Source: Planctomycetota bacterium (GTDB lineage: Bacteria; Planctomycetota; JAJSAM01; JAJVHW01). Taken from it: a stretch of 64,000 nt of DNA. This document shows, piece by piece, positions 1-64,000 of this stretch. The translations under genes were made by a program, and so were the position numbers. Below the pieces are notes generated by a model. The model did not search any database and was not told the origin of the DNA. It saw only the letters and a program-made list of their open reading frames with translations. Each line of letters starts with the position of its first letter. The stretch's first letter is position 1. The stretch is taken from positions 1-64,000 of the forward strand of contig JAJRPF010000047.1 of the NCBI GenBank assembly GCA_024280885.1. Direction: 5' to 3'.

Positions 1-2
1 CT

Positions 3-464
3 CGTGTCCGGTCGCTCGAAGGGCCCACGTGGGAGCAAGCGACGCAGAAGACCGACGCCGAGGGTGCGTTCCGGATCGAGCACCTTGCCGACGGGCCCGT
101 CACCGTCAGGGTCAGTGCGGTAGTGCACTCGCGCTGGGAGGGCACGATCGACGTCGGTGACAACACGGGGCCGGTGGTCGTGACGCTGACGCGGAAGGCC
201 CCGACCGTCGTGCAACTCATCGATGCGGATGGCGCACCGGTGAGCGGTCACCGCGTGGTCTGCGGCCCCGCGGGCGTCGGCGAGTCCGGGAACCGGTACC
301 GCCTCATGGAGCTCAGGGCGCGCGAGCTGCCCGGCCACTACGTCGTCTTCGTGGAGCCCGGCCTCTGGACCGTTCGTGCAGAGGGTGATCCATCCGGTGG
401 CGTGGACGTCGAGGCGACGCTGGATGACCTGAACCCCTCCCCGACGGTCATTCGTATCCGCTGA
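3..464 (+). CDS. C-terminal part of a carboxypeptidase-regulatory-like (Ig-like fold) domain protein; 5' truncated by window edge
   Basis: Frame is open from position 3 to the stop at 464; 'TDAEGAFRIEHLADGPVTVRVS' resembles carboxypeptidase regulatory-like repeats. Confidence 0.6.
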   Translation, partial: RVRSLEGPTWEQATQKTDAEGAFRIEHLADGPVTVRVSAVVHSRWEGTIDVGDNTGPVVVTLTRKAPTVVQLIDADGAPVSGHRVVCGPAGVGESGNRYRLMELRARELPGHYVVFVEPGLWTVRAEGDPSGGVDVEATLDDLNPSPTVIRIR

Positions 465-833
465 TCTTCCGCACGCTCCGAAGCACGTCACGTCGCCCGG
501 TCGGAGAGAAGGTCGTGAGCTCCTGGCGCGGCAACTCCGTTCCCGCGTGGTGGTCGCATCGGCATCCCGTGCCTCGCACGGTATGCCGAGATCGAGGCAG
601 GCAGTCACCCAGAGACTCGCGGACTTGTTGCCGGATGCGCATGAGTAGGGGATCACGGCATGCCTCGTTGGGGTCGCGTTGGGGACTGCGTGGCCGCCGA
701 CGCGGAGTCGGAACTGGCGCGCCCAATCTCGATGGGTTGTCGGCACTGCGGTTCGAGGCCCGGTGTGTGCCCCGGATACTCGCTCGCCGAGCGGCCACGC
801 GCGCAATAGCATCCCGACTCACGATACTCCACC

Positions 834-2264
834 GTGCTGTTCAACTCATTCGCCTTCGCCGTCTTCCTGCCGATCGTCTACGTGCTCTATTGGCTCGTAG
901 CGCGTCGATCTCGGACTGCACGCAACGTGCTGCTCCTTGCGGCGAGCTATCTATTCTACGGATGGTGGGACTGGCGTTTTCTCGGGCTGATCGTCGGCAG
1001 TTCTGCCGTGGACTACATCGTCGGAGCGGCACTCGGATCGAGTGAGTCCAAGGGGCGACGGCGCGCACTCCTCGGTGTCAGTATCGCGGTCAATCTCGGC
1101 GCGCTCGGGATCTTCAAGTACTACGACTTCTTCATGAGCAGCGCGGTCGACGTGCTCTCGTCGCTAGGGTTTCAGGCCCATCCGGCCACGCTGCAAGTCG
1201 TTCTCCCCGTCGGAATCAGCTTCTACACGTTCCAGACGCTCAGCTACTCAATCGACGTGTACCGACAGCGCATGGAGCCGTCGCTCGATCCGGTCGCCTT
1301 CTTCGCGTTCGTGGCGTTCTTCCCGCAACTGGTCGCCGGTCCGATCGAACGAGCATCTCACCTCCTCCCGCAATTCCAATCGCAACCGCGTTGGGATCTT
1401 GATGCGGCCAGGGACGGCCTGCGCCGGATGCTCTGGGGGTTGTTCAAGAAGGCTGTGATCGCGGACAACCTCGCTCCGTTCGTGGACTCAATCTTCGACT
1501 CTCCCGGAGACGCTGCACCACAGGCGATCGCACTCGCCACGTTCTACTTCGCGATGCAGATCTACTGTGACTTCTCGGGCTACTCCGACATTGCGATCGG
1601 AACGGCCCGGTTGTTCGGCTTCACGCTGATGGACAACTTCCGTTTTCCTTACTTCTCTCGGGGCATCGGTGAGTTCTGGCGCCGGTGGCACATCTCGCTC
1701 TCGACCTGGTTCCGCGACTACGTCTACATTCCGCTCGGCGGTAGCCGCGGGTCCCCGCTGCGGAGTTTCATGACGATTCTCGCAACGTTCATCATCAGCG
1801 GGTTGTGGCACGGCGCGAACTGGACATTCGTTGCGTGGGGCGCGTTCCACGGCCTGTTGTACGTGCCGCGCATCCTTCTCGGCGCGCGGGGCCCCCGCGA
1901 CGATGGTGTGATCGCTGCGGGGCGTTGGCTCCCCGGCCCTGCCGAGTTCGCACGGGCCTCGGCGACGTTCGCGCTCGTGTGTGTCGGGTGGGTGTTCTTT
2001 CGCGCCGCGAGTGTCTCCGATGCGCTAGAGATGCTCGGTCGGGTTGTGTCTCAGCCATGGGGGCTACCGTCGGTCGGGCGTCTCGGCGTTCTCTACTGCG
2101 CACCGGTCTTGGCGGTCGAATGGGTGCAGCGAGAGCGCGCGCACGGCCTCGAGATCGCGCACTTGCCTCGACCGTGGCGGCACGCGGTGTACTACGCCCT
2201 CGCCGTCGCGATCTTCCTCTTCGCAGCAACCGGACATGTCCCCTTCATCTACTTCCAATTCTGA
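834..2264 (+). CDS. MBOAT family membrane-bound O-acyltransferase (AlgI-like)
   Basis: 476 aa, GTG start; motifs 'LVAGPIERASHLLPQF', 'FRFPYFSRGIGEFWRRWHISLSTWFRDYVYIPLGGSR', 'ISGLWHGANWTFVAWGAFHG' typical of AlgI/MBOAT. Confidence 0.93.
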   Translation: MLFNSFAFAVFLPIVYVLYWLVARRSRTARNVLLLAASYLFYGWWDWRFLGLIVGSSAVDYIVGAALGSSESKGRRRALLGVSIAVNLGALGIFKYYDFFMSSAVDVLSSLGFQAHPATLQVVLPVGISFYTFQTLSYSIDVYRQRMEPSLDPVAFFAFVAFFPQLVAGPIERASHLLPQFQSQPRWDLDAARDGLRRMLWGLFKKAVIADNLAPFVDSIFDSPGDAAPQAIALATFYFAMQIYCDFSGYSDIAIGTARLFGFTLMDNFRFPYFSRGIGEFWRRWHISLSTWFRDYVYIPLGGSRGSPLRSFMTILATFIISGLWHGANWTFVAWGAFHGLLYVPRILLGARGPRDDGVIAAGRWLPGPAEFARASATFALVCVGWVFFRAASVSDALEMLGRVVSQPWGLPSVGRLGVLYCAPVLAVEWVQRERAHGLEIAHLPRPWRHAVYYALAVAIFLFAATGHVPFIYFQF

Positions 2265-3471
2265 GCGTGCGTCGTCGCCGTGGCGACTGTTGCGCGAGGT
2301 CGCCTGCTTTGCCGCGGTTCCGGCCATCGTTGTGTTCGCGGCCGAGTGTCTCCTGTGGCGCTCCGGCGAAACTCGTCCGCTCGCGCTCGTCGCAGGCCTT
2401 CAGGAGAGCGAACCCACGTCCCGTTTTCAGCGGGCTCTGATCTCGCAGGAGCAGGCCCGCTACAAGCTCGTGCAACTGCGTCGGAGAGGGGCGCCACGAC
2501 TGCTTATCGCCGGCAGCTCCCGAGTGCTTCAGATTCGGAGCGACATGCTGCCGGGCCTTGTCGGGACCGCGTTCAATGCGGGTGGTTCCGTAACGTCTGT
2601 CCGCGCGTTTGAGGACCTCGTAGACGAACTCCTCCAGCCGAAGAAGGCAATGCCAGAGACGCTGCTCCTCGGCATCGATCCCTGGTGGTTCTCTCGTCGG
2701 CCGGGCGCGCGCGAGACAGCGCGAGACACCACACCGCGATCGTCGCCGCTTGAGGCCGTGTTCGATTTCTCAGAACACGTCTCCGCGCTTCGCTCGTTGA
2801 CGCACGCGGGGACGCGAACTTGGACGGCAGTCCTCTCCGCTGCCGGGGACGCCGGCGTCGCCCGTTCTGTTGCCTGCATCGGGGTCGGGGCATTGCGCTC
2901 AGGCGCAGGCTTCCGACCGGATGGGAGCTATCAGTACCCTCCGTCCCTCTACGACGACTTCCTCGCTAACCCCGTTCACGAGGATCGCGACACGAATGTT
3001 AGGGCTCTCGTTCAGCGCGGAAACCATCTCTACGTTCGGGGCGCGGTTCCGTCGGCGTCAGCCGTCCGTCGTCTGGCTGCGGCCGTCGCGCGTCTCGATG
3101 CCGTCGGTGTCGCCACGATTGTCTACATGCCGCCACTCGCGGACGTGACGGAGCGCGTGCTCGCCGAGGACACCGGCTATGCGACGTGGTGGCCGTGGGT
3201 GCGAGACGAGCTGCCTGTACGTCTCACGAACGCGGGGGTGAGATTCGTCGACGTCGGTAGCGTCGCGGATTTGGGCGCGACCGACTTGTACATGATCGAC
3301 GGTCACCACCCGTCGGAGGTCCTCAACCTGCTGATCCTGGCGCGGCTCGCCTCATCTGCCGATGACACGGCTCTCGGCGACCTGGACGTCGGGCTTCTTC
3401 AAGATCGTGCTCGCAAGTGCGCGTCGTTTCCTCTCGCGATCGACGCTCCGGACACGACAGCCCCAAGATAG
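2236..3471 (+). CDS. SGNH/AlgJ-DltD-like partner protein of the MBOAT acyltransferase
   Basis: Overlaps the MBOAT stop by 29 nt; N-terminal TM segment; 'LLIAGSSRVLQIRSDML' GxSR block, 'LLLGIDPWWF', and C-terminal 'MIDGHHPSE' (D-x-x-H). Confidence 0.65.
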   Translation: MSPSSTSNSERASSPWRLLREVACFAAVPAIVVFAAECLLWRSGETRPLALVAGLQESEPTSRFQRALISQEQARYKLVQLRRRGAPRLLIAGSSRVLQIRSDMLPGLVGTAFNAGGSVTSVRAFEDLVDELLQPKKAMPETLLLGIDPWWFSRRPGARETARDTTPRSSPLEAVFDFSEHVSALRSLTHAGTRTWTAVLSAAGDAGVARSVACIGVGALRSGAGFRPDGSYQYPPSLYDDFLANPVHEDRDTNVRALVQRGNHLYVRGAVPSASAVRRLAAAVARLDAVGVATIVYMPPLADVTERVLAEDTGYATWWPWVRDELPVRLTNAGVRFVDVGSVADLGATDLYMIDGHHPSEVLNLLILARLASSADDTALGDLDVGLLQDRARKCASFPLAIDAPDTTAPR

Positions 3472-3851
3472 GCGTATCGGGCGCGTCCGGCCGCGTGCGC
3501 GGACCTGAACTCCCTGCACCGACTGCGGTTCGCACTGTGTTCGACCTCAGGCGGGTCCCCACCTGGGGTCACGACATCTGTGCCGCAGCGCATTGGATTC
3601 GAGGGGGGGGGGGGCGACACGCGATCCCGGCTCAGCATTCTCGCCACAGCGTCTTCTGCGCTCTTCCCAGCAATAACAGGCGTCCGGAGAGTCCGGGAAG
3701 TGACCTCTTCGATCCGTTGAGAGTCGGCGGTACTGCTAGAACGGCCGACCGTTTCGTGGCTCGGTAGTGACGTTGGACACTGCGCGCGCATAGGATCGGA
3801 GGACGTATTCGATCTCTGGCGCTGACGCTGGGGCTTGCCAAGGAGGTTCTC

Positions 3852-4937
3852 ATGCATCGCATCGCGCACGCCCTTGCTGCCGGACTCGTGCTCGCGGCCG
3901 GTTCGGCGACGGCTGAGCCGGTGGCGTCGCATCTTGACGAGACGCGTGATGTGCTGGTGACGTTCCTGGAAACCGCGGTGGACGTTCCGACGAGCGAGAT
4001 GACGGGACGCGAGCGGCGGATCGTTCGCGCGGCTACCCGGATGCTTGAAGCGTACGTTGCGGAGTCGTCCGATCTGAAGGGCGATCTCGTGATCGCGAAG
4101 AAGATGGGCAAGCAGGCCGACAAGTTTGTGAAGCTCACGCGCTTGCCGCTCGACAGGGGATTGCTCGGGCCCGCCATGCTCGCCGCACTCGCGCTCTACG
4201 ATGCCGATGTGCAAGCGCGCATCGATGACGTCGCCGCAGTGATCAAGTTGCTGCCGCCATCGCCGGAGACGGAGCGCGCGGAGAAGTTGGTGGGCAAGGC
4301 GCAGAAGAAGATCGGCAAGTCGCGCCGGGCGCCCACCGCGGTGTCGCGGGCGAACGGCCTCAATCAGGCCGGCAAGAAGGTGGCGAAGGCCGAGGCGCTG
4401 GTCCAGAAGGCGCGCGACAACGCTCCGCGTCCCGTCTGTGTGGACTCCGGCGCGTCATTCGGGACCATGAGCTTCCTCTACCTCGATGCCGACGAGGAGC
4501 AGATCGGACTGCTCTATGACATGGAGGATGTGGACGCCATCCTGCTCGCGTCCAATCTGCTGGGCGACGGCGCTCTCCACATCACCGGTTCGATTGCCGA
4601 CAACCCCTTCTTCGACGGGACGTCGTTCGACGCATTCGAGTTCAACCTCGTGTTCCGCGACCCGGACGTCGGGCCGTATCCGAAGACGTACACGGTGGAC
4701 GGTCCGCTGGCGGGGCGGCGCGACGCCTCGATCCTGTGGCGGCAGGACGGGCGACGTTTCGCCGATGCGCGCAACGACGCCGTCGGGACGATGACGCTCA
4801 CGTTCTTCGACCCGATCACTCGCGAGGCGAGTGGGTTCTGGGACGTGCGGGTGGACAACGTCTTCGGTACGCCGCAGCGCGTCCAGGGCTCGTTCCAACT
4901 CAACTGCTTCGTGGATAATGAGATCGACAACAAGTAG
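3852..4937 (+). CDS. Secreted hypothetical protein
   Basis: AAGGAGG RBS just upstream; signal peptide MHRIAHALAAGLVLAAGSATA. Confidence 0.7.
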   Translation: MHRIAHALAAGLVLAAGSATAEPVASHLDETRDVLVTFLETAVDVPTSEMTGRERRIVRAATRMLEAYVAESSDLKGDLVIAKKMGKQADKFVKLTRLPLDRGLLGPAMLAALALYDADVQARIDDVAAVIKLLPPSPETERAEKLVGKAQKKIGKSRRAPTAVSRANGLNQAGKKVAKAEALVQKARDNAPRPVCVDSGASFGTMSFLYLDADEEQIGLLYDMEDVDAILLASNLLGDGALHITGSIADNPFFDGTSFDAFEFNLVFRDPDVGPYPKTYTVDGPLAGRRDASILWRQDGRRFADARNDAVGTMTLTFFDPITREASGFWDVRVDNVFGTPQRVQGSFQLNCFVDNEIDNK

Positions 4938-5018
4938 GTCGCGGGCGTCGGTAAGGCGCTCGCCGACATGGCTGCCGCCGACTTCTCTCCGGCGCCGTTT
5001 GCTGCGTGAGGCGCACGC

Positions 5019-5456
5019 GTGATCGTCTTGCTCCTCGCTGCGCTCGCAGTGCTCGTTGTCGGCGTCGTTCTGCTCGCGCTCGCGATCGTCACGACGGTCG
5101 GTCTCGGCGCGCTGGGATTGGCGCTCGGTCTGGTCTCGACATCGACGTTCGTCGGTCTCTCGAAGCACTCGTTCGGTGCGGGCTTTGAGGCGTTCTCGGG
5201 GCAGATGGGGGCGATCATCGGAATGCCGTGCGGAGTGCTCGCGGGATGGGGCGCGGATGTCATTGCCCGTGCGGAGTTCGGACTCGATCCGGCGCGCACC
5301 ATGAGCCTCATCCTGGGCGGCGTGAGTGGCGTGGCGGTGGGAGCGCTCCTCGGGTTCCTCTCCGCCCGCGCCGTGCGGCTGATGGCGCGGTGGGTCCGAT
5401 GGAAACTCGCGCTCCCCGGCCCGACGCCGCAGGACGCAGCTGGCCTACGAACGTAG
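5019..5456 (+). CDS. Small hypothetical membrane protein
   Basis: GTG start; strongly hydrophobic N-terminus and Gly/Ala-rich TM segments. Confidence 0.6.
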   Translation: MIVLLLAALAVLVVGVVLLALAIVTTVGLGALGLALGLVSTSTFVGLSKHSFGAGFEAFSGQMGAIIGMPCGVLAGWGADVIARAEFGLDPARTMSLILGGVSGVAVGALLGFLSARAVRLMARWVRWKLALPGPTPQDAAGLRT

Positions 5457-5534
5457 CCCCTCGCCGGGCGCGAGGCGACGCTGCCCGGTGCGCTGCCGCG
5501 GGTTCGCGATCGACGGTGCGCTGCCGGGTGGCGT

Positions 5535-7340
5535 ATGATGATTGACGGTGATTTCGCGGAGGATCGAGGGGATGAGCGCGGAGACATGAGGCGTAGCGAA
5601 TACACGAGTCCGGCCATCGAGTGGCCCGTCACGCGTCGGCGCGTATTGCTCTGCGCGTTGCTTGCCGCTGGCTTGGGGGTCACGGCCGCGCGGCTGCACG
5701 ACACGCGGGAGATCTCCGGTCCACTGAAGCCGCTGGCGCGGTATCAGGACGAGTTGGACGATTTCTTCGACGACGGCGATGCCGAACGCGACGCCCTCGA
5801 GGCCGCGATCGCTCGCGCGCGCCGTGGCGTGGTGCGCGTTCGCGTGACGACGGAGCGTCGGGATGTGAATGGAGTCACAGTCACGCACTCGTCAATCGGA
5901 TCCGGGTTCGTGATTGCGACTGGCACGTTGCTGCTCGTTTCGGCGCATCAGGGTCGCCCGACGTTCTCGAGCGCTCCGCACATCGCGCGCGTCGACTTCG
6001 CGACGCCCGATGGTCGGGCGTTCGTGGCGTCCCTCATCGAATTCGTGGATGACTCGGAGGACTGGGCGCTCTGCCGCATCCGCAATCCCTTCGAGCGGTC
6101 CCTCGCGTCATTGGAGTTGGGATCGGCGCAGAGCGGAGCGTTGGTTGCGGCGCTCGGGTATCCGGTCGTGGACGGCGGGACGTTCCAGGCCGGGCTTGCG
6201 AGAGGCAGGTCCGAGCCGATCGTTGCGGGGGGCGCGCATGGCCGACCGTGGCCTGCTGCGGATGCGTTCGCGGTGATCGCGCAGAGGGTCGACGGACCGT
6301 CCAGCTTCGAGGCGGAGCTTCGTATGACGCTCCCGGAGATCGGCGGCATGAGCGGCGGTCCGGTGATCGACGTTAGCGGTCGCGTCGTGGCGCTCACGAA
6401 CGGGTTTCGCAGCAAGGGACTGCGGCTTGCCAACACGGGCGAGGGCGTCCGCATGGTCGGGTCGGTGACGTTTCTGGCAACGAGTGCCAACGCGTTCGAG
6501 GCGTCGGTCGAGACGGCCCGGAACGATCGCACTCTCTGGCGTGAGCGCATCGCTGATCGGATCGCCTCGGTAGCGAAGGATTTCTTCGACAATCAGGCCA
6601 CGCCCACGGAGTTCGGCCTCAGCGCGACCGAACGGGCAATCGCGGGATTGCCGCCAGAAGGCGAACTCGAGGAGGGCTTTACGATCTCGCACTTCCAAGC
6701 GCAGCGTTGGCAAGAGGCGCAACTCCGAGTGGTTCAGGCCCGCGGGTCGGAGGCTCTCAGCGAACTCCGGCGGACACTCGACGCCGAACTCGGCGCCCCG
6801 TGGTCGGCCGAGTTGAGCGGGTTCGCGCGCGGCAGTCTCTTCGACGCGTGTGAAGCCACGTCGACCACGATCGGGATCCGAGCCATTCAACCGCTGATCG
6901 AGTCCCCCTGGGAGTTGGTCAGAGGGCGCGGCATCGCGTACTTGGCGACGATCGCCTACGACGTTCCGAGTGCGTATCGCGTTGCAATTGCGTGCGCCAC
7001 CGACGACCCGGACGACGAGGTGCGTACGCAGGCCGCAGCTACGGCGCGGATCCTCGTCGATGCGCTCCTGACCGCGACGAAGGGCTGGAGTCTCGATCGG
7101 GCACTCTCTCGCGCGGCGTCCCCGATCGACAACGCGCGCCTTGAAGCCGCGGGTGCGCTTGCGTGGCAGCGCAGTGACGACGCGCGACAGCGACTGCACG
7201 ACATGGCCGACGGCGACCCTGATCCGGCTGTCCGCGCGGCAGCCGCGGCGCTCCTCGCGCGACCGCATCCAGAGCGCCGCTACGGGCGGCCCGCTGCGAA
7301 CGACCCGCAGGGGCGAGAGGGTACGACGCCGGAGAAGTGA
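5535..7340 (+). CDS. Trypsin-like (S1-type) serine protease domain fused to C-terminal HEAT-like repeats; N-terminal TM/signal
   Basis: 'SIGSGFVIATGTLLLVSAHQ', 'DDSEDWALCRI', 'GGMSGGPVID' (H-D-S arrangement); C-terminal alpha-helical repeats 'DDPDDEVRTQAAATARILVDAL', 'DGDPDPAVRAAAAALLARP'. Confidence 0.75.
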   Translation: MMIDGDFAEDRGDERGDMRRSEYTSPAIEWPVTRRRVLLCALLAAGLGVTAARLHDTREISGPLKPLARYQDELDDFFDDGDAERDALEAAIARARRGVVRVRVTTERRDVNGVTVTHSSIGSGFVIATGTLLLVSAHQGRPTFSSAPHIARVDFATPDGRAFVASLIEFVDDSEDWALCRIRNPFERSLASLELGSAQSGALVAALGYPVVDGGTFQAGLARGRSEPIVAGGAHGRPWPAADAFAVIAQRVDGPSSFEAELRMTLPEIGGMSGGPVIDVSGRVVALTNGFRSKGLRLANTGEGVRMVGSVTFLATSANAFEASVETARNDRTLWRERIADRIASVAKDFFDNQATPTEFGLSATERAIAGLPPEGELEEGFTISHFQAQRWQEAQLRVVQARGSEALSELRRTLDAELGAPWSAELSGFARGSLFDACEATSTTIGIRAIQPLIESPWELVRGRGIAYLATIAYDVPSAYRVAIACATDDPDDEVRTQAAATARILVDALLTATKGWSLDRALSRAASPIDNARLEAAGALAWQRSDDARQRLHDMADGDPDPAVRAAAAALLARPHPERRYGRPAANDPQGREGTTPEK

Positions 7341-7467
7341 CGTGTCCGGTCAACGTCTGTCCGTCCGTCGAGATCGTGCTTGTGGGTGTCGATGTGCAGC
7401 CGTCGATCTTGACGCGTGAGCCGACGCAAAGTTGGGCCAGTTGCGCGCGTCCCGGGAGCCTGCCGGC

Positions 7468-8316
7468 ATGAGCGCTGAGATCTGGACGCTGGAGCGCATC
7501 GAGACGGAGGAGCCCGCACTGGCGGCGCTCGCCCGATTGCATCGTGTGCTGGCGGACGAGGCCGTGCTGTTTGCAACTGACGGGACGGGGCCCGCGCCGA
7601 AGGCCGCGTTCGCCGGGCCGCCTGCGGTGCAGTGGCTCTCGGGGCGGCCGCTCTTGCTCGCGGCGCATCCGGCGGTGGTGCGCGATCTCTGTGCGCCGCT
7701 GACAGCGCGGCTGGCGCGGCGATTGGCGGCGGAGTTCCCGGATGTCGCCGAGGCGTCGCTGGCCGTGGCCGAGGCCGTGGAGCATCCGGGCTTTCCATGG
7801 CCCGAGCGGATCGCCGCGTTTCGGGAGGCGCCCTCCGAGGATGACGTGCCGCACGCGCCCCTCTTCCATTTTCTGCTCTTGCGCGCTCTCGCGGCTCCCG
7901 CGACCCACCTTGCGCGTTCGTTCACGCCGCCGACGCCGGACCGCTGGAAGCGCGCGATGTGCCCTTTCTGCGGTGTGCATCCGGCGGCGGCGATCGCGAG
8001 CCCGGGTTCGGATCGCTGCCTGCTCTGCGTTCTCTGTGGCTGCCGCTGGACGATGGAGGGGCTCGCGTGTCCGACGTGCGGCGAGAAACGGACCGAACGA
8101 TTGCGGGCGCTTGCGAGCCCAGACGTCGGGCCGGCGAGCCTGGAGGCGTGTGACTCCTGCGGGTTCGCCTTGAAGGTGTTCTCGGAGAGTGCGTTGCCCT
8201 CCGGGCCGCCGCTCGCGATGGAAATCCTGACGTGTCGGCTCGACCTCGTGGCCGAGCGTGACGAGGGTGTGCGGCGCGATCCGGTTGCGCTTGCGGCGCT
8301 CTTCCCGCCCGAATGA
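7468..8316 (+). CDS. FdhE-like formate dehydrogenase accessory protein (zinc-ribbon)
   Basis: CPFCG...CVLCGCRW...CPTCG...CDSCG Cys pattern as in FdhE; start chosen at the internal ATG MSAEIWTL. Confidence 0.7.
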   Translation: MSAEIWTLERIETEEPALAALARLHRVLADEAVLFATDGTGPAPKAAFAGPPAVQWLSGRPLLLAAHPAVVRDLCAPLTARLARRLAAEFPDVAEASLAVAEAVEHPGFPWPERIAAFREAPSEDDVPHAPLFHFLLLRALAAPATHLARSFTPPTPDRWKRAMCPFCGVHPAAAIASPGSDRCLLCVLCGCRWTMEGLACPTCGEKRTERLRALASPDVGPASLEACDSCGFALKVFSESALPSGPPLAMEILTCRLDLVAERDEGVRRDPVALAALFPPE

Positions 8317-8377
8317 GCCCTTCGGTTCCGCGCGTCGATGCATACGCAAGGCGCCCGGGGCGTGTATTCTCGCCCGC

Positions 8378-9910
8378 ATGCTGAAGGGATGCGTGCTGCG
8401 GCCGATGGCGACCACGCCCGTGGCGGCGGTCTGTGCCGCTGTGCTTGCGTTCGGCGCGCTCCTCGTCTGTGTGCTTCTGGGCGTTCCCGACGCCGAAGCT
8501 CGCGGCGGGAAAAAGGGTGAGAAGAGCGAGGCCGAGACTGTCTTCGAGTCGCGCTACGCCTCGAGCGACGGGAAACGGCGGGGCGAGGCAGTCACCGCCC
8601 TCAAGACCGCACCCGACTCCCTGACGGTCGAATTGATCACGTCGCTAGTGCTTCCGAAGGAGAAGCGGGCCGACGTGATCATGCGTGCTGTCGAGGTGCT
8701 CTCGCGCGTGGAGGACGACGCCGCCGTTGCCAAGGTGATCTCGCTTGCGATGAACGGCAAGCCGCCGCGCCGCGTCGTCTTTCTGGAGGCGATCGGGAAG
8801 TTCGACGGCTCGGAGGCCCATCTCGCACTCCTGAAGGCGCTGACCGACAAGTCTCCGCGCGTGCGTGGCATGGCGGCGTACAGCCTGGGCCAGCATCGAT
8901 CGATGGACGCGCTCGAGCCGCTGCTGAAGGCGCTCGACGACCCGCACTGGCAGGTGCAGTCGGCCGCGCTGGAGTCGATCCCGCGTCTCAAGGACAAGGC
9001 GCGGCTGAAGGCCGTGGCCGTGCCGGTGCTCGTGGACTTCCTGGAGAACGTCAGTGGTCGTCTTGCCGCTGACGCTGCCGACAAGCTGGCTCGAATCACG
9101 GGCAAGCGGCTTGGGCGTGACGTCCTGAAGTGGCGCAAATTCCTGGCAGGCGAGCCGGTCGTGCCCGAGGGGCGGGGCGATGTCGGCGACGGTGACGGCG
9201 GGAGTGCGAGTTCTTCGGGGGGCGCGTACGGCAACGCCGCGCAGCGACCGCATTTCTACGGGATGGAAGTCGTCTCGAATCGCGTCGTTCTGATCGTCGA
9301 CATCTCGCTCTCGATGAACGAGCCGATCGAGATCGACAAGGATCGTTTGCGGCGCGAGACCAGCCGCCGCAAGGCGATCACTGGGCGAAAGAACACCGCT
9401 GGCAAGCCCGTGGATGAGGATCACTCGTACGACATCCCGTGGTGGCGGATCAAGACACGCCTGGACCTCGCGCGCGAGCAGACCATCCTGTTGATCTCGC
9501 AGATGCGCGAGGAGCAGGAATTCGACCTGATCTTCTATTCGACGAAGGTCGAGTCGTGGATGGGGAAGCTGGTGCCAGCCAACTCCTCCAACAAGCAGAA
9601 GGCGATCGTCGCACTGAAAGAGATGAAGCCCGACGACAAGACGAATACATGGGGCGCGCTCGCGATGGCGTTCGACCTCATGGGCAACGAAAAGAAGTCG
9701 TACAAGAAGGGGCCCGACGAGCTCTATCTCGTGACCGATGGCGCGCCGTCGGTCGGCGACATCATCGAGCAGGATCAGATCCTCGATGCCGTGATCCAGC
9801 TTCACAAGACGAAGCCCATCCGCGTGAACTGCATCGGGATCGGTGTGAACCTGAAGTTCATGAAGAAGATGGCGCGGGCGACCGGCGGCAAGGCCAAGTT
9901 CTTCAAATGA
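8378..9910 (+). CDS. HEAT-repeat plus von Willebrand factor A (VWA) domain secreted protein
   Basis: HEAT-like repeats ('DKSPRVRGMAAYSLGQH'); MIDAS-like 'VVLIVDISLSMNEP'; 'LYLVTDGAPSVGD'. Confidence 0.85.
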   Translation: MLKGCVLRPMATTPVAAVCAAVLAFGALLVCVLLGVPDAEARGGKKGEKSEAETVFESRYASSDGKRRGEAVTALKTAPDSLTVELITSLVLPKEKRADVIMRAVEVLSRVEDDAAVAKVISLAMNGKPPRRVVFLEAIGKFDGSEAHLALLKALTDKSPRVRGMAAYSLGQHRSMDALEPLLKALDDPHWQVQSAALESIPRLKDKARLKAVAVPVLVDFLENVSGRLAADAADKLARITGKRLGRDVLKWRKFLAGEPVVPEGRGDVGDGDGGSASSSGGAYGNAAQRPHFYGMEVVSNRVVLIVDISLSMNEPIEIDKDRLRRETSRRKAITGRKNTAGKPVDEDHSYDIPWWRIKTRLDLAREQTILLISQMREEQEFDLIFYSTKVESWMGKLVPANSSNKQKAIVALKEMKPDDKTNTWGALAMAFDLMGNEKKSYKKGPDELYLVTDGAPSVGDIIEQDQILDAVIQLHKTKPIRVNCIGIGVNLKFMKKMARATGGKAKFFK

Positions 9911-9986
9911 TGGGGCGTTCGCAGAACGGAACGCGGTGGCGCGATGCGACGAGTCTGTCCTGTTTCATGACTGAGAGGCGAGTGCG

Positions 9987-10877
9987 ATGAAGGCGATTGC
10001 GATGAAGCGCAGCATCTTGGCGGTGGCCCTTGCGGCGACTTGTCTCCTGGCGGTTTCGGCGCAGGCCGGCGACGCCTGGGAAGACCAGGCGAAGCAGGAG
10101 ATCGCGTACTTCAAGAAGTACGCGAAGAAGGCGAAGGACGCGTCGAAGTGGGCCGACCTCGCGATGGGTGTCGTCGGTACGCAACACCCGCTTGCGGCCA
10201 AGGAACTCGGCAAGATCCTGATGCGCGACAAGGACCTCGAACATCAGATGATCCTGGCCGCGGCGATGGCTGACTTCGTCGATAAGGAAGAGGGCCGCGT
10301 GGTCGCCGGCGAGTGGCTGCACAAGGCGCTCGAGAAGGGCAAGTACGAGACCGAAGTGGTCGACTCGATCGTCAACTCGATCGGCAAGTTGAAGTACAAG
10401 CCCGCGGTGTTCTCGCTCTGCGACATGATGAAGAAGGGCGGCGATCCTTACCTCATGGTCACGGTCGTGCGCGCCGCGGGCAACCTTGAGGATCTGCGCG
10501 CATTACCGACGCTGCTGGGACTCTGGGAAAAGCATCCCGTCGGCTACTCGTGGGAGACGGGCGAGGTCTCGGTGGACACCGGCGCGTCCGGGACCGCTGA
10601 CCAGGACGCGGCCGAGGCCGCGTGGAAGGCCAAGTACGGCAGCTCGATGAAGGCCAAGGGCAAGCCCTCGGTGATGTTCAAGCTCTACATCCAGGAACTC
10701 GCGAAGTCGGTGGCGAAGATCACCGGAGCGAAGATTGCGAGCGCGCAAGCGCTGCGGGAATGGATGGAAGCGCACATCGACGAACTGAAGGAAGCCGGCG
10801 TCGAGATCCCGCGCTACAAGGGCGCGCCGCGCAAGAAGGACAAGGACGCGAAGAAGAAGGGCAAGAAGAAGAAGTAG
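9987..10877 (+). CDS. Secreted alpha-helical/HEAT-like repeat protein with Lys-rich tail
   Basis: Signal peptide; helical repeats; tail KKDKDAKKKGKKKK. Confidence 0.65.
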   Translation: MKAIAMKRSILAVALAATCLLAVSAQAGDAWEDQAKQEIAYFKKYAKKAKDASKWADLAMGVVGTQHPLAAKELGKILMRDKDLEHQMILAAAMADFVDKEEGRVVAGEWLHKALEKGKYETEVVDSIVNSIGKLKYKPAVFSLCDMMKKGGDPYLMVTVVRAAGNLEDLRALPTLLGLWEKHPVGYSWETGEVSVDTGASGTADQDAAEAAWKAKYGSSMKAKGKPSVMFKLYIQELAKSVAKITGAKIASAQALREWMEAHIDELKEAGVEIPRYKGAPRKKDKDAKKKGKKKK

Positions 10878-10931
10878 CCCTCGGCCACACTTGTGCGCGA
10901 CGCGGGCCAGGCTGCCCGGACGCGCTTCCGA

Positions 10932-10967
10932 AAGAACGCCCCGTCTCCTCCGAGACGGGGCGTTCTT
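10932..10967 (+). terminator. Strong hairpin (perfect 16-bp stem, CTCC loop) after the 9987-10877 gene
   Basis: AAGAACGCCCCGTCTC-CTCC-GAGACGGGGCGTTCTT; no extended U tract afterwards. Confidence 0.7.
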
Positions 10968-11010
10968 GCGTATTCGCGTACGCGCGTGCCGTAGACCGCC
11001 GCGATCCCGT

Positions 11011-12600
11011 ATGCTGCGGCGCATGCGCAATGCGATCGGCCTCCTCGCTCTCGTCTCCATGTTCGCCTCCATGCCCGGTCTCGCCGCCGGTGCAGACCTT
11101 GATCAGCGACGCACACTGTTGCTCGATGACGCCGCGATCGGGCGTGTCGTCATCGAGCCTCTCACGCAGGACGCGAAGCGGCCGAAGCGTGCTAGGGGCG
11201 TTGGGGTTGTCCTCTTCCTGAACGGCTTGGAAGAGGCGCCTGTGACCGTGAAGCGGACGTCGCGGCGCGGCGGCAAGCGGATCCGCTATCGGATCAAGCC
11301 CGCGCCGAGTGCGAACATTCGCGTGCGCGGCAGCATCCGTGTGAAGGGTGACGTGGACGCCGACACCGAGGGCGTGCGCGGCATCTCGCTGCAGGTCCGC
11401 GGCAAGGCCCCGCGCCGACGCGTGAAGGGCATCGCCGGCGCCGAGTTTGTTCTCAGCGCCGCGGGGCTCTCGGTGCCGGCCTTCGACGCGCCCTTCGTGC
11501 AACTCATCCGCAACGGCGACGGCGTCGAGGAGAGTGTACTCAACGATCTTGCCGTGACGCGCGACGGCATGTTCGTCTGTGTGGGGAGTGTCTTCGAGCG
11601 CCGTGATGGCGAGCGCGCCTCCGTCTCGCGCGCCACGCGTTGGACGCTGCGTCCCGGTGCTGGGGTTGAGGGTGCAGATGTCGACGAGCAGATCCTAGGT
11701 CCCGGAGACGGGGCGGCGCTCGCCCTGCGTGACGATGCGCGACTCATCGTCGGACGGATGACGTTTCCCGCGACCAATTCATCTGACGCTCTCTGGGATG
11801 GGGACTTTCTGGGCGTACCGGTGACGTCATTCGGCGCGGCGGCGTCCGGCATCGTCTTCGAGGCCACGCATGTGAGTGGGGACCCCGCGAGCGAGTTGAT
11901 TGCTGTGTTGCGCGTCTTGACCGGTGGCGCCGGGACCGTGCGTTGGAGCAGCGTCGCCGGCGAGACCGTGTTGGCGCTTCCGCGTGAGACGGTCTCGCGC
12001 ACAGTCCGCGGGATGGACGCGAGCGGCGATGTATTGGTCGGCGATGCGCGCCTAGACGGCCGCCAGCGCGCGCCACTTGCGACGACATGGACTGCCGACG
12101 GCGCCGTCACGCTCCTACGCGTGGCGGGCGAGGCCGCATCGTCTGCGCGCGCAGTCTCCCCCGATGGTGCTCTCGCGGTCGGTGTGCGTCTCGACCTATT
12201 CCGCGAGCGCGACGACGATGTCGAGCGGGAGCCGATGGACGAGCACGTCATCTGGGATCTCGGCAATCCCGACCGCAGCGCTGTGGCCTTCCGCACGTTC
12301 TTCGGCTCGCGTACGGACGTCGGCGAAGCGGGCGGTCCGACTGCCGTCACGCGCTCCGGCGTCGTCGCCGGTTGGGATGGCGAGGGAGCGTTCGTCTGGC
12401 GGGCCGGACAGCCCGAGGCGCAGCAATTCCGTGCGTTCCTGGAGGACGCGGGGCTCGCCCTTCCGCGCGGCGAGCGCGATCAGCTGAAGGCGGCTGTTGA
12501 CGTCGTCGGCGGAACGGTCTTCGCTGGCACCACACGCACCGGCGAGGGCGACCGCTCCGGTCTCACCCACTGGGTGGCATTCGTCCCCACGACCGACTGA
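11011..12600 (+). CDS. Secreted hypothetical protein, probable beta-propeller-like
   Basis: Long ORF; signal peptide MRNAIGLLALVSMFASMPGLAAGA (ATG at 11011 or 11023). Confidence 0.65.
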   Translation: MLRRMRNAIGLLALVSMFASMPGLAAGADLDQRRTLLLDDAAIGRVVIEPLTQDAKRPKRARGVGVVLFLNGLEEAPVTVKRTSRRGGKRIRYRIKPAPSANIRVRGSIRVKGDVDADTEGVRGISLQVRGKAPRRRVKGIAGAEFVLSAAGLSVPAFDAPFVQLIRNGDGVEESVLNDLAVTRDGMFVCVGSVFERRDGERASVSRATRWTLRPGAGVEGADVDEQILGPGDGAALALRDDARLIVGRMTFPATNSSDALWDGDFLGVPVTSFGAAASGIVFEATHVSGDPASELIAVLRVLTGGAGTVRWSSVAGETVLALPRETVSRTVRGMDASGDVLVGDARLDGRQRAPLATTWTADGAVTLLRVAGEAASSARAVSPDGALAVGVRLDLFRERDDDVEREPMDEHVIWDLGNPDRSAVAFRTFFGSRTDVGEAGGPTAVTRSGVVAGWDGEGAFVWRAGQPEAQQFRAFLEDAGLALPRGERDQLKAAVDVVGGTVFAGTTRTGEGDRSGLTHWVAFVPTTD

Positions 12601-12657
12601 ACGCGGCAACGGTCCCGCTCTCCCAAACTCTCCCGCAGCCTCGGCGTAGACCCGCTC

Positions 12658-12728
12658 GGTGCCCGGTGTGCAGCGGACCGACGGCGTGACCGCAGCCAAG
12701 CCAGGGACGCCCGCGATCACCGGGCACC
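12658..12728. terminator. Long hairpin between convergent genes (bidirectional terminator candidate)
   Basis: Perfect 11-bp inverted repeat GGTGCCCGGTG (12658-12668) / CACCGGGCACC (12718-12728) with inner GGCGT/ACGCC pairing. Confidence 0.5.
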
Positions 12729-12798
12729 ATCCCTCCGTTTACCGTGCCGCTCCACGCCGTCCCGAGCGCACACGCATAGCCCAGCGGCGGGAAGCGAT

Positions 12799-13617
12799 TC
12801 ACCGCCCGCGGCGGGCGTCGGCCTTCGACTTGCCGAGCAGACTGCGAGCCAGGGTTCCGCCGGTGGACGCAGCGACCCAGGAGCGCGGGAGAAAACGGTG
12901 CATCGAGCCCGCGATCTTCATCGCGAGACCCGGTAGCACACTGGGACCGCGTCCGAGTCGACGGAGTGCGGCAGCCACGACCGGCCCGGGTTCGGCTCCG
13001 GCGCTCTCTTCGCGCATGTGGGCCTGGTTCGCGAACTCTGTCCGGGTGCCGCCAGGGCAGAGCCCAACGACATCCACACCCGTCCCGCGCAATTCATCCC
13101 AGAGCGCTTCGGCGAGCATCAGATCGAACGCCTTCGTGGCGCCGTAGACCGCGAAGAAGGGCGTCGGCTGGTGACCCGCGATGCTCGAGACGATCACGAT
13201 CCCGCCCCGGCCGCGCGCGCGAAGCGCGGGAACGAACGCGTGGCAGAGCGCGGTGGGGGCGGTGCAGTTGAGCTGGATCATCCGCTCGTACGTCGCGAGA
13301 TCGACATCCTCGAAGCGCCCCGAGAAGCCGAAGCCCGCGTTCGCGATGACCATCCCGATCTCGCGCTCGCCAATCGCCGCGACGAGTTGCGCTGTGGCGC
13401 CGGGCACACCGAGATCGAGTGGGACCACGAGTGTCTCGACGCCGTGTTCGTTGCCGAGACGTGCGGCGAGTTCGTCGAGGCGGTCCGTGCGCCGAGCCGT
13501 CAGCACGAGAGCGAACCCCTCGGCCGCGAGTTGCTCGGCGAAATGCGTTCCGAGACCAGACGACGCGCCGGTTACGACGGCCCATCCGCCATAGCGCGCG
13601 TGCAGGCCCAATTTCAC
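12799..13617 (-). CDS. SDR family NAD(P)-dependent oxidoreductase
   Basis: 'AVVTGASSGLGTHFAEQLAAEG' Rossmann motif, 'NAGFGFSG', 'YGATKAF' YxxxK; GTG start overlaps the upstream stop (GTGA). Confidence 0.88.
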   Translation of the reverse strand: MKLGLHARYGGWAVVTGASSGLGTHFAEQLAAEGFALVLTARRTDRLDELAARLGNEHGVETLVVPLDLGVPGATAQLVAAIGEREIGMVIANAGFGFSGRFEDVDLATYERMIQLNCTAPTALCHAFVPALRARGRGGIVIVSSIAGHQPTPFFAVYGATKAFDLMLAEALWDELRGTGVDVVGLCPGGTRTEFANQAHMREESAGAEPGPVVAAALRRLGRGPSVLPGLAMKIAGSMHRFLPRSWVAASTGGTLARSLLGKSKADARRGR

Positions 13618-14249
13618 GCGCGCCTCGTCATCCGGAGGAGCATCTCGATGCCCTTGCGGCGCTCCGCGGAGTTCTCGCATGCGCTTGCTATGTCGATGTC
13701 GAAGCGCGCCCCGAAGCGCGCCCGCAATTCCTCTTCGCTCGACCCGAAGGGCGGGCCCTCTTCGGCCGTGAAGATGAAGAAGACGCCGAGCAGCGTGCCG
13801 CCGGGGCGCAACAGATCTGCCGCGGCGTCGACGTAGTCATCGCGCAACGCCGGGTCGATTGCGCAGAAGCACGTGTGCTCGAAGAGCGCGTCGAAGTCGC
13901 AGAACGACTCGGGCAGCTCGAGCAGGTTCGCGACCTCGACGGTCAGGTCGACTCCGTCGGCCGCTGCGAGTCCGCGCGCTTTCTCGACCGCCGTCTCCGA
14001 GAGGTCGATGCCCGTCACGTCGAAGCCGCGCGACGCCAGAAAACGCGCGTCATGCCCGGCACCGATCCCCGGAACGAGCAGGCGTCCGGGCGGCGTCAGG
14101 AGACCGCCCTCGACTGCGGCGACCATCGGCGGCGACGCCTCGCCCATGTCCCACGGCGTGTTGCCTTCGACCCAGCGTGCGTCCCACGTGGATGCGTTGA
14201 GCGGGCCCTTCATTCGTCCTGCGGCGTCGGGGAAGGGGTGCTGCGTCAT
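13614..14249 (-). CDS. TPMT-like SAM-dependent methyltransferase
   Basis: 'WDARWVEGNTPWDMGEASPPM', 'LLVPGIGAGHDARFLASRGFDVTGIDLSETAV'. Confidence 0.82.
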   Translation of the reverse strand: MTQHPFPDAAGRMKGPLNASTWDARWVEGNTPWDMGEASPPMVAAVEGGLLTPPGRLLVPGIGAGHDARFLASRGFDVTGIDLSETAVEKARGLAAADGVDLTVEVANLLELPESFCDFDALFEHTCFCAIDPALRDDYVDAAADLLRPGGTLLGVFFIFTAEEGPPFGSSEEELRARFGARFDIDIASACENSAERRKGIEMLLRMTRRA

Positions 14250-15190
14250 GCGCCGTTTTCCTCGCTCCTGACCTCACTAGGGCGGCGTCCCGCCGCCTGT
14301 TCCTCGGCGTGGTACGACGACCGAACGAGCGGTCCGCACTCGCCGTGGCGGAACCCGAGGCGACGGCAGGCGCGCGTCCACTCCTTGAACTCATCCGGCG
14401 TCACGTAGCGATCGACGGGCAGGTAGAAGGGTGTGCGCTCCGGCGCGAGATACTGCCCCATGGAGACGATGTCCACATCCGCCGCGCGCAGGTCCTGCAG
14501 CACCTGCAAGATCTCCGGGTCCGTCTCGCCGAGCCCCACCATCATGCCGCTCTTCGTCGGGATCTCCGGGCACAGCGCCTTCGCGCGGCGCAACACGTCG
14601 AGCGAGAACTCGTAGTCGCCGCCCTTGCGCGCCATCGCGAAGAGTCGCGGCACGGTCTCGATATTGTGATTGAGGATGTCAGGGCGCTCGGCCATCACCG
14701 CTTCGAGGGCGCTCTCGGGGGCGTTGCGGAAGTCGGGGATGAGGACCTCGACGGCGGTGCCCGGAGCCAACTCGCGGATGCGGCGGATCGACTCGGCCCA
14801 GAGCGACGCGCCGCCATCCGGGAGATCGTCGCGGTCCACACTCGTGATCACGACGTGGCGCAGGTTCATCTCGCGGACGGCCTCGGCCAGACGCAACGGT
14901 TCGCCCAGGTCGAGAGTCGGCGGTTTGCCCTTCGAGACCGCGCAGTAGCGGCAGCCGCGCGTGCAGACGTCGCCCAGGATCATGAACGTGGCCGTGCCGA
15001 TCGTCCAGCACTCGCCCTGATTGGGGCAACGGGCTTCCTGACAGACCGTGTGCAGGTCGAGGTCCTTCACGAGGTCCTTGACGCGCGTGTACTCCTCGCC
15101 GCGACCGAGCGGAACCTTGAACCACTTCGGCAGACGGTGGCGTTCGCCCGGCGGCTGCGTCGCCGTCGGCGCGGATATCGTGTCACTCAC
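14246..15190 (-). CDS. lipA: Lipoyl synthase
   Basis: 'CQEARCPNQGECW' and radical-SAM 'CTRGCRYC'; 'ITSVDRDDLPDGGA'; GTG start overlapping the lipB stop. Confidence 0.96.
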   Translation of the reverse strand: MSDTISAPTATQPPGERHRLPKWFKVPLGRGEEYTRVKDLVKDLDLHTVCQEARCPNQGECWTIGTATFMILGDVCTRGCRYCAVSKGKPPTLDLGEPLRLAEAVREMNLRHVVITSVDRDDLPDGGASLWAESIRRIRELAPGTAVEVLIPDFRNAPESALEAVMAERPDILNHNIETVPRLFAMARKGGDYEFSLDVLRRAKALCPEIPTKSGMMVGLGETDPEILQVLQDLRAADVDIVSMGQYLAPERTPFYLPVDRYVTPDEFKEWTRACRRLGFRHGECGPLVRSSYHAEEQAAGRRPSEVRSEENGA

Positions 15191-15855
15191 GGACTGGTCC
15201 TCCGGAAAGCGTCTTCGAGGTGGTCCATCACATCGTTGATGGACGGTGTCTCGCCGAGCAGGTCGGCCATGTTGGCAACGGCGCGCCCGCTGATCCCACA
15301 CGGCACGATCACGTTGAACCCGGCGAGATCACGGGCGACGTTCAGCGCAAATCCGTGCAGCGAGACGCCAGCCGAGACGCGGATGCCCATGGCGGCGATC
15401 TTGCCCAATTTCGTCCACACGCCCGTGTGCTCGGGATCGCGAAAAGCGTCGATGCCGTACTCGTCATGGAGAACGCCGATCAGGACCTCCTCCATGTAGC
15501 GGAGATGATCGCGTGGTCCCGACTGTCGGCGTCGCAGGTCAAGGATCGGATAGCCGACGATCTGCCCTGGGCCGTGGTAGGTGACGTCGCCGCCGCGATC
15601 CGTCTCGACGACGTCGAAACCGCGCTCTTCGAGTTGTTCGCGGGAGAACAGCAAGTGTCCGTCGTCGCGGGCCCGGCGACCGAGTGTGACGACCGGAGGA
15701 TGCTCGAGCAGGAAGAGCGTCTCCGGGCCGGTGCCCGCACGCAGGCTCGCCGCGGCCTCGCGTTGCAGGACGAGTGCATCGGAATAGCCAACACGCCCAG
15801 GCCGCACGATGCGGAGCGGTGTGGTCGAGGTCGAAGGAGGTGTTCGAGAGGTCAT
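15187..15855 (-). CDS. lipB: Octanoyltransferase (lipoate biosynthesis)
   Basis: 'ETLFLLEHPPVVTLGRR', 'TDRGGDVTYHGPGQIVGYPILDL', 'SLHGFALNV', 'PCGISG'. Confidence 0.95.
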   Translation of the reverse strand: MTSRTPPSTSTTPLRIVRPGRVGYSDALVLQREAAASLRAGTGPETLFLLEHPPVVTLGRRARDDGHLLFSREQLEERGFDVVETDRGGDVTYHGPGQIVGYPILDLRRRQSGPRDHLRYMEEVLIGVLHDEYGIDAFRDPEHTGVWTKLGKIAAMGIRVSAGVSLHGFALNVARDLAGFNVIVPCGISGRAVANMADLLGETPSINDVMDHLEDAFRRTSP

Positions 15856-16230
15856 GGAGCGGATGTCGTCGGCGTGCGACGTGCCTGGCGTGGCACCTTG
15901 CCGTGCCGCGCTGACGGAGCTCTTCGCAGAGCGCGTAGACGCGGCTCGGCCAGCGAGCCCCGCAGGATACCGAAAACCGAGCCCGCAGAGCTCAAATCGG
16001 TCGCGCAGGCCGTCTTGAGCCTCGATCGCGGTCCGTGCCATCGAAGGAGGGACTAACCGGCAGCCGTGAGCGCAGTCGTCGGTATGGTGGTCCGGCGTGC
16101 GCGTGGCAGCCTGCCAGGCATGTAGTGGGTACTCCGGTCTCGCAGTCTGCGGTGGCGAGCGGTCGGCTCTCAGCGCCGTGACCACCTGCTCCGGCCAAGT
16201 ATTGCCTGTCCCGAGGAGGATGCCTCAGAA

Positions 16231-17250
16231 GTGCTGACGCAGAGCGCCCCGACGCAGCCCGAGCCACGCGTCTCGATTCTGATTCCGGCGTACAACGCGG
16301 AGCCGTGGATCGGCGACGCCATCGAGTCCGCGCTTGCGCAGACGTATGGCGAGACCGAGATCATCGTCCTGGACGATGGCTCGACGGACGGCACTCTCGG
16401 GGTCGTCCGCGGCTACGACGTGCGCGTCGAGACGCAGCCGAATGCCGGGCCGAACGCGGCTCGCAATCGCCTGCTCGCGCTGTGTACTGGCACGTGGGTG
16501 CGCTATCTGGACGCGGATGATCGGCTTCTTCCCGCTGCCACTGCATCGCAATTTGCATCGCTTCGACCGGGCCTCGATGTCGTGGTCGCGCCGATCCTCG
16601 TCGCTGGCTCCACGCAGATGCACACGCCCGACCTCGACGTCTGGAGCGCTCTCTTCGAGGCGGGGCTCGGCAGCACGAGTTCTATCCTGTGGCGGCGCGA
16701 CGCTCTCGTGCGCGTCGGAGGATGGAACGAAGGCGTTGCGCGCGGGCAGGAGTACGAATTGCTCTTTCGCCTCTTGCAGTCGGGTGCGGCGCTCGGGCGC
16801 GGAGACCGACCGACCGCGAGTGTGCGGACGACGAACACGGCGAGCGTCTCCCGAAGCGACCCGGCGGCGTCGATCGCACGGCACGCGATGCTGGTCTGCG
16901 ATGGTCTTGTGTATCTCGAACGCTCGGAAGCGCTCACGCCCGAGCACCGCGCGACGGCCGCCTCCGTTCTCTTTCGACTCGCCCGCCGCCAGCGTCGGTA
17001 CTCGCTCGTGGCTGCCCGCGAACTCTTCGCCGCGGCACTCGAATGGCACCCAGAACTCGGCGTCGAACTGCGGCGCAGCGGGCCTGTCTACGGCCGTCTG
17101 CTGGCGACGTTCGGGTTCGACGCGGCGGAGATGTACGACGGCCTGGCGCGGCCACTCCGACCCGTCGTCGCCGCTCTCCGTCGCTGGAATGTGCCGACGT
17201 CACGGCCACGCGTCACAGCTGCCGTAGCCGCTCCCGCCGACGCGACCTGA
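16231..17250 (+). CDS. Family 2 glycosyltransferase
   Basis: 'VSILIPAYNAEPWIGDAIESALAQTYGETEIIVLDDGSTDGT' and 'YLDADDRLLP' (DxD). Confidence 0.92.
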   Translation: MLTQSAPTQPEPRVSILIPAYNAEPWIGDAIESALAQTYGETEIIVLDDGSTDGTLGVVRGYDVRVETQPNAGPNAARNRLLALCTGTWVRYLDADDRLLPAATASQFASLRPGLDVVVAPILVAGSTQMHTPDLDVWSALFEAGLGSTSSILWRRDALVRVGGWNEGVARGQEYELLFRLLQSGAALGRGDRPTASVRTTNTASVSRSDPAASIARHAMLVCDGLVYLERSEALTPEHRATAASVLFRLARRQRRYSLVAARELFAAALEWHPELGVELRRSGPVYGRLLATFGFDAAEMYDGLARPLRPVVAALRRWNVPTSRPRVTAAVAAPADAT

Positions 17251-17334
17251 TCCGCCACGCGCCGGAGCCAGCGTTCCTCGACGGGTATCTCCGCGAGCAA
17301 CGCATCGCGATCGATCTGAACGGCGTTCGCGTCT

Positions 17335-17579
17335 CTCAGAGGGCGTTCCCATGAACCATGGGGCGCCAGTCACACGATGTGCGCTCGGACGGCCTCGGCG
17401 GCTTGTGCCCCAGGCTCGCGGCGCACATCGCGCGCCCGCAAGCGGCCTGCCCGTGGAACCTGTCAGCTGCGTTGCCGACGCTCGATGACTCCGTCAGGAG
17501 TCGCGTTCGCAACCGCGCCTTGCTGACAGGCTCCACGAGCAAGCTGGCGCTCCCACTGTCTATGGGAACACCCTCTCAG
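17335..17579. repeat. ~245-bp multi-armed palindromic element with ~35-bp imperfect terminal inverted repeats
   Basis: TIRs 17335-17369 / 17544-17579 (about 29 of 35 positions match); internal hairpins 17375-17384/17421-17430 (perfect 10 bp) and 17449-17467/17522-17540 (17 of 19), the latter enclosing 17471-17481/17503-17513 and GACTCC-GTCA-GGAGTC at 17487-17502. Confidence 0.7.
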
Positions 17580-19411
17580 TACTTCAGGATCTTCTTGCTC
17601 CGTGCGCCGCGTACGAAGACCGCGCGCACGTCGCCGCCCTGTTCGTAGATCAGGAGGAGCGGGATCGGGCCCTCCGGGACGTTGCCCAGATCCACGTCGC
17701 CGCCGCGCACCGAGATGCGCTCCTTGGCGTAGTTGAGCGAGATCGCTTGCACCCCGTCTTCGACGGCTCCCGTCAGGACGAAGTTCTTGCCCTTGAGCGA
17801 GAGAGCCTCCGCTGGGACGTTCGCGGAAAAGATGTCGCCGAATGCGACGCGGACGTCGGGGGCGGTGTTCGGTGCGGACCCATCGCCCGCGATACCGGCG
17901 ACGAACTTGAACGAATGCCGCCCGACTCCCGGGAGCTTCGCCTTGGCCTTGCGGATGCTGATCGCCGGGGCGATGAGTGTTCCCGGCGCCTTCCCGAACT
18001 TGAACGCGCCGTTCGCGAGGATCACGGTCGCCTGCGCGTCCACGCCGCCACCGACGTACGAGAGCGTGAATTCTCCGTTGAGATCGGCGCCCTCGCCGAG
18101 GTCGCCACTGAACGTCAGCTTGTACTTCGCCTTCGAGGTCCCGAGCTTCGACGGGGTGACCTGGAAGACGAGCCCGTCGCCCTGGAACACGAAACTCTTG
18201 CCGCCCTTGACGGGAGTGAGCCCGGGCACGTCGAATTGTCGCGGACCGACCAGGATCGTCGCAGGCGCCGTCAGGTCCACGAGGTCCGGCCCTGTGTCGA
18301 ATGTGCCTTTGGACTTGACGCCCGGCTTCCCGCGCTTCGCTGGCGACAGTGTCACGGAGATCGTCTTCGGGAGTAGGAACGATCGGATCGTGCCTGCCGG
18401 CGCGGCGTTCACGTCCTCGAGCAAGGCGATCCCGCGCGGGCCGTTACCGACATTCACCGGTCCCTCGCGCTCGATATCCGCAGGGAGGTCTACGATGCGC
18501 AGCGTGTCGTCGTCCACGTCTGCGATCAGTATGCATGTCTCGTCGTCCGTGACGGCCAGAGCGTACGGCGTCCGACTCTCCGGCAGGTTGATCGAACGCA
18601 CGAACGTCTCGGTGGCGAGGTCGTAGATGTCGACGCGTCTGGAGAGCGCCGTTGCATAGGCCATCGAGCCAACGATGTCGACATCGCGTTGGTCGCCGAG
18701 CGACGGGAAGTCGAACGTCGAGTTGTCAGCGGTTCGAAGGACCGTCGGGCCGCCTTCGCCCACGATCAGGACCTTGGTGCCATCGGCCGAGACCTTCGCA
18801 TCGCGCGGTGCGTTCACGACCGGGATGGCGCTCGCGACAATCGTGTTGGTGTTCGTGTCGATCACATCCAGCGTGTCCGCTTTGCGGTTCGCGACGTACA
18901 CGCGCAATCCGTCCGGAGACACCGCGACACCTTCGGGAGACGCGTTCGACGACGAGAGAGGCACCGACGCGATCTCCGCCATCGTCGACGTATCGATCAC
19001 GTTCAGCGTGCTGGACGACTTGCAGACGACATACACGCGACTTCCGTCCGGGGAGACCGCGAGGTTGTACGGCTCCGAACCGGTGAGCGCGACCGTCGTG
19101 AGCACCGAGTCGGAACTGGTCGAGATCACCGTCACGTCGGCACTGAAACGGTTCGGAACAAAGAGCAGCGTGCCCGCCGGGTTGAGATCACAACCACGAG
19201 GCTCTCTACCCGTTGGGATCGTGCGCGTTTCGGTGAGCGTCGCGAGATCAATGACCGAGACGGTGCGCGAGTCGGTGTTACTCACGTAGACTTTCCCGCG
19301 CCGCGGCGGCGCTCCGCCTTCTCCGGTCCGCGCGGCTTGCTCTCCCACAGCGAGCAATGCGGCTCCGAACGTGAGAACTACCAGTGCGTTCTTTAGTCGA
19401 GCATGCGACAT
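17576..19411 (-). CDS. YVTN/YncE-family beta-propeller repeat protein, secreted
   Basis: Repeats 'GKVYVSNTDSRTVSVIDLATLTETRTIPTGREPRG', 'SPDGSRVYVVCKSSSTLNVIDTSTM'; signal peptide after ATG at 19411. Confidence 0.88.
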   Translation of the reverse strand: MSHARLKNALVVLTFGAALLAVGEQAARTGEGGAPPRRGKVYVSNTDSRTVSVIDLATLTETRTIPTGREPRGCDLNPAGTLLFVPNRFSADVTVISTSSDSVLTTVALTGSEPYNLAVSPDGSRVYVVCKSSSTLNVIDTSTMAEIASVPLSSSNASPEGVAVSPDGLRVYVANRKADTLDVIDTNTNTIVASAIPVVNAPRDAKVSADGTKVLIVGEGGPTVLRTADNSTFDFPSLGDQRDVDIVGSMAYATALSRRVDIYDLATETFVRSINLPESRTPYALAVTDDETCILIADVDDDTLRIVDLPADIEREGPVNVGNGPRGIALLEDVNAAPAGTIRSFLLPKTISVTLSPAKRGKPGVKSKGTFDTGPDLVDLTAPATILVGPRQFDVPGLTPVKGGKSFVFQGDGLVFQVTPSKLGTSKAKYKLTFSGDLGEGADLNGEFTLSYVGGGVDAQATVILANGAFKFGKAPGTLIAPAISIRKAKAKLPGVGRHSFKFVAGIAGDGSAPNTAPDVRVAFGDIFSANVPAEALSLKGKNFVLTGAVEDGVQAISLNYAKERISVRGGDVDLGNVPEGPIPLLLIYEQGGDVRAVFVRGARSKKILKY

Positions 19412-19768
19412 GACGTCTCCCCTCATCGGTGACAACATGGAAATGGGGCAAGCCCACATCGGCACTCTACCAGCTGGTCGTCCGCGATGCGACCGTGAGG
19501 GAGCCCGCCATCGGCGCGAGGCGCGGTGGTAGGTGGTCTCCGCGGCAAAAAGACCGCAGTTCTGAGCCTCCGCAGATCCCCATTCACGATCCACTGCAAC
19601 GGTCGGCTGTCGGCGCGGAGCAGCGGCGCGAAGGCACTCCACATGACGACTGGCCTCGGTCCCGCGGAGATTCTACAACGCGCAGATGGCGTGCGTCCGT
19701 TGGCGCGTCTTCTCGTCGGCGATGATCATCGGGTCGAGAACGTCATCCCATCCGCGCAGTTCCGGTTG

Positions 19769-21448
19769 CTACTCCTGCTCGCTCTTCGGCAACTCCAGCA
19801 CGAAGCGGACGAGTTGCCAGACCTGATCATCCGACAGCGCTTCCTGCGCGGGCATCGGCGTGCCGGGGATGCCGATCCGGAAGCGCTTGAAGAGCTCGGT
19901 CGGCTCGGAGCCACCGTGGAATCTGCCCGTCGTCAGATTGCGTGCGCGGATCGGATTGCCGAGCGTGTCGAGCAATTCCTGCGGGCCGTCGCCGCGGCCA
20001 GTCGGACCGTGGCATGACGCACAGTTGTCGGCGAAGATCGTAGCGGCAGCAGCCGCGTCGTACTTGAAGTCGGGGCTGCGCGCCGGGACGACCAGCGGCT
20101 CGCCGGGCGTCACGCGCTCGAGCGCGATCTCCTCGATCTCTTCGGGCTCGATGTCATCGTCGTCGGCGAACGCCTCGGTCAGCTCTGCGGTCACTCCTCG
20201 CAGACGAATGCTCCGCAGGAAGTCGATGAGCAGGCGCACCTCTGTGTCGGTGAACTGCGGGTCGGAGGGCATCTCCTCGATCCCTCTTCCCGTTGCGATC
20301 GTGCGTCGAAGATCCTCGTCTGTGGCCACTCCCTCCATGGTCGAGACGTAGCGGAATGGCTCGCGCAGGAAGTTGCGAGGGCGTGTGCCGATGGTCGCGG
20401 CAGCCGGGCCGTCGCCCGCTCCTGTCGGTCCGTGACACGCGGCGCAGAACATCTTGAAGAGCTCTTCGCCCGTGACGGCCCGGTCGGCGTCGCCTCTCAT
20501 GGTGCGGGGGCGCGGAGTGTGGCTTGCGGGGGCGCTCTTGCGATGGAGACTCATGACGAAGAGCGTCAGCGATCGGTTCTGCTCCGGCGTCAGGTCGAGG
20601 GGCGGCATCACGGTGCCGGGCGAGATCGTGGCGGGGGACTCGAAGTGCTCGGAGAGCCATTGCTGGACGGTGTGCTCGCCCTTGACGTGTGTGAAGTCGA
20701 AGTCGTGGGCTTCCTTGTCACCGATGTGCGTCAGATCAGCTCCCAGGTCGCCGCCGCCACCGCGGTACTTGTGGCAGCCGAGGCAGCCGGACTCGACCAT
20801 GAGACGCTTGCCCTCGGCGAGCACCTCGACACCGGGGAGGTCGAGTCGGAGCGACGCGCGGTCGATCTCGGGGCGTGTCACTTCGTCCGCACCGGAGCCG
20901 GTGCCCCCCGCGTAGAGATCCGCCTGTCCTCCGTAGAGATCGAGCTCGTAGTGGCAGCGGCCGCAGCTCGTATAGATCGCGTCGCCACGCAAGAGCGGAT
21001 GCTCCGTGTGGCGCACGGGCTCGCCGGTGTCGAGATGCCCGTGCGCGGTCCCACGCGTCGTCGCGCGACCCTGGCCTTGATGGCAAATCGTGCAGCCGAA
21101 TTTCTCGGACGGGTGGAGCTTGAGCGTTCGTCCGGGATGAGCGCGCAGCGGTTGTTCCGCGTCCGCCATCGTCGGGTTCTCAATCCCCACGTGGCACGTG
21201 ACGCAGCGGTCCACCGTGCGCAATTCGCGCAGGAAGATCTGCTTCGGTTCGATGACGAACGCATTCGCCGATCGGAGCGCCGCATCGGTGTCCGCGTTGG
21301 CGACGAGAGCTTCGCTGTACTCCCACTGAGCGGAGCGCCATTCGCCGCTGAAGTTGTCGCGGTATGCTTCGCTTGCGAGCGCGCCGATCGTCAGCAACGA
21401 GCTGCCGAGCAGGACGATCTTCATCACAGTGATCTGGTCGGTTGCCAT
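19769..21448 (-). CDS. Hexaheme c-type cytochrome, membrane-anchored, of the Rieske/cytochrome b complex
   Basis: Six CxxCH motifs (CVTCH, CTICH, CGRCH, CLGCH, CAACH, CASCH); N-terminal TM. Confidence 0.92.
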   Translation of the reverse strand: MATDQITVMKIVLLGSSLLTIGALASEAYRDNFSGEWRSAQWEYSEALVANADTDAALRSANAFVIEPKQIFLRELRTVDRCVTCHVGIENPTMADAEQPLRAHPGRTLKLHPSEKFGCTICHQGQGRATTRGTAHGHLDTGEPVRHTEHPLLRGDAIYTSCGRCHYELDLYGGQADLYAGGTGSGADEVTRPEIDRASLRLDLPGVEVLAEGKRLMVESGCLGCHKYRGGGGDLGADLTHIGDKEAHDFDFTHVKGEHTVQQWLSEHFESPATISPGTVMPPLDLTPEQNRSLTLFVMSLHRKSAPASHTPRPRTMRGDADRAVTGEELFKMFCAACHGPTGAGDGPAAATIGTRPRNFLREPFRYVSTMEGVATDEDLRRTIATGRGIEEMPSDPQFTDTEVRLLIDFLRSIRLRGVTAELTEAFADDDDIEPEEIEEIALERVTPGEPLVVPARSPDFKYDAAAAATIFADNCASCHGPTGRGDGPQELLDTLGNPIRARNLTTGRFHGGSEPTELFKRFRIGIPGTPMPAQEALSDDQVWQLVRFVLELPKSEQE

Positions 21449-21536
21449 GGTGACCCTTCTCCGGGTGCGCGTTTCAGCGGAACGTTGCTATGCCTTGTGG
21501 ATGCGTCGTGTGGGTGCGTCTCGGCGACGTGCTCGG

Positions 21537-22292
21537 TCAGTGCGTCGGCCAGTCGCTTTGTGACCAGTAGAAGTCCCAGTTCGGACCTCGGTGGACCGTT
21601 GCGAAGTACGTCAGGATCAGGAAGCCGACGAGGAAGCACGTGAAGACTGCGATGGCTCCCATGCGCGTCGATTTGGTTGCGCGCACGATCCCGAGCGACC
21701 ACGCGGCGAAGAGTGCGACGAGTACGGTGCCCGGGTTGAAGAGCGTGATCACGATCTGCGGCACCTTCGCGGTCGCCTCCCAGTTGCGTAGCCAACCGAG
21801 TTGCACGGTGAAGACCAGCATCCCGACGACCGTCAATACGCCGTAGCCGACGCTCGCGAGCGCGATCCGCTTGCCCTTGCGCCCGCTGAACCAGACGCCC
21901 GAGTCTTCCTTCTCGCGGTCGAGATAGGGGATGAGCGCCAGGCCGAGTATGACGATCCCGGGGATGCCGACGCCGCCCATGAAGGCCGAGTAGGACACGA
22001 GCTCTTGGAGACCGAGGAAGTACCACGGTGCCTTGGCGGGGTTCTCCGGCACGTTCGGATTCGCGTGTTCCACGAGTGGTGCATCAATGAACACGCCGAG
22101 CAGCGTCACAGCGAGGATCGTTGCCATGCTGACGGCGGCGATCACATAGATCACGTTGGGCCACGTCGTGACGGTATTGCGTGGGTTGCGGTTGACGAGC
22201 GGCGTGGTGCCCTTGACGAGCGCCATCAAGCCGTAGGTCTTGAGTATTTTCGTCTGGGCGCCGGTCGTCGCCGTCGTCGTTGCCGGGACCAT
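21537..22292 (-). CDS. Cytochrome b C-terminal-domain subunit (PetD/subunit IV-like)
   Basis: 'PENPAKAPWYFLGLQELVSYSAFMGGVGIPGIVILGLALIPYLDRE'. Confidence 0.9.
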   Translation of the reverse strand: MVPATTTATTGAQTKILKTYGLMALVKGTTPLVNRNPRNTVTTWPNVIYVIAAVSMATILAVTLLGVFIDAPLVEHANPNVPENPAKAPWYFLGLQELVSYSAFMGGVGIPGIVILGLALIPYLDREKEDSGVWFSGRKGKRIALASVGYGVLTVVGMLVFTVQLGWLRNWEATAKVPQIVITLFNPGTVLVALFAAWSLGIVRATKSTRMGAIAVFTCFLVGFLILTYFATVHRGPNWDFYWSQSDWPTH

Positions 22293-22295
22293 GTC

Positions 22296-23126
22296 CTAGT
22301 CATCGGCGGACTTCGGCCGCGCGATCCCGCCGTCCTTTCGCACGCGCCACATGTACACCGCGATCATCACGACGAGCGCGACTGGAATCACCATCACATG
22401 CAACATGTAGAAGCGGATGAGAGCTTCCTCGCCCACATGATGCGCGCCGAGAAGCAGCTCTTTCTGCATTCCCCCGATGTCGAAATGCTGCGTGATACCG
22501 AGGGCGTCGGTCAGTTCACGAGGCGACTCGGCGATGTTGGCGCCGATCGTGATCGCCCAGAACGCGAGTTGGTCCCAGGGAAGCAGATAGCCGGTGAAGC
22601 TGGCCGCGAACGTGAGGACGAAGAGACTCATTCCGATGAGCCAGTTGAAGCGTCGCGGTCCCTTGTACGACGCGGTGTAGAACGCGCGCGCCATGTGCAG
22701 GATGACGCAGATGACCATGCCGTGCGCCGCCCACCGATGGATGTTGCGCATCGCGCGTCCGGTCGGGACGACGTACATGATGTCGAGCATCGACGTGTAC
22801 GCGTCCTCGACCGACGGCTTGTAGTAGACCATCAGCAGGACGCCGGTGACGCACAGCACGAAGAAGAGCACCATCGTGGCGACGCCGAGCCCGAGCGTCG
22901 CCCGGGCCTTGATCGCGTGCAGGTGAGTGCGCGTCGGTAGAATGTGCAGAAAGAAATTCGACGAGACGGTCTCCGCGCGCGTGCGGTCCGATGTCGGCGG
23001 GCCGTGGCGGAAGATGGAATCGCGAAGAGCCTTCGGCGTCGAGCGCAGGTTCTGTATGAACTCGCTCATCGCCCCTGGATCCCCTGGCTCGCGGTCCGGC
23101 GGTCGGTTCTCGTCTGCGGTGGTCAT
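22296..23126 (-). CDS. Cytochrome b N-terminal-domain subunit (PetB-like, diheme b)
   Basis: 'RNIHRWAAHGMVICVILHMARAFYTASYKGPRRFNWLIG', 'GYLLPWDQLAFWA'. Confidence 0.93.
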   Translation of the reverse strand: MTTADENRPPDREPGDPGAMSEFIQNLRSTPKALRDSIFRHGPPTSDRTRAETVSSNFFLHILPTRTHLHAIKARATLGLGVATMVLFFVLCVTGVLLMVYYKPSVEDAYTSMLDIMYVVPTGRAMRNIHRWAAHGMVICVILHMARAFYTASYKGPRRFNWLIGMSLFVLTFAASFTGYLLPWDQLAFWAITIGANIAESPRELTDALGITQHFDIGGMQKELLLGAHHVGEEALIRFYMLHVMVIPVALVVMIAVYMWRVRKDGGIARPKSADD

Positions 23127-23171
23127 TGCGTCAGCACTCCGTGTTCCGGCGACATGTTCTGGCGACAGGGC

Positions 23172-23666
23172 TCAGGCGGTTACGGCCGTTCCGGGGGACA
23201 CTTCTGTCAGCTTGTCCGCGATCAGATCGCCCTCGGGCGAGAAGCTGAGCGCGATCCAGAGGAGTCCGCGCGGAGCGGGGCCACCGGTCACCTCGCCCGC
23301 AGAGCTGAATTGCGAGCCATGACAGGGACACTTGAATGCGCCGTCGTCGAGTCTCGTCACGATGCAGCCGAGGTGGGTGCAAACGGACGAGAGAGCGTGA
23401 AAACCCTGCTCGTCGCGGAAGAGCCACAGGTGGTGCTCCGAGAAGTACGTGGCGGAGTCGAGGGCGAAACGGTCCGGGCGACCCAGTTTGACGCGCGGGC
23501 TCGACTCCGGAAAGACGCCGGGCATCGGCAGGCGCGCTGCCCCGAGAGCCGCGAGCACGAACGCGCTGGCCGCAGACCAGGCCGCAGCGAGCCCGAGGAA
23601 ATCCCGCCGCGGCACCGGTTCCTCGAAGCGCCGTGACTGCTTCAGATCACTCGTGGCCTGCGTCAT
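23172..23666 (-). CDS. Rieske 2Fe-2S protein
   Basis: 'CTHLGCIV...CPCHGSQFSSAGEVTGGPAPRGL'; Arg-rich N-terminus plus TM. Confidence 0.95.
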   Translation of the reverse strand: MTQATSDLKQSRRFEEPVPRRDFLGLAAAWSAASAFVLAALGAARLPMPGVFPESSPRVKLGRPDRFALDSATYFSEHHLWLFRDEQGFHALSSVCTHLGCIVTRLDDGAFKCPCHGSQFSSAGEVTGGPAPRGLLWIALSFSPEGDLIADKLTEVSPGTAVTA

Positions 23667-25620
23667 GGCGAACCTCCGTCGCAGCCGGTGCAGTTCCGGG
23701 TGCCCACTTGGTGGCGAATGTCAGTCGTTCCATCGTGATGGCTCCGGTCGGGCAGCGCACCGCACACAGTCCGCAGCGGATGCAGGCATCCTCGTCCTTG
23801 ACGATCGCCGACATCTCCGCGAGTTCGGCCGGCCCGAAGTGCGCGCGCAACGTCGCGGCAACCTCGGGGTCACCGACCAAGCGATCCGCCGACACCAACT
23901 CAAGGCAGGTCTCGGGACAGATGTCGGCGCAACCGCCGCAGAGGATGCACTTCTCGGAGTCGAAGATCGTATTGACCCCGCAGTCGAGGCAGCGCGACGC
24001 TTCGCGTACGGCTTCTTTGACCCCGAAGCCCGACTCGACGCTGGCCGTCTGACTCGCGCGGCGTTCTTCTACGGGCGCAGCCGGGATCTCGGTGCGCGGG
24101 AGCTTCTCGTAGCTTGCTTCGCGCTTGAAGTTGGGTATCTCGACGTGCTTGTGTGTCGTTGCTGCTACCAGCGGTGCGCCCTGCAGATGCTCTACGATGT
24201 GCCGCGCACAGCTCTTGCCGCTGGCCACCGCATCGATCAGGAGTTTCGTTCCGTAGGCAACGTCGCCCGCGACGAAGACGTCTCGTGCGGTCGTGGTGAG
24301 GATGTCGGGATCGCACTCGATGAGCCCGCGCTCGGTGACGCGCACATCGCCGTCCGGGTCGATGAACGAGAGGTCCGGGACCTGGCCGACCGACCAGATA
24401 ACCGAGTCGGCCTCGATCACGGTCTTGTCGTCGGCGTCGAATTGCGGCGCGAAGCGGCCCTGGTCGTCGAGCACGCGCAGGCACTTCTGGAACGTCACGG
24501 AGCGCACGCTTCCGTCGTCGTTACGGTCGATCGACACCGGGCCGAGGGAGGCCCGCAGCATCACGCCCTCTTCGTGGCCTTCCAGGATCTCGACGTCGTC
24601 TGCTGGCATGTCGTCGATGCTCTCGAGGCAGCAGAGATGGACGGACTCGACACTCGCCCCTCGCTCGGTCCGCTGTCGGAGCACGCTGCGCGAGATGTCG
24701 TACGAGACCTGACGAATGACCGTGCGCGAGACGTCGAACGCAACGTTGCCGCCGCCAATGACCACGACGCGACGTCCCAGATGCCGGAGGGTCGAGTCTT
24801 CGCCGTGATCGCGCAGCGCCACGTCGCGCAGAAACTCCACGCCTCCGAAGACGCCAGGGCCCTCGGAACCGGGGATGGAGACCATGCGTGAACGCTTGGC
24901 TCCGACGGCGATCAACGTCGCCGCGAACTGCGCTCGGATCTCGGCAAGAGTGATGTCCACGCCGACCTGCGTATCGCAGACAAACTCCACGCCGAGTGCG
25001 CGGATGACGTCCACTTCGCCGCGGATCACATCGCGCGGCAAGCGATATTCGGGGATGCCGACGGCCAGCATCCCGGCCGGGACCGGCTCCATCTCGAAGA
25101 TCGTGGGGCGATAGCCCTGCAGCGCGAGATCGTGAGCTGCGGCGAGGCCCGCGGGCCCGGAGCCGATGATCGCCACCTTGGGACCTGTCCGGGTGACCGG
25201 ATCGGCGATGCCAGCGGTCTTCGGGAGCGCGCTCAGTTCCTCCGCTGCGGTGCACTCCCGATCTGGCGCGTGCGCGAGCGTGCGCGACAGTGCGTCGAGC
25301 GGGTCGGCGGCGCCTGTGCCCCACGCCTCGGGGCCGTGACGCTCCGTGACGAAGCGCTTGAGCGCGCGAATAGCGACGGGTTCGTCGATGTCGCCGCGTC
25401 GGCAGGCGGATTCGCACGGCGCACCGCAGACGCGGGCACAGATGCTCGCCAATGGATTGGGCGCACGCGCGGTGAGATACGCCGCCGAGAAATCGGACGC
25501 AGCGATTGCGCGCACGTAGCCGCGCGCGTCGGTGTTGACCGGGCATGCGGCCTGGCACTTGATCTGGCGTAGCCAGTAGTCGTCGCTTGGGATCTCGACG
25601 TTCAGCTTGGGGCGTTCCAC
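23647..25620 (-). CDS. GltD-like FAD/NAD(P)-dependent oxidoreductase with C-terminal 2x[4Fe-4S] ferredoxin domain
   Basis: N-terminal Cys cluster 'CQAACPVNT...CARVCGAPCESACRRG'; 'VAIIGSGPAGLAAAHDLALQGY'; 'VVVIGGGNVAFDVSRTV'; 'CILCGGCADICPETC', 'CIRCGLCAVRCPTGAI'. Confidence 0.92.
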   Translation of the reverse strand: MERPKLNVEIPSDDYWLRQIKCQAACPVNTDARGYVRAIAASDFSAAYLTARAPNPLASICARVCGAPCESACRRGDIDEPVAIRALKRFVTERHGPEAWGTGAADPLDALSRTLAHAPDRECTAAEELSALPKTAGIADPVTRTGPKVAIIGSGPAGLAAAHDLALQGYRPTIFEMEPVPAGMLAVGIPEYRLPRDVIRGEVDVIRALGVEFVCDTQVGVDITLAEIRAQFAATLIAVGAKRSRMVSIPGSEGPGVFGGVEFLRDVALRDHGEDSTLRHLGRRVVVIGGGNVAFDVSRTVIRQVSYDISRSVLRQRTERGASVESVHLCCLESIDDMPADDVEILEGHEEGVMLRASLGPVSIDRNDDGSVRSVTFQKCLRVLDDQGRFAPQFDADDKTVIEADSVIWSVGQVPDLSFIDPDGDVRVTERGLIECDPDILTTTARDVFVAGDVAYGTKLLIDAVASGKSCARHIVEHLQGAPLVAATTHKHVEIPNFKREASYEKLPRTEIPAAPVEERRASQTASVESGFGVKEAVREASRCLDCGVNTIFDSEKCILCGGCADICPETCLELVSADRLVGDPEVAATLRAHFGPAELAEMSAIVKDEDACIRCGLCAVRCPTGAITMERLTFATKWAPGTAPAATEVRHDAGHE

Positions 25621-27044
<1,424 letters not shown>

Positions 27045-27048
<4 letters not shown>

Positions 27049-29048
27049 GCCGTCACCTCCCGCGGCAGGAAGACGGGCAGCGTGACACGGATGAGCGCAC
27101 CGCCTCCCGCTGCGTCGCAGACCTCGATCGTGCCCTTGTGGCTCTGCACGAGCCCGTGGCAGATGGACAGTCCGAGACCGGTGCCGCGGCCCTCCGGTTT
27201 GGTCGTATAGAACGGCTCCAAGACGTGTGCGCGTTCGGATGTCGGGATGCCGGGCCCCTCGTCTGCCACCTCGACGACGACGCGCTTCGACGACGTGGGC
27301 TGCGACCCGGGCACGTTGCGCGTGGTGATCCGGATCGTGCCGCCGTCGGTCATCGCGTCGATGGCGTTCCCGACGAGATTGATGACGACCTGCTGCAACT
27401 CGTTCGAGTTGCCGTACGTCTGCGCCAGATCCGAAGCCAGCGCCAGCTCGACGGTGACCGACGACCCACGGAAACGAGGTTCGAGGAAGTCCCGTGCGCG
27501 GCGGATGACCTCGTTCAAGTCGGTGGCGGAGCGGAGACCGCTCGACGGCCGCGCGAACGCCAGGAGACCGCCGGTGATCCCGGCGATCCGATCCGCATAC
27601 GTGACGATCTTCTCGAGTTCCTGCGCGACTTTGGGCGGCATCGCGTCGCCGGTGAAGTTCTGGAGCAAGAGCCGGGCCTTCGCGCTGATGACTCCGACGG
27701 GGTTGTTGACCTCGTGGGCGACGTTGCCGGCGAGCTCACCGATTGCGGCCAGCTTACTGGTCTGCGCGACGCCGGCTTCGGCAACGCGTCGCGCCGTGAC
27801 GTCCTGCACGAGTTCGACCACCTGCGCAGGTTCGCCCTGCTCGTCGAGTACCGGCGTTGCGGTGACAAGCAGGTAGCGACGGCCACCCGTGGGCCGCTCG
27901 ATCACGAACTCGCGCTCTGTCGTGCGTTGTGTAGCGACGGCACCCGCCACCAGGTCGGCTGCCGGATCCGTGCCATCGGTGCTCGCGAACTCCGCCACGT
28001 CCCCGAGCCACTTGTCGGCGCGCGCATTCCGCCACTCGGTGCGCCCCTCGGCATCGCAAACGGCGAGACCTGCTCCGGAGGCATCGACCACTCCCTCGAG
28101 GCGCAACTTCTCCGCCACTGCGTGCTTCGCGGCGCCGACGAGCTTGCGTTCGGTGCGGCGCAGTCGCCCCGCGATCAACGTCGTGAAGTACGTCGAGCAG
28201 AAGAGCAGCAGAAGCATCACGACGACGTGACTGACGACAAAGCGCAGTTCGTGCGATGAGTGGATCGCGTTCTCCGCGTCGTGCGGGTGGAGTTGCAGTG
28301 TGAAGTGATCAACGACGTGCGCCATCTCGGCGAACCCGAGCCCTGCGTAGAGGATGACTGCCACGCCGGCGAGCAGGAAGGCGTGGCCGCGCGGGAGAAG
28401 GATGCCCGCAAGGATCACGTGGAAGATGTAGACCGCGCTGAGCGAGTTCTCCAGGCCTCCCGAGTAGTGCAGCAGAAGGGTGAGAATAGTGAGGTCCGTG
28501 GCGACCTGCGCCAGCACGAATGCTTCCTTGTGCCCGTGCGTGGGAACGGCGCGTGCCAAAACGATGTTGGCACCGACCAAGAGCAGCGTCAGCGCGACCA
28601 GGGGAGGGAGGACCTCGTCAGGTAGCAATCGCGTGACCGGCACGGCGATGATGACGGATGCCGCCACGACCGTGACAGCGAACCACCGCAGCCCGACGAA
28701 CCACTCGGCGTTCCGCCGGACCACGGAGGGTTCCGGTGCCCACGCGAAGCCGGGCCCGCTCTCGCGCACGCGATCGCTCGCACTCTGCCGACACAGATAG
28801 TGCCGCGCGACGATCCATCCGACGATTGCCGCGACGGCGAGCCCGCGGATCGCGTGAGCTGTGCGTACCGCGGCGACGGAAATCTCCGGGAGGGCCCATA
28901 CCTCCAGCGCGTGTTCTGTGCCAAAGGCAAGCAGCGTTGCCACAAGGCACTTCGCAGCGAGCGTCCAGACGTCGCCCGCGGAGCGTGCTTCGCCGCACGG
29001 TGTGGGCGCTGCGCCCGCTCCATCGTGTTCCGTGGATCGACCTGCCAT
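27045..29048 (-). CDS. Membrane sensor histidine kinase with PAS domain
   Basis: Multiple TM helices; H-box 'GELAGNVAHEVNNPVGVI'; 'ADEGPGIPTSERAHVLEPFYTTKPEGRGTGLGLSICHGLV'; stop overlaps the regulator ATG. Confidence 0.92.
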
Positions 29049-29361
29049 AGGGAGTTCTCCCGTCACGAACCTATTGAGGCTCGTGATGTTCCCACCGACA
29101 GCGGTTGCGTTTCGATCCATTTCGCGTCTCGTGTCCCTGCGTTGCAAGCTGCGGACCACCGCGAAGCGACGCGCAGTCGGCTCTTCGAATTGTCGTGGTA
29201 CGGCCTCGGCCGAGGACGCCGCCAGCACCTGTCGCGCGTGTCACATGAATGTGAAACTCGACCGCCGATTTCTCACGAACGAGACGCCGAAAGCGCGCCT
29301 GACCGCCCGATTCCTGCCTGCGGAACCCTCAGGAGCACGCGCAGGCGGCGCCGTCCGACAG

Positions 29362-29377
29362 CGGCACGCACCGTGCG
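29362..29377 (+). promoter_or_regulatory. Weak candidate sigma54 (-24/-12) promoter upstream of the porin gene
   Basis: CGGCAC-GCACC-GTGCG; GG-N10-GC spacing kept but two or more mismatches to TGGCAC-N5-TTGCA. Confidence 0.25.
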
Positions 29378-29445
29378 TCAGACCGCTGTCGAGCACTTCG
29401 CGCTCGGCCGGCAATCGCCGAGTGGCTCGTTTCTGGAGGTGTCGC

Positions 29446-30762
29446 GTGTTGCGTCCGAAAACCACATTCGCCCTGGCAGCATTCCTCGGGGTCTTCGCTG
29501 TAACAGCCCGAGCCGAGGACGCAGCCCCAGGGCCAGACAAGGAGCCGTCCGGCTCCGTATCACGCGCAGAATTCGATCGCTTGAGCAGGGCATTCGATGA
29601 GATGCGAGAGGCCTTTGATGTCTATCGATCCGACGCCGAGAAGCGCCAGACGATCGGCAGTTTGGCACCCGATCGAAGCGCGCTCGGGGAACAGGTCGAG
29701 TGGTTGACGTCGCGCATCGACGCGGGGCGATCTGGCCGCCAGCGCTTTGTCATGACGGGGTTCGCGACGATGTCGTACGCGGATCACGAGGGCAGCAACT
29801 CGAACTTCTCCGCCGCGTTCTCGCCGGTCTTTCTCTTTCGCATGACCGACCGCATTCTCCTCGAGGCCGAGCTGAGCGCGCGAGCGGGCGGAGAAGAGGA
29901 CGAGGTCGAGCTGGAATACGCGCAGGCGTCGTACGTCGCCACCGATTGGCTGACCCTCGCTGGTGGCAAGTTCCTGAGCCCTTTCGGTTCGTTCCAGGAG
30001 CGCTTGCATCCGAGTTGGATCAACAAGCTCCCGTCGAACCCGCTCATCTACGGCCACGACGGGGCGCTCGGCCCCGAAGGCATGCTCGGAGCCCAAGCGC
30101 GGGGTGCTATTCCGGTCAACGACTCCGGTGGAAAGGTGACGTACGCAGTCTGGATGTCCAACGGGCCGGGACTCGTGGACGAGGGCGAGGAAGCTGAGGA
30201 CGGCACGTCCCGCACCGGGCTTCTCGACTACGAGTCCGGTCGCGACAACAACAACGACAAGTCGTTCGGTACGCGACTCGCGTACATACCGGTTCCGGGC
30301 ATCGAGATCGGCGGATCGTACTGGGGCGGCCAGGCCGGCGCATCAGGCGGCGAGTTCCGGGACGTTGACTTCCGTCTCCTCGGAGCGGATTTCGTGGCGC
30401 AGTGGCGCGATGTTGACGCGGTCTCTGGCCACGTGGAAGTGCGCTCGGAGTGGATCTGGTCGGATGTCGATAACAACAACCTCTCGTACAACAACCGCCG
30501 CGACGGCGGCTACGTGCAGGTGGCGTATCGCCCGCACGTTGATGCAGCGGGCTCGGTGCTGAACGACTTCGAGGCGGCCGTTCGCTACGACAAGCTGGAC
30601 GTGCCCGGTGGGGCGCCACAGAACGACATGTCGGGCTGGACCGTCGGTCTCAGTTACTGGATGTCACCGACGTCCGTCCTGAAGTTCGCCGTCGAACTGC
30701 GTGACGTAGACGACGAGTCGGATCAGACGAACGTGCTCGTGCAGTGGGGTCTCGCGTTCTAA
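29446..30762 (+). CDS. Outer-membrane porin (phosphate-selective porin O/P-like)
   Basis: GTG start after TGGAGGT; signal peptide; N-terminal coiled coil; beta-strand pattern 'LLEAELSARAGGEEDEVELEYAQASYVATDWLTLAGGKFLSPFGSFQERLHPSWINKLP'. Confidence 0.8.
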   Translation: MLRPKTTFALAAFLGVFAVTARAEDAAPGPDKEPSGSVSRAEFDRLSRAFDEMREAFDVYRSDAEKRQTIGSLAPDRSALGEQVEWLTSRIDAGRSGRQRFVMTGFATMSYADHEGSNSNFSAAFSPVFLFRMTDRILLEAELSARAGGEEDEVELEYAQASYVATDWLTLAGGKFLSPFGSFQERLHPSWINKLPSNPLIYGHDGALGPEGMLGAQARGAIPVNDSGGKVTYAVWMSNGPGLVDEGEEAEDGTSRTGLLDYESGRDNNNDKSFGTRLAYIPVPGIEIGGSYWGGQAGASGGEFRDVDFRLLGADFVAQWRDVDAVSGHVEVRSEWIWSDVDNNNLSYNNRRDGGYVQVAYRPHVDAAGSVLNDFEAAVRYDKLDVPGGAPQNDMSGWTVGLSYWMSPTSVLKFAVELRDVDDESDQTNVLVQWGLAF

Positions 30763-30787
30763 GGACGCAGAGTTGGAGGTCGTGACC

Positions 30788-31621
30788 ATGACTATTCAGA
30801 AGCACCGAATTCAACTGATGGCAGCCATTCCGGCGGCGCTGCTGACGATTACAGTTCTTGCCGTGACGGTGGCTGCACCAGGTTGTGCAACATCCACAGA
30901 CAGCGAACCGGTGGCGGATCTCTCGCGTGCCGAAGCGCTCTTCGTCGAGAACTGCGCCTCGTGCCACGGCGTCAGCGGTGACGGCCGCGGCCCGATGGCA
31001 TCACTGCTGCAGGTCCGACCGCGGAACTTCAGCGACGAGGAGTTCCGCTACGTCTCGGCCCCGGGCGGTCCGCCGACGCAGGACGACCTCGTCCAGACGA
31101 TCCGAGGCGGGCGAACGATGGGGCAGATGCCCGCGTTCCCGTACCTCGATCACACCGACGCGCGCCTTCTCGCGGACTATGTCCGCAAGCTCCGCGAGAC
31201 GGGGGTCGCGAAGATGCTCGTGGTGGAGTTCGCCGACGACGACGAGATCGAACCCGATGAGATCGCTGAGATTGCGGAGGAGCGCGTCGCGCCGGGCGAT
31301 CCGGTCGCCATCGTAGGCCCCTCCGCGGAGTTCCGGATCGACACGGAGCGTGGCCGGGCCCTCTACGCAGACAATTGTTCTTCCTGCCATGGCGCCAGTG
31401 GGCGCGGTGACGGTCTGGACCTCCCGAAGGACGAACTCGGCAATCCCATCGAGGTGCGCGACATCACGTCGGGCCGCTTCAATGGCGGGGCCGCTCCGAT
31501 GGAGATGTTCAAACGCATCCGTTGCGGCATCCCCGGCACTCCCATGCCGGAGGCGTCCGCACTGAGTAACGACGAGGTCTGGCAGCTCGTGCACTACGTC
31601 GATCTGCTGGCCGGAAACTGA
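30788..31621 (+). CDS. Diheme c-type cytochrome, paralogous to the C-terminal half of the hexaheme protein
   Basis: Two CxxCH motifs (CASCH, CSSCH); long collinear similarity to the C-terminus of the 19769-21448 product. Confidence 0.92.
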   Translation: MTIQKHRIQLMAAIPAALLTITVLAVTVAAPGCATSTDSEPVADLSRAEALFVENCASCHGVSGDGRGPMASLLQVRPRNFSDEEFRYVSAPGGPPTQDDLVQTIRGGRTMGQMPAFPYLDHTDARLLADYVRKLRETGVAKMLVVEFADDDEIEPDEIAEIAEERVAPGDPVAIVGPSAEFRIDTERGRALYADNCSSCHGASGRGDGLDLPKDELGNPIEVRDITSGRFNGGAAPMEMFKRIRCGIPGTPMPEASALSNDEVWQLVHYVDLLAGN

Positions 31622-31637
31622 TGAAATCGGAGACCAC

Positions 31638-32399
31638 ATGATGAGCAATACACGCACTGCAATTGGAGTCGGCGCCGTCGCGCTGGCCTGCATTCTCGGT
31701 TCGGCGCAGCTTGTGGCGGCACCGAAGTACGAAGTGGTGGAGTTGGCCGAGAGCGGGACGATCGTCGGCATCGTCTCCTTCGATGGCGCCGCTCCGGCAC
31801 CGCAGAAGATCACGATCCCGGCAGGCGAGGATGTCTGCCACTCCGACCCGATCGTCAAGGAGGACGTTGTCGTCTCGGCCGACGGCAAGTTGCGGTGGGC
31901 CGTCGTCTCGCTGAAGAAGCCGGCGAAGGGCAAGGCGTTCCCGGCGGACGATCCTGAGAAGCCGATCGTCCTCGACCAGGTGGGGTGTCGCTTTGTCCCT
32001 CACGTCGCGGTCGTGCCCGTCGGACGGACTCTCCGCGTCCTGAACAGCGATGGCATCCAGCACAACGTGCATGGCAAGGCTAAGAAGAACAAGCCGGTCA
32101 ACAAGTCGATGCCCAAGCAGATGAAGACCTTGGACCTCACGTTCAAGCGTGCCGAACGCATCCCCTTCGTCTGCGATGTGCACGACTGGATGAAGTCGTG
32201 GGTCATCGTGTCGAAGCACCCGTACTACGCTATTTCCGCGGCCGACGGTTCGTTCAAGTTGGACCAGGTCCCCGTCGGTACCCACACGGTCCAGCTGTGG
32301 CATGAGAAGTACGGCACCCTGACGCAGGAAGTCACGGTCGCGGCCGGCAAGGAAGCTCGGATCACATTCGTCGTGAAGCCGACGGAAGCCGCCAAGTAG
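31638..32399 (+). CDS. Secreted cupredoxin-like protein with C-terminal carboxypeptidase-regulatory-like domain
   Basis: 'LNSDGIQHNVHG' and 'FVCDVHDWMKSW' (Cys-x2-His-x2-Met, type-1 Cu pattern); 'AADGSFKLDQVPVGTHTVQLWHEKYG'. Confidence 0.82.
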   Translation: MMSNTRTAIGVGAVALACILGSAQLVAAPKYEVVELAESGTIVGIVSFDGAAPAPQKITIPAGEDVCHSDPIVKEDVVVSADGKLRWAVVSLKKPAKGKAFPADDPEKPIVLDQVGCRFVPHVAVVPVGRTLRVLNSDGIQHNVHGKAKKNKPVNKSMPKQMKTLDLTFKRAERIPFVCDVHDWMKSWVIVSKHPYYAISAADGSFKLDQVPVGTHTVQLWHEKYGTLTQEVTVAAGKEARITFVVKPTEAAK

Positions 32400-32475
32400 C
32401 CCGGACGTCAACCACGAACAAAGAGTCAACCGCGTACGGACGAGCGAGTACCGAGTACGCTGACAGGAGACAACG

Positions 32476-32826
32476 ATGCGACGTGCACTGATCTTGATCG
32501 TGATCGGCCTGGCGCTGCCATTCGCCGCGCTGGCAGTGACCGCATGCCAATCACCGGCGAAGAGCGATGTGACCTCTGACGCGACCACGTCCGCCGTGCT
32601 GCCGCCGGCCGAAGGCTCGACGACGTCGATGGATGCGGGGGTGGCCGTCGAGCCGGGTGGAGCGCGTCTGTGGGAACAGAATTGCATTCGGTGTCACACG
32701 CTGCGTCTCCCCGAAGAGCGCAGCGATGCCGAGTGGGAGGTGATCGTCCACCACATGCGGGTGCGCGCGAACCTCACAGGGCAAGAGGGCCGCGCGATCA
32801 CGCGGTTTCTGAAGGCCGCCAACTGA
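32476..32826 (+). CDS. Small monoheme c-type cytochrome lipoprotein
   Basis: Hydrophobic signal with 'AVTAC' lipobox-like end; 'NCIRCHTLRLPEERSDAEWEVIVHHM'. Confidence 0.8.
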   Translation: MRRALILIVIGLALPFAALAVTACQSPAKSDVTSDATTSAVLPPAEGSTTSMDAGVAVEPGGARLWEQNCIRCHTLRLPEERSDAEWEVIVHHMRVRANLTGQEGRAITRFLKAAN

Positions 32827-32924
32827 TCGGTCGTGTGGCGCCGATGGGACGTCGCGAGTTGGCTCGTACTGCCCAGCGGTGCAGCGACTTGTGGGATCGC
32901 TTCCCGGCGCTGTAGAACCGAGTC

Positions 32925-33899
32925 ATGCACACGCAGACGCTCGAACATTGGGAGCATCACCACACGTTCGGGACGGACGAGCGCAAGGGCGCGGAGCGTC
33001 GCACGTGGTGGGTGATCGGCCTGACGGCAGTCATGATGGCCGTCGAGATCACAGCCGGCATCGTGTTCGGGTCGATGGCGCTCTTGGCCGACGGCTGGCA
33101 CATGGGGACCCACGCCGCGGCGCTCGGCATTACGGTCTTCGCGTATTCCTACGCCCGACGACACGCCGCCGATCGTCGCTATAGTTTCGGCACCGGCAAG
33201 GTCGGGGCGCTGGGCGGTTTCGCGAGTGCCGTCGGGCTTGCCGTCATCGCGATCCTGGTCTTCGGCGAGAGCGCCGTGCGCGTCGCGTCACCGGTCGGCA
33301 TTCGCTTCGACGAGGCCATTGCTGTGGCGATCGTCGGGCTGATGGTCAACGTCGTGAGCGCGATCATCCTGCGTGACCACGATCATGGGCATGGGCACGG
33401 GCACGAGCATGCACACGAGCACAGCGAGAGCGCGCACGCGCATCACGACCACAACCTGCGTGGAGCCTATCTCCACGTGATGGCCGACGCGATGACGTCG
33501 GTGCTCGCGATCATCGCCTTGCTCGCCGGGAAGCAACTGGGCTGGGTCTGGATGGACCCGGCGATGGGGATCGTCGGATCGATCGTCATCGCGCGCTGGT
33601 CTTACGGTCTGTTGCGCGACACGGGCAACGTGCTACTCGACGCGGAGGTCTCGTCGGCGCAGCGCCAGGCAATCCGTGCAGCGATCGAGGCCGACGCTGA
33701 CAACCGCGTGGCCGATCTACATCTCTGGCGCGTCGGTCCACGCCACCTGGCCGCGATCGTCGCGGTCGTGAGTCACACTCCGCGCCCTCCCGAGCACTAC
33801 AAGGCGCTGCTTCGCGACCACCGCGACGTGGTCCATGTGACGGTCGAGGTGCACGAGTGCTCGGGCGCACCCTGCACGTCTCCGGTGGCGTCGGCGTAG
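32925..33899 (+). CDS. Cation diffusion facilitator (CzcD/ZitB-type) metal efflux transporter
   Basis: 'GSMALLADGWHMGTHAAALGI'; His-rich cytosolic loop 'HDHGHGHGHEHAHEHSESAHAHHDHN'; 'HVMADAMTSVLAI'. Confidence 0.94.
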   Translation: MHTQTLEHWEHHHTFGTDERKGAERRTWWVIGLTAVMMAVEITAGIVFGSMALLADGWHMGTHAAALGITVFAYSYARRHAADRRYSFGTGKVGALGGFASAVGLAVIAILVFGESAVRVASPVGIRFDEAIAVAIVGLMVNVVSAIILRDHDHGHGHGHEHAHEHSESAHAHHDHNLRGAYLHVMADAMTSVLAIIALLAGKQLGWVWMDPAMGIVGSIVIARWSYGLLRDTGNVLLDAEVSSAQRQAIRAAIEADADNRVADLHLWRVGPRHLAAIVAVVSHTPRPPEHYKALLRDHRDVVHVTVEVHECSGAPCTSPVASA

Positions 33900-34012
33900 G
33901 GCCTCCCGCGCCAGTCGCCGCATCCGGTTCGAGGAAGTGCAGCCCGCGTGGTCCGACGGGTTCTCGGCCCATCCCGTCCCGATCGCGGATCGCGAAGGCG
34001 CCCCAGATCGGC

Positions 34013-36349
34013 TCAGATCGTTGCGCGACGAATGCGGAGGGAGTTCAGGATGACTGAGACGGAACTGAGGCTCATCGCTCCTGCGGCGATCATCGGACTG
34101 AGCAAGACCCCGAATAGGGGATAGAAGACGCCCGCTGCGACGGGGATGCCCAGGCCGTTGTAGATGAACGCGAAGAAGAGGTTCTGGCGGATGTTCGCCA
34201 TCGTCACGCGCGAGAGCTTGCGGGCCGTGAGGATGCCGCGCAGGTTGCCCTTGACCAACGTGACGCCCGCGCTCTCCATCGCGACGTCGGTGCCCGTCCC
34301 CATGGCGATGCCGACGTCGGCCTGCGCGAGCGCCGGTGCATCGTTGATGCCGTCCCCGGCCATCGCCACGACGGAGCCCTGCGCCTGGTACTGCTTGACG
34401 ACTTCGGCCTTCTGATCCGGGAGGACGCCGGCGACGACGTCGGCAATCCCCAGTTGCGCCGCGACCACGCCCGCGGTCGTGGCATTGTCGCCGGTGAGCA
34501 TGACGATTCGCAGGCCCTCGGCGCGCAACTCTTCGATGGCCCGCGGCGTCGAGTCCTTGATCGGATCGGTCACGCCGAGCAACCCGGCGAGACGACCTTC
34601 GACGGCGACCATCATCACGGTCTGCCCCTCGCGCTGGAGAGCCTCGATCTCCGCCGCGTGCGCCGTGATGTCGGCGTCGAGATCGACCATCAAGGCCGCA
34701 TTGCCGAGGGCTACTGTGCGCCCTCCGACGCGCCCGACGACGCCCTTGCCGGTCACGGACTCGAAGTCGTCCGCGCTTCCGAACCTCAGCCCGCGGTCCT
34801 CGGCACCCGACACGATGGCCGTGGCGAGCGGATGTTCGCTTCCGCGCTCGAGAGCCCCTGCGAGAGCGAGCATCGCGTCCTCGCCGTCCGCGTCGGTTGA
34901 GATGACCGAGACCAGCCGTGGCCGCCCTTCGGTCAGCGTCCCCGTCTTGTCCACGATCAGCGTATCCACTTTGCGTACGACCTCGATCGCCTCGGCGTTC
35001 TTGAAGAGCACACCCGCCCTCGCGCCGCGTCCGGTCGACACCATGATCGACATGGGCGTCGCCAACCCGAGAGCGCACGGGCACGCGATGATCAGGACAG
35101 CGACGCCACTGACGAGCGCGTGGGCGAGCCGCGGTTCCGGGCCGACGAGGGCCCAGACCACCATGGTGAGAATCGCCGACACGATTACGGCGGGCACGAA
35201 GTACTGCGCCACCTGATCCACGAGTTTCTGGATCGGGGCGCGCGAGCGTTGGGCTTCCGCCACCATGTGCACGATCCGGCTGAGCAGCGTCTCGGAGCCG
35301 ACGCGCTCGGCGCGCATCGTGACCCCGCCGGTGCCGTTGATCGTGGCGCCGATCAACTCGTCGCCGGGCCCCTTCTCGACCGGGATCGGCTCGCCGGTGA
35401 TCATCGCCTCGTCGATCGCCGTCGTCCCGTCCACCACGCTGCCGTCCACGGGGACCTTCTCGCCCGGGCGCACGCGCAGCAGGTCGCCGACCAGGATCTC
35501 CTCGAGCGGGACGTCCTCTTCACTGCCGTCGTCGTTGATACGTCGCGCGGTCTTCGCCGCGAGTCCGAGCAATTTCTTGATCGCCGCGCCGGTCTGGCTG
35601 CGCGCGCGCAGTTCGAGGACCTGTCCGAGCAGAACCAGCGTCACGATCACACCCGCCGCTTCGAAGTAGATCTCGACGTGACCGCTTGCACGCAGCGACT
35701 CGGGGAAGATCCCCGGCGCGACGGCGGCGAGCACGCTGTAGGCGTACGCGACGCTGACGCCAAGCCCGATCAGCGTGAACATATTCAGGCTGCGGTTGCG
35801 AACCGAGGCGATCGCTCGCGTGTAGAAGGGCGCCGCGGCCCACGTACACACTGGCGTAGCGAGCAGCAACTCGGCCCACACACGCGCGTCCGGCGAGAGG
35901 AGCCTGGAGAACGGCGACCCCGGAAGCATGTCGCCCATCGCGATCACGAAGAGCGGCACGGTGAACGCCGCCGAGAAAACGAAGCGCCGACGCATGTCGA
36001 TGAACTCGGCGTCCTCGCCCTCATCTTCGAGTGGGACGCCCATCGGGTCGAGTGCCATACCGCACTTGGGGCAAGCACCAGGGCCGTCCTGCACGATCTC
36101 CGGGTGCATCGGGCAGGTGTATTGCGTGCCCGGATGCGGTGTGTCGCGCGGCGCCGTGACGACGTCGGGGGGAGCGCCTCCAAGGTATGCACTCGGATCA
36201 GCGACGAACTTCGCCAGGCAGTTGGCGGAGCAGAAGGCGAGCGTCGCGCCGTCATGCTCGTGGGTGTGCGGCGACGTTGCGTCGACGCTCATGCCACACA
36301 CGGGGTCGATTCCCGCGGGTGAGCCGTTCGGCTGGCCGGAGTCGGTCAC
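34013..36349 (-). CDS. Cu-type P1B ATPase with N-terminal YHS and heavy-metal-binding domains (CopA/SilP-like)
   Basis: '[13 protein letters not shown]' CPC, '[10 protein letters not shown]' DKTGT, '[24 protein letters not shown]'; N-terminal 'DPVCGMSVD...[10 protein letters not shown]' and '[24 protein letters not shown]'. Confidence 0.95.
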
Positions 36350-36576
36350 GTTGCCACTCCTTCGTCTGAAGCTGTCCCCGCGGCGGTGCTGCGAGGCCGC
36401 ACGCCGTCAGCGTGTCAAGTCGCGATCGCGTTGAACAAGAACACAAAGACAGATCAGAGGACGCACCGAACGCCCTCCGGCGCTGCACCGTGAGGCACAG
36501 CCCGGGGCCCTCCAGAGTTGTGGGATAGGGAGGGGAGGGAGTGTGGAGAGCGTGAAAGACGCTCGGGCGCCACTCT

Positions 36577-36606
36577 GATCTGTGTATCTGGGATCTGTGT
36601 ATCTGG
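36577..36606. repeat. Perfect 15-bp tandem duplication (GATCTGTGTATCTGG x2)
   Basis: Read directly in the sequence; intergenic. Confidence 0.9.
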
Positions 36607-36621
36607 GTGTGACGCGTCGCC

Positions 36622-36650
36622 AGACGTACGACTGCGTCAGGCGTACGTCT
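36622..36650 (-). terminator. Hairpin overlapping the stop of the 36649-37104 gene
   Basis: AGACGTACG-N11-CGTACGTCT perfect 9-bp stem. Confidence 0.45.
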
Positions 36651-37104
36651 ACTTCGCGGCGGCGGCCTTCACCTTCGCGACGAACTTCTCCGGAGTCTCC
36701 TTGAACTCCTCGAGGCAGCCTTCGCAGCAGAACTGGATCTCCTGGCCGTCGAACTCGTACGCAATCGCGTCACCCATCGAGCCACCGAGGTCTTCGTCGC
36801 TGACGACGCAGGTTTTCATCGGGTAGTCGGCCGACGGCTCGATCTTCTTCAAGCCGGGCATCGCCGCTGCTGCAGCGTCGCCCATCGCGGCCATGTCGTG
36901 TCCGCCAGCCTTGGCATGGTCGCCGTGACCAGCGCCATCGTGGTCGCCATGGCCGTCGCTCTCGCCCGCGGCCTCCTCGACGGCATCGGAGCCGTGCGCG
37001 CTGTGGTCGTGCCCGCCCTCCGGCTCCTGATCGGAGTTGCAGGCGACCAAGCCGAAGGCGAGGATACCGGCTGTCGTGAGTGAGAGGACTCGGGTGAACT
37101 TCAT
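36649..37104 (-). CDS. His-rich lipoprotein with C-terminal TRASH/YHS-like Cys domain; probable periplasmic metal-binding protein
   Basis: 'AFGLVACNSD' lipobox; 'HDHSAHG...GHGDHDGAGHGDHAKAGGHDM'; 'IQFCCEGCLEEFKETPEKFV'. Confidence 0.8.
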   Translation of the reverse strand: MKFTRVLSLTTAGILAFGLVACNSDQEPEGGHDHSAHGSDAVEEAAGESDGHGDHDGAGHGDHAKAGGHDMAAMGDAAAAAMPGLKKIEPSADYPMKTCVVSDEDLGGSMGDAIAYEFDGQEIQFCCEGCLEEFKETPEKFVAKVKAAAAK

Positions 37105-37185
37105 CGGGGATCTCCTGGTTTTGCCGAGCTCGGTCCGCGATCCGCGGTGGAGCTGGGGCGTTCATGACTCAGTCGCCCCCCGGTA

Positions 37186-37201
37186 TGCAACCTGCGTGCC
37201 A
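37186..37201 (-). promoter_or_regulatory. Consensus sigma54 -24/-12 promoter for the 36649-37104 gene
   Basis: Minus strand reads TGGCAC-GCAGG-TTGCA, an exact match to TGGCAC-N5-TTGCA, ~82 nt upstream of the ATG. Confidence 0.75.
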
Positions 37202-37231
37202 CGAAGCTCCAAGACGCGTGGGGCGGTGTAT

Positions 37232-37269
37232 TGTCGGATATGGAGTCCGGCGCTGTCTGATATGCAACA
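37232..37269. promoter_or_regulatory. Paired dyad sites (TGTCGGATATGGAGTC, TGTCTGATATGCAACA); candidate enhancer-binding sites
   Basis: Shares TGTCnnATAT core with sites at 47121-47166 and 49761-49776; lies just upstream of the sigma54 promoter. Confidence 0.55.
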
Positions 37270-37304
37270 GCGTCAGTGGCCCCGCAACGGAGGCTCACGC
37301 TGGG

Positions 37305-40300
37305 TCAGGACCGTGCTTGCGCCTGCGAGGCGTCGTCGAAATGGTCGTCACCCCAGCCCATGCGCCACTTCGTCTCCTTCACCCACGAGTACACGCAGGG
37401 CACGATGAAGAGCGCGAGCAATTCGACGATCATCCCGCCCACGGCCGGGATCGCCATCGGCTGCGCGACGTCGCTGCCAGCGCCGGTGCTCATGAGGATG
37501 GGTGTCAGTGCGATGATCGTGGTCATCGTCGTCATCAGACACGGGCGCGCGCGGCGGAGACCCGCCTCGAGGACGCGCTCCCTGATCTCCGGGATGCCCT
37601 CGGTGACCTGCTTGCGGCCGAACGTCTGTTCGAGGTAGGTGGCGATGACGACACCGTCGTCCGTCGAGATCCCGAGTAGCGCGATGAAGCCGACCACCAC
37701 GGCCACCGTGATGTAGATGGGGCCGGCGCTGGGGCGATCCGCCAAGCCGACCGTGTGGGCGAGGTCCGTCAGGTACGGATACGCCCAGATCAGGATGAGA
37801 CCGCCCGACGTGACGATGGGGGCTGCGGCGAAGACGTTGAGGACCGTCGACCAGCTCTTGAATGTCAGGTAGAGCAGGAAGAAGACCGCCAGGATGCAGA
37901 TCGGGACGAGGACCATGAACCGCTTGCGCGCGCGCTGTTGATCTTCGTAACGACCGGCGGGCAGCACCGAGACGCCCTGCGGAACCGGGTCGGGGTTGCC
38001 CATCTCGACGTTGCCTTCGCGCCACTCCTTGATGCGCGCGAGAGCCGCCTCCATCACACGGCGCTCGTCGGCGCCCGCGGTTGCGAACGTGACGTGGAGA
38101 CGCATCAGTCCGTCTTGCGTCTTCACCGCCGCCGGGCCCTTCACTTCTCTGATCGTTGCAACATCGGAGATGGGGACCTGGATGCCGCCCGCGCCCTGCA
38201 CCAGGATCGACTTGATCGACTCGATGCTGTTGCGCAGTTCGCGTGAGTATGCGACGCGGATCGGATAGCGCTCGCGGCCTTCGAGCGAGCGTGTGATCTC
38301 CATTCCACCGATCGCTGTGACGATTGTCTGCTGCACGTTCTCGAGCGTCAGCCCATAGTGTCCGACGCGATCTCGATGGATGTCGAATTCGATGTAGGGT
38401 TTCGCGCCGATGTTCTCGACGTTCGGGCCGGCGACGCCGGGTACGTCCTGGATCACGGCGCGAATGCTGCTCGCCACTTCTTCGAGCTTCGCCACCGCTG
38501 CCTTCGTATCGAGCGGCGTACCGTTCTCGTCCTGCGGCGAACCCAGCAGGCGGATCGCGAGCGGCGCGCGAATGTCGGAGTTCAGCATGATGACGCGCGT
38601 CTCGATCGGCTGCAGCCATGCGCCTGCACCCTCGGTCGCGCCGGGCGTGTGGACGACGCTGATCAACTCGGAGCGGACGTCCGCTTTCGTCATCCCCTTG
38701 CGCCACTCGGACTTCGGCTTGAGTTGCACGATGGTCTCGAGCATGCCGACCGGCGCCGGGTCCAGCGCGCTCTCGGCGCGGCCCAACTTGCCGACGACAC
38801 GGGCGACTTCGGGAACCATCATCATGGCTGCGTTCTGACGCTTCGTGACGTTGAGCGTCTCTGTGAGCCCGGCCTGCGGAAGCAACGACGGCATGTAGAG
38901 GAGCGAGCCCTCGTCGAGTGCCGGCATGAACTCCTGTCCGAGACCGGGGAAGGTGTCCTCGACCCATGCGACAGGGCGCAATTTGTCGATTCCGTCTCCG
39001 ACGACGGCACGCAGCGGACTCAGGAAGGAGACGCCTCCGATCGTCACGAGAACACCGAAGAGGAAGATCGCGAGTGGGGCGCTGAGGAACGCTGCCTTGT
39101 TCGCGAGAATCCAGCGCAGGCACTTCTCGTAGACCGTGTTCACGGTGCGACTCACGGGGTTCTCGTCGATCGGGGTTAGCCGCTCGTTCGTGAGACGCTT
39201 GATGACCCACCATGCAGCGACCGCCGCCAATGGCGCGGACAACCAGGGCTGCAATCCGAACCACTCGCCCTTCCAGGCGAGCCACGCGAACGGCAACGCG
39301 AGCGCAATCGGCGCCCAACGTGCGATCTGCACCTTCCACTCGGCTCGCTTCTCCTCGACACCGCCCTCGTCGGGTTCCTTCAGGAAGAGCCGGCACAGGA
39401 CGGGCACGACGAGCACGCCGGTGATCGCGGCGGACGAGAGGGCGAATGTCTTCGTCCACGCAAGCGGTCGGAAGAGCTTCCCCTCTGTATCAGTGAGAAA
39501 GAGGATCGGAAGGAAGGTGATGATCGTGGTCGCAATGGCGGTCGCCAGCGCGGGGGCGACTTCGAGCGCCGCGTCTTCGACGACGTCGATGGAGGGTCTT
39601 CGCCCCTTGTTCTCGACGAGCGATGTGTAGATCGTCTCCGTCATGACGATGCCCATGTCCACCATCGTCCCGATGGCAATCGCAATGCCCGTCAAGCTCA
39701 TGATGTTGCTGTCCACACCAAGTGCGTTCATGGCGATGAACGACATGAGGACCGCGATGGGCAGCGTGCTCGCGATGATCAGTGAGCTACGTAGGTGGAG
39801 GAGGAACGCGATGACGACCAGCACCGTGATCCAGAGTTCGTCGAAGAGCGCGGTCTCCAGCGTGTGGACCGTGTCATCGATCAACTGTGTCCGGTCATAG
39901 AAGGGCACGATGCGGACGCCCTCGGGCATCGCGCCGTTCGAAGGATCGTTGAGAAAGAGCACGCGTTCGCGCACCGCAGCGATCACGTCGCGCGGGTTTT
40001 CCCCGAAACGCATGACGACGATGCCGCCGGTCAGTTCCGTACGTTCGTCGGCCAAGGTGCCACGCTTGAACGCCGGGCCGATCCGCACGTCGGCCAGATC
40101 CCGTACGCGCAGCGGACGGTGGCCGAGGTCGTCATCGACCGGTTGCACCGCATTGGGCATCCCGGTTCCGCGCGGCGCGGGCATGCCCGCACCGTCCATC
40201 CCGGAACTGTCCATGCCCGGCGCCATTCCCATCCCGGAAGCGGGAACGAATCCGCCGGGAGTCGCCACGCCGACGATGACTTCTTCGATGTCGGAGACGT

Positions 40301-41030
40301 TCTTGATGAACCCGAGGCCGCGGACCACGTACTCCATCCCCGACGCTTCGATCGTCTTCGCACCGACGTCTACGTTCGCTCCGCGGATGGCGCGCACGAC
40401 GTCCATGACGCCGACGCCGTAGTGCCGCAGGCGGTTCGGGTCGACATCGACCTGGTACTCGCGCACCATGCCGCCGATGCTCGACACCTCGGCGACGCCG
40501 CGCACCGTCTGCAGGTCGTAGCGGACGATCCAATCCTGCACGCTGCGCAGCGTCGCGAGGTCGTACGGACCGTTCACCGTGTACATGAAGACTTGGCCGA
40601 GCGCGGTTGCGTCGGGACCCAGCTCGGGGACGACGCCCTCCGGCAGTTCCTTCTGCACCGACGCGAGCTTCTCAAGCACACGTGTGCGCCCTTCGTAGAA
40701 GTCGTCGATGACGCCCTTCGCGAAGAAGCGCTGCTGGTCCTCGAGGACCACGTAGATCTGGCTGAATCCGAACCCCGAGAGACCACGAACTTGCTTCACG
40801 CCGCGCACACCGGCGAGCTTCGAAGCCAGCGGGTACGTGATCTGATCCTCGACGTCCTGGGGCGATCGTCCCGGCCACTCCGTCACGACGACGGTCTGGT
40901 TCTCCGAGATGTCGGGAATCGCGTCGACCGTCTTGTTCTCCCAAGACATCCAACCCCACGCGAGCAACATCACCGTCGTGGCGAGCGTGATGAAGGGGTT
41001 GCGGATGCAGAACCGCACGAGGGCTTTCAT
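37305..41030 (-). CDS. CusA/CzcA-family heavy-metal RND efflux pump with Met-rich insertion
   Basis: 1241 aa; 'NPFITLATTVMLLAWGWMS', 'VTEWPGRSPQDVEDQITYPL', 'VDMGIVMTETIYTSL'; RND layout. Confidence 0.95.
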   Translation of the reverse strand: MKALVRFCIRNPFITLATTVMLLAWGWMSWENKTVDAIPDISENQTVVVTEWPGRSPQDVEDQITYPLASKLAGVRGVKQVRGLSGFGFSQIYVVLEDQQRFFAKGVIDDFYEGRTRVLEKLASVQKELPEGVVPELGPDATALGQVFMYTVNGPYDLATLRSVQDWIVRYDLQTVRGVAEVSSIGGMVREYQVDVDPNRLRHYGVGVMDVVRAIRGANVDVGAKTIEASGMEYVVRGLGFIKNVSDIEEVIVGVATPGGFVPASGMGMAPGMDSSGMDGAGMPAPRGTGMPNAVQPVDDDLGHRPLRVRDLADVRIGPAFKRGTLADERTELTGGIVVMRFGENPRDVIAAVRERVLFLNDPSNGAMPEGVRIVPFYDRTQLIDDTVHTLETALFDELWITVLVVIAFLLHLRSSLIIASTLPIAVLMSFIAMNALGVDSNIMSLTGIAIAIGTMVDMGIVMTETIYTSLVENKGRRPSIDVVEDAALEVAPALATAIATTIITFLPILFLTDTEGKLFRPLAWTKTFALSSAAITGVLVVPVLCRLFLKEPDEGGVEEKRAEWKVQIARWAPIALALPFAWLAWKGEWFGLQPWLSAPLAAVAAWWVIKRLTNERLTPIDENPVSRTVNTVYEKCLRWILANKAAFLSAPLAIFLFGVLVTIGGVSFLSPLRAVVGDGIDKLRPVAWVEDTFPGLGQEFMPALDEGSLLYMPSLLPQAGLTETLNVTKRQNAAMMMVPEVARVVGKLGRAESALDPAPVGMLETIVQLKPKSEWRKGMTKADVRSELISVVHTPGATEGAGAWLQPIETRVIMLNSDIRAPLAIRLLGSPQDENGTPLDTKAAVAKLEEVASSIRAVIQDVPGVAGPNVENIGAKPYIEFDIHRDRVGHYGLTLENVQQTIVTAIGGMEITRSLEGRERYPIRVAYSRELRNSIESIKSILVQGAGGIQVPISDVATIREVKGPAAVKTQDGLMRLHVTFATAGADERRVMEAALARIKEWREGNVEMGNPDPVPQGVSVLPAGRYEDQQRARKRFMVLVPICILAVFFLLYLTFKSWSTVLNVFAAAPIVTSGGLILIWAYPYLTDLAHTVGLADRPSAGPIYITVAVVVGFIALLGISTDDGVVIATYLEQTFGRKQVTEGIPEIRERVLEAGLRRARPCLMTTMTTIIALTPILMSTGAGSDVAQPMAIPAVGGMIVELLALFIVPCVYSWVKETKWRMGWGDDHFDDASQAQARS

Positions 41031-41196
41031 GATCGGTCTCCGGCACCGGCGCGTTCGAAGCGTGAGTGCGTGGGGATGGTGAATTCAGGGGCGCGAGACC
41101 GGCGCGCGGGCGCACGGCTTGCGCCCCCAGCTGTGTCCGGCGTTGCGCTCAGCGCAGGGGATCGTCCTGATGAGTGGGTGGTCATGGCGGTGTCTG

Positions 41197-42783
41197 TCAG
41201 TGACCAGCGTGGGGGTCTGACGATGTGCTGCGGTTGCCTTCCGGGAACAAGAGCGAGGGCTTCCCGGCGAGTTGGGCCTGCGAGTCGAGCAACAGATTCC
41301 CCTTGCTCACGACGGCCACCCCAGCGGTGAGCCGCCGTAGCGACATGACCGCGCGCTTTTCGCCGGTCTTCGGGTCGACGACCGGTGGTGGTGGGACCAC
41401 CCCCAGCACCGGGTAGAATTCCCGGAGTGCGCCGCCGTCGTTGACGCGTGCGAGCGGGCCGACGCGAATCTGGACCGCCTCGTACCAGAGCTTCTCGGGG
41501 AGGTTGTCGGGGTCGAGCTGATAGTCCCTCGTTCGCCCCTGATCTGTGTCTTCCTCTGTGAAGAGCACATACACGAGGTTGCGCTCCCCGGTGCGTAGGA
41601 CCGACGCTCGCGGAATGGCGATCGGCAGCGACTTTGTGGTTGTGCCCGGCACCATGAGTTTGCCCTTGGCATCGAGTTCTGCGCTGACGCGGAGATCGAC
41701 GCGCTGCCCGATGCGCAGCGGGCGCAAGCCGTCTTCTCCGACCGCGTTGTCCACCTCGACGCGGACGCGCGCGGTGCGTGAGCTGCGGTCGATCGCCGGG
41801 TCGACGAATGCGACCACGCCCTCGATCGGCAACCCATGCCCGTCGGTCTCGAGCGTGACGGCCTGACCGACGCGAACCCAGGGGAGATCCGACTCGAAGA
41901 CCAGCGCTTGCACCCAGACGCGCGAGAGATCGGCGACGGTGTAAAGCGCGGCGCCCTTGCCGACCGACGCGCCTTCGAGAGCGCGACGCTCGACGACGGC
42001 GCCACCGAACGGCGCGCGTAGAACGACCGAGTCGCGCGGGACGCCGCTTTTCTCGAGCGAGGCGATTTCCTCGTCACCGACCTCGAGCAATTCCAGCCGC
42101 CGGCGGGCTGCGCGCAGCAGGGAAGAAGGCTTCAGTGAAGACCCCTCACGCGCCACGCCGCGGCTCGCGTTCCAGGCCACTAGGTACTCTTGTTCGGCCG
42201 CGTAGAGCTCCGGGGAGTAGATCGCAGCGAGCGGCTCGCCCTTCCCGACCTCCGTCCAGGTCGAGTCCACCCACACGGTCTCGAGCCAGCCGCCGACGCG
42301 TGTCGTGATCCGCGCAAGGCGCGTCTCGTCGTAGTCGACCTCGCCGACGACGCGCAGCGAGCGCACGAGCGGCAGGTTGCGCACGATGTCGGTTTCGAGG
42401 CCGATCATCTTCTGCTCGGCGGCGTTGAGCGTGCTCTCGCCGGAGACGATCGTCATGGTCATTCCGCAGACCGGGCATTTCCCGCCCTCGGGCATGTGGT
42501 CCATGACGACACAGAACATGGGGCAGGCGTAGATCGTGCCGTCGTTCTCGCCCATGCTCGAGTGGTCCATCTCTTCGGGTTGGATGAAGAGCAAGGACGA
42601 GGGGATGACGAGAATGAAGAGTGCTCCGAGCGCGAGGCCGAGCCCACACGCGAGGAGTACCCCTCCACGCGACGCGGAGCTTCGCGGCGCGGCGTTCTGG
42701 GGATCTGGCTCGGTGGGGCTTTGAGAGGGGGGGGGCGACTCGCCTGACCCACCGTTTGTCGTGTCTGTTGCGTCTTGACTCAT
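41197..42783 (-). CDS. CusB-like RND periplasmic adaptor with heavy-metal-binding domain
   Basis: 'IYACPMFCVVMDHMPEGGKCPVCGMTM'; 'TRVGGWLETVWVDSTWTEVGKGEPLAAIYSPELYAAEQEYL'. Confidence 0.93.
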   Translation of the reverse strand: MSQDATDTTNGGSGESPPPSQSPTEPDPQNAAPRSSASRGGVLLACGLGLALGALFILVIPSSLLFIQPEEMDHSSMGENDGTIYACPMFCVVMDHMPEGGKCPVCGMTMTIVSGESTLNAAEQKMIGLETDIVRNLPLVRSLRVVGEVDYDETRLARITTRVGGWLETVWVDSTWTEVGKGEPLAAIYSPELYAAEQEYLVAWNASRGVAREGSSLKPSSLLRAARRRLELLEVGDEEIASLEKSGVPRDSVVLRAPFGGAVVERRALEGASVGKGAALYTVADLSRVWVQALVFESDLPWVRVGQAVTLETDGHGLPIEGVVAFVDPAIDRSSRTARVRVEVDNAVGEDGLRPLRIGQRVDLRVSAELDAKGKLMVPGTTTKSLPIAIPRASVLRTGERNLVYVLFTEEDTDQGRTRDYQLDPDNLPEKLWYEAVQIRVGPLARVNDGGALREFYPVLGVVPPPPVVDPKTGEKRAVMSLRRLTAGVAVVSKGNLLLDSQAQLAGKPSLLFPEGNRSTSSDPHAGH

Positions 42784-42865
42784 GGGGGTTCCTCGGAAGT
42801 TCTTGGGCGTTGCTCTGCTCGGAGGACGCGATATCTGGAGGCTGCTCTACGTTGCGACGACCGCT

Positions 42866-43792
42866 CTACTTCGGATCGGCGGGCTCGCGGACAACGGTCC
42901 ACGTCTCTCGTAGCACCTTGAGCGCCGTGTCGCGCTCCGCGCCCTGCGCGTCGTTGACGGCTCGGACGGCCGCGGCCGCGTCACGCCACTTCGGGGCGAC
43001 CTCGTCGAGGAGCGCCTCCGGATTGGCGAGGAACTTCTTCCCACACATCGGGCAGCAGTGATTGACGCGGAGGCCGTTCCATTCTGAGAACGTCTTGCCG
43101 TCAGGTTCGCCGCCCATCACGGGACACTCTGAGTTGCCGACGTCAATGAGGAGCCCCTGCGCTGTCGGCGCTGTTGGCTTGCGGACGACGGTCCACTTCT
43201 TGGCCGCCTCGGCGAGGAGCGTCTGCTGTTCCGCGCCCGTGCTCGCGTCGATCGCCTTGGCTGCGTCGGCTGCTGCACGCCACTCCGGAGCAACCTCTTC
43301 GACCTTGGCCTCGGCATCCGGGGCTTCGAGGAGTTCCGCCACGCAGGCGGGGCAGCAATGGCTCACCCGGAGCCCTTTCCACTCCGAGAAGGTCTCGCCA
43401 TCCACCTCGCCGCCCATGATCGGACACAGGGTGTTGCCGAGGTCGAGGAGGACACCGGTGGGCGCGCCCGGCGCAGGCGCTCCCGTCTTCCCAGTCCCGT
43501 TCTCTGCTGTGCTGTCGCCGTGGTCGGCGTGCTCGGTGTCCTTCGACTCCGGCTTCGCCTCGGGGCCGTCCATCTGCATGTCCGGAGTGTGGCCGCCCGG
43601 CCCCTTGGCGTGGTCTCCGCCGTGCTCCGCCGAGGCGCCCGCGCCGGACATATCCATGTCGCTGTCGCCATCCACGAACATCGAACGGACGCCGAGCATC
43701 AGGGTGGCGCCGACGATGATCGAGATCACGAACGCGCGCTTGTTGGCGCGAATGACATCAGGGATCGAGGTGCTTGCAGGGGACATCATCAC
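42866..43792 (-). CDS. Membrane-anchored protein with two tandem CP[IV]MGG...HCCPxC metal-binding-like domains
   Basis: Repeat 1 'LLDLGNTLCPIMGGEVDGETFSEWKGLRVSHCCPACVAELL'; repeat 2 'LIDVGNSECPVMGGEPDGKTFSEWNGLRVNHCCPMCGKKFL'; N-terminal TM and His/Met-rich linker. Confidence 0.85.
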   Translation of the reverse strand: MMMSPASTSIPDVIRANKRAFVISIIVGATLMLGVRSMFVDGDSDMDMSGAGASAEHGGDHAKGPGGHTPDMQMDGPEAKPESKDTEHADHGDSTAENGTGKTGAPAPGAPTGVLLDLGNTLCPIMGGEVDGETFSEWKGLRVSHCCPACVAELLEAPDAEAKVEEVAPEWRAAADAAKAIDASTGAEQQTLLAEAAKKWTVVRKPTAPTAQGLLIDVGNSECPVMGGEPDGKTFSEWNGLRVNHCCPMCGKKFLANPEALLDEVAPKWRDAAAAVRAVNDAQGAERDTALKVLRETWTVVREPADPK

Positions 43793-45381
43793 TTCCTGTC
43801 AGAGATCTTCACACCCACGGCGCGCAGCAAAGTTGCGTGAGCGCGGACGAGGTTGCGACGTGCGTCTGCCAGCCCCAGGCGGGCGTCGAGCAGACGGTGA
43901 ACGGCGTCGAGAAGATCGAGATAACCGGTGCGGTTGCCCTCGTAGGCGCCGCGGGCGGCGTCGAGCGAGTCGCGGGCCAGCGGGACGAGTTCTCGCTCGT
44001 GCACGCCGACGCGTTGCGTCGCGGCATCCACTCCGAAGAGCGCGGCGCGCGTCTTGGTACGTACCTGGTCGCGAAGTGCGTCCCGCGCCTCGCTCATGGA
44101 CACGGCGCGAGACCGCATCTCCTGGACCTGCGCTTCGCGCACACCGAAATCGGAGCGCGGCATCACCATTCTGCCGGGTGCAGGGAAGACAGCGCCGCGC
44201 TGGATACCGGCTTCGCCCGCGCGCTCTCGCTCGAAGCGAGAAGAGCCGACGTCCATGCGCGGGAGCACCATCGTCTCGGCCAGCCGGACTCCCAATTCCG
44301 CGCGCTCTGCGGCGAGGCGTGCGGTGCGGAGTTCCTGGCTCTCGATGATGGCTTGCTTGATGACTTGCGGTTCCGCCTCACGCGAGGGTGCCGAGGCGGG
44401 CACCTCCGGCTCTTCGCCGAGTGCGACTTCTGCCGCCTCAGGGCGCGAAAGCAGTTGGTTCCACTGTGCGCGAACGACGGTCTCCTGCCGATCGAGAATG
44501 TCGAGTTCCGTCTTCAGGCGTTCGAGCCGTGACTCGAACGCGAGGAAGCCTGCCTGGCTACCGGTGCCCGACTCGAGGCGTGACCGAAGCACTTCGAGCA
44601 GGACGGCATCGAGCTCGACTTCCTCGCGCACGATCTTGCGCGCCTCGAAGAGCCGCGCAGCGTCGCTGTGCGCATTCCACGCTCGGGCGACCATGTCGCG
44701 CACCGTTGTGCGCAGCGACTCGAATGCCATCTCTGTCGTGCGCTTCGCCACCTCGGCGGAGATGCCGTTCACGTCTGGTGACGGCGCGATCATCTCCGTG
44801 GACCGGCGACTCCGCTCGGGTCCGACGCGCGTCTCTGTGTCGCGAACGAACGAGCGATAGATCTGGATGAGATCGCCCAGGTCCTCGGACTGTGTGAACG
44901 TGGTCCGGGCTGCTTCGTAGCGGGCCCGCGCCTTGCGCACGGCGGGCGATCGCAGCACGGCCAGCGCGGCTAGATCCCCAACCGGCAGAGGCGCTGCCAG
45001 AAGCGTGGCCAGGGCGTTCTCGTCTTCCACCGTGCGCTCGAGCTCTGCAAGGCGCGCGTCCGGAACATCGACGAGGCCGCGCCACTCATCTGCTCGCGTC
45101 TTGGCGGGCAGCTGAGCCGCGACTTCCACAGGTTCTGCGCCGGGGAGCGGGACACTGGCGGAGGCGTTGATCGTCGCCGACATTGCGTCATCAACCGGCT
45201 GGCTCGTGTGAGCGGGACCGCGCTCGGCACGGGCCACCATGCGCGTGGCGAATTCGAGGTTCGCAGGAGGCGCGACCGGCGGCGCCGAGCAGGCGCTCGG
45301 GAGCACGGCGGCCGTCAGGCCAAGCGCTGTCAGGCCGAGTGCAGCGGCGCGGCGCACGCGAGCGTGTTGTGGGGCGCTCAT
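43789..45381 (-). CDS. TolC-family outer-membrane efflux protein (second of pair)
   Basis: Coiled-coil organisation; N-terminal lipobox-like 'LPSACSA'; ATGA overlaps with both neighbours. Confidence 0.85.
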   Translation of the reverse strand: MSAPQHARVRRAAALGLTALGLTAAVLPSACSAPPVAPPANLEFATRMVARAERGPAHTSQPVDDAMSATINASASVPLPGAEPVEVAAQLPAKTRADEWRGLVDVPDARLAELERTVEDENALATLLAAPLPVGDLAALAVLRSPAVRKARARYEAARTTFTQSEDLGDLIQIYRSFVRDTETRVGPERSRRSTEMIAPSPDVNGISAEVAKRTTEMAFESLRTTVRDMVARAWNAHSDAARLFEARKIVREEVELDAVLLEVLRSRLESGTGSQAGFLAFESRLERLKTELDILDRQETVVRAQWNQLLSRPEAAEVALGEEPEVPASAPSREAEPQVIKQAIIESQELRTARLAAERAELGVRLAETMVLPRMDVGSSRFERERAGEAGIQRGAVFPAPGRMVMPRSDFGVREAQVQEMRSRAVSMSEARDALRDQVRTKTRAALFGVDAATQRVGVHERELVPLARDSLDAARGAYEGNRTGYLDLLDAVHRLLDARLGLADARRNLVRAHATLLRAVGVKISDRK

Positions 45382-46847
45382 CGCTCCTCCTCCGTGTTCG
45401 TCTCATCCTCTGGGAGTGCGCCTGCATCGGTGCCCGTACCTGTGGGCGTGGCTGCCAGCGCATCGAAGGGCTGACCGATGGCGCGCTCCAGTTGTGCGAT
45501 GGCGCGACCGTGATCAGCGCGCGCGCGCGCTGAAGCGAGGCGGAAGTTGTGGTACACCGCGATGGTCTCCAGCACGCCGCCAAGCGTCCCCTTGCCGTTC
45601 GCGAGGAGATCCTCGGCCGTGCGCGCGGCGATGGCTGCCCGTGGCACGAGAACTTCGGCGTAGAGGCGATGCAGACGATCGGCGTTGCCGACCTGGAACC
45701 ATGCCCGCGCCACTCGGTCTCGGGTCCGCTGGATTGCGTCGAGGCGTTCGAGTGCCGCCGCGCGCTCGAGAGAACGCGAGCGCCGGATGATGGCAGCGTC
45801 CTTCTGCACCCAGATAGGCAACGTCAGTCCGAACTGCAGGATGAGCGGGTCGTCGCCGTTCCCAGAAGGGTCCACCCCCAGCGAGGAAGGCAGGCGACTG
45901 GTGCTGACTTTCGTCACGCCGACCGACATGTCGGGAATGTGGACCTGACCGGCGAGCGAGGCCCTGAGACGCGCTGTCTCGAGAGCGAGACCGGCCTCGC
46001 GCAACTCCTGATTGTGGCCCTCGGCGATCGTGAGCAGTTCCGCGACCGACGACTGCACGTCGGGCAGCATGTCGGTTACGGGCGTGCCGATCGGCGTCTC
46101 TGGCGGCAGGTCGAGCAGCGAGCGCATGCGTTGCGCCTCGACGAAGCGCAACTCGGCGAGGATCACGCGGTCGTTCTCGAGCTGTGCGCGTTGCGTATCG
46201 GCGCGGAAGAGTTCCGAGACCAGCGAACTCGTTTCGCCGGCTGCTGCGGCGGTGGTGTAGCGCTCGAGGACGGCACCGATGTCGCCCGTGATCGCGATCG
46301 CCTCGTCGATGTAGGCGATCTCGTGGGCGACGCGGACGACTTCGACGAGGACGTCGCGGGTCATGCGTTCGTAGACGATGCGCATGCGTTGTGCGTCGCT
46401 GTCGGCGATGTCGGTCTGCGTACTGAGCTTCGTCGGGAACGGGATCTTCTGCTGGACGCCGACCGACCATTGCTGCGATCCGACGCGGGTCTCGACCTCG
46501 GTCTCGTACCACCCGATCATCACAGTCGGGTTGGGCAGCCAGCCTTCGATCGCCACGCTCTCGCCCGCAGCTCTCGCGCGAGCCTCTGCCGCCTGGATGA
46601 CGGGGCTGCGTTGCAGCGCGATCCGGAGCAGATCGGCCAACCTGGGCGCTTGCGAGAGATCCGGGATCGGCTCGGGTTCGTGGCCCGGACCGTCCTGGCT
46701 CTCTGCTCCCACAAGGGTACCGGTGCTCTCCGGGGGCCCGGATGCCGGAACGTGTTTGAGCTCCGCCTTCTCTTGCGCACACGCGGCGAGCAGCGGGAGA
46801 AGGAGGAGCGACGGCAGAAGCGTGCGGCGGACTAAAGCGGTGTGCAT
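45378..46847 (-). CDS. TolC-family outer-membrane efflux lipoprotein (first of pair)
   Basis: 'LLLLPLLAACAQ' lipobox; 'LADLLRIALQRSPVIQAAEARARAAGESVAIEGWLPNPTVMIGW'. Confidence 0.88.
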   Translation of the reverse strand: MHTALVRRTLLPSLLLLPLLAACAQEKAELKHVPASGPPESTGTLVGAESQDGPGHEPEPIPDLSQAPRLADLLRIALQRSPVIQAAEARARAAGESVAIEGWLPNPTVMIGWYETEVETRVGSQQWSVGVQQKIPFPTKLSTQTDIADSDAQRMRIVYERMTRDVLVEVVRVAHEIAYIDEAIAITGDIGAVLERYTTAAAAGETSSLVSELFRADTQRAQLENDRVILAELRFVEAQRMRSLLDLPPETPIGTPVTDMLPDVQSSVAELLTIAEGHNQELREAGLALETARLRASLAGQVHIPDMSVGVTKVSTSRLPSSLGVDPSGNGDDPLILQFGLTLPIWVQKDAAIIRRSRSLERAAALERLDAIQRTRDRVARAWFQVGNADRLHRLYAEVLVPRAAIAARTAEDLLANGKGTLGGVLETIAVYHNFRLASARARADHGRAIAQLERAIGQPFDALAATPTGTGTDAGALPEDETNTEEER

Positions 46848-47120
46848 CGGGGATCTCCATCGCATGGCGCGTGCCAGCGAGCGTGTCACCCTAGGCGCGC
46901 GGCCGGAAAACCCCGCGGCACCTGTGACCGTGCGGCATGCCGGTCGCCGTGCGGCGCACCCCACCGCGCCAGGGCAGGCCGTCTGCCGCGGCTGCCAGGC
47001 TCGGAGACTCCCCCGAGTCGAGGCGCCTGTCACCCACTACAGCCGTCCCAGCCGGACACGTCCGGCATCCACAGGGGTTTCCGGCCGCACCCCTAGCGCG
47101 CTGCGGTCGAGGCGGCTATC

Positions 47121-47166
47121 TGTCGGATATCGGACAACCCGGAGCCTAGGTGCCGGATATCCCACA
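47121..47166. promoter_or_regulatory. Paired dyad sites (TGTCGGATATCGGACA, TGCCGGATATCCCACA) upstream of the efflux operon
   Basis: 30-nt start-to-start spacing; same core as 37232-37269 and 49761-49776. Confidence 0.55.
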
Positions 47167-47173
47167 CCGTCGT

Positions 47174-48271
47174 TCAGGCCTCCGGGAGGACAACGCGAAA
47201 CGTCGAACCCGAGGCTCCCGTCGAAGCGACTTCGAGGCTGCCGCGCATGCTCGTCGCCAGTCGAACCGCGACCGCCAGTCCAAGGCCTGTGCCCTCGCTA
47301 CGACCGGTCACGTACGCGTCGAAGAGCGAGTCTCTCATTTCCGTGGGGACGCCGGGACCGCGGTCCTCGACATCCACGACGACGCGCTCCGTCTCGATCC
47401 GCGCGCTCACGCGGATCAGACCGCCGTCGGATTGCACTTGCACGGCGTTGAGCATCAGATTGAGCAGGATCTGGCGTAACAGCGATTCGTCGGCGCGCAC
47501 CACCACGTCGGGCGCGACGGCGTTCTCGCACACGATCTCTCGTCGCTTCGCTTCGGGGCGCAGGAGCAGGAAGACGGCCGCGGTGAGATCGTGGAGCGCG
47601 ACGGAGGAGACGTCTGGCTTCGGGGGCCTTGCGAACTCCAGGAAATTGGCGACGACGCTATCCAATCGAGCCACTTCCGATTCGAGGAGCGCACCGAATT
47701 CCTCGGCCACCTCGCGCGGAGAGTCCTCGCGGCGCAAGACCTCGGCGGCACCCTGGATGCCGCTCAGAGGATTGCGGATTTCGTGTGCCATCCCGGCAGC
47801 GAGCTCGCCCATCGCGCGCAGGCGCTCCCCGCGTCGGAGCGTCTCTTCGGCACGCAGGAGAGCGCGCGCGTTCGTCTCGAGGTCGCGGGAGTGACGCCGT
47901 GCCTGTGCGAGAGCGTTGGCGCTGCGCTGCGAGAGGACGGATGTCACGGCTGTGACGACGTTGTAGAGCACGATATCGCCCACCCAGAGCGTGTTGTGTG
48001 CGTGTCCCGATAGGCCGCCGAAGAGATGCCAGAAGTAGACGACGCTGGTCAGCGCGCTCCACGTCAACGCGGGCCGTGGCGGGAACCACAATCCGGCGAG
48101 AATGAGCGGCACAAAGGTTGCCTTGAAGAGCAGGTCGTGCACGGCTACGGCGTGCACGTCGGTGGCGAAGTGGAACGCCGTCAACGTCGCGATCATGATG
48201 GCGATGATCGCGTGATGCCGCGCGTCGGAGCGGCGCTGGAGTACTCCGGACGCGTGCGCCTCGTCCGTCAC
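47174..48271 (-). CDS. Sensor histidine kinase
   Basis: H-box 'GELAAGMAHEIRNPLSGIQGAAEVL'; 'EDRGPGVPTEMRDSLFDAYVTGRSEGTGLGLAVAVRLA'; TM helices. Confidence 0.92.
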   Translation of the reverse strand: MTDEAHASGVLQRRSDARHHAIIAIMIATLTAFHFATDVHAVAVHDLLFKATFVPLILAGLWFPPRPALTWSALTSVVYFWHLFGGLSGHAHNTLWVGDIVLYNVVTAVTSVLSQRSANALAQARRHSRDLETNARALLRAEETLRRGERLRAMGELAAGMAHEIRNPLSGIQGAAEVLRREDSPREVAEEFGALLESEVARLDSVVANFLEFARPPKPDVSSVALHDLTAAVFLLLRPEAKRREIVCENAVAPDVVVRADESLLRQILLNLMLNAVQVQSDGGLIRVSARIETERVVVDVEDRGPGVPTEMRDSLFDAYVTGRSEGTGLGLAVAVRLATSMRGSLEVASTGASGSTFRVVLPEA

Positions 48272-49698
48272 GGGGTCGCTTCTCCGCGCGACTCTGGCGG
48301 CACCTCGATCGTGTACTTCTGCAGTCGATAGAGCAGCGCTTGGCGAGAGATGCCGAGGAGTCGCGCCGCGCGCGAACGGTTGCCGGATGTGTGATCGAGA
48401 GCGCGGAGGATCCAGCCGCGCTCGATGATCGCAAGGTCCACGCCGTCGTCCGGAAACGGACCGTCAGAGAGCACAGGCTGGGGGGCATTCTTCACGTCGT
48501 CTGGGAGGTCGGTCTCAGCCAGAACGTCGTCGGCACAGCCAAGTACCACCGCGCGCTCCATGACGTTTTCCAGCTCTCGGACGTTTCCGCGCCATGGGTA
48601 GCGACTGAGGATTGCCGCCGCCTCCGGAGTGATCCGGATCGGCCGCCCGGCCGCCTTCGCAGCGAAGTGCTCGGCGAGGAGACCGACGTCGGCCCCACGC
48701 TCCCGCAGCGGTGGTAGACGCACAGGAACCACCGCGATCCGGTAGTAGAGATCGCTGCGGAAGTCGCCTTCGTCCATTGCGGCGACGAGGTTGCGATTGG
48801 TGGCGGCCACCACGCGAACGTCGATGGGGATCGTGGTCTCGGCGCCGACGCGACGGATCCGGCGATCGGTCAGGACACGCAGGAGTGTGACCTGCGCCGC
48901 GGGCGGGATCTCGCCGATCTCGTCGAGGAAGAGCGTGCCTCCATCGGCTTGCTCGAAGTATCCGCGATGTACGCGTCCGGCGCCGGTGAACGCGCCCTTC
49001 TCATGCCCGAAGAGTTCGGACTCGAGCAATTCGCTCGGGATCGCGCCGCAGTTGACGGGCACGAGCGGCCCTGCCGAACGGTGGCCTTCGAAGTGGAGCG
49101 CGCGCGCCACGAGTTCCTTGCCGGTGCCGCTCTCGCCTTCGATCAGGACGGTGGCGTCCACGTCCTTCAGGCGGTCCATCGTCGCGAAGACGGATCGGAT
49201 CGCCGTGCTCTCGCCGATGATCCCCGCGAACGTGTGGCGGGTCTTCAGCGTCGCGCGTAGAGCGCGGTTCTCACGCGTGAGTGCCGCGCGGTCGAGCTCC
49301 TTGGCGACCACGACCAGCATCTCGTCCCACGACACCGGCTTCGTGACGTAATCGGCGACGCCCTGGCGCATGGCATCGACGGCGCTTCGGACTGTGCCGT
49401 GGCCGGTCATCACGATCACCGGCATGCCCGGCTCGCGACGGAGGATCTCGGTGACCAACTCTTCGCCGGAGACGCCGGGCATGCGCAGGTCGGTGATCAC
49501 GAGATCGGGCGCGATGCGGCCGAACGCTTCGAGCCCCGCGTCGCCATCGTCGGCGAGTTCGACATCGTAGCCAGCCTCGCGGAGGCGGAACTCCGCGATA
49601 CGTCGGAGGGTGGCGTCGTCCTCCACAACGAGGATCCGTCGCTGGAGCGGCTCGGGTTGGTCTTCCATTGCAGCCGCCATCATGGGCACGCGGCGCAC
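48268..49698 (-). CDS. NtrC-family sigma54-dependent response regulator (likely metal-responsive, ZraR-like position)
   Basis: Receiver domain, '[18 protein letters not shown]', '[11 protein letters not shown]', Fis-type HTH; start may be 49668. Confidence 0.94.
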
Positions 49699-49760
49699 GG
49701 ATCACAACTTCACGACCGGTTCGTGCTCCGGCTGCGCCCGGTGTGCGCCGATCAGGAGCC

Positions 49761-49776
49761 TGTCTCATATCGGGCA
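49761..49776. promoter_or_regulatory. Single dyad site TGTCTCATATCGGGCA upstream of the regulator gene
   Basis: Matches the shared TGTCnnATATnnnnCA core. Confidence 0.45.
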
Positions 49777-49959
49777 GCCGCTGTGGCATTACCGACAGCA
49801 CGCGTCCAGCGACGGCGTGCTCGACACCGCGCGTGCGCCGATGTCGAGCGCGGCGCGCTTGCGACGCGCCGCGGCTACCGCTCGGCACGGATCTTGCCAC
49901 AGAACTCCGCGCGCGCAGTCCCGCGGCACCCATGCCCCAGATCCTGTGTGCAACGCACC

Positions 49960-51903
49960 ATGTCCAATACCGACGTCCCCGACTTGATCGCCGCTTGTGT
50001 TGCGGAGTACCAGGAGCTCGTCGATTCCGGTAGCCGCCCGGCGCTCGATACGTATCGCCCGCGCCTTGGTCAGGCGTATCCAGAGTTCCTGGTGGCGTTG
50101 ACGGCGACCTCGGACGACGCGGTCGCGGCACTGCCGGGCCCCGACGAGTCGTTCCCGCTGACGTTCGGGCCCTTCATGCTTCTCGAGCGTCTCGGCGCCG
50201 GAGGGATGGGGGTCGTCTACGACGCCCTGCACCGCACGCTGGGTCGGCGCGTCGCGGTGAAGGTCCTTCACACGGAGACGGCGAACGACCCGATCGCGCG
50301 TGAGCGCTTCAAGCGCGAGTCGCGGGCCTGCGTTCGCGTCCGCCATCCGAGCATCGTCGAGATCTACGATGCGGGCGAGGTGAACGGGCGCGCGTACTAC
50401 TCGATGGAACTCCTCGAGGGGGCGCCGCTCGACCGCCTCACAGCCGAAGAACAGCCGTCCGTGACGGAGATCCTCACAGGTTTCGCAGGCATCGCGGACG
50501 CGCTCGAGACATTGCACCACGAGGGCGTCGTCCATCGCGACGTCAAGCCGGGCAATATCATTCTGCGTGACGATGGCTCGATGGTGCTCGCCGACTTTGG
50601 CCTCGTGAAGGCGCTTGACACGCCCGGTCTCACGGCGGATGGACGCACGCTGGGAACGCCGCTCTACGCGAGTCCGGAGCAACTGCGCGGCGACAACGCG
50701 AGCATCGACGGTCGCTCGGACGTCTACGCCCTCGGCGCGACGATCTACCACGTCCTCTCCGGCAAGCCGCCTTTCGAGGCGAGCGACATCGGCGGTCTCT
50801 TTCGCAAGGTGATGAACGAACGCCCGGCCGCGTTGATCGGCAAGCGTGACGGCGTCCATGCGCCCTGCGAGCACGTCGTCTTGACCGCGCTCGAGAAGCG
50901 CCGCGAAGATCGCTACGCCACCGCCGCTGCGATGCGTGACGACCTGTTGGCAGTCGTCGCCGGCGACGCACCGCGCGGGCGTCCGGTGTCCGCGCTGAAG
51001 CGCGCGCTGCGAGCGGTCTGGAAGCAGAGGATCGCCGCGGCGGTGGTCGGAGCGGTCATCGCGGGCTTGGTATTCTGGAGCACCACCCGGCCCGCCACGT
51101 TGCGCGTGACCAGTTTTCCGCCCGCGCGCGTCGTTGTCGATGGCGCGGATCTCGGGCTGACGCCGCAGCTCCTCGAACTGTCGCCCGGGTCGCATCTCGT
51201 GCGTATCGGTCGGACCGGATTCGGGGCGTACGAGGAGACGATCGACCTCGCGGCGGGCAGCGACCGCGAGATCCACCAGGCGCTCGTCGTCGAGGACTCG
51301 GACGACTTCATGGCTCTCTGCTGCCTTGCCGATGCGCTCGGCATCAAGGTGACAAAGGCGCCCGAGTTGGGCGTCCCCGTGGCCGGGCGCGATGGCGCGG
51401 GGCCTTCCGGCGCCGTCTTGCTCCCCGCCGGCGATGTCCGGGCGGCGGATCTCGACGAATGGTCGATCGATGCACCCGGAGCAGGCGAGCAGCCGGGCCG
51501 CGTGGTGTTCTACCGTGGCGGCGACGTCGTCTCGAGTGCCCCGATCGTGCTGGCCGCCGGGCGCGCGCGCGGCGTGCTGCCGACGTCCGTCGCGCGTGGA
51601 CTCGCCCCAGGCGAGTCCGTCGAGTGGGGCTGGTTCCCCGACGACGGCGAGCCGGTCGAGACGAGTTTCGGAGTCGCGACGTTCGACATCGAAACCGAGC
51701 TCGCCCGGATCGAGAAGCAGCTCCGCGGCCAGCCGTCGTCGGTCGTCCGCCACTTGAAGGCCGAGGTCCTGCTCAGTCGCGGCCTCTATACGGCCGCGAT
51801 CCGCGAGGCCGTCGAGGTGCACGGCGATCCCGCATGTGAGGAGCGCGCGACCGAGATCCGGCGCCTGGCCACCGCGCGGCTCATCGACCTGTCACAGCGA
51901 TAG
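49960..51903 (+). CDS. Ser/Thr protein kinase with PEGA domain
   Basis: 'LGAGGMGVVYDALHRTLGRRVAVKVL', 'VVHRDVKPGNIILRDDGSMVLADFGLV', 'LRVTSFPPARVVVDGADLGLTPQLLELSPG'. Confidence 0.94.
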   Translation: MSNTDVPDLIAACVAEYQELVDSGSRPALDTYRPRLGQAYPEFLVALTATSDDAVAALPGPDESFPLTFGPFMLLERLGAGGMGVVYDALHRTLGRRVAVKVLHTETANDPIARERFKRESRACVRVRHPSIVEIYDAGEVNGRAYYSMELLEGAPLDRLTAEEQPSVTEILTGFAGIADALETLHHEGVVHRDVKPGNIILRDDGSMVLADFGLVKALDTPGLTADGRTLGTPLYASPEQLRGDNASIDGRSDVYALGATIYHVLSGKPPFEASDIGGLFRKVMNERPAALIGKRDGVHAPCEHVVLTALEKRREDRYATAAAMRDDLLAVVAGDAPRGRPVSALKRALRAVWKQRIAAAVVGAVIAGLVFWSTTRPATLRVTSFPPARVVVDGADLGLTPQLLELSPGSHLVRIGRTGFGAYEETIDLAAGSDREIHQALVVEDSDDFMALCCLADALGIKVTKAPELGVPVAGRDGAGPSGAVLLPAGDVRAADLDEWSIDAPGAGEQPGRVVFYRGGDVVSSAPIVLAAGRARGVLPTSVARGLAPGESVEWGWFPDDGEPVETSFGVATFDIETELARIEKQLRGQPSSVVRHLKAEVLLSRGLYTAAIREAVEVHGDPACEERATEIRRLATARLIDLSQR

Positions 51904-51963
51904 CGAGCTTCTGTCGGTACCCGGGCTCCGGACCGATTTGGCAATCGCGGATAGCTTGTCGGG

Positions 51964-53600
51964 ATGCTCAGGCGTGGATCTCGGGAGGGCGTCGCGCTAC
52001 TGCTCGCGGCAGTGGTGGTGGCGTACGCTGTCTTCGCGTGGCGGGGGGCCCAGGATCGGGCGCTCGACGCCGCCGAAGCGGAGGCGCGCGCTCTGCTCGA
52101 TGCCGTCGCGTCCGGAGTGGCGTCCAACCTCGCCGCCGCACGCGCGACGGAGGACCTTCTCGCGCAGCGGTTGGTCGATCTCGCAGCCGCGCTCGATCGA
52201 GGACTCGCGGAGCGACCTGGTCGCGAGGAACACTTCCTGGTGCGTTTCCGGCGTGAACATGGGTTGCGCGGAGTCGTCCTTCTCGATGACCGGCTCGCGG
52301 TGCGGGCGAGTGCGGGCGCGAGTGTGGCACCGGCCGGAGATGGCCCGTTCGGTCGTGACCGGCTCGGGCGCCTGGAAGCCGAGACCGTTGCCCGTCGCGT
52401 GCGCGCTGCGGGATTGGCGGAGCGCGAGGAACTCGTGCTCGGTTTCGGCGAGAGCCCGTTCGGGCAGCGCAGCGAGTACTTGGTGGCGCGGCGCGCCATT
52501 GCAACCGGCGGTTACGTCATTCTGCGGCAGGCGACGGCGGAACTCGAGGCATTCCGCGAACGAGCCGGCGTGGAGCGTCTGCTCCGTGACACGGCGGCGG
52601 GACCGGGCATTGCATACCTCGCCGTACAGCGGCGCGACGGCGAGGTGCTTACGTCTGCCGGCGCGCTGCCGTCGGGAGAACCGCATGAGGGCTCCGGGTG
52701 GACGACAATGGGTGACAGGCGCGTTCTCGACGTGGCCCTCGCGGCGCCGTGGGATGCGGACTCGCACTCCATTCTGCGCGTTGGAATTGACGGTACGCCG
52801 GTCGCGACGGTCATCTCGGAAACGCGCCGCGACGTCGTCGTCTTCACGCTGCTTGTGCTGGCAACGGGGGCGGGCGGCCTCTTCCTTCTCGCGCGCCGCG
52901 AGCGTCGTGCGTTCGCCCTCGAGGAGCGGTTGCGAAGGGCCGTCGAGGCGAAGGAGCGGTTCGCCGCGCTCGGGCGTCTGTCGTCCGGGGTGGCACACGA
53001 GATCCGGAGTCCTTTGAATGCACTCTCGATGGCGACACAGCGGCTGCGGCGAGAGATCGTGCTCGACGATCCAGCGGCGCGTGCGCACTTCGAGGGGCTG
53101 ACCGCCGCACTCCGCGCGGCCGTCGGTCGCGTCGACGCAACGGTCGAGGACTTCCTCTCGCTCGGGCGCGATCGCCGCCCTGCTGAGTTGCGCGCGCTGG
53201 AGATCGGCGATCTGGTGCGTGAGGCGATCGAGGGCGAGCGGAGTGACGCAGTGGCATCCGGGCCGAGCCTTCAGGTGACGGCCGATCGGGTCCTACTCGT
53301 GCGTGTGCTCGCCAACTTGCTCCGCAACGCCCGTGAGGTGGCACCTCCCGGTACGACGAACGTGACGTGGCGCACCGATGGTGACGGCGTCGTCCTGGAG
53401 GTGATCGATGGCGGTCCCGGCATACCTCCCGAGGAGCGCGAACGCGTCTTCGAACCGTTCCACACCGCCCGCCGTGGCGGCACTGGGCTGGGATTGACGA
53501 TTGCGAAGGAGGCGCTGGAGCGCATGGGCGGGAGCATCCGCATCGGCGACGCGCCCGATGGGGGCGCGCGCTTCACGTTGCGTCTGAACGCAGGAGGGGA

Positions 53601-53610
<10 letters not shown>
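51964..53610 (+). CDS. Sensor histidine kinase with extracytoplasmic sensor domain
   Basis: '[26 protein letters not shown]'; '[39 protein letters not shown]'; two TM segments. Confidence 0.93.
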
Positions 53611-55034
<1,424 letters not shown>

Positions 55035-55047
55035 GCCTGCAATGTGA

Positions 55048-55063
55048 TGGCACGTCCTTCGCG
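55048..55063 (+). promoter_or_regulatory. Candidate sigma54 -24/-12 promoter for the Gly-rich secreted protein gene
   Basis: TGGCAC-GTCCT-TCGCG: perfect -24, GG-N10-GC spacing kept, two mismatches in -12; immediately after the regulator stop. Confidence 0.5.
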
Positions 55064-55128
55064 CTCTCCATCCTCGGGCGGCAACGCTCATGGCCGAATG
55101 GGATCGCGCCGGTGAAGGAGAAGCAGAG

Positions 55129-55632
55129 ATGAAGATGAAGAAGAAGATCGTAACCGCCCTGGCGCTGACCGGAGTGGCGGTGCTCGTCCTGGCGTCCGCA
55201 CCGTCGCTCTTCGCCCGCGGTGGCGGTGGCGGTGCCATCGGCGGCGGCAATGGTGGTGGCGCAAGCGCCGGTGGGGCGACAGGCGGTGCGCCTTCGGTCC
55301 CGGCACCGGCGCGCGGCAACACGACCAAGGCGGGCTCGCAATCCGGCTCGAGTTCTGCGGCGCAGCGCCAGAACACGAACGCTGGCGCCGCGGCTGGCGC
55401 CATGGCCAATGGCGCGTTCACCGGCTGGCAGGCCGGCCAGAATGCTGCAGCCGCAAGACCTGGCGGCGGCGGAGCCGGTGGTGGAGGAGGAGCCGGCGGC
55501 GGCGGCGGAGCGGGCGGTGGTGGAGCGGGCGGTGGTGGAGCGGGCGGTGGTGGAGCGGGCGGTGGTGGAGCCGGTGGCGGCGGCGGCTCGGGTGCCGGCA
55601 ACGGTGGTGGCGCAGCGGGGGGCGGTCGCTGA
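55129..55632 (+). CDS. Gly/Ala-rich secreted low-complexity protein
   Basis: Signal peptide MKMKKKIVTALALTGVAVLVLASAPSLFA; (GGGGA)n tail. Confidence 0.7.
   Translation: MKMKKKIVTALALTGVAVLVLASAPSLFARGGGGGAIGGGNGGGASAGGATGGAPSVPAPARGNTTKAGSQSGSSSAAQRQNTNAGAAAGAMANGAFTGWQAGQNAAAARPGGGGAGGGGGAGGGGGAGGGGAGGGGAGGGGAGGGGAGGGGGSGAGNGGGAAGGGR
55507..55566 (+). repeat. 15-bp tandem repeat GGAGCGGGCGGTGGT x4 (in frame, inside the Gly-rich CDS)
   Basis: Four perfect units read directly, followed by a diverging partial unit. Confidence 0.9.
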
Positions 55633-55647
55633 CCGCCCGCGCGTGCC

Positions 55648-57084
55648 ATGCAACACTCCCTCCGGATCCTCGCGCTGATCGCGACGACTTGGTTGACGGC
55701 ATCACCGGCTCACGCCGGCGAAGTCGAGGAGGTCGTACCGACGCTCCAAGCCATCCAGGCCCTCTGCGACGACGGCAACTTCGAGGAGGCCGCGGCGCGT
55801 GCGACACGACTTGTGTCGGCGCACCCCGACGCCCTCGACGCACACCTGGCGCTCCAGGACGCGCAGCTCGCGCTCGGCGAAGAGACAGCCCTTCTTCGCC
55901 GCTATCGCCAACGCTCGCGCTCGCCGAACGCCACCTCCGATGACCACTTCCTCGTCGCTCGACTTCTCTCCGGCAACGACGCGGTGGCCGAATTCCGCGC
56001 CGCTCTGAAGCTGCGCCCCGATCACTTCTGGGCGCTTTGCGGCCTGGGCACCGAACTCTCTGCGATGGGGAAGACCAAGGCCGCACTCCACGCATTGTCG
56101 AAGGCTGAAAACGTGAATCCCGCATCCGGCGTTCCGCCGAATCTGCGTGGACGAGTCGAGGAGTCGCGCGGGAGACTCGACGACGCCGAAGCGCTCTACC
56201 GCGCGGCGATCGCCCGCCAGCCCGAGCTGATTATTGCCCACATCAACCTGGGTGTGTTGCTCACTGGGCGAGGTAAGCACCAAGCCGCGCTCCGAGTTCT
56301 TGACGCCGCCGTCAAGCGCTCTCCGAGCACCACCGGAGTCTACCTCGCCCGTGGCATGACGCGGATGAGCGCTGGCAAGAACGATGCCGCGGTCCGCGAC
56401 TTCGAGGACGCGCGCGATCTCGATGCATCGCTGGTTTCGCTGACCCTTCTCGCGAACGCGTACCTCTCGATGGAGCGTCTCGACGAAGCCGGAGCCGCGC
56501 TCGACCAGGCGTATGGGATCGCCCCGAGGCACGCGCCCACGCATGTGATGCGCGCGTACCTTTATCTCGCCGACAACAGGATCAACATGGCGTTGTCGTC
56601 GGCCAAGCTCGCCACCGAACTCGACCCGAAATTGGCCGAGGCGCGGCATCTGCTCGCGCTCTGCCTCGAGCGCACGGGAGATCTCAAGAAGGCGGAGTCC
56701 GCGTACAAGCGTGCGGCGAAACTCGACACGTCGGACCCGACTCAGATCCGTGCGTTGGCCCTCTTCTACGAGGCGCGCGGTCGCTGGAAGGACGCTATTC
56801 GCGAGTACAACAAGGTCGTCAAACTCACCGACGGTGCCCCCGACGCGTGGTTGGACCTCGCTCTCGCGCAGTGGGGGCTGGCGAAGTACGACAAGGCGGC
56901 CCGGTCGCTCGAGTCGCTCCTCGAAGTGGATGAGACGCGTCGGGACGCCTGGCTCAATCTCGGGATCCTGTGTCAGACGCAGCTCCGCAAGCGTCGCAAG
57001 GCCATCAGCGCGTTTCGGGAGTATCTCGATCTCGGGGGGAAGGACGCCCGCGTCGCCGGTTGGCTCGCCGAACTTGAGCGCTGA
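55648..57084 (+). CDS. Secreted TPR-repeat protein
   Basis: TPR signatures 'EALYRAAIARQPELIIAHINLGVLLTGRGKHQAALRVLDAAVKRSP'; signal peptide. Confidence 0.9.
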   Translation: MQHSLRILALIATTWLTASPAHAGEVEEVVPTLQAIQALCDDGNFEEAAARATRLVSAHPDALDAHLALQDAQLALGEETALLRRYRQRSRSPNATSDDHFLVARLLSGNDAVAEFRAALKLRPDHFWALCGLGTELSAMGKTKAALHALSKAENVNPASGVPPNLRGRVEESRGRLDDAEALYRAAIARQPELIIAHINLGVLLTGRGKHQAALRVLDAAVKRSPSTTGVYLARGMTRMSAGKNDAAVRDFEDARDLDASLVSLTLLANAYLSMERLDEAGAALDQAYGIAPRHAPTHVMRAYLYLADNRINMALSSAKLATELDPKLAEARHLLALCLERTGDLKKAESAYKRAAKLDTSDPTQIRALALFYEARGRWKDAIREYNKVVKLTDGAPDAWLDLALAQWGLAKYDKAARSLESLLEVDETRRDAWLNLGILCQTQLRKRRKAISAFREYLDLGGKDARVAGWLAELER

Positions 57085-57118
57085 GACTCTGGTCGCTCAA
57101 CCTGATCGCTCAATCTCG

Positions 57119-57146
57119 CGGACCGTTCTCCCAGAGGACGGTCCGC
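57119..57146 (+). terminator. Hairpin after the TPR gene
   Basis: GCGGACCGT-N10-ACGGTCCGC perfect 9-bp stem. Confidence 0.55.
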
Positions 57147-57261
57147 TTGGATTCCTGGATCTCCGCCCGGCGCCGACGCGTCACGCATCGGTCGCGATGA
57201 CGTGCGGCGGAGCGGACTCCCGCCGTAGCATGACGCGCTCCCACTCTCCGAAGGAGTCGCA

Positions 57262-60200
57262 ATGCACCTTTCCCGGGTCGCGAAGATCGCGCTGAGTCTC
57301 GTCCTCCTGACCGTTGCTGCAGGTGCCGAGGAGGCGACGCTCCACAATACGGAGATCTACGCGTCGCCGTGGGCGGGCGAGACGCCGAGCAAGGGCACGG
57401 TCTCGGTGCGGCACGAGGGAATGGGTGAGCCGCCGGAGAAGGGCTACTTCAAGGAGCACGATCCGGGCGAGGTCGCCGAGTTCCATCTCTTCGTGCCCGA
57501 TGGACTGAAGGAGGGCGAGAAGTACCCGCTGCTCATCGTCTACCACGGAGGGAAGGACGGCGCGTCCGGCAAGGGCATGCTCGGCGGGTTCTCCAAGCTC
57601 TCGACGGTCGAGCATCCGGTCATCGTGCTCTCGCCCAACATGTACACGATGGACGCGCTGAACGAGTTGCTGAACGAAGGCACGGTGCCGATCGATCCGC
57701 GCCGCGTCGTGGTCTACGGCCACTCCTCTGGCGGCATGGGTGTGTTGTCGGCAATGAAGGAGTACACGCGCACGAACGGCGCGTTCGTTCCCGCGGCATT
57801 GATGGCGGCGTCGACGACGGCGTCGTTCGGACGTGGGAAGTACCCGCCGTCTACCTACTACGTGATGGCGGGCGAGAAGGAGACGCCGGAGTTTGTGAAG
57901 AGCGCAATCCTGCGCGAACGACGCCGCACGTGCCGTGTCCACACCCTCCAGATGCAACAGGTCTTCCAGGATATCCGCTACATCGAGATCAAGGATAGCG
58001 GCCACTCCGGCGGCACACCCGCGCACAAGGCGATCATCCAGCATGCCATCGCGGTGAGTGAGCGCGCGCCAGTGGCGCTCGACGTGACGTCGGAATCCTC
58101 CGATGTCGAGATCCTGCTTGCAGCCGCGCGCGAAGGCGACTGGAAGAGCGTGCACGAGGAATTCGATCAGCTGGACGACTCCCCGGCGCTCGATGACGCG
58201 GAGGAGTATGCCCGCGTTCGAGCGGCTGTCCTCGTCGATCTAGAGAAGTGGTTCAAGGGCGAGATCGAAGCGATTGCAGTCCTCGCTCCCGACGCGACCT
58301 ACCTGGAGCGCGACCGCGCGTTTGCGCGCTACGACCGTTGCGCAGCCATCGCCGAGGAATTCGACGATACGTCCTCTGCCAAGACTCTCGGCAGCGCGCT
58401 CGCCTCGCTCTCGGAGGCGAAGCAGTGGAGCGCCGAGATCGCCGCGCGCGACGCGTACCGCGAGATCGTCTCGAAGCAGCCCAATTCGGCGATGCGGAGG
58501 AAGCTCGAGGAGTTGCGCGCGTCGGCTCCCGGGACCGAGTTCGGGCGCAATCGCACGCGCGAAAAACTCCTGGCGTTGCAGGAACTGCCGCCGGATCCGG
58601 CCGACCTGCCCGAGGGGCCGGAAATCAAGAACCCCTACTTCGAGAGGGCGAAGTGGCGCGTCTGGCGCGACGATCCGACGCCCATTCCGAACGTGCGGAC
58701 GCTCGTCCGCGAGGGCAAGGAGAAGCTGCCGACGTCGATCACGCTGCAGCCGACACCTGTCGCAGAGCGGATCTATCCCGAGGGGCCGCTCGTGGACGGA
58801 GCCCCCATCAAGTTCGTGCCCGGCGAAACGCGCGAGACGCGCTATGCGCGCTTCGCCGGCGTCTGGGACGACGTGTACGCGAGCTGGTCCGGCCTGCACG
58901 GCTACGTGCGCCCCGTGTATCGGACCATCGACGGCTCATCCGTCCACCTGCGTCCGAAGGCAGGCGATCAGTTCATGCACTTCGTCGAGGTGCGCAAGAC
59001 GCAGGACCTGCTGCGTTGCGGCATAACTTCGTCCACCAGTCCACGACCGGCATGGCGCATACGATCACGAACGGCTACGGCGTGAACATGACACAGTCGT
59101 ACGAGCGGATCTACTTCTCCGATTGCCTTGTGACGTCGCCCGCCCACGCGACCTTCTCCGAGGACAAATTCGACCGCACGACGGATCTCTACCTGGCGCT
59201 CGTTCCGACGCTCTTCAACTCCGTCGGTTCCTCGAACAGCGAGACCATGGCGATCACGAAGATGATGATCGTCGGTGGTTATCTGCCGCCGGAGACCAAG
59301 CGCATCCTGAAGCGTAACGGTCTCTACCCGGCGGCACTCCTCTACATGTGGAAGGCGTCGCTGCCCTATGACGTGCCGTACGCGCACGAACTCCGCCAGC
59401 GCGTCGCGTATCGTGCGCTGGGTGACGAGAAGCAGCATGTGGGCAAGTACGGGCACGCGGGCAGCGAGCGCGGCAACATGAGCCTTCAGTTCCATAAGTA
59501 CGACGAGATCGCCCACATGCGGAACATGATCGCGATGGCGCAGGCGATGACCGTCCTGCCGCCCGAGGCGATCCTCGACAAGATCGAGGTCACCGGCGGC
59601 AAGCAGGTCTATGGCCTGAAGAAGACGGCGCTCATCCTGCAGGAGCCGGATCAGGAGATCACCATCAAGCTCTCCTCCGCTGCGTCCTACGACCTGGCCG
59701 GACGTCCGCTCACGATGCGCTGGAAGTTGCTCTACGGCAATCACGCGACGACCTGCGAACCGGGCGAAGAAGACGGCTCGTGGATCATCCGGGTGCCGTG
59801 GGATGCAACGCTGTCCGAGGGGCGCACTGCTCTCGCGCTCGTCGCGAACAACGGCGAGTACGACAGCAACCCAGCCATCGTGAACATCTTCCGCAAGTTC
59901 CAGGACATTCCGCCGAACGGGCAGTCACCTGGGGGCTACGCCTACAACCCGCCGACCGCCAATCGCCGCCCTGTGATCCTCGACCTGCAGGACCAGCGGG
60001 TCACTCCCGGCGAGACCGTCAGCATCGCGTTGCGCGCCGTCGATCCCGAGGGCCAGCCCGTGCGCTTCTACAAGCGTGCAGGTGAGCCAGGCGAGTTGGA
60101 CGGCAACCTCTTCACGTTCAAGGTTCCGAGCGGCGCCGACGCCAAGCACACGGTCACGTTCATGGCGTCCGACGCGACGGCCGGGAACAGCTACTCCGCG

Positions 60201-61286
60201 AAGCAGATCCACTTCGAGACGAAGCCCGAGGTCTTCGCGCACATCGAGACCAAGGCGAAGACGTTGATTGGCGCCGCGCCGTTCACCGTCGAGGTGTCGA
60301 GCAAGGGCTCGTCGGCGTCCGGCGGCGAGTTGGAACTCGGTTGGGAGTTCTACCTTCCGACTTCCAAGCGCAAGGCGGGCGACTGGAAGAAGATGGTGCA
60401 TGGCAATACGGCCAAGCACACGTTCGAGAAGCCGGGTCTCTACGAGATCGCGCTCACCGCCCGGAGCGGCAAGGTCTCGGATCGCGAGACGCTGAGCGTC
60501 TGGGTGACGAAGGGCGATCCGCCGAAACCGGTCGGCGGCGTCGTGGTCGAGGGCAACGGCGCACGCATCGCGGACGGCGACGACGTCGCCTCGGCGTTCG
60601 ATCACACGGACTTCGGAGCCGTGGACGAGAGCGGGACCGTCACACGCGAATTCGAACTCATCTCGCGCGACAAGGACGATCTCTCGTGTTCGTCACGGAC
60701 AGTCCGAATCAGTGGCGATCACGCATCCGAATTCAAGGTGGTCCGTGCGCCGCGCAAGACCATCGCGGCCGGCGGCTACGGCACGTTCACGATCGAGTTC
60801 CGTCCGCGTGGCGGCGGCACGCGCATGGCGACGGTCACGGTCAACGCCGGCGGGTCGAAGATCCGCTTCGCCATCGCTGGCAAGGCGTCGCAGGATCAGG
60901 CGCAGATCGACGCTGCCGCGTCTGGCCCATGGATCGCCGCCAAGTCGCTCGCCGACGCGCGCAAGTGGAAGACGGCCGAAGCAGCCCTCGCGAAGTTCGT
61001 CGACGAGTGGCCGGGCGCGACCGTGACCCCCGAGGCGACGCAGCTCCTGGAGCGCATCCGCACCGATCCCGAGATATTGAAGGAGGTCTCCGACGCAGCC
61101 GATGCCGTCACGGCGAAGAAGGACCTCGCGAAGCAATCCAAGCGCGCGAAGTCTCTCCTCAGCATGGCCGAGAACTCGCTCTCCTCCGGTCGCAAGGATC
61201 TCGCCAAGCAGTACTGGGAAGAGATCCTCGCGAAGTACCCCAACACCCCGCAGGCCGTCGAGGCGAAGCGACTGCTGGGCCGCTGA
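57262..61286 (+). pseudogene. Single large secreted esterase-like/multidomain protein split by an apparent frameshift near 59013-59020
   Basis: Frame 1 ORF (57262-59085) has esterase-like 'YGHSSGGMGVLSAM' and reads sensibly to ~'TQDLLR'; frame 0 (from ~59017 to 61286) continues with 'RHNFVHQSTTGMAHTITNGYGVNM' and a choice-of-anchor-like Ig domain; one extra base in the CGTTG region would fuse them. Confidence 0.65.
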
Positions 61287-61318
61287 CACGCGCCGCGTTG
61301 GTGCCGCCTCTTATTGTC

Positions 61319-62026
61319 TCAAGACCCGAGAACGTCCTCGCGTGACGGCAGACGGTCCGGAGGAGGACCTGGATCGGGATTGAAAGCCCATTCGTCCACG
61401 AGTTGCTCGGCGCGGGAACCAAGCGCGAATGGGAAGCCCCCACGTCGAGCGCGCTCCATCACGACATCGACATACTCCAACTCAGCCGTTGGGCCGACCT
61501 CGCGCCAACCGTGAAACCGCAGACCGATCCGGGACAGCCCCGTGCTCGCGAGCCCGTTGAGTGCGCGCGCCACACCTGCCCCGACAGCATCCTCGGTGGC
61601 GTTCACGACAGCACCTGGCGAATGACCGAGTCGCCTGCAGCTCCGCCGAAATGGGAACAGAACATTGATCACGTCTCGGTAGTCCCAGAACTCGTCGATC
61701 AACGCAAACGCGACCACGACGCAGCCAAGGTGATCCACTTGATTACGCCGCACCGCCTCTTCCGCCGCAGCATGCATGAAGTGGCAGAAGTGCTGCAGCC
61801 AGCCGCGGCGGCAGTACCGCGCAACCACTGCCTGCTCGTCAGTGGATAGCGCGCCGTACGTCGCGCACAATTGGCGCGCCGGTCCGATGCCCACGCGACG
61901 CCATGCAAAATGAGTTAGCCGTGGCGCGTCTGCCGGTCCCCACACGTCCGCTAATTCGGTCAACACGGAGTCAACCGACAGAGTTTCCGGCGTCGGGAGC
62001 ACGCTCAGCGGTCCACGAGTTGGCAC
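61319..62026 (-). CDS. Hypothetical protein
   Basis: 235 aa ORF with plausible composition; no recognised motif. Confidence 0.5.
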   Translation of the reverse strand: MPTRGPLSVLPTPETLSVDSVLTELADVWGPADAPRLTHFAWRRVGIGPARQLCATYGALSTDEQAVVARYCRRGWLQHFCHFMHAAAEEAVRRNQVDHLGCVVVAFALIDEFWDYRDVINVLFPFRRSCRRLGHSPGAVVNATEDAVGAGVARALNGLASTGLSRIGLRFHGWREVGPTAELEYVDVVMERARRGGFPFALGSRAEQLVDEWAFNPDPGPPPDRLPSREDVLGS

Positions 62027-62435
62027 TACTTCTCCACGTCTCCGCCCCCTCCTCTGCGTTCGTCGCCGTAAGCGCGGGCGGTGTACCGAGACCCCGCGTA
62101 CCGAGTGTACAGAGACCGGTGAAGATCAGCACACGGTGTCGGTTCCACATGTCCCTCGTAAGACGCCTGCGCGTCGCATTCCGTCCGCCGCTCGAGGGGG
62201 ACCTCGGGGCGCACGCGCGAGAACGTGCCGCCGTCCCCGGTCGGTTGCGGAGCGACGATGTCGCTTGTCGAGGCCAGGTGGCCCACAGACGCCCACGGAG
62301 GGTACGCTCCAAGCCCCGAGGCCCTCTCCAGGCAGATCGAGGACGAAGCGCGCGCCGGGCCTCGTTGGTACCGGACGAGCGCCGCACAGTGTTCGGGAGT
62401 CTCCGGTCGCGATCCCGGCGCAAGGGGGCCGCGAC

Positions 62436-63530
62436 TCAAGGGATCGTGGTCTTGAACCTGTTGCTGGCGTCGATATCGTTCTGACCAGTTGACCGGTTCT
62501 CAAGATCGACACCTTTGCTGCGCGAAGCCCTGTTGTTGCGGAGCGTATTCTGACTCGCAGATTGATCGAGGAAGAAGCCGCTCTCGTCGGAGCGGATTGC
62601 CTTGCAGCCCTCGACGAGGCTGTCCGTCGCACCGCGCAAGTCGAACCCGTTGTCGTTGCTGCGGATCGATTTGCAGTTCCGCAGGATCACGTTGTTCGCA
62701 CCTTCGATCTCGAGGCCCGAGTCGCCCGAATTGACCGCCGTGCAGTTCTCCAGGACGGAGTCGTCGCCTTCGACGTCGAAGCCGTCGGCGTCCGCGTTCG
62801 TCGTCTTGCATCGGGTCGCGGTCGTCCTCGGACCGAAGAACTCGAAGCCCTCGTCAGCGGAGTTCTTTGTCGTGCAGCGATCGAACGTGACCGGTCCCGG
62901 TGACCGCGCGCTGTGCTCGAATCCGTCGTCCCCGGCGTTCGTCACGCGGCACTTCGACACGGTCACGTCCGAGCCTTCAACGTCCACCCCGTCCTCTTCG
63001 CAGTTCTTGATCTTCACGCGGGTCACCTCGCCGCCCCTCACGTTGGATTCGCCCTCCTCACCGAACGAGATGCCGTCTCCGCCACAGTTGCTCACCTTGC
63101 CTCTCACCACGCGGATGTCGCTGCCGCCGGCAACGCGGACGGCGTCGTCGGAGCAGTCCTTGACAGAAAACTTCTCAAGGCGCGCGCCCGCACAGTTCTG
63201 AAGATCGAACCCGGTCCTCCCACCTCGCACGCGGAGGTTCTGCACCACCAGGTTCGTGCAGTTCGTTGCGGTGAGGCCCGTGCCCGTTGGACGGAGCGTC
63301 ACGGCGCCCTTTCCCAGAAGCGTGAGGTTCGTGCGGCCCGTGACGACCACGTCCTCGACGTAGTTCCCACCCTTGATCTCGATCACGTCGCCGTCGCTGG
63401 ACTGGAGCACGGCCTCCTGGATCGTCGGCTGGTCCTTCGGGACCCGGATGGTGCCCGCCCACGCCGGGCCGATCAGCGTGAAGACCAACGTCGTAGCCGC
63501 CGCTGCTGCCAATGCTCTCTTGAGACACAT
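62436..63530 (-). CDS. Secreted right-handed parallel beta-helix repeat protein
   Basis: Signal peptide MCLKRALAAAAATTLVFTLIGPAWA; 'TIRVPKDQPTIQEAVLQSSDGDVIEIKGGNYVEDV'; coils of ~23 aa with recurring D-x-G-[FV]. Confidence 0.85.
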   Translation of the reverse strand: MCLKRALAAAAATTLVFTLIGPAWAGTIRVPKDQPTIQEAVLQSSDGDVIEIKGGNYVEDVVVTGRTNLTLLGKGAVTLRPTGTGLTATNCTNLVVQNLRVRGGRTGFDLQNCAGARLEKFSVKDCSDDAVRVAGGSDIRVVRGKVSNCGGDGISFGEEGESNVRGGEVTRVKIKNCEEDGVDVEGSDVTVSKCRVTNAGDDGFEHSARSPGPVTFDRCTTKNSADEGFEFFGPRTTATRCKTTNADADGFDVEGDDSVLENCTAVNSGDSGLEIEGANNVILRNCKSIRSNDNGFDLRGATDSLVEGCKAIRSDESGFFLDQSASQNTLRNNRASRSKGVDLENRSTGQNDIDASNRFKTTIP

Positions 63531-63864
63531 CCTGTCACCTCCCGAAGCGAGCCTGTGGGGCCGCGCGGCGCGGCGCAAGCCTCGCGTCCGCGCCGAGCCT
63601 CTTCCGGGAGGGCTCGGGACAAGAACCGGCACAGTGCACGATCGCCGCTGTCGCTCCGATCCGACCGAAGCGCCTCGTCATCACTCCCGCGGGCCCGATC
63701 GCCGCCGAGAACGCCAACGCTGCATTTCCCGATTGCGATCGCCAATTCTCCGCTTGACCTTGCACCCAGGTGCAAGCCGTAGACTGACTCTTTCGCTTCG
63801 GACCGAGACCGAAGGCGTCCGGCACGACGACCGCGACGCATGCAGCAGGGAGTACGGTGACCCG

Positions 63865-64000
63865 ATGACGCGCCCCACATGCCCGAGCAGTGGACAGTCC
63901 GGCCGAGCGGTTGCGCTGGTGACGCTCGAGCGCTTGCTGCTGCCAGGACGAGTTGCGGGTGTCGCGGGGCGCGACTGGCTCTTCTGCGACAGCCCGGATT
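63865..64000 (+). CDS. Start of a CDS truncated by the window end
   Basis: ATG followed by an open frame MTRPTCPSSGQSGRAVALVTLERLLLPGRVAGVAGRDWLFCDSPD. Confidence 0.3.
   Translation, partial: MTRPTCPSSGQSGRAVALVTLERLLLPGRVAGVAGRDWLFCDSPD

Follow-up and report, generated by a model that had tools for sequence, protein, structure and literature searches.

Bacterial MITEs are usually regarded as decayed ISs. They are dispersed, non-coding elements of 70-300 bp with long terminal inverted repeats (TIRs) and a stable stem-loop, and are moved by transposases that recognise these TIRs (PMC3733652, PMC10969869). A different class of small element, the REPs, is defined by its short, GTAG- or CGTC-tagged hairpin (PMC3733652); these are single hairpins of 20-40 bp linked to RAYT transposases. 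The element described here, found in a window of 64,000 nucleotides from a planctomycete genome, resembles RUP, Correia/NEMIS, ERIC, Nezha, QMITE and MITEAba12 in size range, long TIRs, lack of coding capacity, dispersal and stem-loop structure, but differs from them in that its interior holds a core whose helices covary and whose internal loops are conserved, and which is common to elements of other IS families across the phylum. With the GTAG and CGTC palindromic repeats of the REP type it shares an extragenic palindromic character and termini that may supply stop codons (PMC3733652), whereas its long TIRs, TNA flanks and cloverleaf structure set it apart from them.

Anatomy and copies of the element

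A palindrome is present at 17335-17579, with the sequence, coordinates and arms previously described, and comparison of its copies refined the limits of the element to 237 bp (Table 1). The element is short and non-coding, with covarying TIRs of about 30 bp, and is arranged as a four-way structure of an outer stem, a long arm, a small hairpin and a second arm. On either strand its predicted fold is stronger than that of every one of 200 dinucleotide shuffles (z of -7.4 on the + strand and -11.4 on the - strand), and the element is multi-copy; the palindrome with nested arms that the earlier note had pointed out from the window alone is hence real. Covariance folding, which that note had suggested, supported the cloverleaf: an alignment of 13 full copies from three genomes yielded 87 pairs, with 95.1% of the cells paired and double changes in 25 pairs, a degree of covariation that was reached by none of 500 shuffles, while slid controls were paired in 33-47% of cells as against 95%. 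In the stems of the 30 full copies, read on the - strand, there are 242 G-U cells versus 43 A-C cells, and in 29 of these copies the fold of the - strand is better than that of the complementary strand. This G-U excess, together with the better folding of the - strand, suggests that one strand matters as a single strand.

Table 1. Features of the element and its flanking genes in the window
Feature	Position	Strand	Remarks
Non-autonomous (MITE-like) element	17339-17575	- (better-folding strand)	Copies in the same genome and in relatives end at these bases
Left TNA (TCA)	17336-17338	none	Identical to the right TNA; probable 3-bp target-site duplication
Right TNA (TCA on +)	17576-17578	-	TGA stop codon of the beta-propeller gene
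Right TIR, 5' side of outer stem, GAGGGTGTTCCCAT...	17545-17576	-	
Left TIR, 3' side of outer stem	17338-17368	-	
Long nested arm of cloverleaf	17446-17543	-	Main helix of 22 pairs, 6 with compensatory changes
Shared core module, CAAGGCG ... GACTCC-TGAC-GGAGTC ... GCAACGC	17452-17537	-	82.5 bits with covariance model R1; occurs between other TIRs elsewhere
Second arm (CGATGTGCGC/GCGCACATCG)	17371-17434	-	95% of cells paired (helix 7)
Small hairpin between the arms	~17436-17445	-	Helix 6 of the alignment-based structure
Beta-propeller gene (YNCE/Lactonase, YVTN type)	17576-19642	-	Its stop codon marks the probable site of insertion
Glycosyltransferase family 2 gene	16231-17250	+	Convergent, on the other flank

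A search of the genome and its relatives recovered about 9 copies in the same genome (a 6.3 Mb draft), most of them with 94-98% identity and one with 73%, several lying at contig ends, as is usual for repeats. The genome of a sister species in the same genus (Planctomycetota MAG Dive96_bin10.89, referred to below as G001) contains at least 40 copies or parts of the element, and further copies occur in two more genera of the family. The sequences flanking the copies are unrelated, except where copies adjoin a second repeat. The element is accordingly neither single-copy nor lacking in covariation, the outcome that the earlier note had set against its own reading. Some derivatives are reduced: very short forms of about 50-75 bp (L076, L080, L081, L083 and L084) have its TIRs but, of the interior, no more than the first bases, several of them adjoining stop codons, and six loci of G001 (L085, L086, L087, L095, L100 and L103) have lost one end, the kept end adjoining the stop codon (TGA or TAA) of a gene.

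Probable insertion at a stop codon and the likeness to ISAzo13

The right TIR had been described as covering the stop codon of the YVTN gene, and this can now be made more precise, as the triplet that bounds the element on that side is itself the stop codon (Table 1). The ortholog of this beta-propeller gene in G001 (77% identical) has the same ...KKILKY-TAC-TGA end, followed by other DNA and no element. The occurrence of the same stop codon in an ortholog free of the element points strongly to insertion at this codon, and provides the empty site that the earlier note had suggested looking for, in the form of a same-genus gene with the same C-terminus and stop. Based on the anatomy of the locus and this ortholog, we propose that the element entered the TNA of the beta-propeller stop codon and that a 3-bp duplication of the stop triplet would have regenerated the codon, so that the beta-propeller protein would have been left unchanged. 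In G001, fragments of 40-46 aa matching the C-terminus of the beta-propeller protein are also seen at G001:C296:19336-19452 and G001:C358:5398-5535, the first of which adjoins an end of the element (L094).

Across copies, the boundaries take the form TNA|GARGGTGT ... ACACCYTC|TNA, mostly in a CTNAG context, and the six bases after GARGGTGT differ among subfamilies in a concerted manner at both ends (TTCCCAT, GGACAA, TGACAA, CGCGAA). The target-site duplication that the earlier note had suggested looking for was found in part: a TNA stands on both sides, but the left and right TNA are identical in only 7 of the 12 complete copies, including that of the window. As they differ in the other 5, the 3-bp duplication, though likely, is not a clean one. 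Among 29 full copies, 14 abut the stop codon of a called gene against an expected 25% (p 0.006, binomial), in a test made after the pattern had been seen and with a background that contains a few copies. This background was derived from 0.79 Mb of the two genomes, in which 27 of 110 and 30 of 112 non-coding CTNAG sites are stop codons, using one simple gene caller for both the copies and the background. Several of the copies that are not at stops are those beside the second repeat. We read the excess as a mild preference or a survival bias, since a TGA or TAA that is duplicated as the TNA target leaves the gene with its stop; the placement shows how a TNA-duplicating element can enter gene ends harmlessly. 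Taken together, the earlier suggestion of a MITE is supported by 1) multiple copies; 2) TIRs; 3) TNA flanks; 4) a same-genus ortholog without the element; 5) unrelated flanks and 6) covariation.

The ends and target resemble those of the ISAzo13-family (PF07592) ISs of the phylum, which have TNA duplications, often in a CTNAG context (seen in several), and G[GA]G-type (GRG) ends. The window element differs from them in having no transposase, no member of the family with its exact ends was found, and the interiors of the ISs that were examined lack the core. An ISAzo13 IS in G001 (L121) has GGGCCCGCGCAGGAATAA ends with TTA on both sides, and identical TIRs bound a second MITE, of 166 bp, which also bears the core. 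Searches by TIR pattern in the same genome, its relatives and 392 Planctomycetota genomes recovered no autonomous IS with GAGGGTGTTCCCA ends; of the 392 genomes, just the two sister genomes contain TNAGAGGGTGTTCCCA, and the window's own assembly gave no PF07592 match. As no such autonomous IS was found, the transposase family is inferred. By analogy of ends and target the window element appears to be an ISAzo13-type MITE, probably moved in trans by a transposase of this type. Two other affinities were tried and rejected: searches with PF01609 and PF13586 for an IS5-type parent gave no IS with the ends of the window element, and an integron attC site is at odds with the ends, which lack GTTRRRY/RYYYAAC, and with the element not being arrayed.

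A structured core shared by several transposon systems

The tip of the long arm is formed by a structured core of about 88 nt, CAAGGCG...GCAACGC, with conserved internal loops. The same core is shared by the 166-bp ISAzo13-type MITE, by elements whose ends are of the GCCYGGACTATTCATGA type and by an element of another genome (G002) with GAGGCTGTGAAGGAAC ends. In all, it is surrounded by about a dozen unrelated TIR types, some of which, being assigned in single copies, may be chance. The ends of an ISAzo13 (PF07592) IS are among the dozen, as are those of a PF01609 IS (L112 versus L249). Searches with the covariance model R1, built from 19 cores and with a short calibration, detected the core in 51 of 294 Planctomycetota genomes, representing 47 of 209 genera, and such genomes often contain many almost identical copies. 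Among 52 copies, in an alignment (A3) fitted to the model, the covariation score is 0.657, versus 0.170 for shuffled and at most 0.111 for slid controls. Conservation extends to the internal-loop bases CAAG, GACGA, CGAG and GCAA, in part by construction, since the seeds of the model were chosen by the pattern CAAGGC...GCAACGC. In 49 of the 52 copies the fold of the core strand is better than that of the opposite strand, a bias that comes partly from the purine-rich conserved loops.

Like the structured RNA families of Rfam, the core combines covarying helices with conserved unpaired bases, but none of these families matches it: Rfam 15 returned no match for the element or the core, even at a relaxed E-value. 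The searched plasmids, phages and viral contigs yielded nothing, and in open-access papers we found no description of the core or of such a planctomycete MITE. Within 40 examined loci with transposase genes the core was not found inside any, its sole occurrence there being in one neighbouring MITE. The structured ncRNA proposed in the earlier note is supported to some degree for the internal core, a candidate RNA that covaries and is strand-biased. Unexpectedly, MITEs with the ends of different IS families have this one core in common; in many genera it has kept its loop sequences and shows compensatory changes, and the ISs examined do not contain it.

Origin and possible role of the element and its core

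We consider it probable that the window element is a non-autonomous MITE with ISAzo13-like ends, located at a stop codon, and that its shared core is a conserved folded unit that gains new transposon ends. The interior of the element folds as a cloverleaf with the core at the tip of the long arm, and the core, as a strand-specific folded module, may act as RNA or single-stranded DNA, conceivably via a factor that binds its loops. Its recurrence between the ends of many transposons suggests that it is a selfish or functional unit, and its distribution is consistent with repeated acquisition of new transposon ends. It may give its host elements an advantage, for which the recruitment of a host or transposition factor, or the provision of a harmless and stable 3' mRNA end, are candidates. 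We read the core as a structured module, possibly RNA, riding on several transposon systems, whose function we infer. More tentatively, it might be a selfish or symbiotic RNA or single-stranded-DNA motif that captures unrelated transposon ends throughout the phylum, a "satellite of satellites" with a trans factor on its internal loops; this is possible, though we hold it with considerable doubt. If functional, the core would point to a structured motif of RNA or DNA, not described before, that aids the spread of small elements, with natural end-swaps ready as a test set.

The plainest rival is that these are ordinary MITEs, the core-bearing families being deletion derivatives of ISs, among which a core with no function of its own spread as a passenger by recombination of neighbouring or nested MITEs. 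MITEs normally arise from ISs (PMC10969869), and copies of the window element directly adjoin the second MITE family in L004, L006 and L043, a nesting that would permit exchange. We nevertheless regard this as rather unlikely, given that the core lies inside none of the 40 transposase-gene loci and that its helices still covary and its internal loops are kept in 47 genera; neither decay nor chance exchange would preserve these features, which speaks against a mere passenger. A further alternative views the element as a bidirectional transcription terminator or a stabiliser of mRNA 3' ends between convergent genes, selected at gene ends. Such a role would agree with its position between convergent genes, its strong hairpin and strand-biased fold, and the excess of full copies at stop codons. 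It appears improbable, as neither strand of the window has a T-run (U-tract) following the element, and the element is found in many unrelated sites and is missing at the orthologous gene of the sister species. An mRNA 3'-end device would moreover be expected to show an orientation bias toward the abutting gene, whereas the stop-abutting end is the right one in 6 cases and the left one in 9, about equal numbers. The REP-type origin raised in the earlier note, that is, a REP/REPIN-like element moved by a RAYT (IS200/IS605-type) transposase, is by far the least credible; the element is indeed palindromic and extragenic with a strand-specific fold, and the termini of GTAG REPs also often give stop codons (PMC3733652), but its 237 bp, the 30-bp covarying TIRs and the TNA on both sides in a CTNAG context are unlike a short tagged hairpin, and the ends of the copies read TNA|GARGG and lack the GTAG or CGTC tag that marks REPs (PMC3733652). 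The MITE with a conserved, end-gaining core is consequently the reading that we favour.

The second MITE family (166 bp, ends GGGYYCGCGCARGAATAA, TNA) was located at L004:1330-1500, L043:1250-1420 and L257:19700-19900, and the IS with these ends at L121:1353-2424. This ISAzo13 IS of G001 sits at the centre of a palindrome with about 40 bp per arm (L121:1312-1375 and 2403-2466), and its transposase gene appears frameshifted.

Follow-up and report, generated by a model that had tools for sequence, protein, structure and literature searches.

Published Cyc2 proteins are OprO/OprP-like porins that carry a single haem and are marked by the motif AXPXFAR[Q/K][T/Y] upstream of CXXCH (PMC8406198). In the rus/petI system of Acidithiobacillus ferrooxidans, an outer-membrane monohaem porin-cytochrome is combined with a dihaem c4 cytochrome, the blue-copper protein rusticyanin and a bc complex feeding NAD(P) (PMC2754497). 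Rieske/cytochrome b complexes of Kuenenia that include an NAD(P) oxidoreductase have been proposed to form NAD(P)H; the reduction of NAD(P) by electron bifurcation is, even in Kuenenia, a proposal that has not been proven (PMC12954380).

The window analysed here, a stretch of 64,000 nucleotides from a Planctomycetota bacterium, is part of contig C58 in a genome of 6.3 Mb (74 contigs, 91.5% complete, GC content 66.5%) that encodes four COX1-type oxidases. The 16S gene of this genome contains the Planctomycetes PLA46 probe site with no mismatch, in keeping with a host from Planctomycetota. We suggest, with about even confidence, that it encodes a conserved, sigma54-controlled, split Cyc2-like outer-membrane porin-cytochrome unit, through which periplasmic carriers would exchange electrons with a small solute, a reduced metal ion being the likeliest candidate. 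The layout resembles that of rus/petI and would represent a parallel built from different proteins: both bring together an outer-membrane porin with one haem, a dihaem cytochrome, a blue-copper protein and a bc-type complex linked to NAD(P), whereas in the window the cupredoxin resembles amicyanin and carries an additional Ig-like domain, the operon has no oxidase, the NAD(P) oxidoreductase is encoded inside the bc-type operon, and the proteins are different throughout.

Component proteins and their relation to known conduits

Four consecutive plus-strand genes, as originally predicted, occupy positions 29446-32826. The first (29446-30762) has its GTG start codon at 29446, preceded by the ribosome-binding sequence GGAGG, and encodes a 438-aa porin with an N-terminal coiled coil and no Cys residues. 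Its assignment as a distant Porin_O_P (OprO/OprP-like) protein comes through its relatives, since PF07396 was found in three of seven orthologues as a distant match and the window porin itself matched no Pfam porin model. Searching the PDB with the porin profile returned no porin structure, only coiled-coil and chance matches, and a search of viral contigs gave no relative of the porin. An alternating-hydrophobicity count gave 22 strand peaks, a number that is not trusted, and structures predicted from single sequences for the porin and the cupredoxin (pLDDT 33 and 35, respectively) yielded folds that are not usable.

The second gene (30788-31621) encodes a dihaem class-I cytochrome c with two CxxCH motifs and two Cytochrom_C stretches, and probably starts with ATG at 30788; TTG at 30773 is a possible alternative. 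The exported dihaem cytochrome that had been anticipated is thus present, with the correction that it is probably a lipoprotein as well. Over 257 residues it shares 49% identity with the C-terminal, dihaem half of the hexahaem cytochrome in the neighbouring bc-type complex, and from this likeness it appears to be a duplicate of that half. The third gene (31638-32399) encodes an exported blue-copper protein whose predicted two-domain structure was borne out: an amicyanin-like cupredoxin domain (PDB amicyanins matched at 7e-4) with a complete type-1 copper ligand set (His142, Cys179-x2-His182-x2-Met185) is joined to a carboxypeptidase-regulatory domain (CarboxypepD_reg, PF13620, 5.7e-10). The fourth gene (32476-32826) encodes the expected small haem lipoprotein, with one CxxCH and a lipobox, in which the haem motif takes the form CxxCH-(N/T)xRxP...W...HMRxRA. 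The monohaem domain is SorB-like, as judged from a weak match to the SorB profile (0.0034, below the cut-off) and from a match of the monohaem profile to the SorB structure 2blf at 3.8e-4, but the protein pairs with a porin and no sulfite dehydrogenase gene was seen nearby. Copper efflux genes lie downstream of the module in the window, and one or more CDF genes are also in the vicinity.

The closest parallel is Cyc2, which likewise combines a small one-haem c domain with a porin of similar size, a 16-strand OprO/OprP-like barrel in Cyc2 and possibly a distant OprO/OprP-like one here, and with periplasmic c-type carriers (PMC8406198); fused variants exist for the porin/monohaem pair too. Here, by contrast, porin and haem domain are encoded by two genes (29446-30762 and 32476-32826), the haem domain residing on a lipoprotein, and the motif AXPXFAR[Q/K][T/Y] is absent from all aligned monohaem proteins. 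A PXL motif four residues after CXXCH is also absent from the window protein and its orthologues, although most aligned monohaem proteins have Pro at that place. The two-gene arrangement and the missing defining motif led to the rejection of Cyc2 membership; with the same kinds of part but without the motif, the pair may act in a Cyc2-like way while standing outside that family. The module also shares with MtrAB and similar porin-cytochrome complexes an outer-membrane barrel encoded together with c-type cytochromes, but its cytochromes have only two and one CxxCH motifs. It was excluded from that class because the barrel-spanning multihaem cytochrome is missing; moreover, a 438-aa porin is too short for the 26-strand barrel of the MtrAB type. 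The split porin/monohaem pair was not found described in the open-licence literature searched, which is weak evidence of novelty.

Conservation and predicted sigma54 control of the module

Conservation was surveyed in 392 planctomycete genomes with a cut-off of E<1e-50 for porin orthologues; the relatives' genomes are drafts, and their gene calls are our own open reading frames. Porin orthologues were detected in seven of the 392 genomes, a monohaem partner in six of the same seven, and the two genes are adjacent in five. In G295, the porin ends at a contig edge and is flanked by a cytochrome on the opposite side. Searching further around G228 brought up one new orthologue, in G394, which entered no profile; a monohaem lipoprotein behind this porin was predicted before the locus was opened and was then found. 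Linkage of the porin to the cytochromes, set beforehand as the deciding test, thus proved strongly conserved, with porin and monohaem genes paired in all seven readable orthologous loci, and an outer-membrane redox module therefore stays a tenable idea. A lipobox is present in all six first-collected orthologous monohaem proteins and in that of G394. The comparison shows that the porin and the monohaem lipoprotein are passed on together, in most cases accompanied by a class-I cytochrome.

Gene order around the pair varies. G228 and G362 have a regulator and kinase on one strand and a class-I cytochrome, the porin and the monohaem protein on the other, and G394 has the same arrangement, with its cytochrome ahead of porin and monohaem lipoprotein. 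G172 carries regulator, porin, monohaem protein and cytochrome on one strand, with a cupredoxin/CuA-like gene behind them, and G345 has porin, monohaem protein and cytochrome with no regulator. In G004, which belongs to the same family as the window organism, the dihaem cytochrome (60% identity), cupredoxin (54%) and monohaem protein (63%) stand in a row, followed by the regulator (66%) and kinase on the opposite strand; the porin (47%) begins on contig C103, whose start overlaps the end of the cytochrome contig, an overlap judged by eye and with some mismatches. This overlap would place kinase and porin divergently, as in the window, and would put the regulator and kinase genes between the porin and the cytochromes. 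In the window and in G004, other genes separate the monohaem gene from the porin. A cupredoxin as part of the core was rejected, as only the window and G004 keep it and G172 has a different cupredoxin/CuA-like gene.

Upstream of the porin in the window are two minus-strand genes for a PilS-like sensor histidine kinase with six TM segments and a PAS domain (27045-29120; the true start may be at 29228, 29120 or 29048) and an NtrC-type sigma54-dependent response regulator (25621-27048). The original prediction had the module diverging from the bc-type operon; that operon is real, but the kinase and regulator genes lie between the two and belong to the unit. The regulator is 52-66% identical to those at the porin modules of G004, G172, G228, G362 and G394. 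A sigma54-like -24/-12 element, CGGCACGCACCGTGCG, lies on the plus strand at 29362-29377, 84 bp ahead of the porin start; it is weak (8 of 11 consensus positions), while the element of G394, TGGCACGACTCTTGCG, is strong (10 of 11). Elements scoring 8 to 10 of 11 occur ahead of the first structural gene in all six regulator-bearing loci, which are related and are thus not six independent events, always on the sense strand and 47-94 bp before the start codon, whereas a score of 8 is reached by 3.5% of random pieces of the same loci. No such element was found in G345, the locus without a regulator. Together, the -24/-12 element and the NtrC-type regulator make a sigma54-controlled operon a well-supported prediction. 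Within the window's own clade, the kinase/regulator pair and a matching promoter accompany the porin/monohaem pair, and the conserved core, as read from these loci, comprises porin, monohaem lipoprotein, class-I cytochrome and divergent sigma54 kinase/regulator.

Wider pairing and linked metal genes

The pairing extends beyond this clade. The monohaem profile (A2) matched in 57 of the 392 genomes at 1e-7, and in 13 of 20 opened matches, none of which had been used to build the profile, a porin lies directly upstream on the same strand; the porin profile gave zero matches on 483 kb of control loci. Distance matrices of porins and cytochromes from 24 pairs correlate at r=0.60, a value reached in 0 of 5000 permutations; the correlation partly reflects shared ancestry. 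On plasmids of Alteromonas, Glaciecola and Legionella, porin and cytochrome queries run separately converged on adjacent genes. On plasmid pKD02 of Alteromonas macleodii KD01, for example, the porin occupies 19035-20210 and the cytochrome 18502-19026. Fusions occur too: in G063 the monohaem domain is joined to the N-terminal end of the porin, and a different fusion in Legionella has three class-I cytochromes attached to the porin. An ordinary OprP-type anion porin that stands beside cytochrome genes by chance would agree with the distant PF07396 match, yet such linkage across distant lineages, the fusions and the shared regulation make this explanation highly improbable.

Metal genes accompany the pair in several of these settings. 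Genes for FTR1 permeases adjoin it in G288, G232 and G210, which belong to one genus, the G288 locus also having a Fur gene, and in G067 a cupredoxin-FTR1 fusion adjoins a related porin. On the Alteromonas plasmids, CusAB/CopCD and Met-rich proteins surround the pair. These associations, together with the copper efflux genes downstream in the window, are the basis of the main rival explanation, metal uptake or detoxification, in which Fe(II) or Cu(I) would enter by way of the porin and be oxidised in the periplasm by the cytochromes and cupredoxin, to serve import or tolerance, with the electrons as a by-product. A resemblance to FTR1/EfeU iron uptake exists in the relatives, where FTR1 either adjoins the porin/monohaem pair or forms a fusion with a cupredoxin of the family found here, but FTR1 (PF03239) was not found in the window's 91.5% complete genome, and the iron link of the relatives may therefore not transfer to this organism. 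A role in copper handling would agree with the copper efflux genes that stand nearby both here and on plasmids of Alteromonas. However, the module has no neighbouring metal genes in G228, G362, G345 and G172, as judged by inspection of the sequences, the linked metals differ (iron in some cases, copper in others), and metal genes are common plasmid cargo in any case. As no CDF or copper genes were seen beside the module in G004, G228, G362, G345 and G172, those of the window were rejected as members of the unit for the orthologous clade. On balance, metal uptake or detoxification is regarded as unlikely, though it deserves serious consideration; the Cyc2-like kinds of part, the rus/petI-like layout and the iron genes in relatives, weighed against the absence of FTR1 here and the copper genes nearby, lead us to favour a reduced metal ion as the donor in an electron-uptake role.

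The neighbouring complex and the proposed electron path

The minus-strand operon beyond the regulatory genes encodes a GltD-like FAD/4Fe-4S NAD(P) oxidoreductase subunit (23647-25620), a Rieske iron-sulfur protein (23172-23666), a cytochrome b split into a b6-like subunit (22296-23126) and a subunit IV-like part (21537-22292), and the hexahaem cytochrome c (19769-21448). The best PDB matches of the Rieske protein are 9rk4 and 9rk3, which, from the entry titles and the content of PMC12954380, we take to be Kuenenia Kuste4569 and Kustd1480. By its gene content, the operon encodes a Rieske/cytochrome b complex of the anammox NAD(P)-linked kind. It has the same set of parts as the Kuenenia-type complex, in which Rieske protein, cytochrome b, subunit IV and NAD(P) oxidoreductase are joined by a hexa- or octahaem cytochrome c (PMC12954380), but stands outside the conserved porin module. 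Operons with the same NAD(P) subunit in G070, G071, G027, G058, G036 and G008 have no porin module and, wherever the contig continues, are followed by a molybdopterin oxidoreductase, read from the sequences as NarGH-like in G027 and NapA-like in G070; in G058 and G008 the downstream genes are of a size matching a NarGH-like set. A match resembling the monohaem cytochrome within a multihaem cytochrome of G070 and G008 was discarded as a merely general CxxCH region. Homologues of the cupredoxin often adjoin other Rieske/cytochrome b operons. In G004, the closest cytochrome b is of another type (45% identical), which places the NAD(P)-linked complex outside the conserved set.

The expectation that the whole 19.8-32.8 kb block would be conserved consequently failed, as the bc-type operon is present at the window locus only, and the block was rejected as a unit because the operon is missing beside the other porin-orthologue loci. 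The related proposal of a single path through module and adjacent complex fares little better, since those loci, including that of G004, have no such complex; what remains of it is one link, the 49% identity between the dihaem cytochrome and the complex's own cytochrome. The same evidence bears on outward transfer, in which electrons would run from quinol through the Rieske/cytochrome b complex to the dihaem cytochrome and cupredoxin, and then via the monohaem lipoprotein and porin to an extracellular acceptor. The divergent bc-type operon next door and the apparent duplication of its cytochrome speak for this route, but the complex is absent beside other porin-orthologue loci, the module has no multihaem cytochrome to span the barrel, and elsewhere such complexes adjoin molybdenum enzymes of the nitrate/nitrite type. 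Outward transfer thus appears quite unlikely, and we prefer to rank it third, behind electron uptake and its main rival, metal uptake or tolerance.

Under the preferred electron uptake, the porin would form an OprP/Cyc2-like barrel with the monohaem lipoprotein at its periplasmic mouth. The monohaem cytochrome would exchange electrons with a solute admitted by the pore, for which a reduced metal ion such as Fe(II) is the best candidate. A lone haem at this position may be too far from the outside for any but a dissolved donor. The next carriers would be the dihaem lipoprotein and, in the window's family, the blue-copper protein, which would deliver electrons to a terminal oxidase; in the window organism, part of the flow would instead reach the divergent Rieske/cytochrome b complex with its NAD(P) link. 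Points against the scheme are the lack of conservation of that complex with the module, the possible distance of the haem from the outside, the missing Cyc2 motif, the absence of FTR1 from this genome, the copper efflux genes and the separation of the monohaem gene from the porin in the window and G004. In this scheme, both the direction of electron flow and the substrate are what we infer. Judged from the genes present, the module probably connects the cell surface to the respiratory chain by electron transfer, perhaps with dissolved metal ions as the source of the electrons.

More speculatively, and with rather low confidence, the pair may represent a widespread class of split porin/monohaem-lipoprotein conduits, undescribed in the literature searched, in Planctomycetota and on plasmids of Gammaproteobacteria. 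Here, with the dihaem carrier, the blue-copper protein and the NAD(P)-reducing complex, it would make up a complete apparatus for growth on dissolved, reduced metal that evolved independently of the one in Acidithiobacillus. The conserved promoter and regulator make the conditions of induction directly testable. Cyc2 is a main marker for finding bacteria that oxidise dissolved iron, and a two-gene system of similar layout but with an unrelated haem motif would escape motif-based Cyc2 searches. Because such searches would miss a pair of this kind, metal-based metabolism in Planctomycetota could be underestimated.

Porin loci in planctomycete genomes and on plasmids

Several loci carrying relatives of the window's porin also encode an iron permease of the FTR1 type. 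In the comparison genome G067, a porin is followed by a window-type cupredoxin fused to FTR1 (locus L096, contig C84, 9118-13133); in G288 (L174), G232 (L183), and G210 (L180) the conserved pair of porin and monohaem cytochrome lipoprotein has an FTR1 permease gene nearby, the gene order in G288 being Fur, FTR1, class-I cytochrome, porin, and monohaem protein. The window's own genome (G000) contains a second porin gene, followed by genes encoding a lipoprotein, a protein of the DUF4920 family, and a PepSY membrane protein (L094, contig C59, 8637-11726). In this lipoprotein, CGGSCH (CxxxCH) replaces the CxxCH motif; the G001 version of the cluster retains CxxCH in its normal form.

Relatives also occur on plasmids. 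On a Legionella anisa plasmid (L130, 10708-13637), three class-I cytochrome domains and a porin form a 758-aa fusion, and the next gene encodes the monohaem domain of the conserved pair, fused to a class-I cytochrome. An Alteromonas stellipolaris plasmid (L132, 9911-11095) carries a porin relative split over several frames, adjoining copA and copper resistance genes.

Copper efflux island of the window

The copper efflux island of the window includes a His-rich lipoprotein gene (36649-37104), and a full-match sigma54-like site, TGGCACGCAGGTTGCA, lies about 100 bp upstream of it on the minus strand (37186-37201).

Rieske/cytochrome b operons and their neighbours

In other planctomycetes, molybdenum enzyme genes lie directly downstream of Rieske/cytochrome b operons of the NAD(P) oxidoreductase type (L088, L089, L091, and L086); the enzyme is NarGH-like in G027 and, judged by size, in G058 and G008, and NapA-like in G070. 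Homologues of the window cupredoxin adjoin Rieske/cytochrome b operons whose octahaem cytochrome is about 1000-1300 aa long (L037, L038, L039, L040, L047, L093, and L103), an arrangement found in many planctomycetes, including the window's genome. Elsewhere in that genome, a second cluster (L104, contig C41, 1374-10579), in which Rieske and cytochrome b genes are flanked by multihaem cytochromes with about 12, 19, 9, and 16 CxxCH motifs, is a large, putative multihaem electron-transfer cluster.

Follow-up and report, generated by a model that had tools for sequence, protein, structure and literature searches.

A predicted sigma54-dependent metal regulon, most likely for copper or silver, joining an NtrC-type regulator to a Cus-type efflux operon and a YHS/TRASH-like lipoprotein in a planctomycetotal genome

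The 64-kb stretch of DNA analysed here (hereafter the window) comes from a bacterium of the phylum Planctomycetota and carries, on its minus strand, genes for an NtrC-family response regulator and a sensor histidine kinase, an adjacent Cus-type efflux operon (46847-37305), a small lipoprotein and a copper-type P1B ATPase (Table 1). The lipoprotein gene follows the pump gene in the same orientation. Its product had been described beforehand, from the letters of the sequence, as a His-rich lipoprotein, and the open reading frame agrees with this: it encodes 151 amino acids with an LVAC lipobox, eight His residues and Cys residues at positions 99, 126, 127 and 130, a Cys pattern shared by each of the eight homologues aligned. 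With the Pfam YHS model the protein scores 29.2 bits, just below the gathering score of 30.3; Pfam returned YHS/TRASH only and NCBIfam nothing, and no ZraP-family match was obtained. The product of 42866-43792, which also combines an N-terminal membrane segment with a His/Met-rich linker, is encoded in the efflux operons of related genomes too and has no match in Pfam or NCBIfam.

Table 1. Genes and predicted regulatory sites of the window (G numbers denote related genomes, see text)
Feature	Position	Strand	Remarks
Copper-type P1B ATPase	34013-36349	minus	HMBD and YHS domains, CPC, DKTGT; TIGR01511 587.5 bits (cut-off 397)
Lipoprotein	36649-37104	minus	signal peptide with LVAC lipobox, His-rich linker, C-terminal YHS/TRASH-like domain (C-x26-CC-x2-C)
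Sigma54 -24/-12 promoter TGGCACGCAGGTTGCA	37186-37201	minus	lipoprotein gene; box retained before the orthologous gene in G006, G001, G002, G008
Promoter-proximal half-site TGTCGGATATGGAGTC	37232-37247	.	centred near -64 and 22 nt away from the 37254 site; 6.1 bits
Activator palindrome TGTCTGATATGCAACA	37254-37269	.	centred near -86 relative to the predicted start; 20.2 bits, second-best site in the window
CusA/CzcA-family RND pump	37305-41030	minus	TIGR00914 754.8 bits (cut-off 701.45, passed)
CusB-like periplasmic adaptor	41197-42783	minus	N-terminal metal-binding motif; PF16576 9.5e-63
Membrane-anchored double-TRASH-like protein	42866-43792	minus	two CP[IV]MGG...HCC..C repeats; homologues in G005, G006, G008
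Outer-membrane efflux protein 2	43789-45381	minus	PF02321
Outer-membrane efflux lipoprotein 1 (OEP1)	45378-46847	minus	first efflux-operon gene; ATG 46847 start set by signal peptide/lipobox
Second sigma54 site TGGCACGCGCCATGCG	46861-46876	minus	OEP1 start codon 13 nt downstream; likewise placed in G006, G004, G005
Palindrome TGTCGGATATCGGACA	47121-47136	.	upstream of efflux operon; rank 1 in window
Palindrome TGCCGGATATCCCACA	47151-47166	.	upstream of efflux operon; rank 3 in window
Sensor histidine kinase	47174-48271	minus	short membrane sensor domain with three invariant His
NtrC-family response regulator	48268-49698	minus	REC, sigma54 AAA+ with GAFTGA, Fis HTH with RQALLYR
Palindrome TGTCTCATATCGGGCA	49761-49776	.	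upstream of regulator gene; rank 5 in window
Palindrome TGTGGCATTACCGACA	49782-49797	.	upstream of regulator gene; rank 4 in window

Upstream of the lipoprotein gene, the preliminary description had recognized an exact -24/-12 element on the minus strand (37201-37186) and two dyads about 30-70 nt further upstream. The promoter element holds: TGGCACGCAGGTTGCA has no mismatch to the sigma54 consensus TGGCACGNNNNTTGCW (as tested, TGGCACG-N4-TTGCW, with GG and GC) and is the sole match at one mismatch or fewer within the window, where shuffling gave a mean of 0.40 such matches. The predicted +1 is at 37175, leaving a leader of 71 nt, and the genome contains a gene for sigma54 (RpoN; PF04552, 201.5 bits). 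Exact matches number two in the 6.3 Mb of the genome; at one mismatch or fewer, 24+19 boxes compare with 46+48 for a reversed-pattern control. Because this count does not exceed the control, the box by itself is weak evidence, and the case therefore rests on position and conservation. As for the dyads, both 16-mers lie where they had been placed, 31-68 nt upstream of the box, but only that at 37254-37269 is a good palindrome; the 37232-37247 element keeps one half and, at 6.1 bits against a matrix from related genomes, is better termed a half-site.

This matrix, which represents the 16-bp palindrome TGTSSSAWWTSSSACA, was trained only on sites from related genomes and on none from the window. 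Its five best sites in the 64 kb are, in order, those at 47121, 37254, 47151, 49782 and 49761, all intergenic, and the five window sites at 14 bits or more compare with 0.45 expected by simulation. The palindromes precede the efflux operon, the lipoprotein gene and the NtrC-type regulator gene as pairs or parts of pairs, with centres 21, 22 or 30 nt apart, near whole helical turns, as expected for an enhancer-binding protein. Those of the efflux operon sit approximately 280-310 nt from its promoter.

The regulator encoded at 48268-49698 had been singled out as the natural candidate to bind these sites, a choice supported by its REC, AAA+ (GAFTGA) and Fis HTH domains and by palindromes of this motif upstream of both its own gene and the adjoining efflux operon; regulator gene, kinase gene and efflux operon are adjacent and carry palindromes. 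Its recognition helix, RQALLYR, conforms to the RQ[AT]L[LI]YR of orthologues found beside Cus-type operons; sites and recognition helix are co-conserved between the regulator and its cus-linked orthologues. Five other sigma54 activators encoded in this genome, including two from the window, have helices unlike this pattern. These two, at about 25540-27039 and 53607-54995, are likewise of the NtrC type and contain GAFTGA. In the sensor region of the kinase the three His are invariant in seven homologues, and this three-His membrane sensor is plausibly a metal-sensing feature. The regulator falls below the cut-off of the ZraR equivalog NF007689 (379.4 vs 760 bits), and the kinase does not reach that of ZraS.

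Relatives of the regulator in named genomes are 38-48% identical, and none has an adjoining Cus cluster. Since they are thus distant and without this cluster, our comparison rests on nine related genomes of the same small class, among them G006 (same genus as the window), G004 and G005 (same family) and G001, G002 and G008 (same order, other families). In G006 the gene order is that of the window; its lipoprotein gene is preceded by TGGCACGCCACTTGTG and its efflux operon by TGGCACGCTCGATGCG, and both sites upstream of the lipoprotein gene fit the palindrome, likewise 22 nt apart. A sigma54 box precedes the efflux operon in G004 and G005 and the lipoprotein gene in G001, G002 and G008. The lipoprotein gene and/or efflux operon occurs with a kinase-regulator pair, box and palindromes in G006, G004, G005, G001 and G008 as well. 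Overall, related genomes of three families have the box together with the palindrome in front of the lipoprotein gene, the adjoining efflux operon or both. Within 250 nt upstream of the first genes, an exact GGCACG-N5-TGC was found in 9 of 12 cases, with about 0.009 expected per region; the binomial value of 1e-16 overstates the significance, as the pattern was fixed after the sites had been seen, although the excess itself is not in doubt. No clear sigma54 box was seen before the lipoprotein gene of G004 (two copies), nor before the regulator and ATPase genes of the window. The proposal that promoter and dyads control the lipoprotein gene is thus strengthened by an arrangement conserved before orthologues in other genera and families and by the sigma54 of the genome, but the predicted targets extend beyond the lipoprotein. 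In G008 the YHS/TRASH-like lipoprotein has 11 matches, of which two are divergent from kinase-regulator pairs of the 48268 type (L113, L114, L116, L117, L118).

The sigma54 box of the efflux operon lies unusually close to the first gene: the distance from box to start codon is 13 nt in the window, 12 in G006, 12 in G004 and 11 in G005, so that in four genomes of three genera (related loci L112, L115 and L193) the start codon stands 1-3 nt past the predicted +1. A GGAG precedes the start codon in the window and in G006 but would fall outside the sigma54 transcript, and G004 and G005 have no GGAG-like motif before the start. Either the sigma54 mRNA of this operon would be near-leaderless, or an upstream promoter contributes too. 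A fixed design in which sigma54 activation is coupled to leaderless translation can be put forward only tentatively, and we lean somewhat against it. The four first genes begin with ATG, ATG, GTG and GTG, and the two GTG starts count against the leaderless reading, since all 171 leaderless mRNAs in a start-site map of Sinorhizobium begin with AUG (PMC3616915). If real, the near-leaderless start would link sigma54 control to translation in an uncommon way.

Beyond the window, sites within one mismatch of the palindrome consensus were considered throughout the genome. One of them, TGTCGCAAATCCGACA (C73:68527), lies about 64 nt upstream of a box, TGGTACGGTTCTTGCA, and precedes another adaptor-RND operon on a different contig (L156:10528-12258). 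No NtrC-type gene was found near this operon in the 32 kb examined, which matches the prediction for a trans-acting regulator; the operon is likely controlled in trans and probably belongs to the same regulon. The palindromes at C1:19256, C50:29809, C23:99261 and C9:41095 were not counted as part of it; among them are sites that have no sigma54 box or metal operon close by and sites that lie inside ORFs. On contig C1, a strong palindrome (L158:7257-7272; 20.2 bits) has no sigma54 box nearby; it immediately follows a gene whose product carries a heavy-metal-binding motif at its C terminus, and it precedes a P-type ATPase gene by 2.2 kb. In G067, from another family of the phylum, a TGTCGCAATTCCCGACA dyad shortly before a CGGCACGGTGATTGCT box (L200:1503-1555) lies upstream of a membrane-protein gene, perhaps flagellar (FliO-like), with no metal gene there.

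We consider it highly probable that the locus encodes a metal-responsive sigma54 regulon, with copper or silver as the most likely signal, in which the NtrC-type regulator and its kinase drive the lipoprotein gene and the Cus-type efflux operon. As predicted, this single regulon comprises the regulator and kinase genes (49698-47174), the efflux operon (46847-37305) and the YHS/TRASH-like lipoprotein gene (37104-36649). The membrane kinase would sense metal in the membrane or periplasm and phosphorylate the regulator, which would then bind the palindromes, usually paired two or three helical turns apart, and drive RNA polymerase-sigma54 at the -24/-12 promoters of the lipoprotein gene and the efflux operon. 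The palindromes before the regulator's own gene suggest autoregulation. The lipoprotein may act as a periplasmic metal binder, probably buffering the metal or handing it on.

Other explanations touch different parts of this scheme. The -24/-12 match might be fortuitous, in which case a housekeeping promoter, or readthrough from the pump gene, would account for expression of the lipoprotein gene, and a repressor would occupy the palindromes. Boxes are indeed no commoner genome-wide than the reversed control, and the position of the lipoprotein gene after the pump gene would permit readthrough; chance is rejected on conservation only, namely the position-specific retention of the box across six related genomes. 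With no sigma70-like promoter found in 36300-37320, and with the regulator that adjoins the palindromes being a sigma54 activator, we regard this explanation as scarcely credible. That the sigma54 promoter is genuine but another activator occupies the palindromes seems to us very improbable: the genome has at least nine relatives, and both other NtrC-type regulators in the window (at about 25540-27039 and 53607-54995) possess REC and AAA+ domains with GAFTGA, but their recognition helices differ, and the palindromes precede the 48268 regulator's own gene and the operon next to it, a pairing kept in other genera.

The identity of the metal is a separate question. A regulon mainly for zinc, lead or cadmium, of the ZraSR/Czc kind, would be compatible with the presence of ZraR and ZraS models among the matches, with an RND model that spans both CusA and CzcA, and with an ATPase that also passes the cadmium-family cut-off. 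This ATPase nevertheless fits the copper model much better than the cadmium one (587.5 vs 387.8 bits), and YHS/TRASH domains are associated with copper ATPases (PMC4626032). We therefore hold a zinc, lead or cadmium regulon to be unlikely, and the ATPase scores and the domain company favour copper or silver, an assignment drawn from family names only.

The copper/silver regulon proposed here, with its defined predicted binding motif, offers a testable case of a sigma54 metal response in a poorly sampled bacterial class. It also ties an uncharacterised family of His-rich YHS/TRASH-like lipoproteins, together with a double-TRASH protein, to Cus-type efflux.

The closest known systems are CorSR/curA of Myxococcus xanthus and ZraSR/ZraP of Escherichia coli. 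In E. coli, the NtrC-type regulator and kinase of ZraSR control the small periplasmic metal-binding protein ZraP from a sigma54 promoter. The window resembles this system in a regulator-kinase pair that matches the ZraR and ZraS models and in a small, here predicted, metal-binding protein; it differs in that the pair stays below the equivalog cut-offs, the lipoprotein has no ZraP match and the putative targets include an RND pump. With CusCFBA and CzcCBA the efflux operon shares a CusA/CzcA-family pump, a CusB-like adaptor and a TolC-like outer-membrane protein, but it has two outer-membrane proteins and adds the double-TRASH protein. The cus genes of E. coli are controlled by the OmpR-type CusR and not by a sigma54 activator. 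CorSR/curA is an experimentally studied copper regulon in which the response regulator of a two-component system interacts with sigma54, has REC, AAA+ and Fis HTH domains and acts on copper genes (PMC3707914). Those genes encode, among others, a P1B ATPase that contains a YHS domain, lipoproteins and a secreted His-rich protein, and the cluster holds several putative sigma54 promoters (PMC3707914); the gene content of the window is comparable. By contrast, curA has a multicopper oxidase and no RND pump, CorS has a periplasmic sensor domain where the window kinase has a short His-containing membrane sensor, and the sections of the account cited here do not mention the palindrome (PMC3707914). 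In a recent survey of sigma54 regulons, regulators of the ZraR type with potential sigma54 promoters are reported from several phyla (PMC12316311). The kind of switch is thus already known, and to it the system predicted in the window adds a palindrome, a pump and a lipoprotein family of its own.
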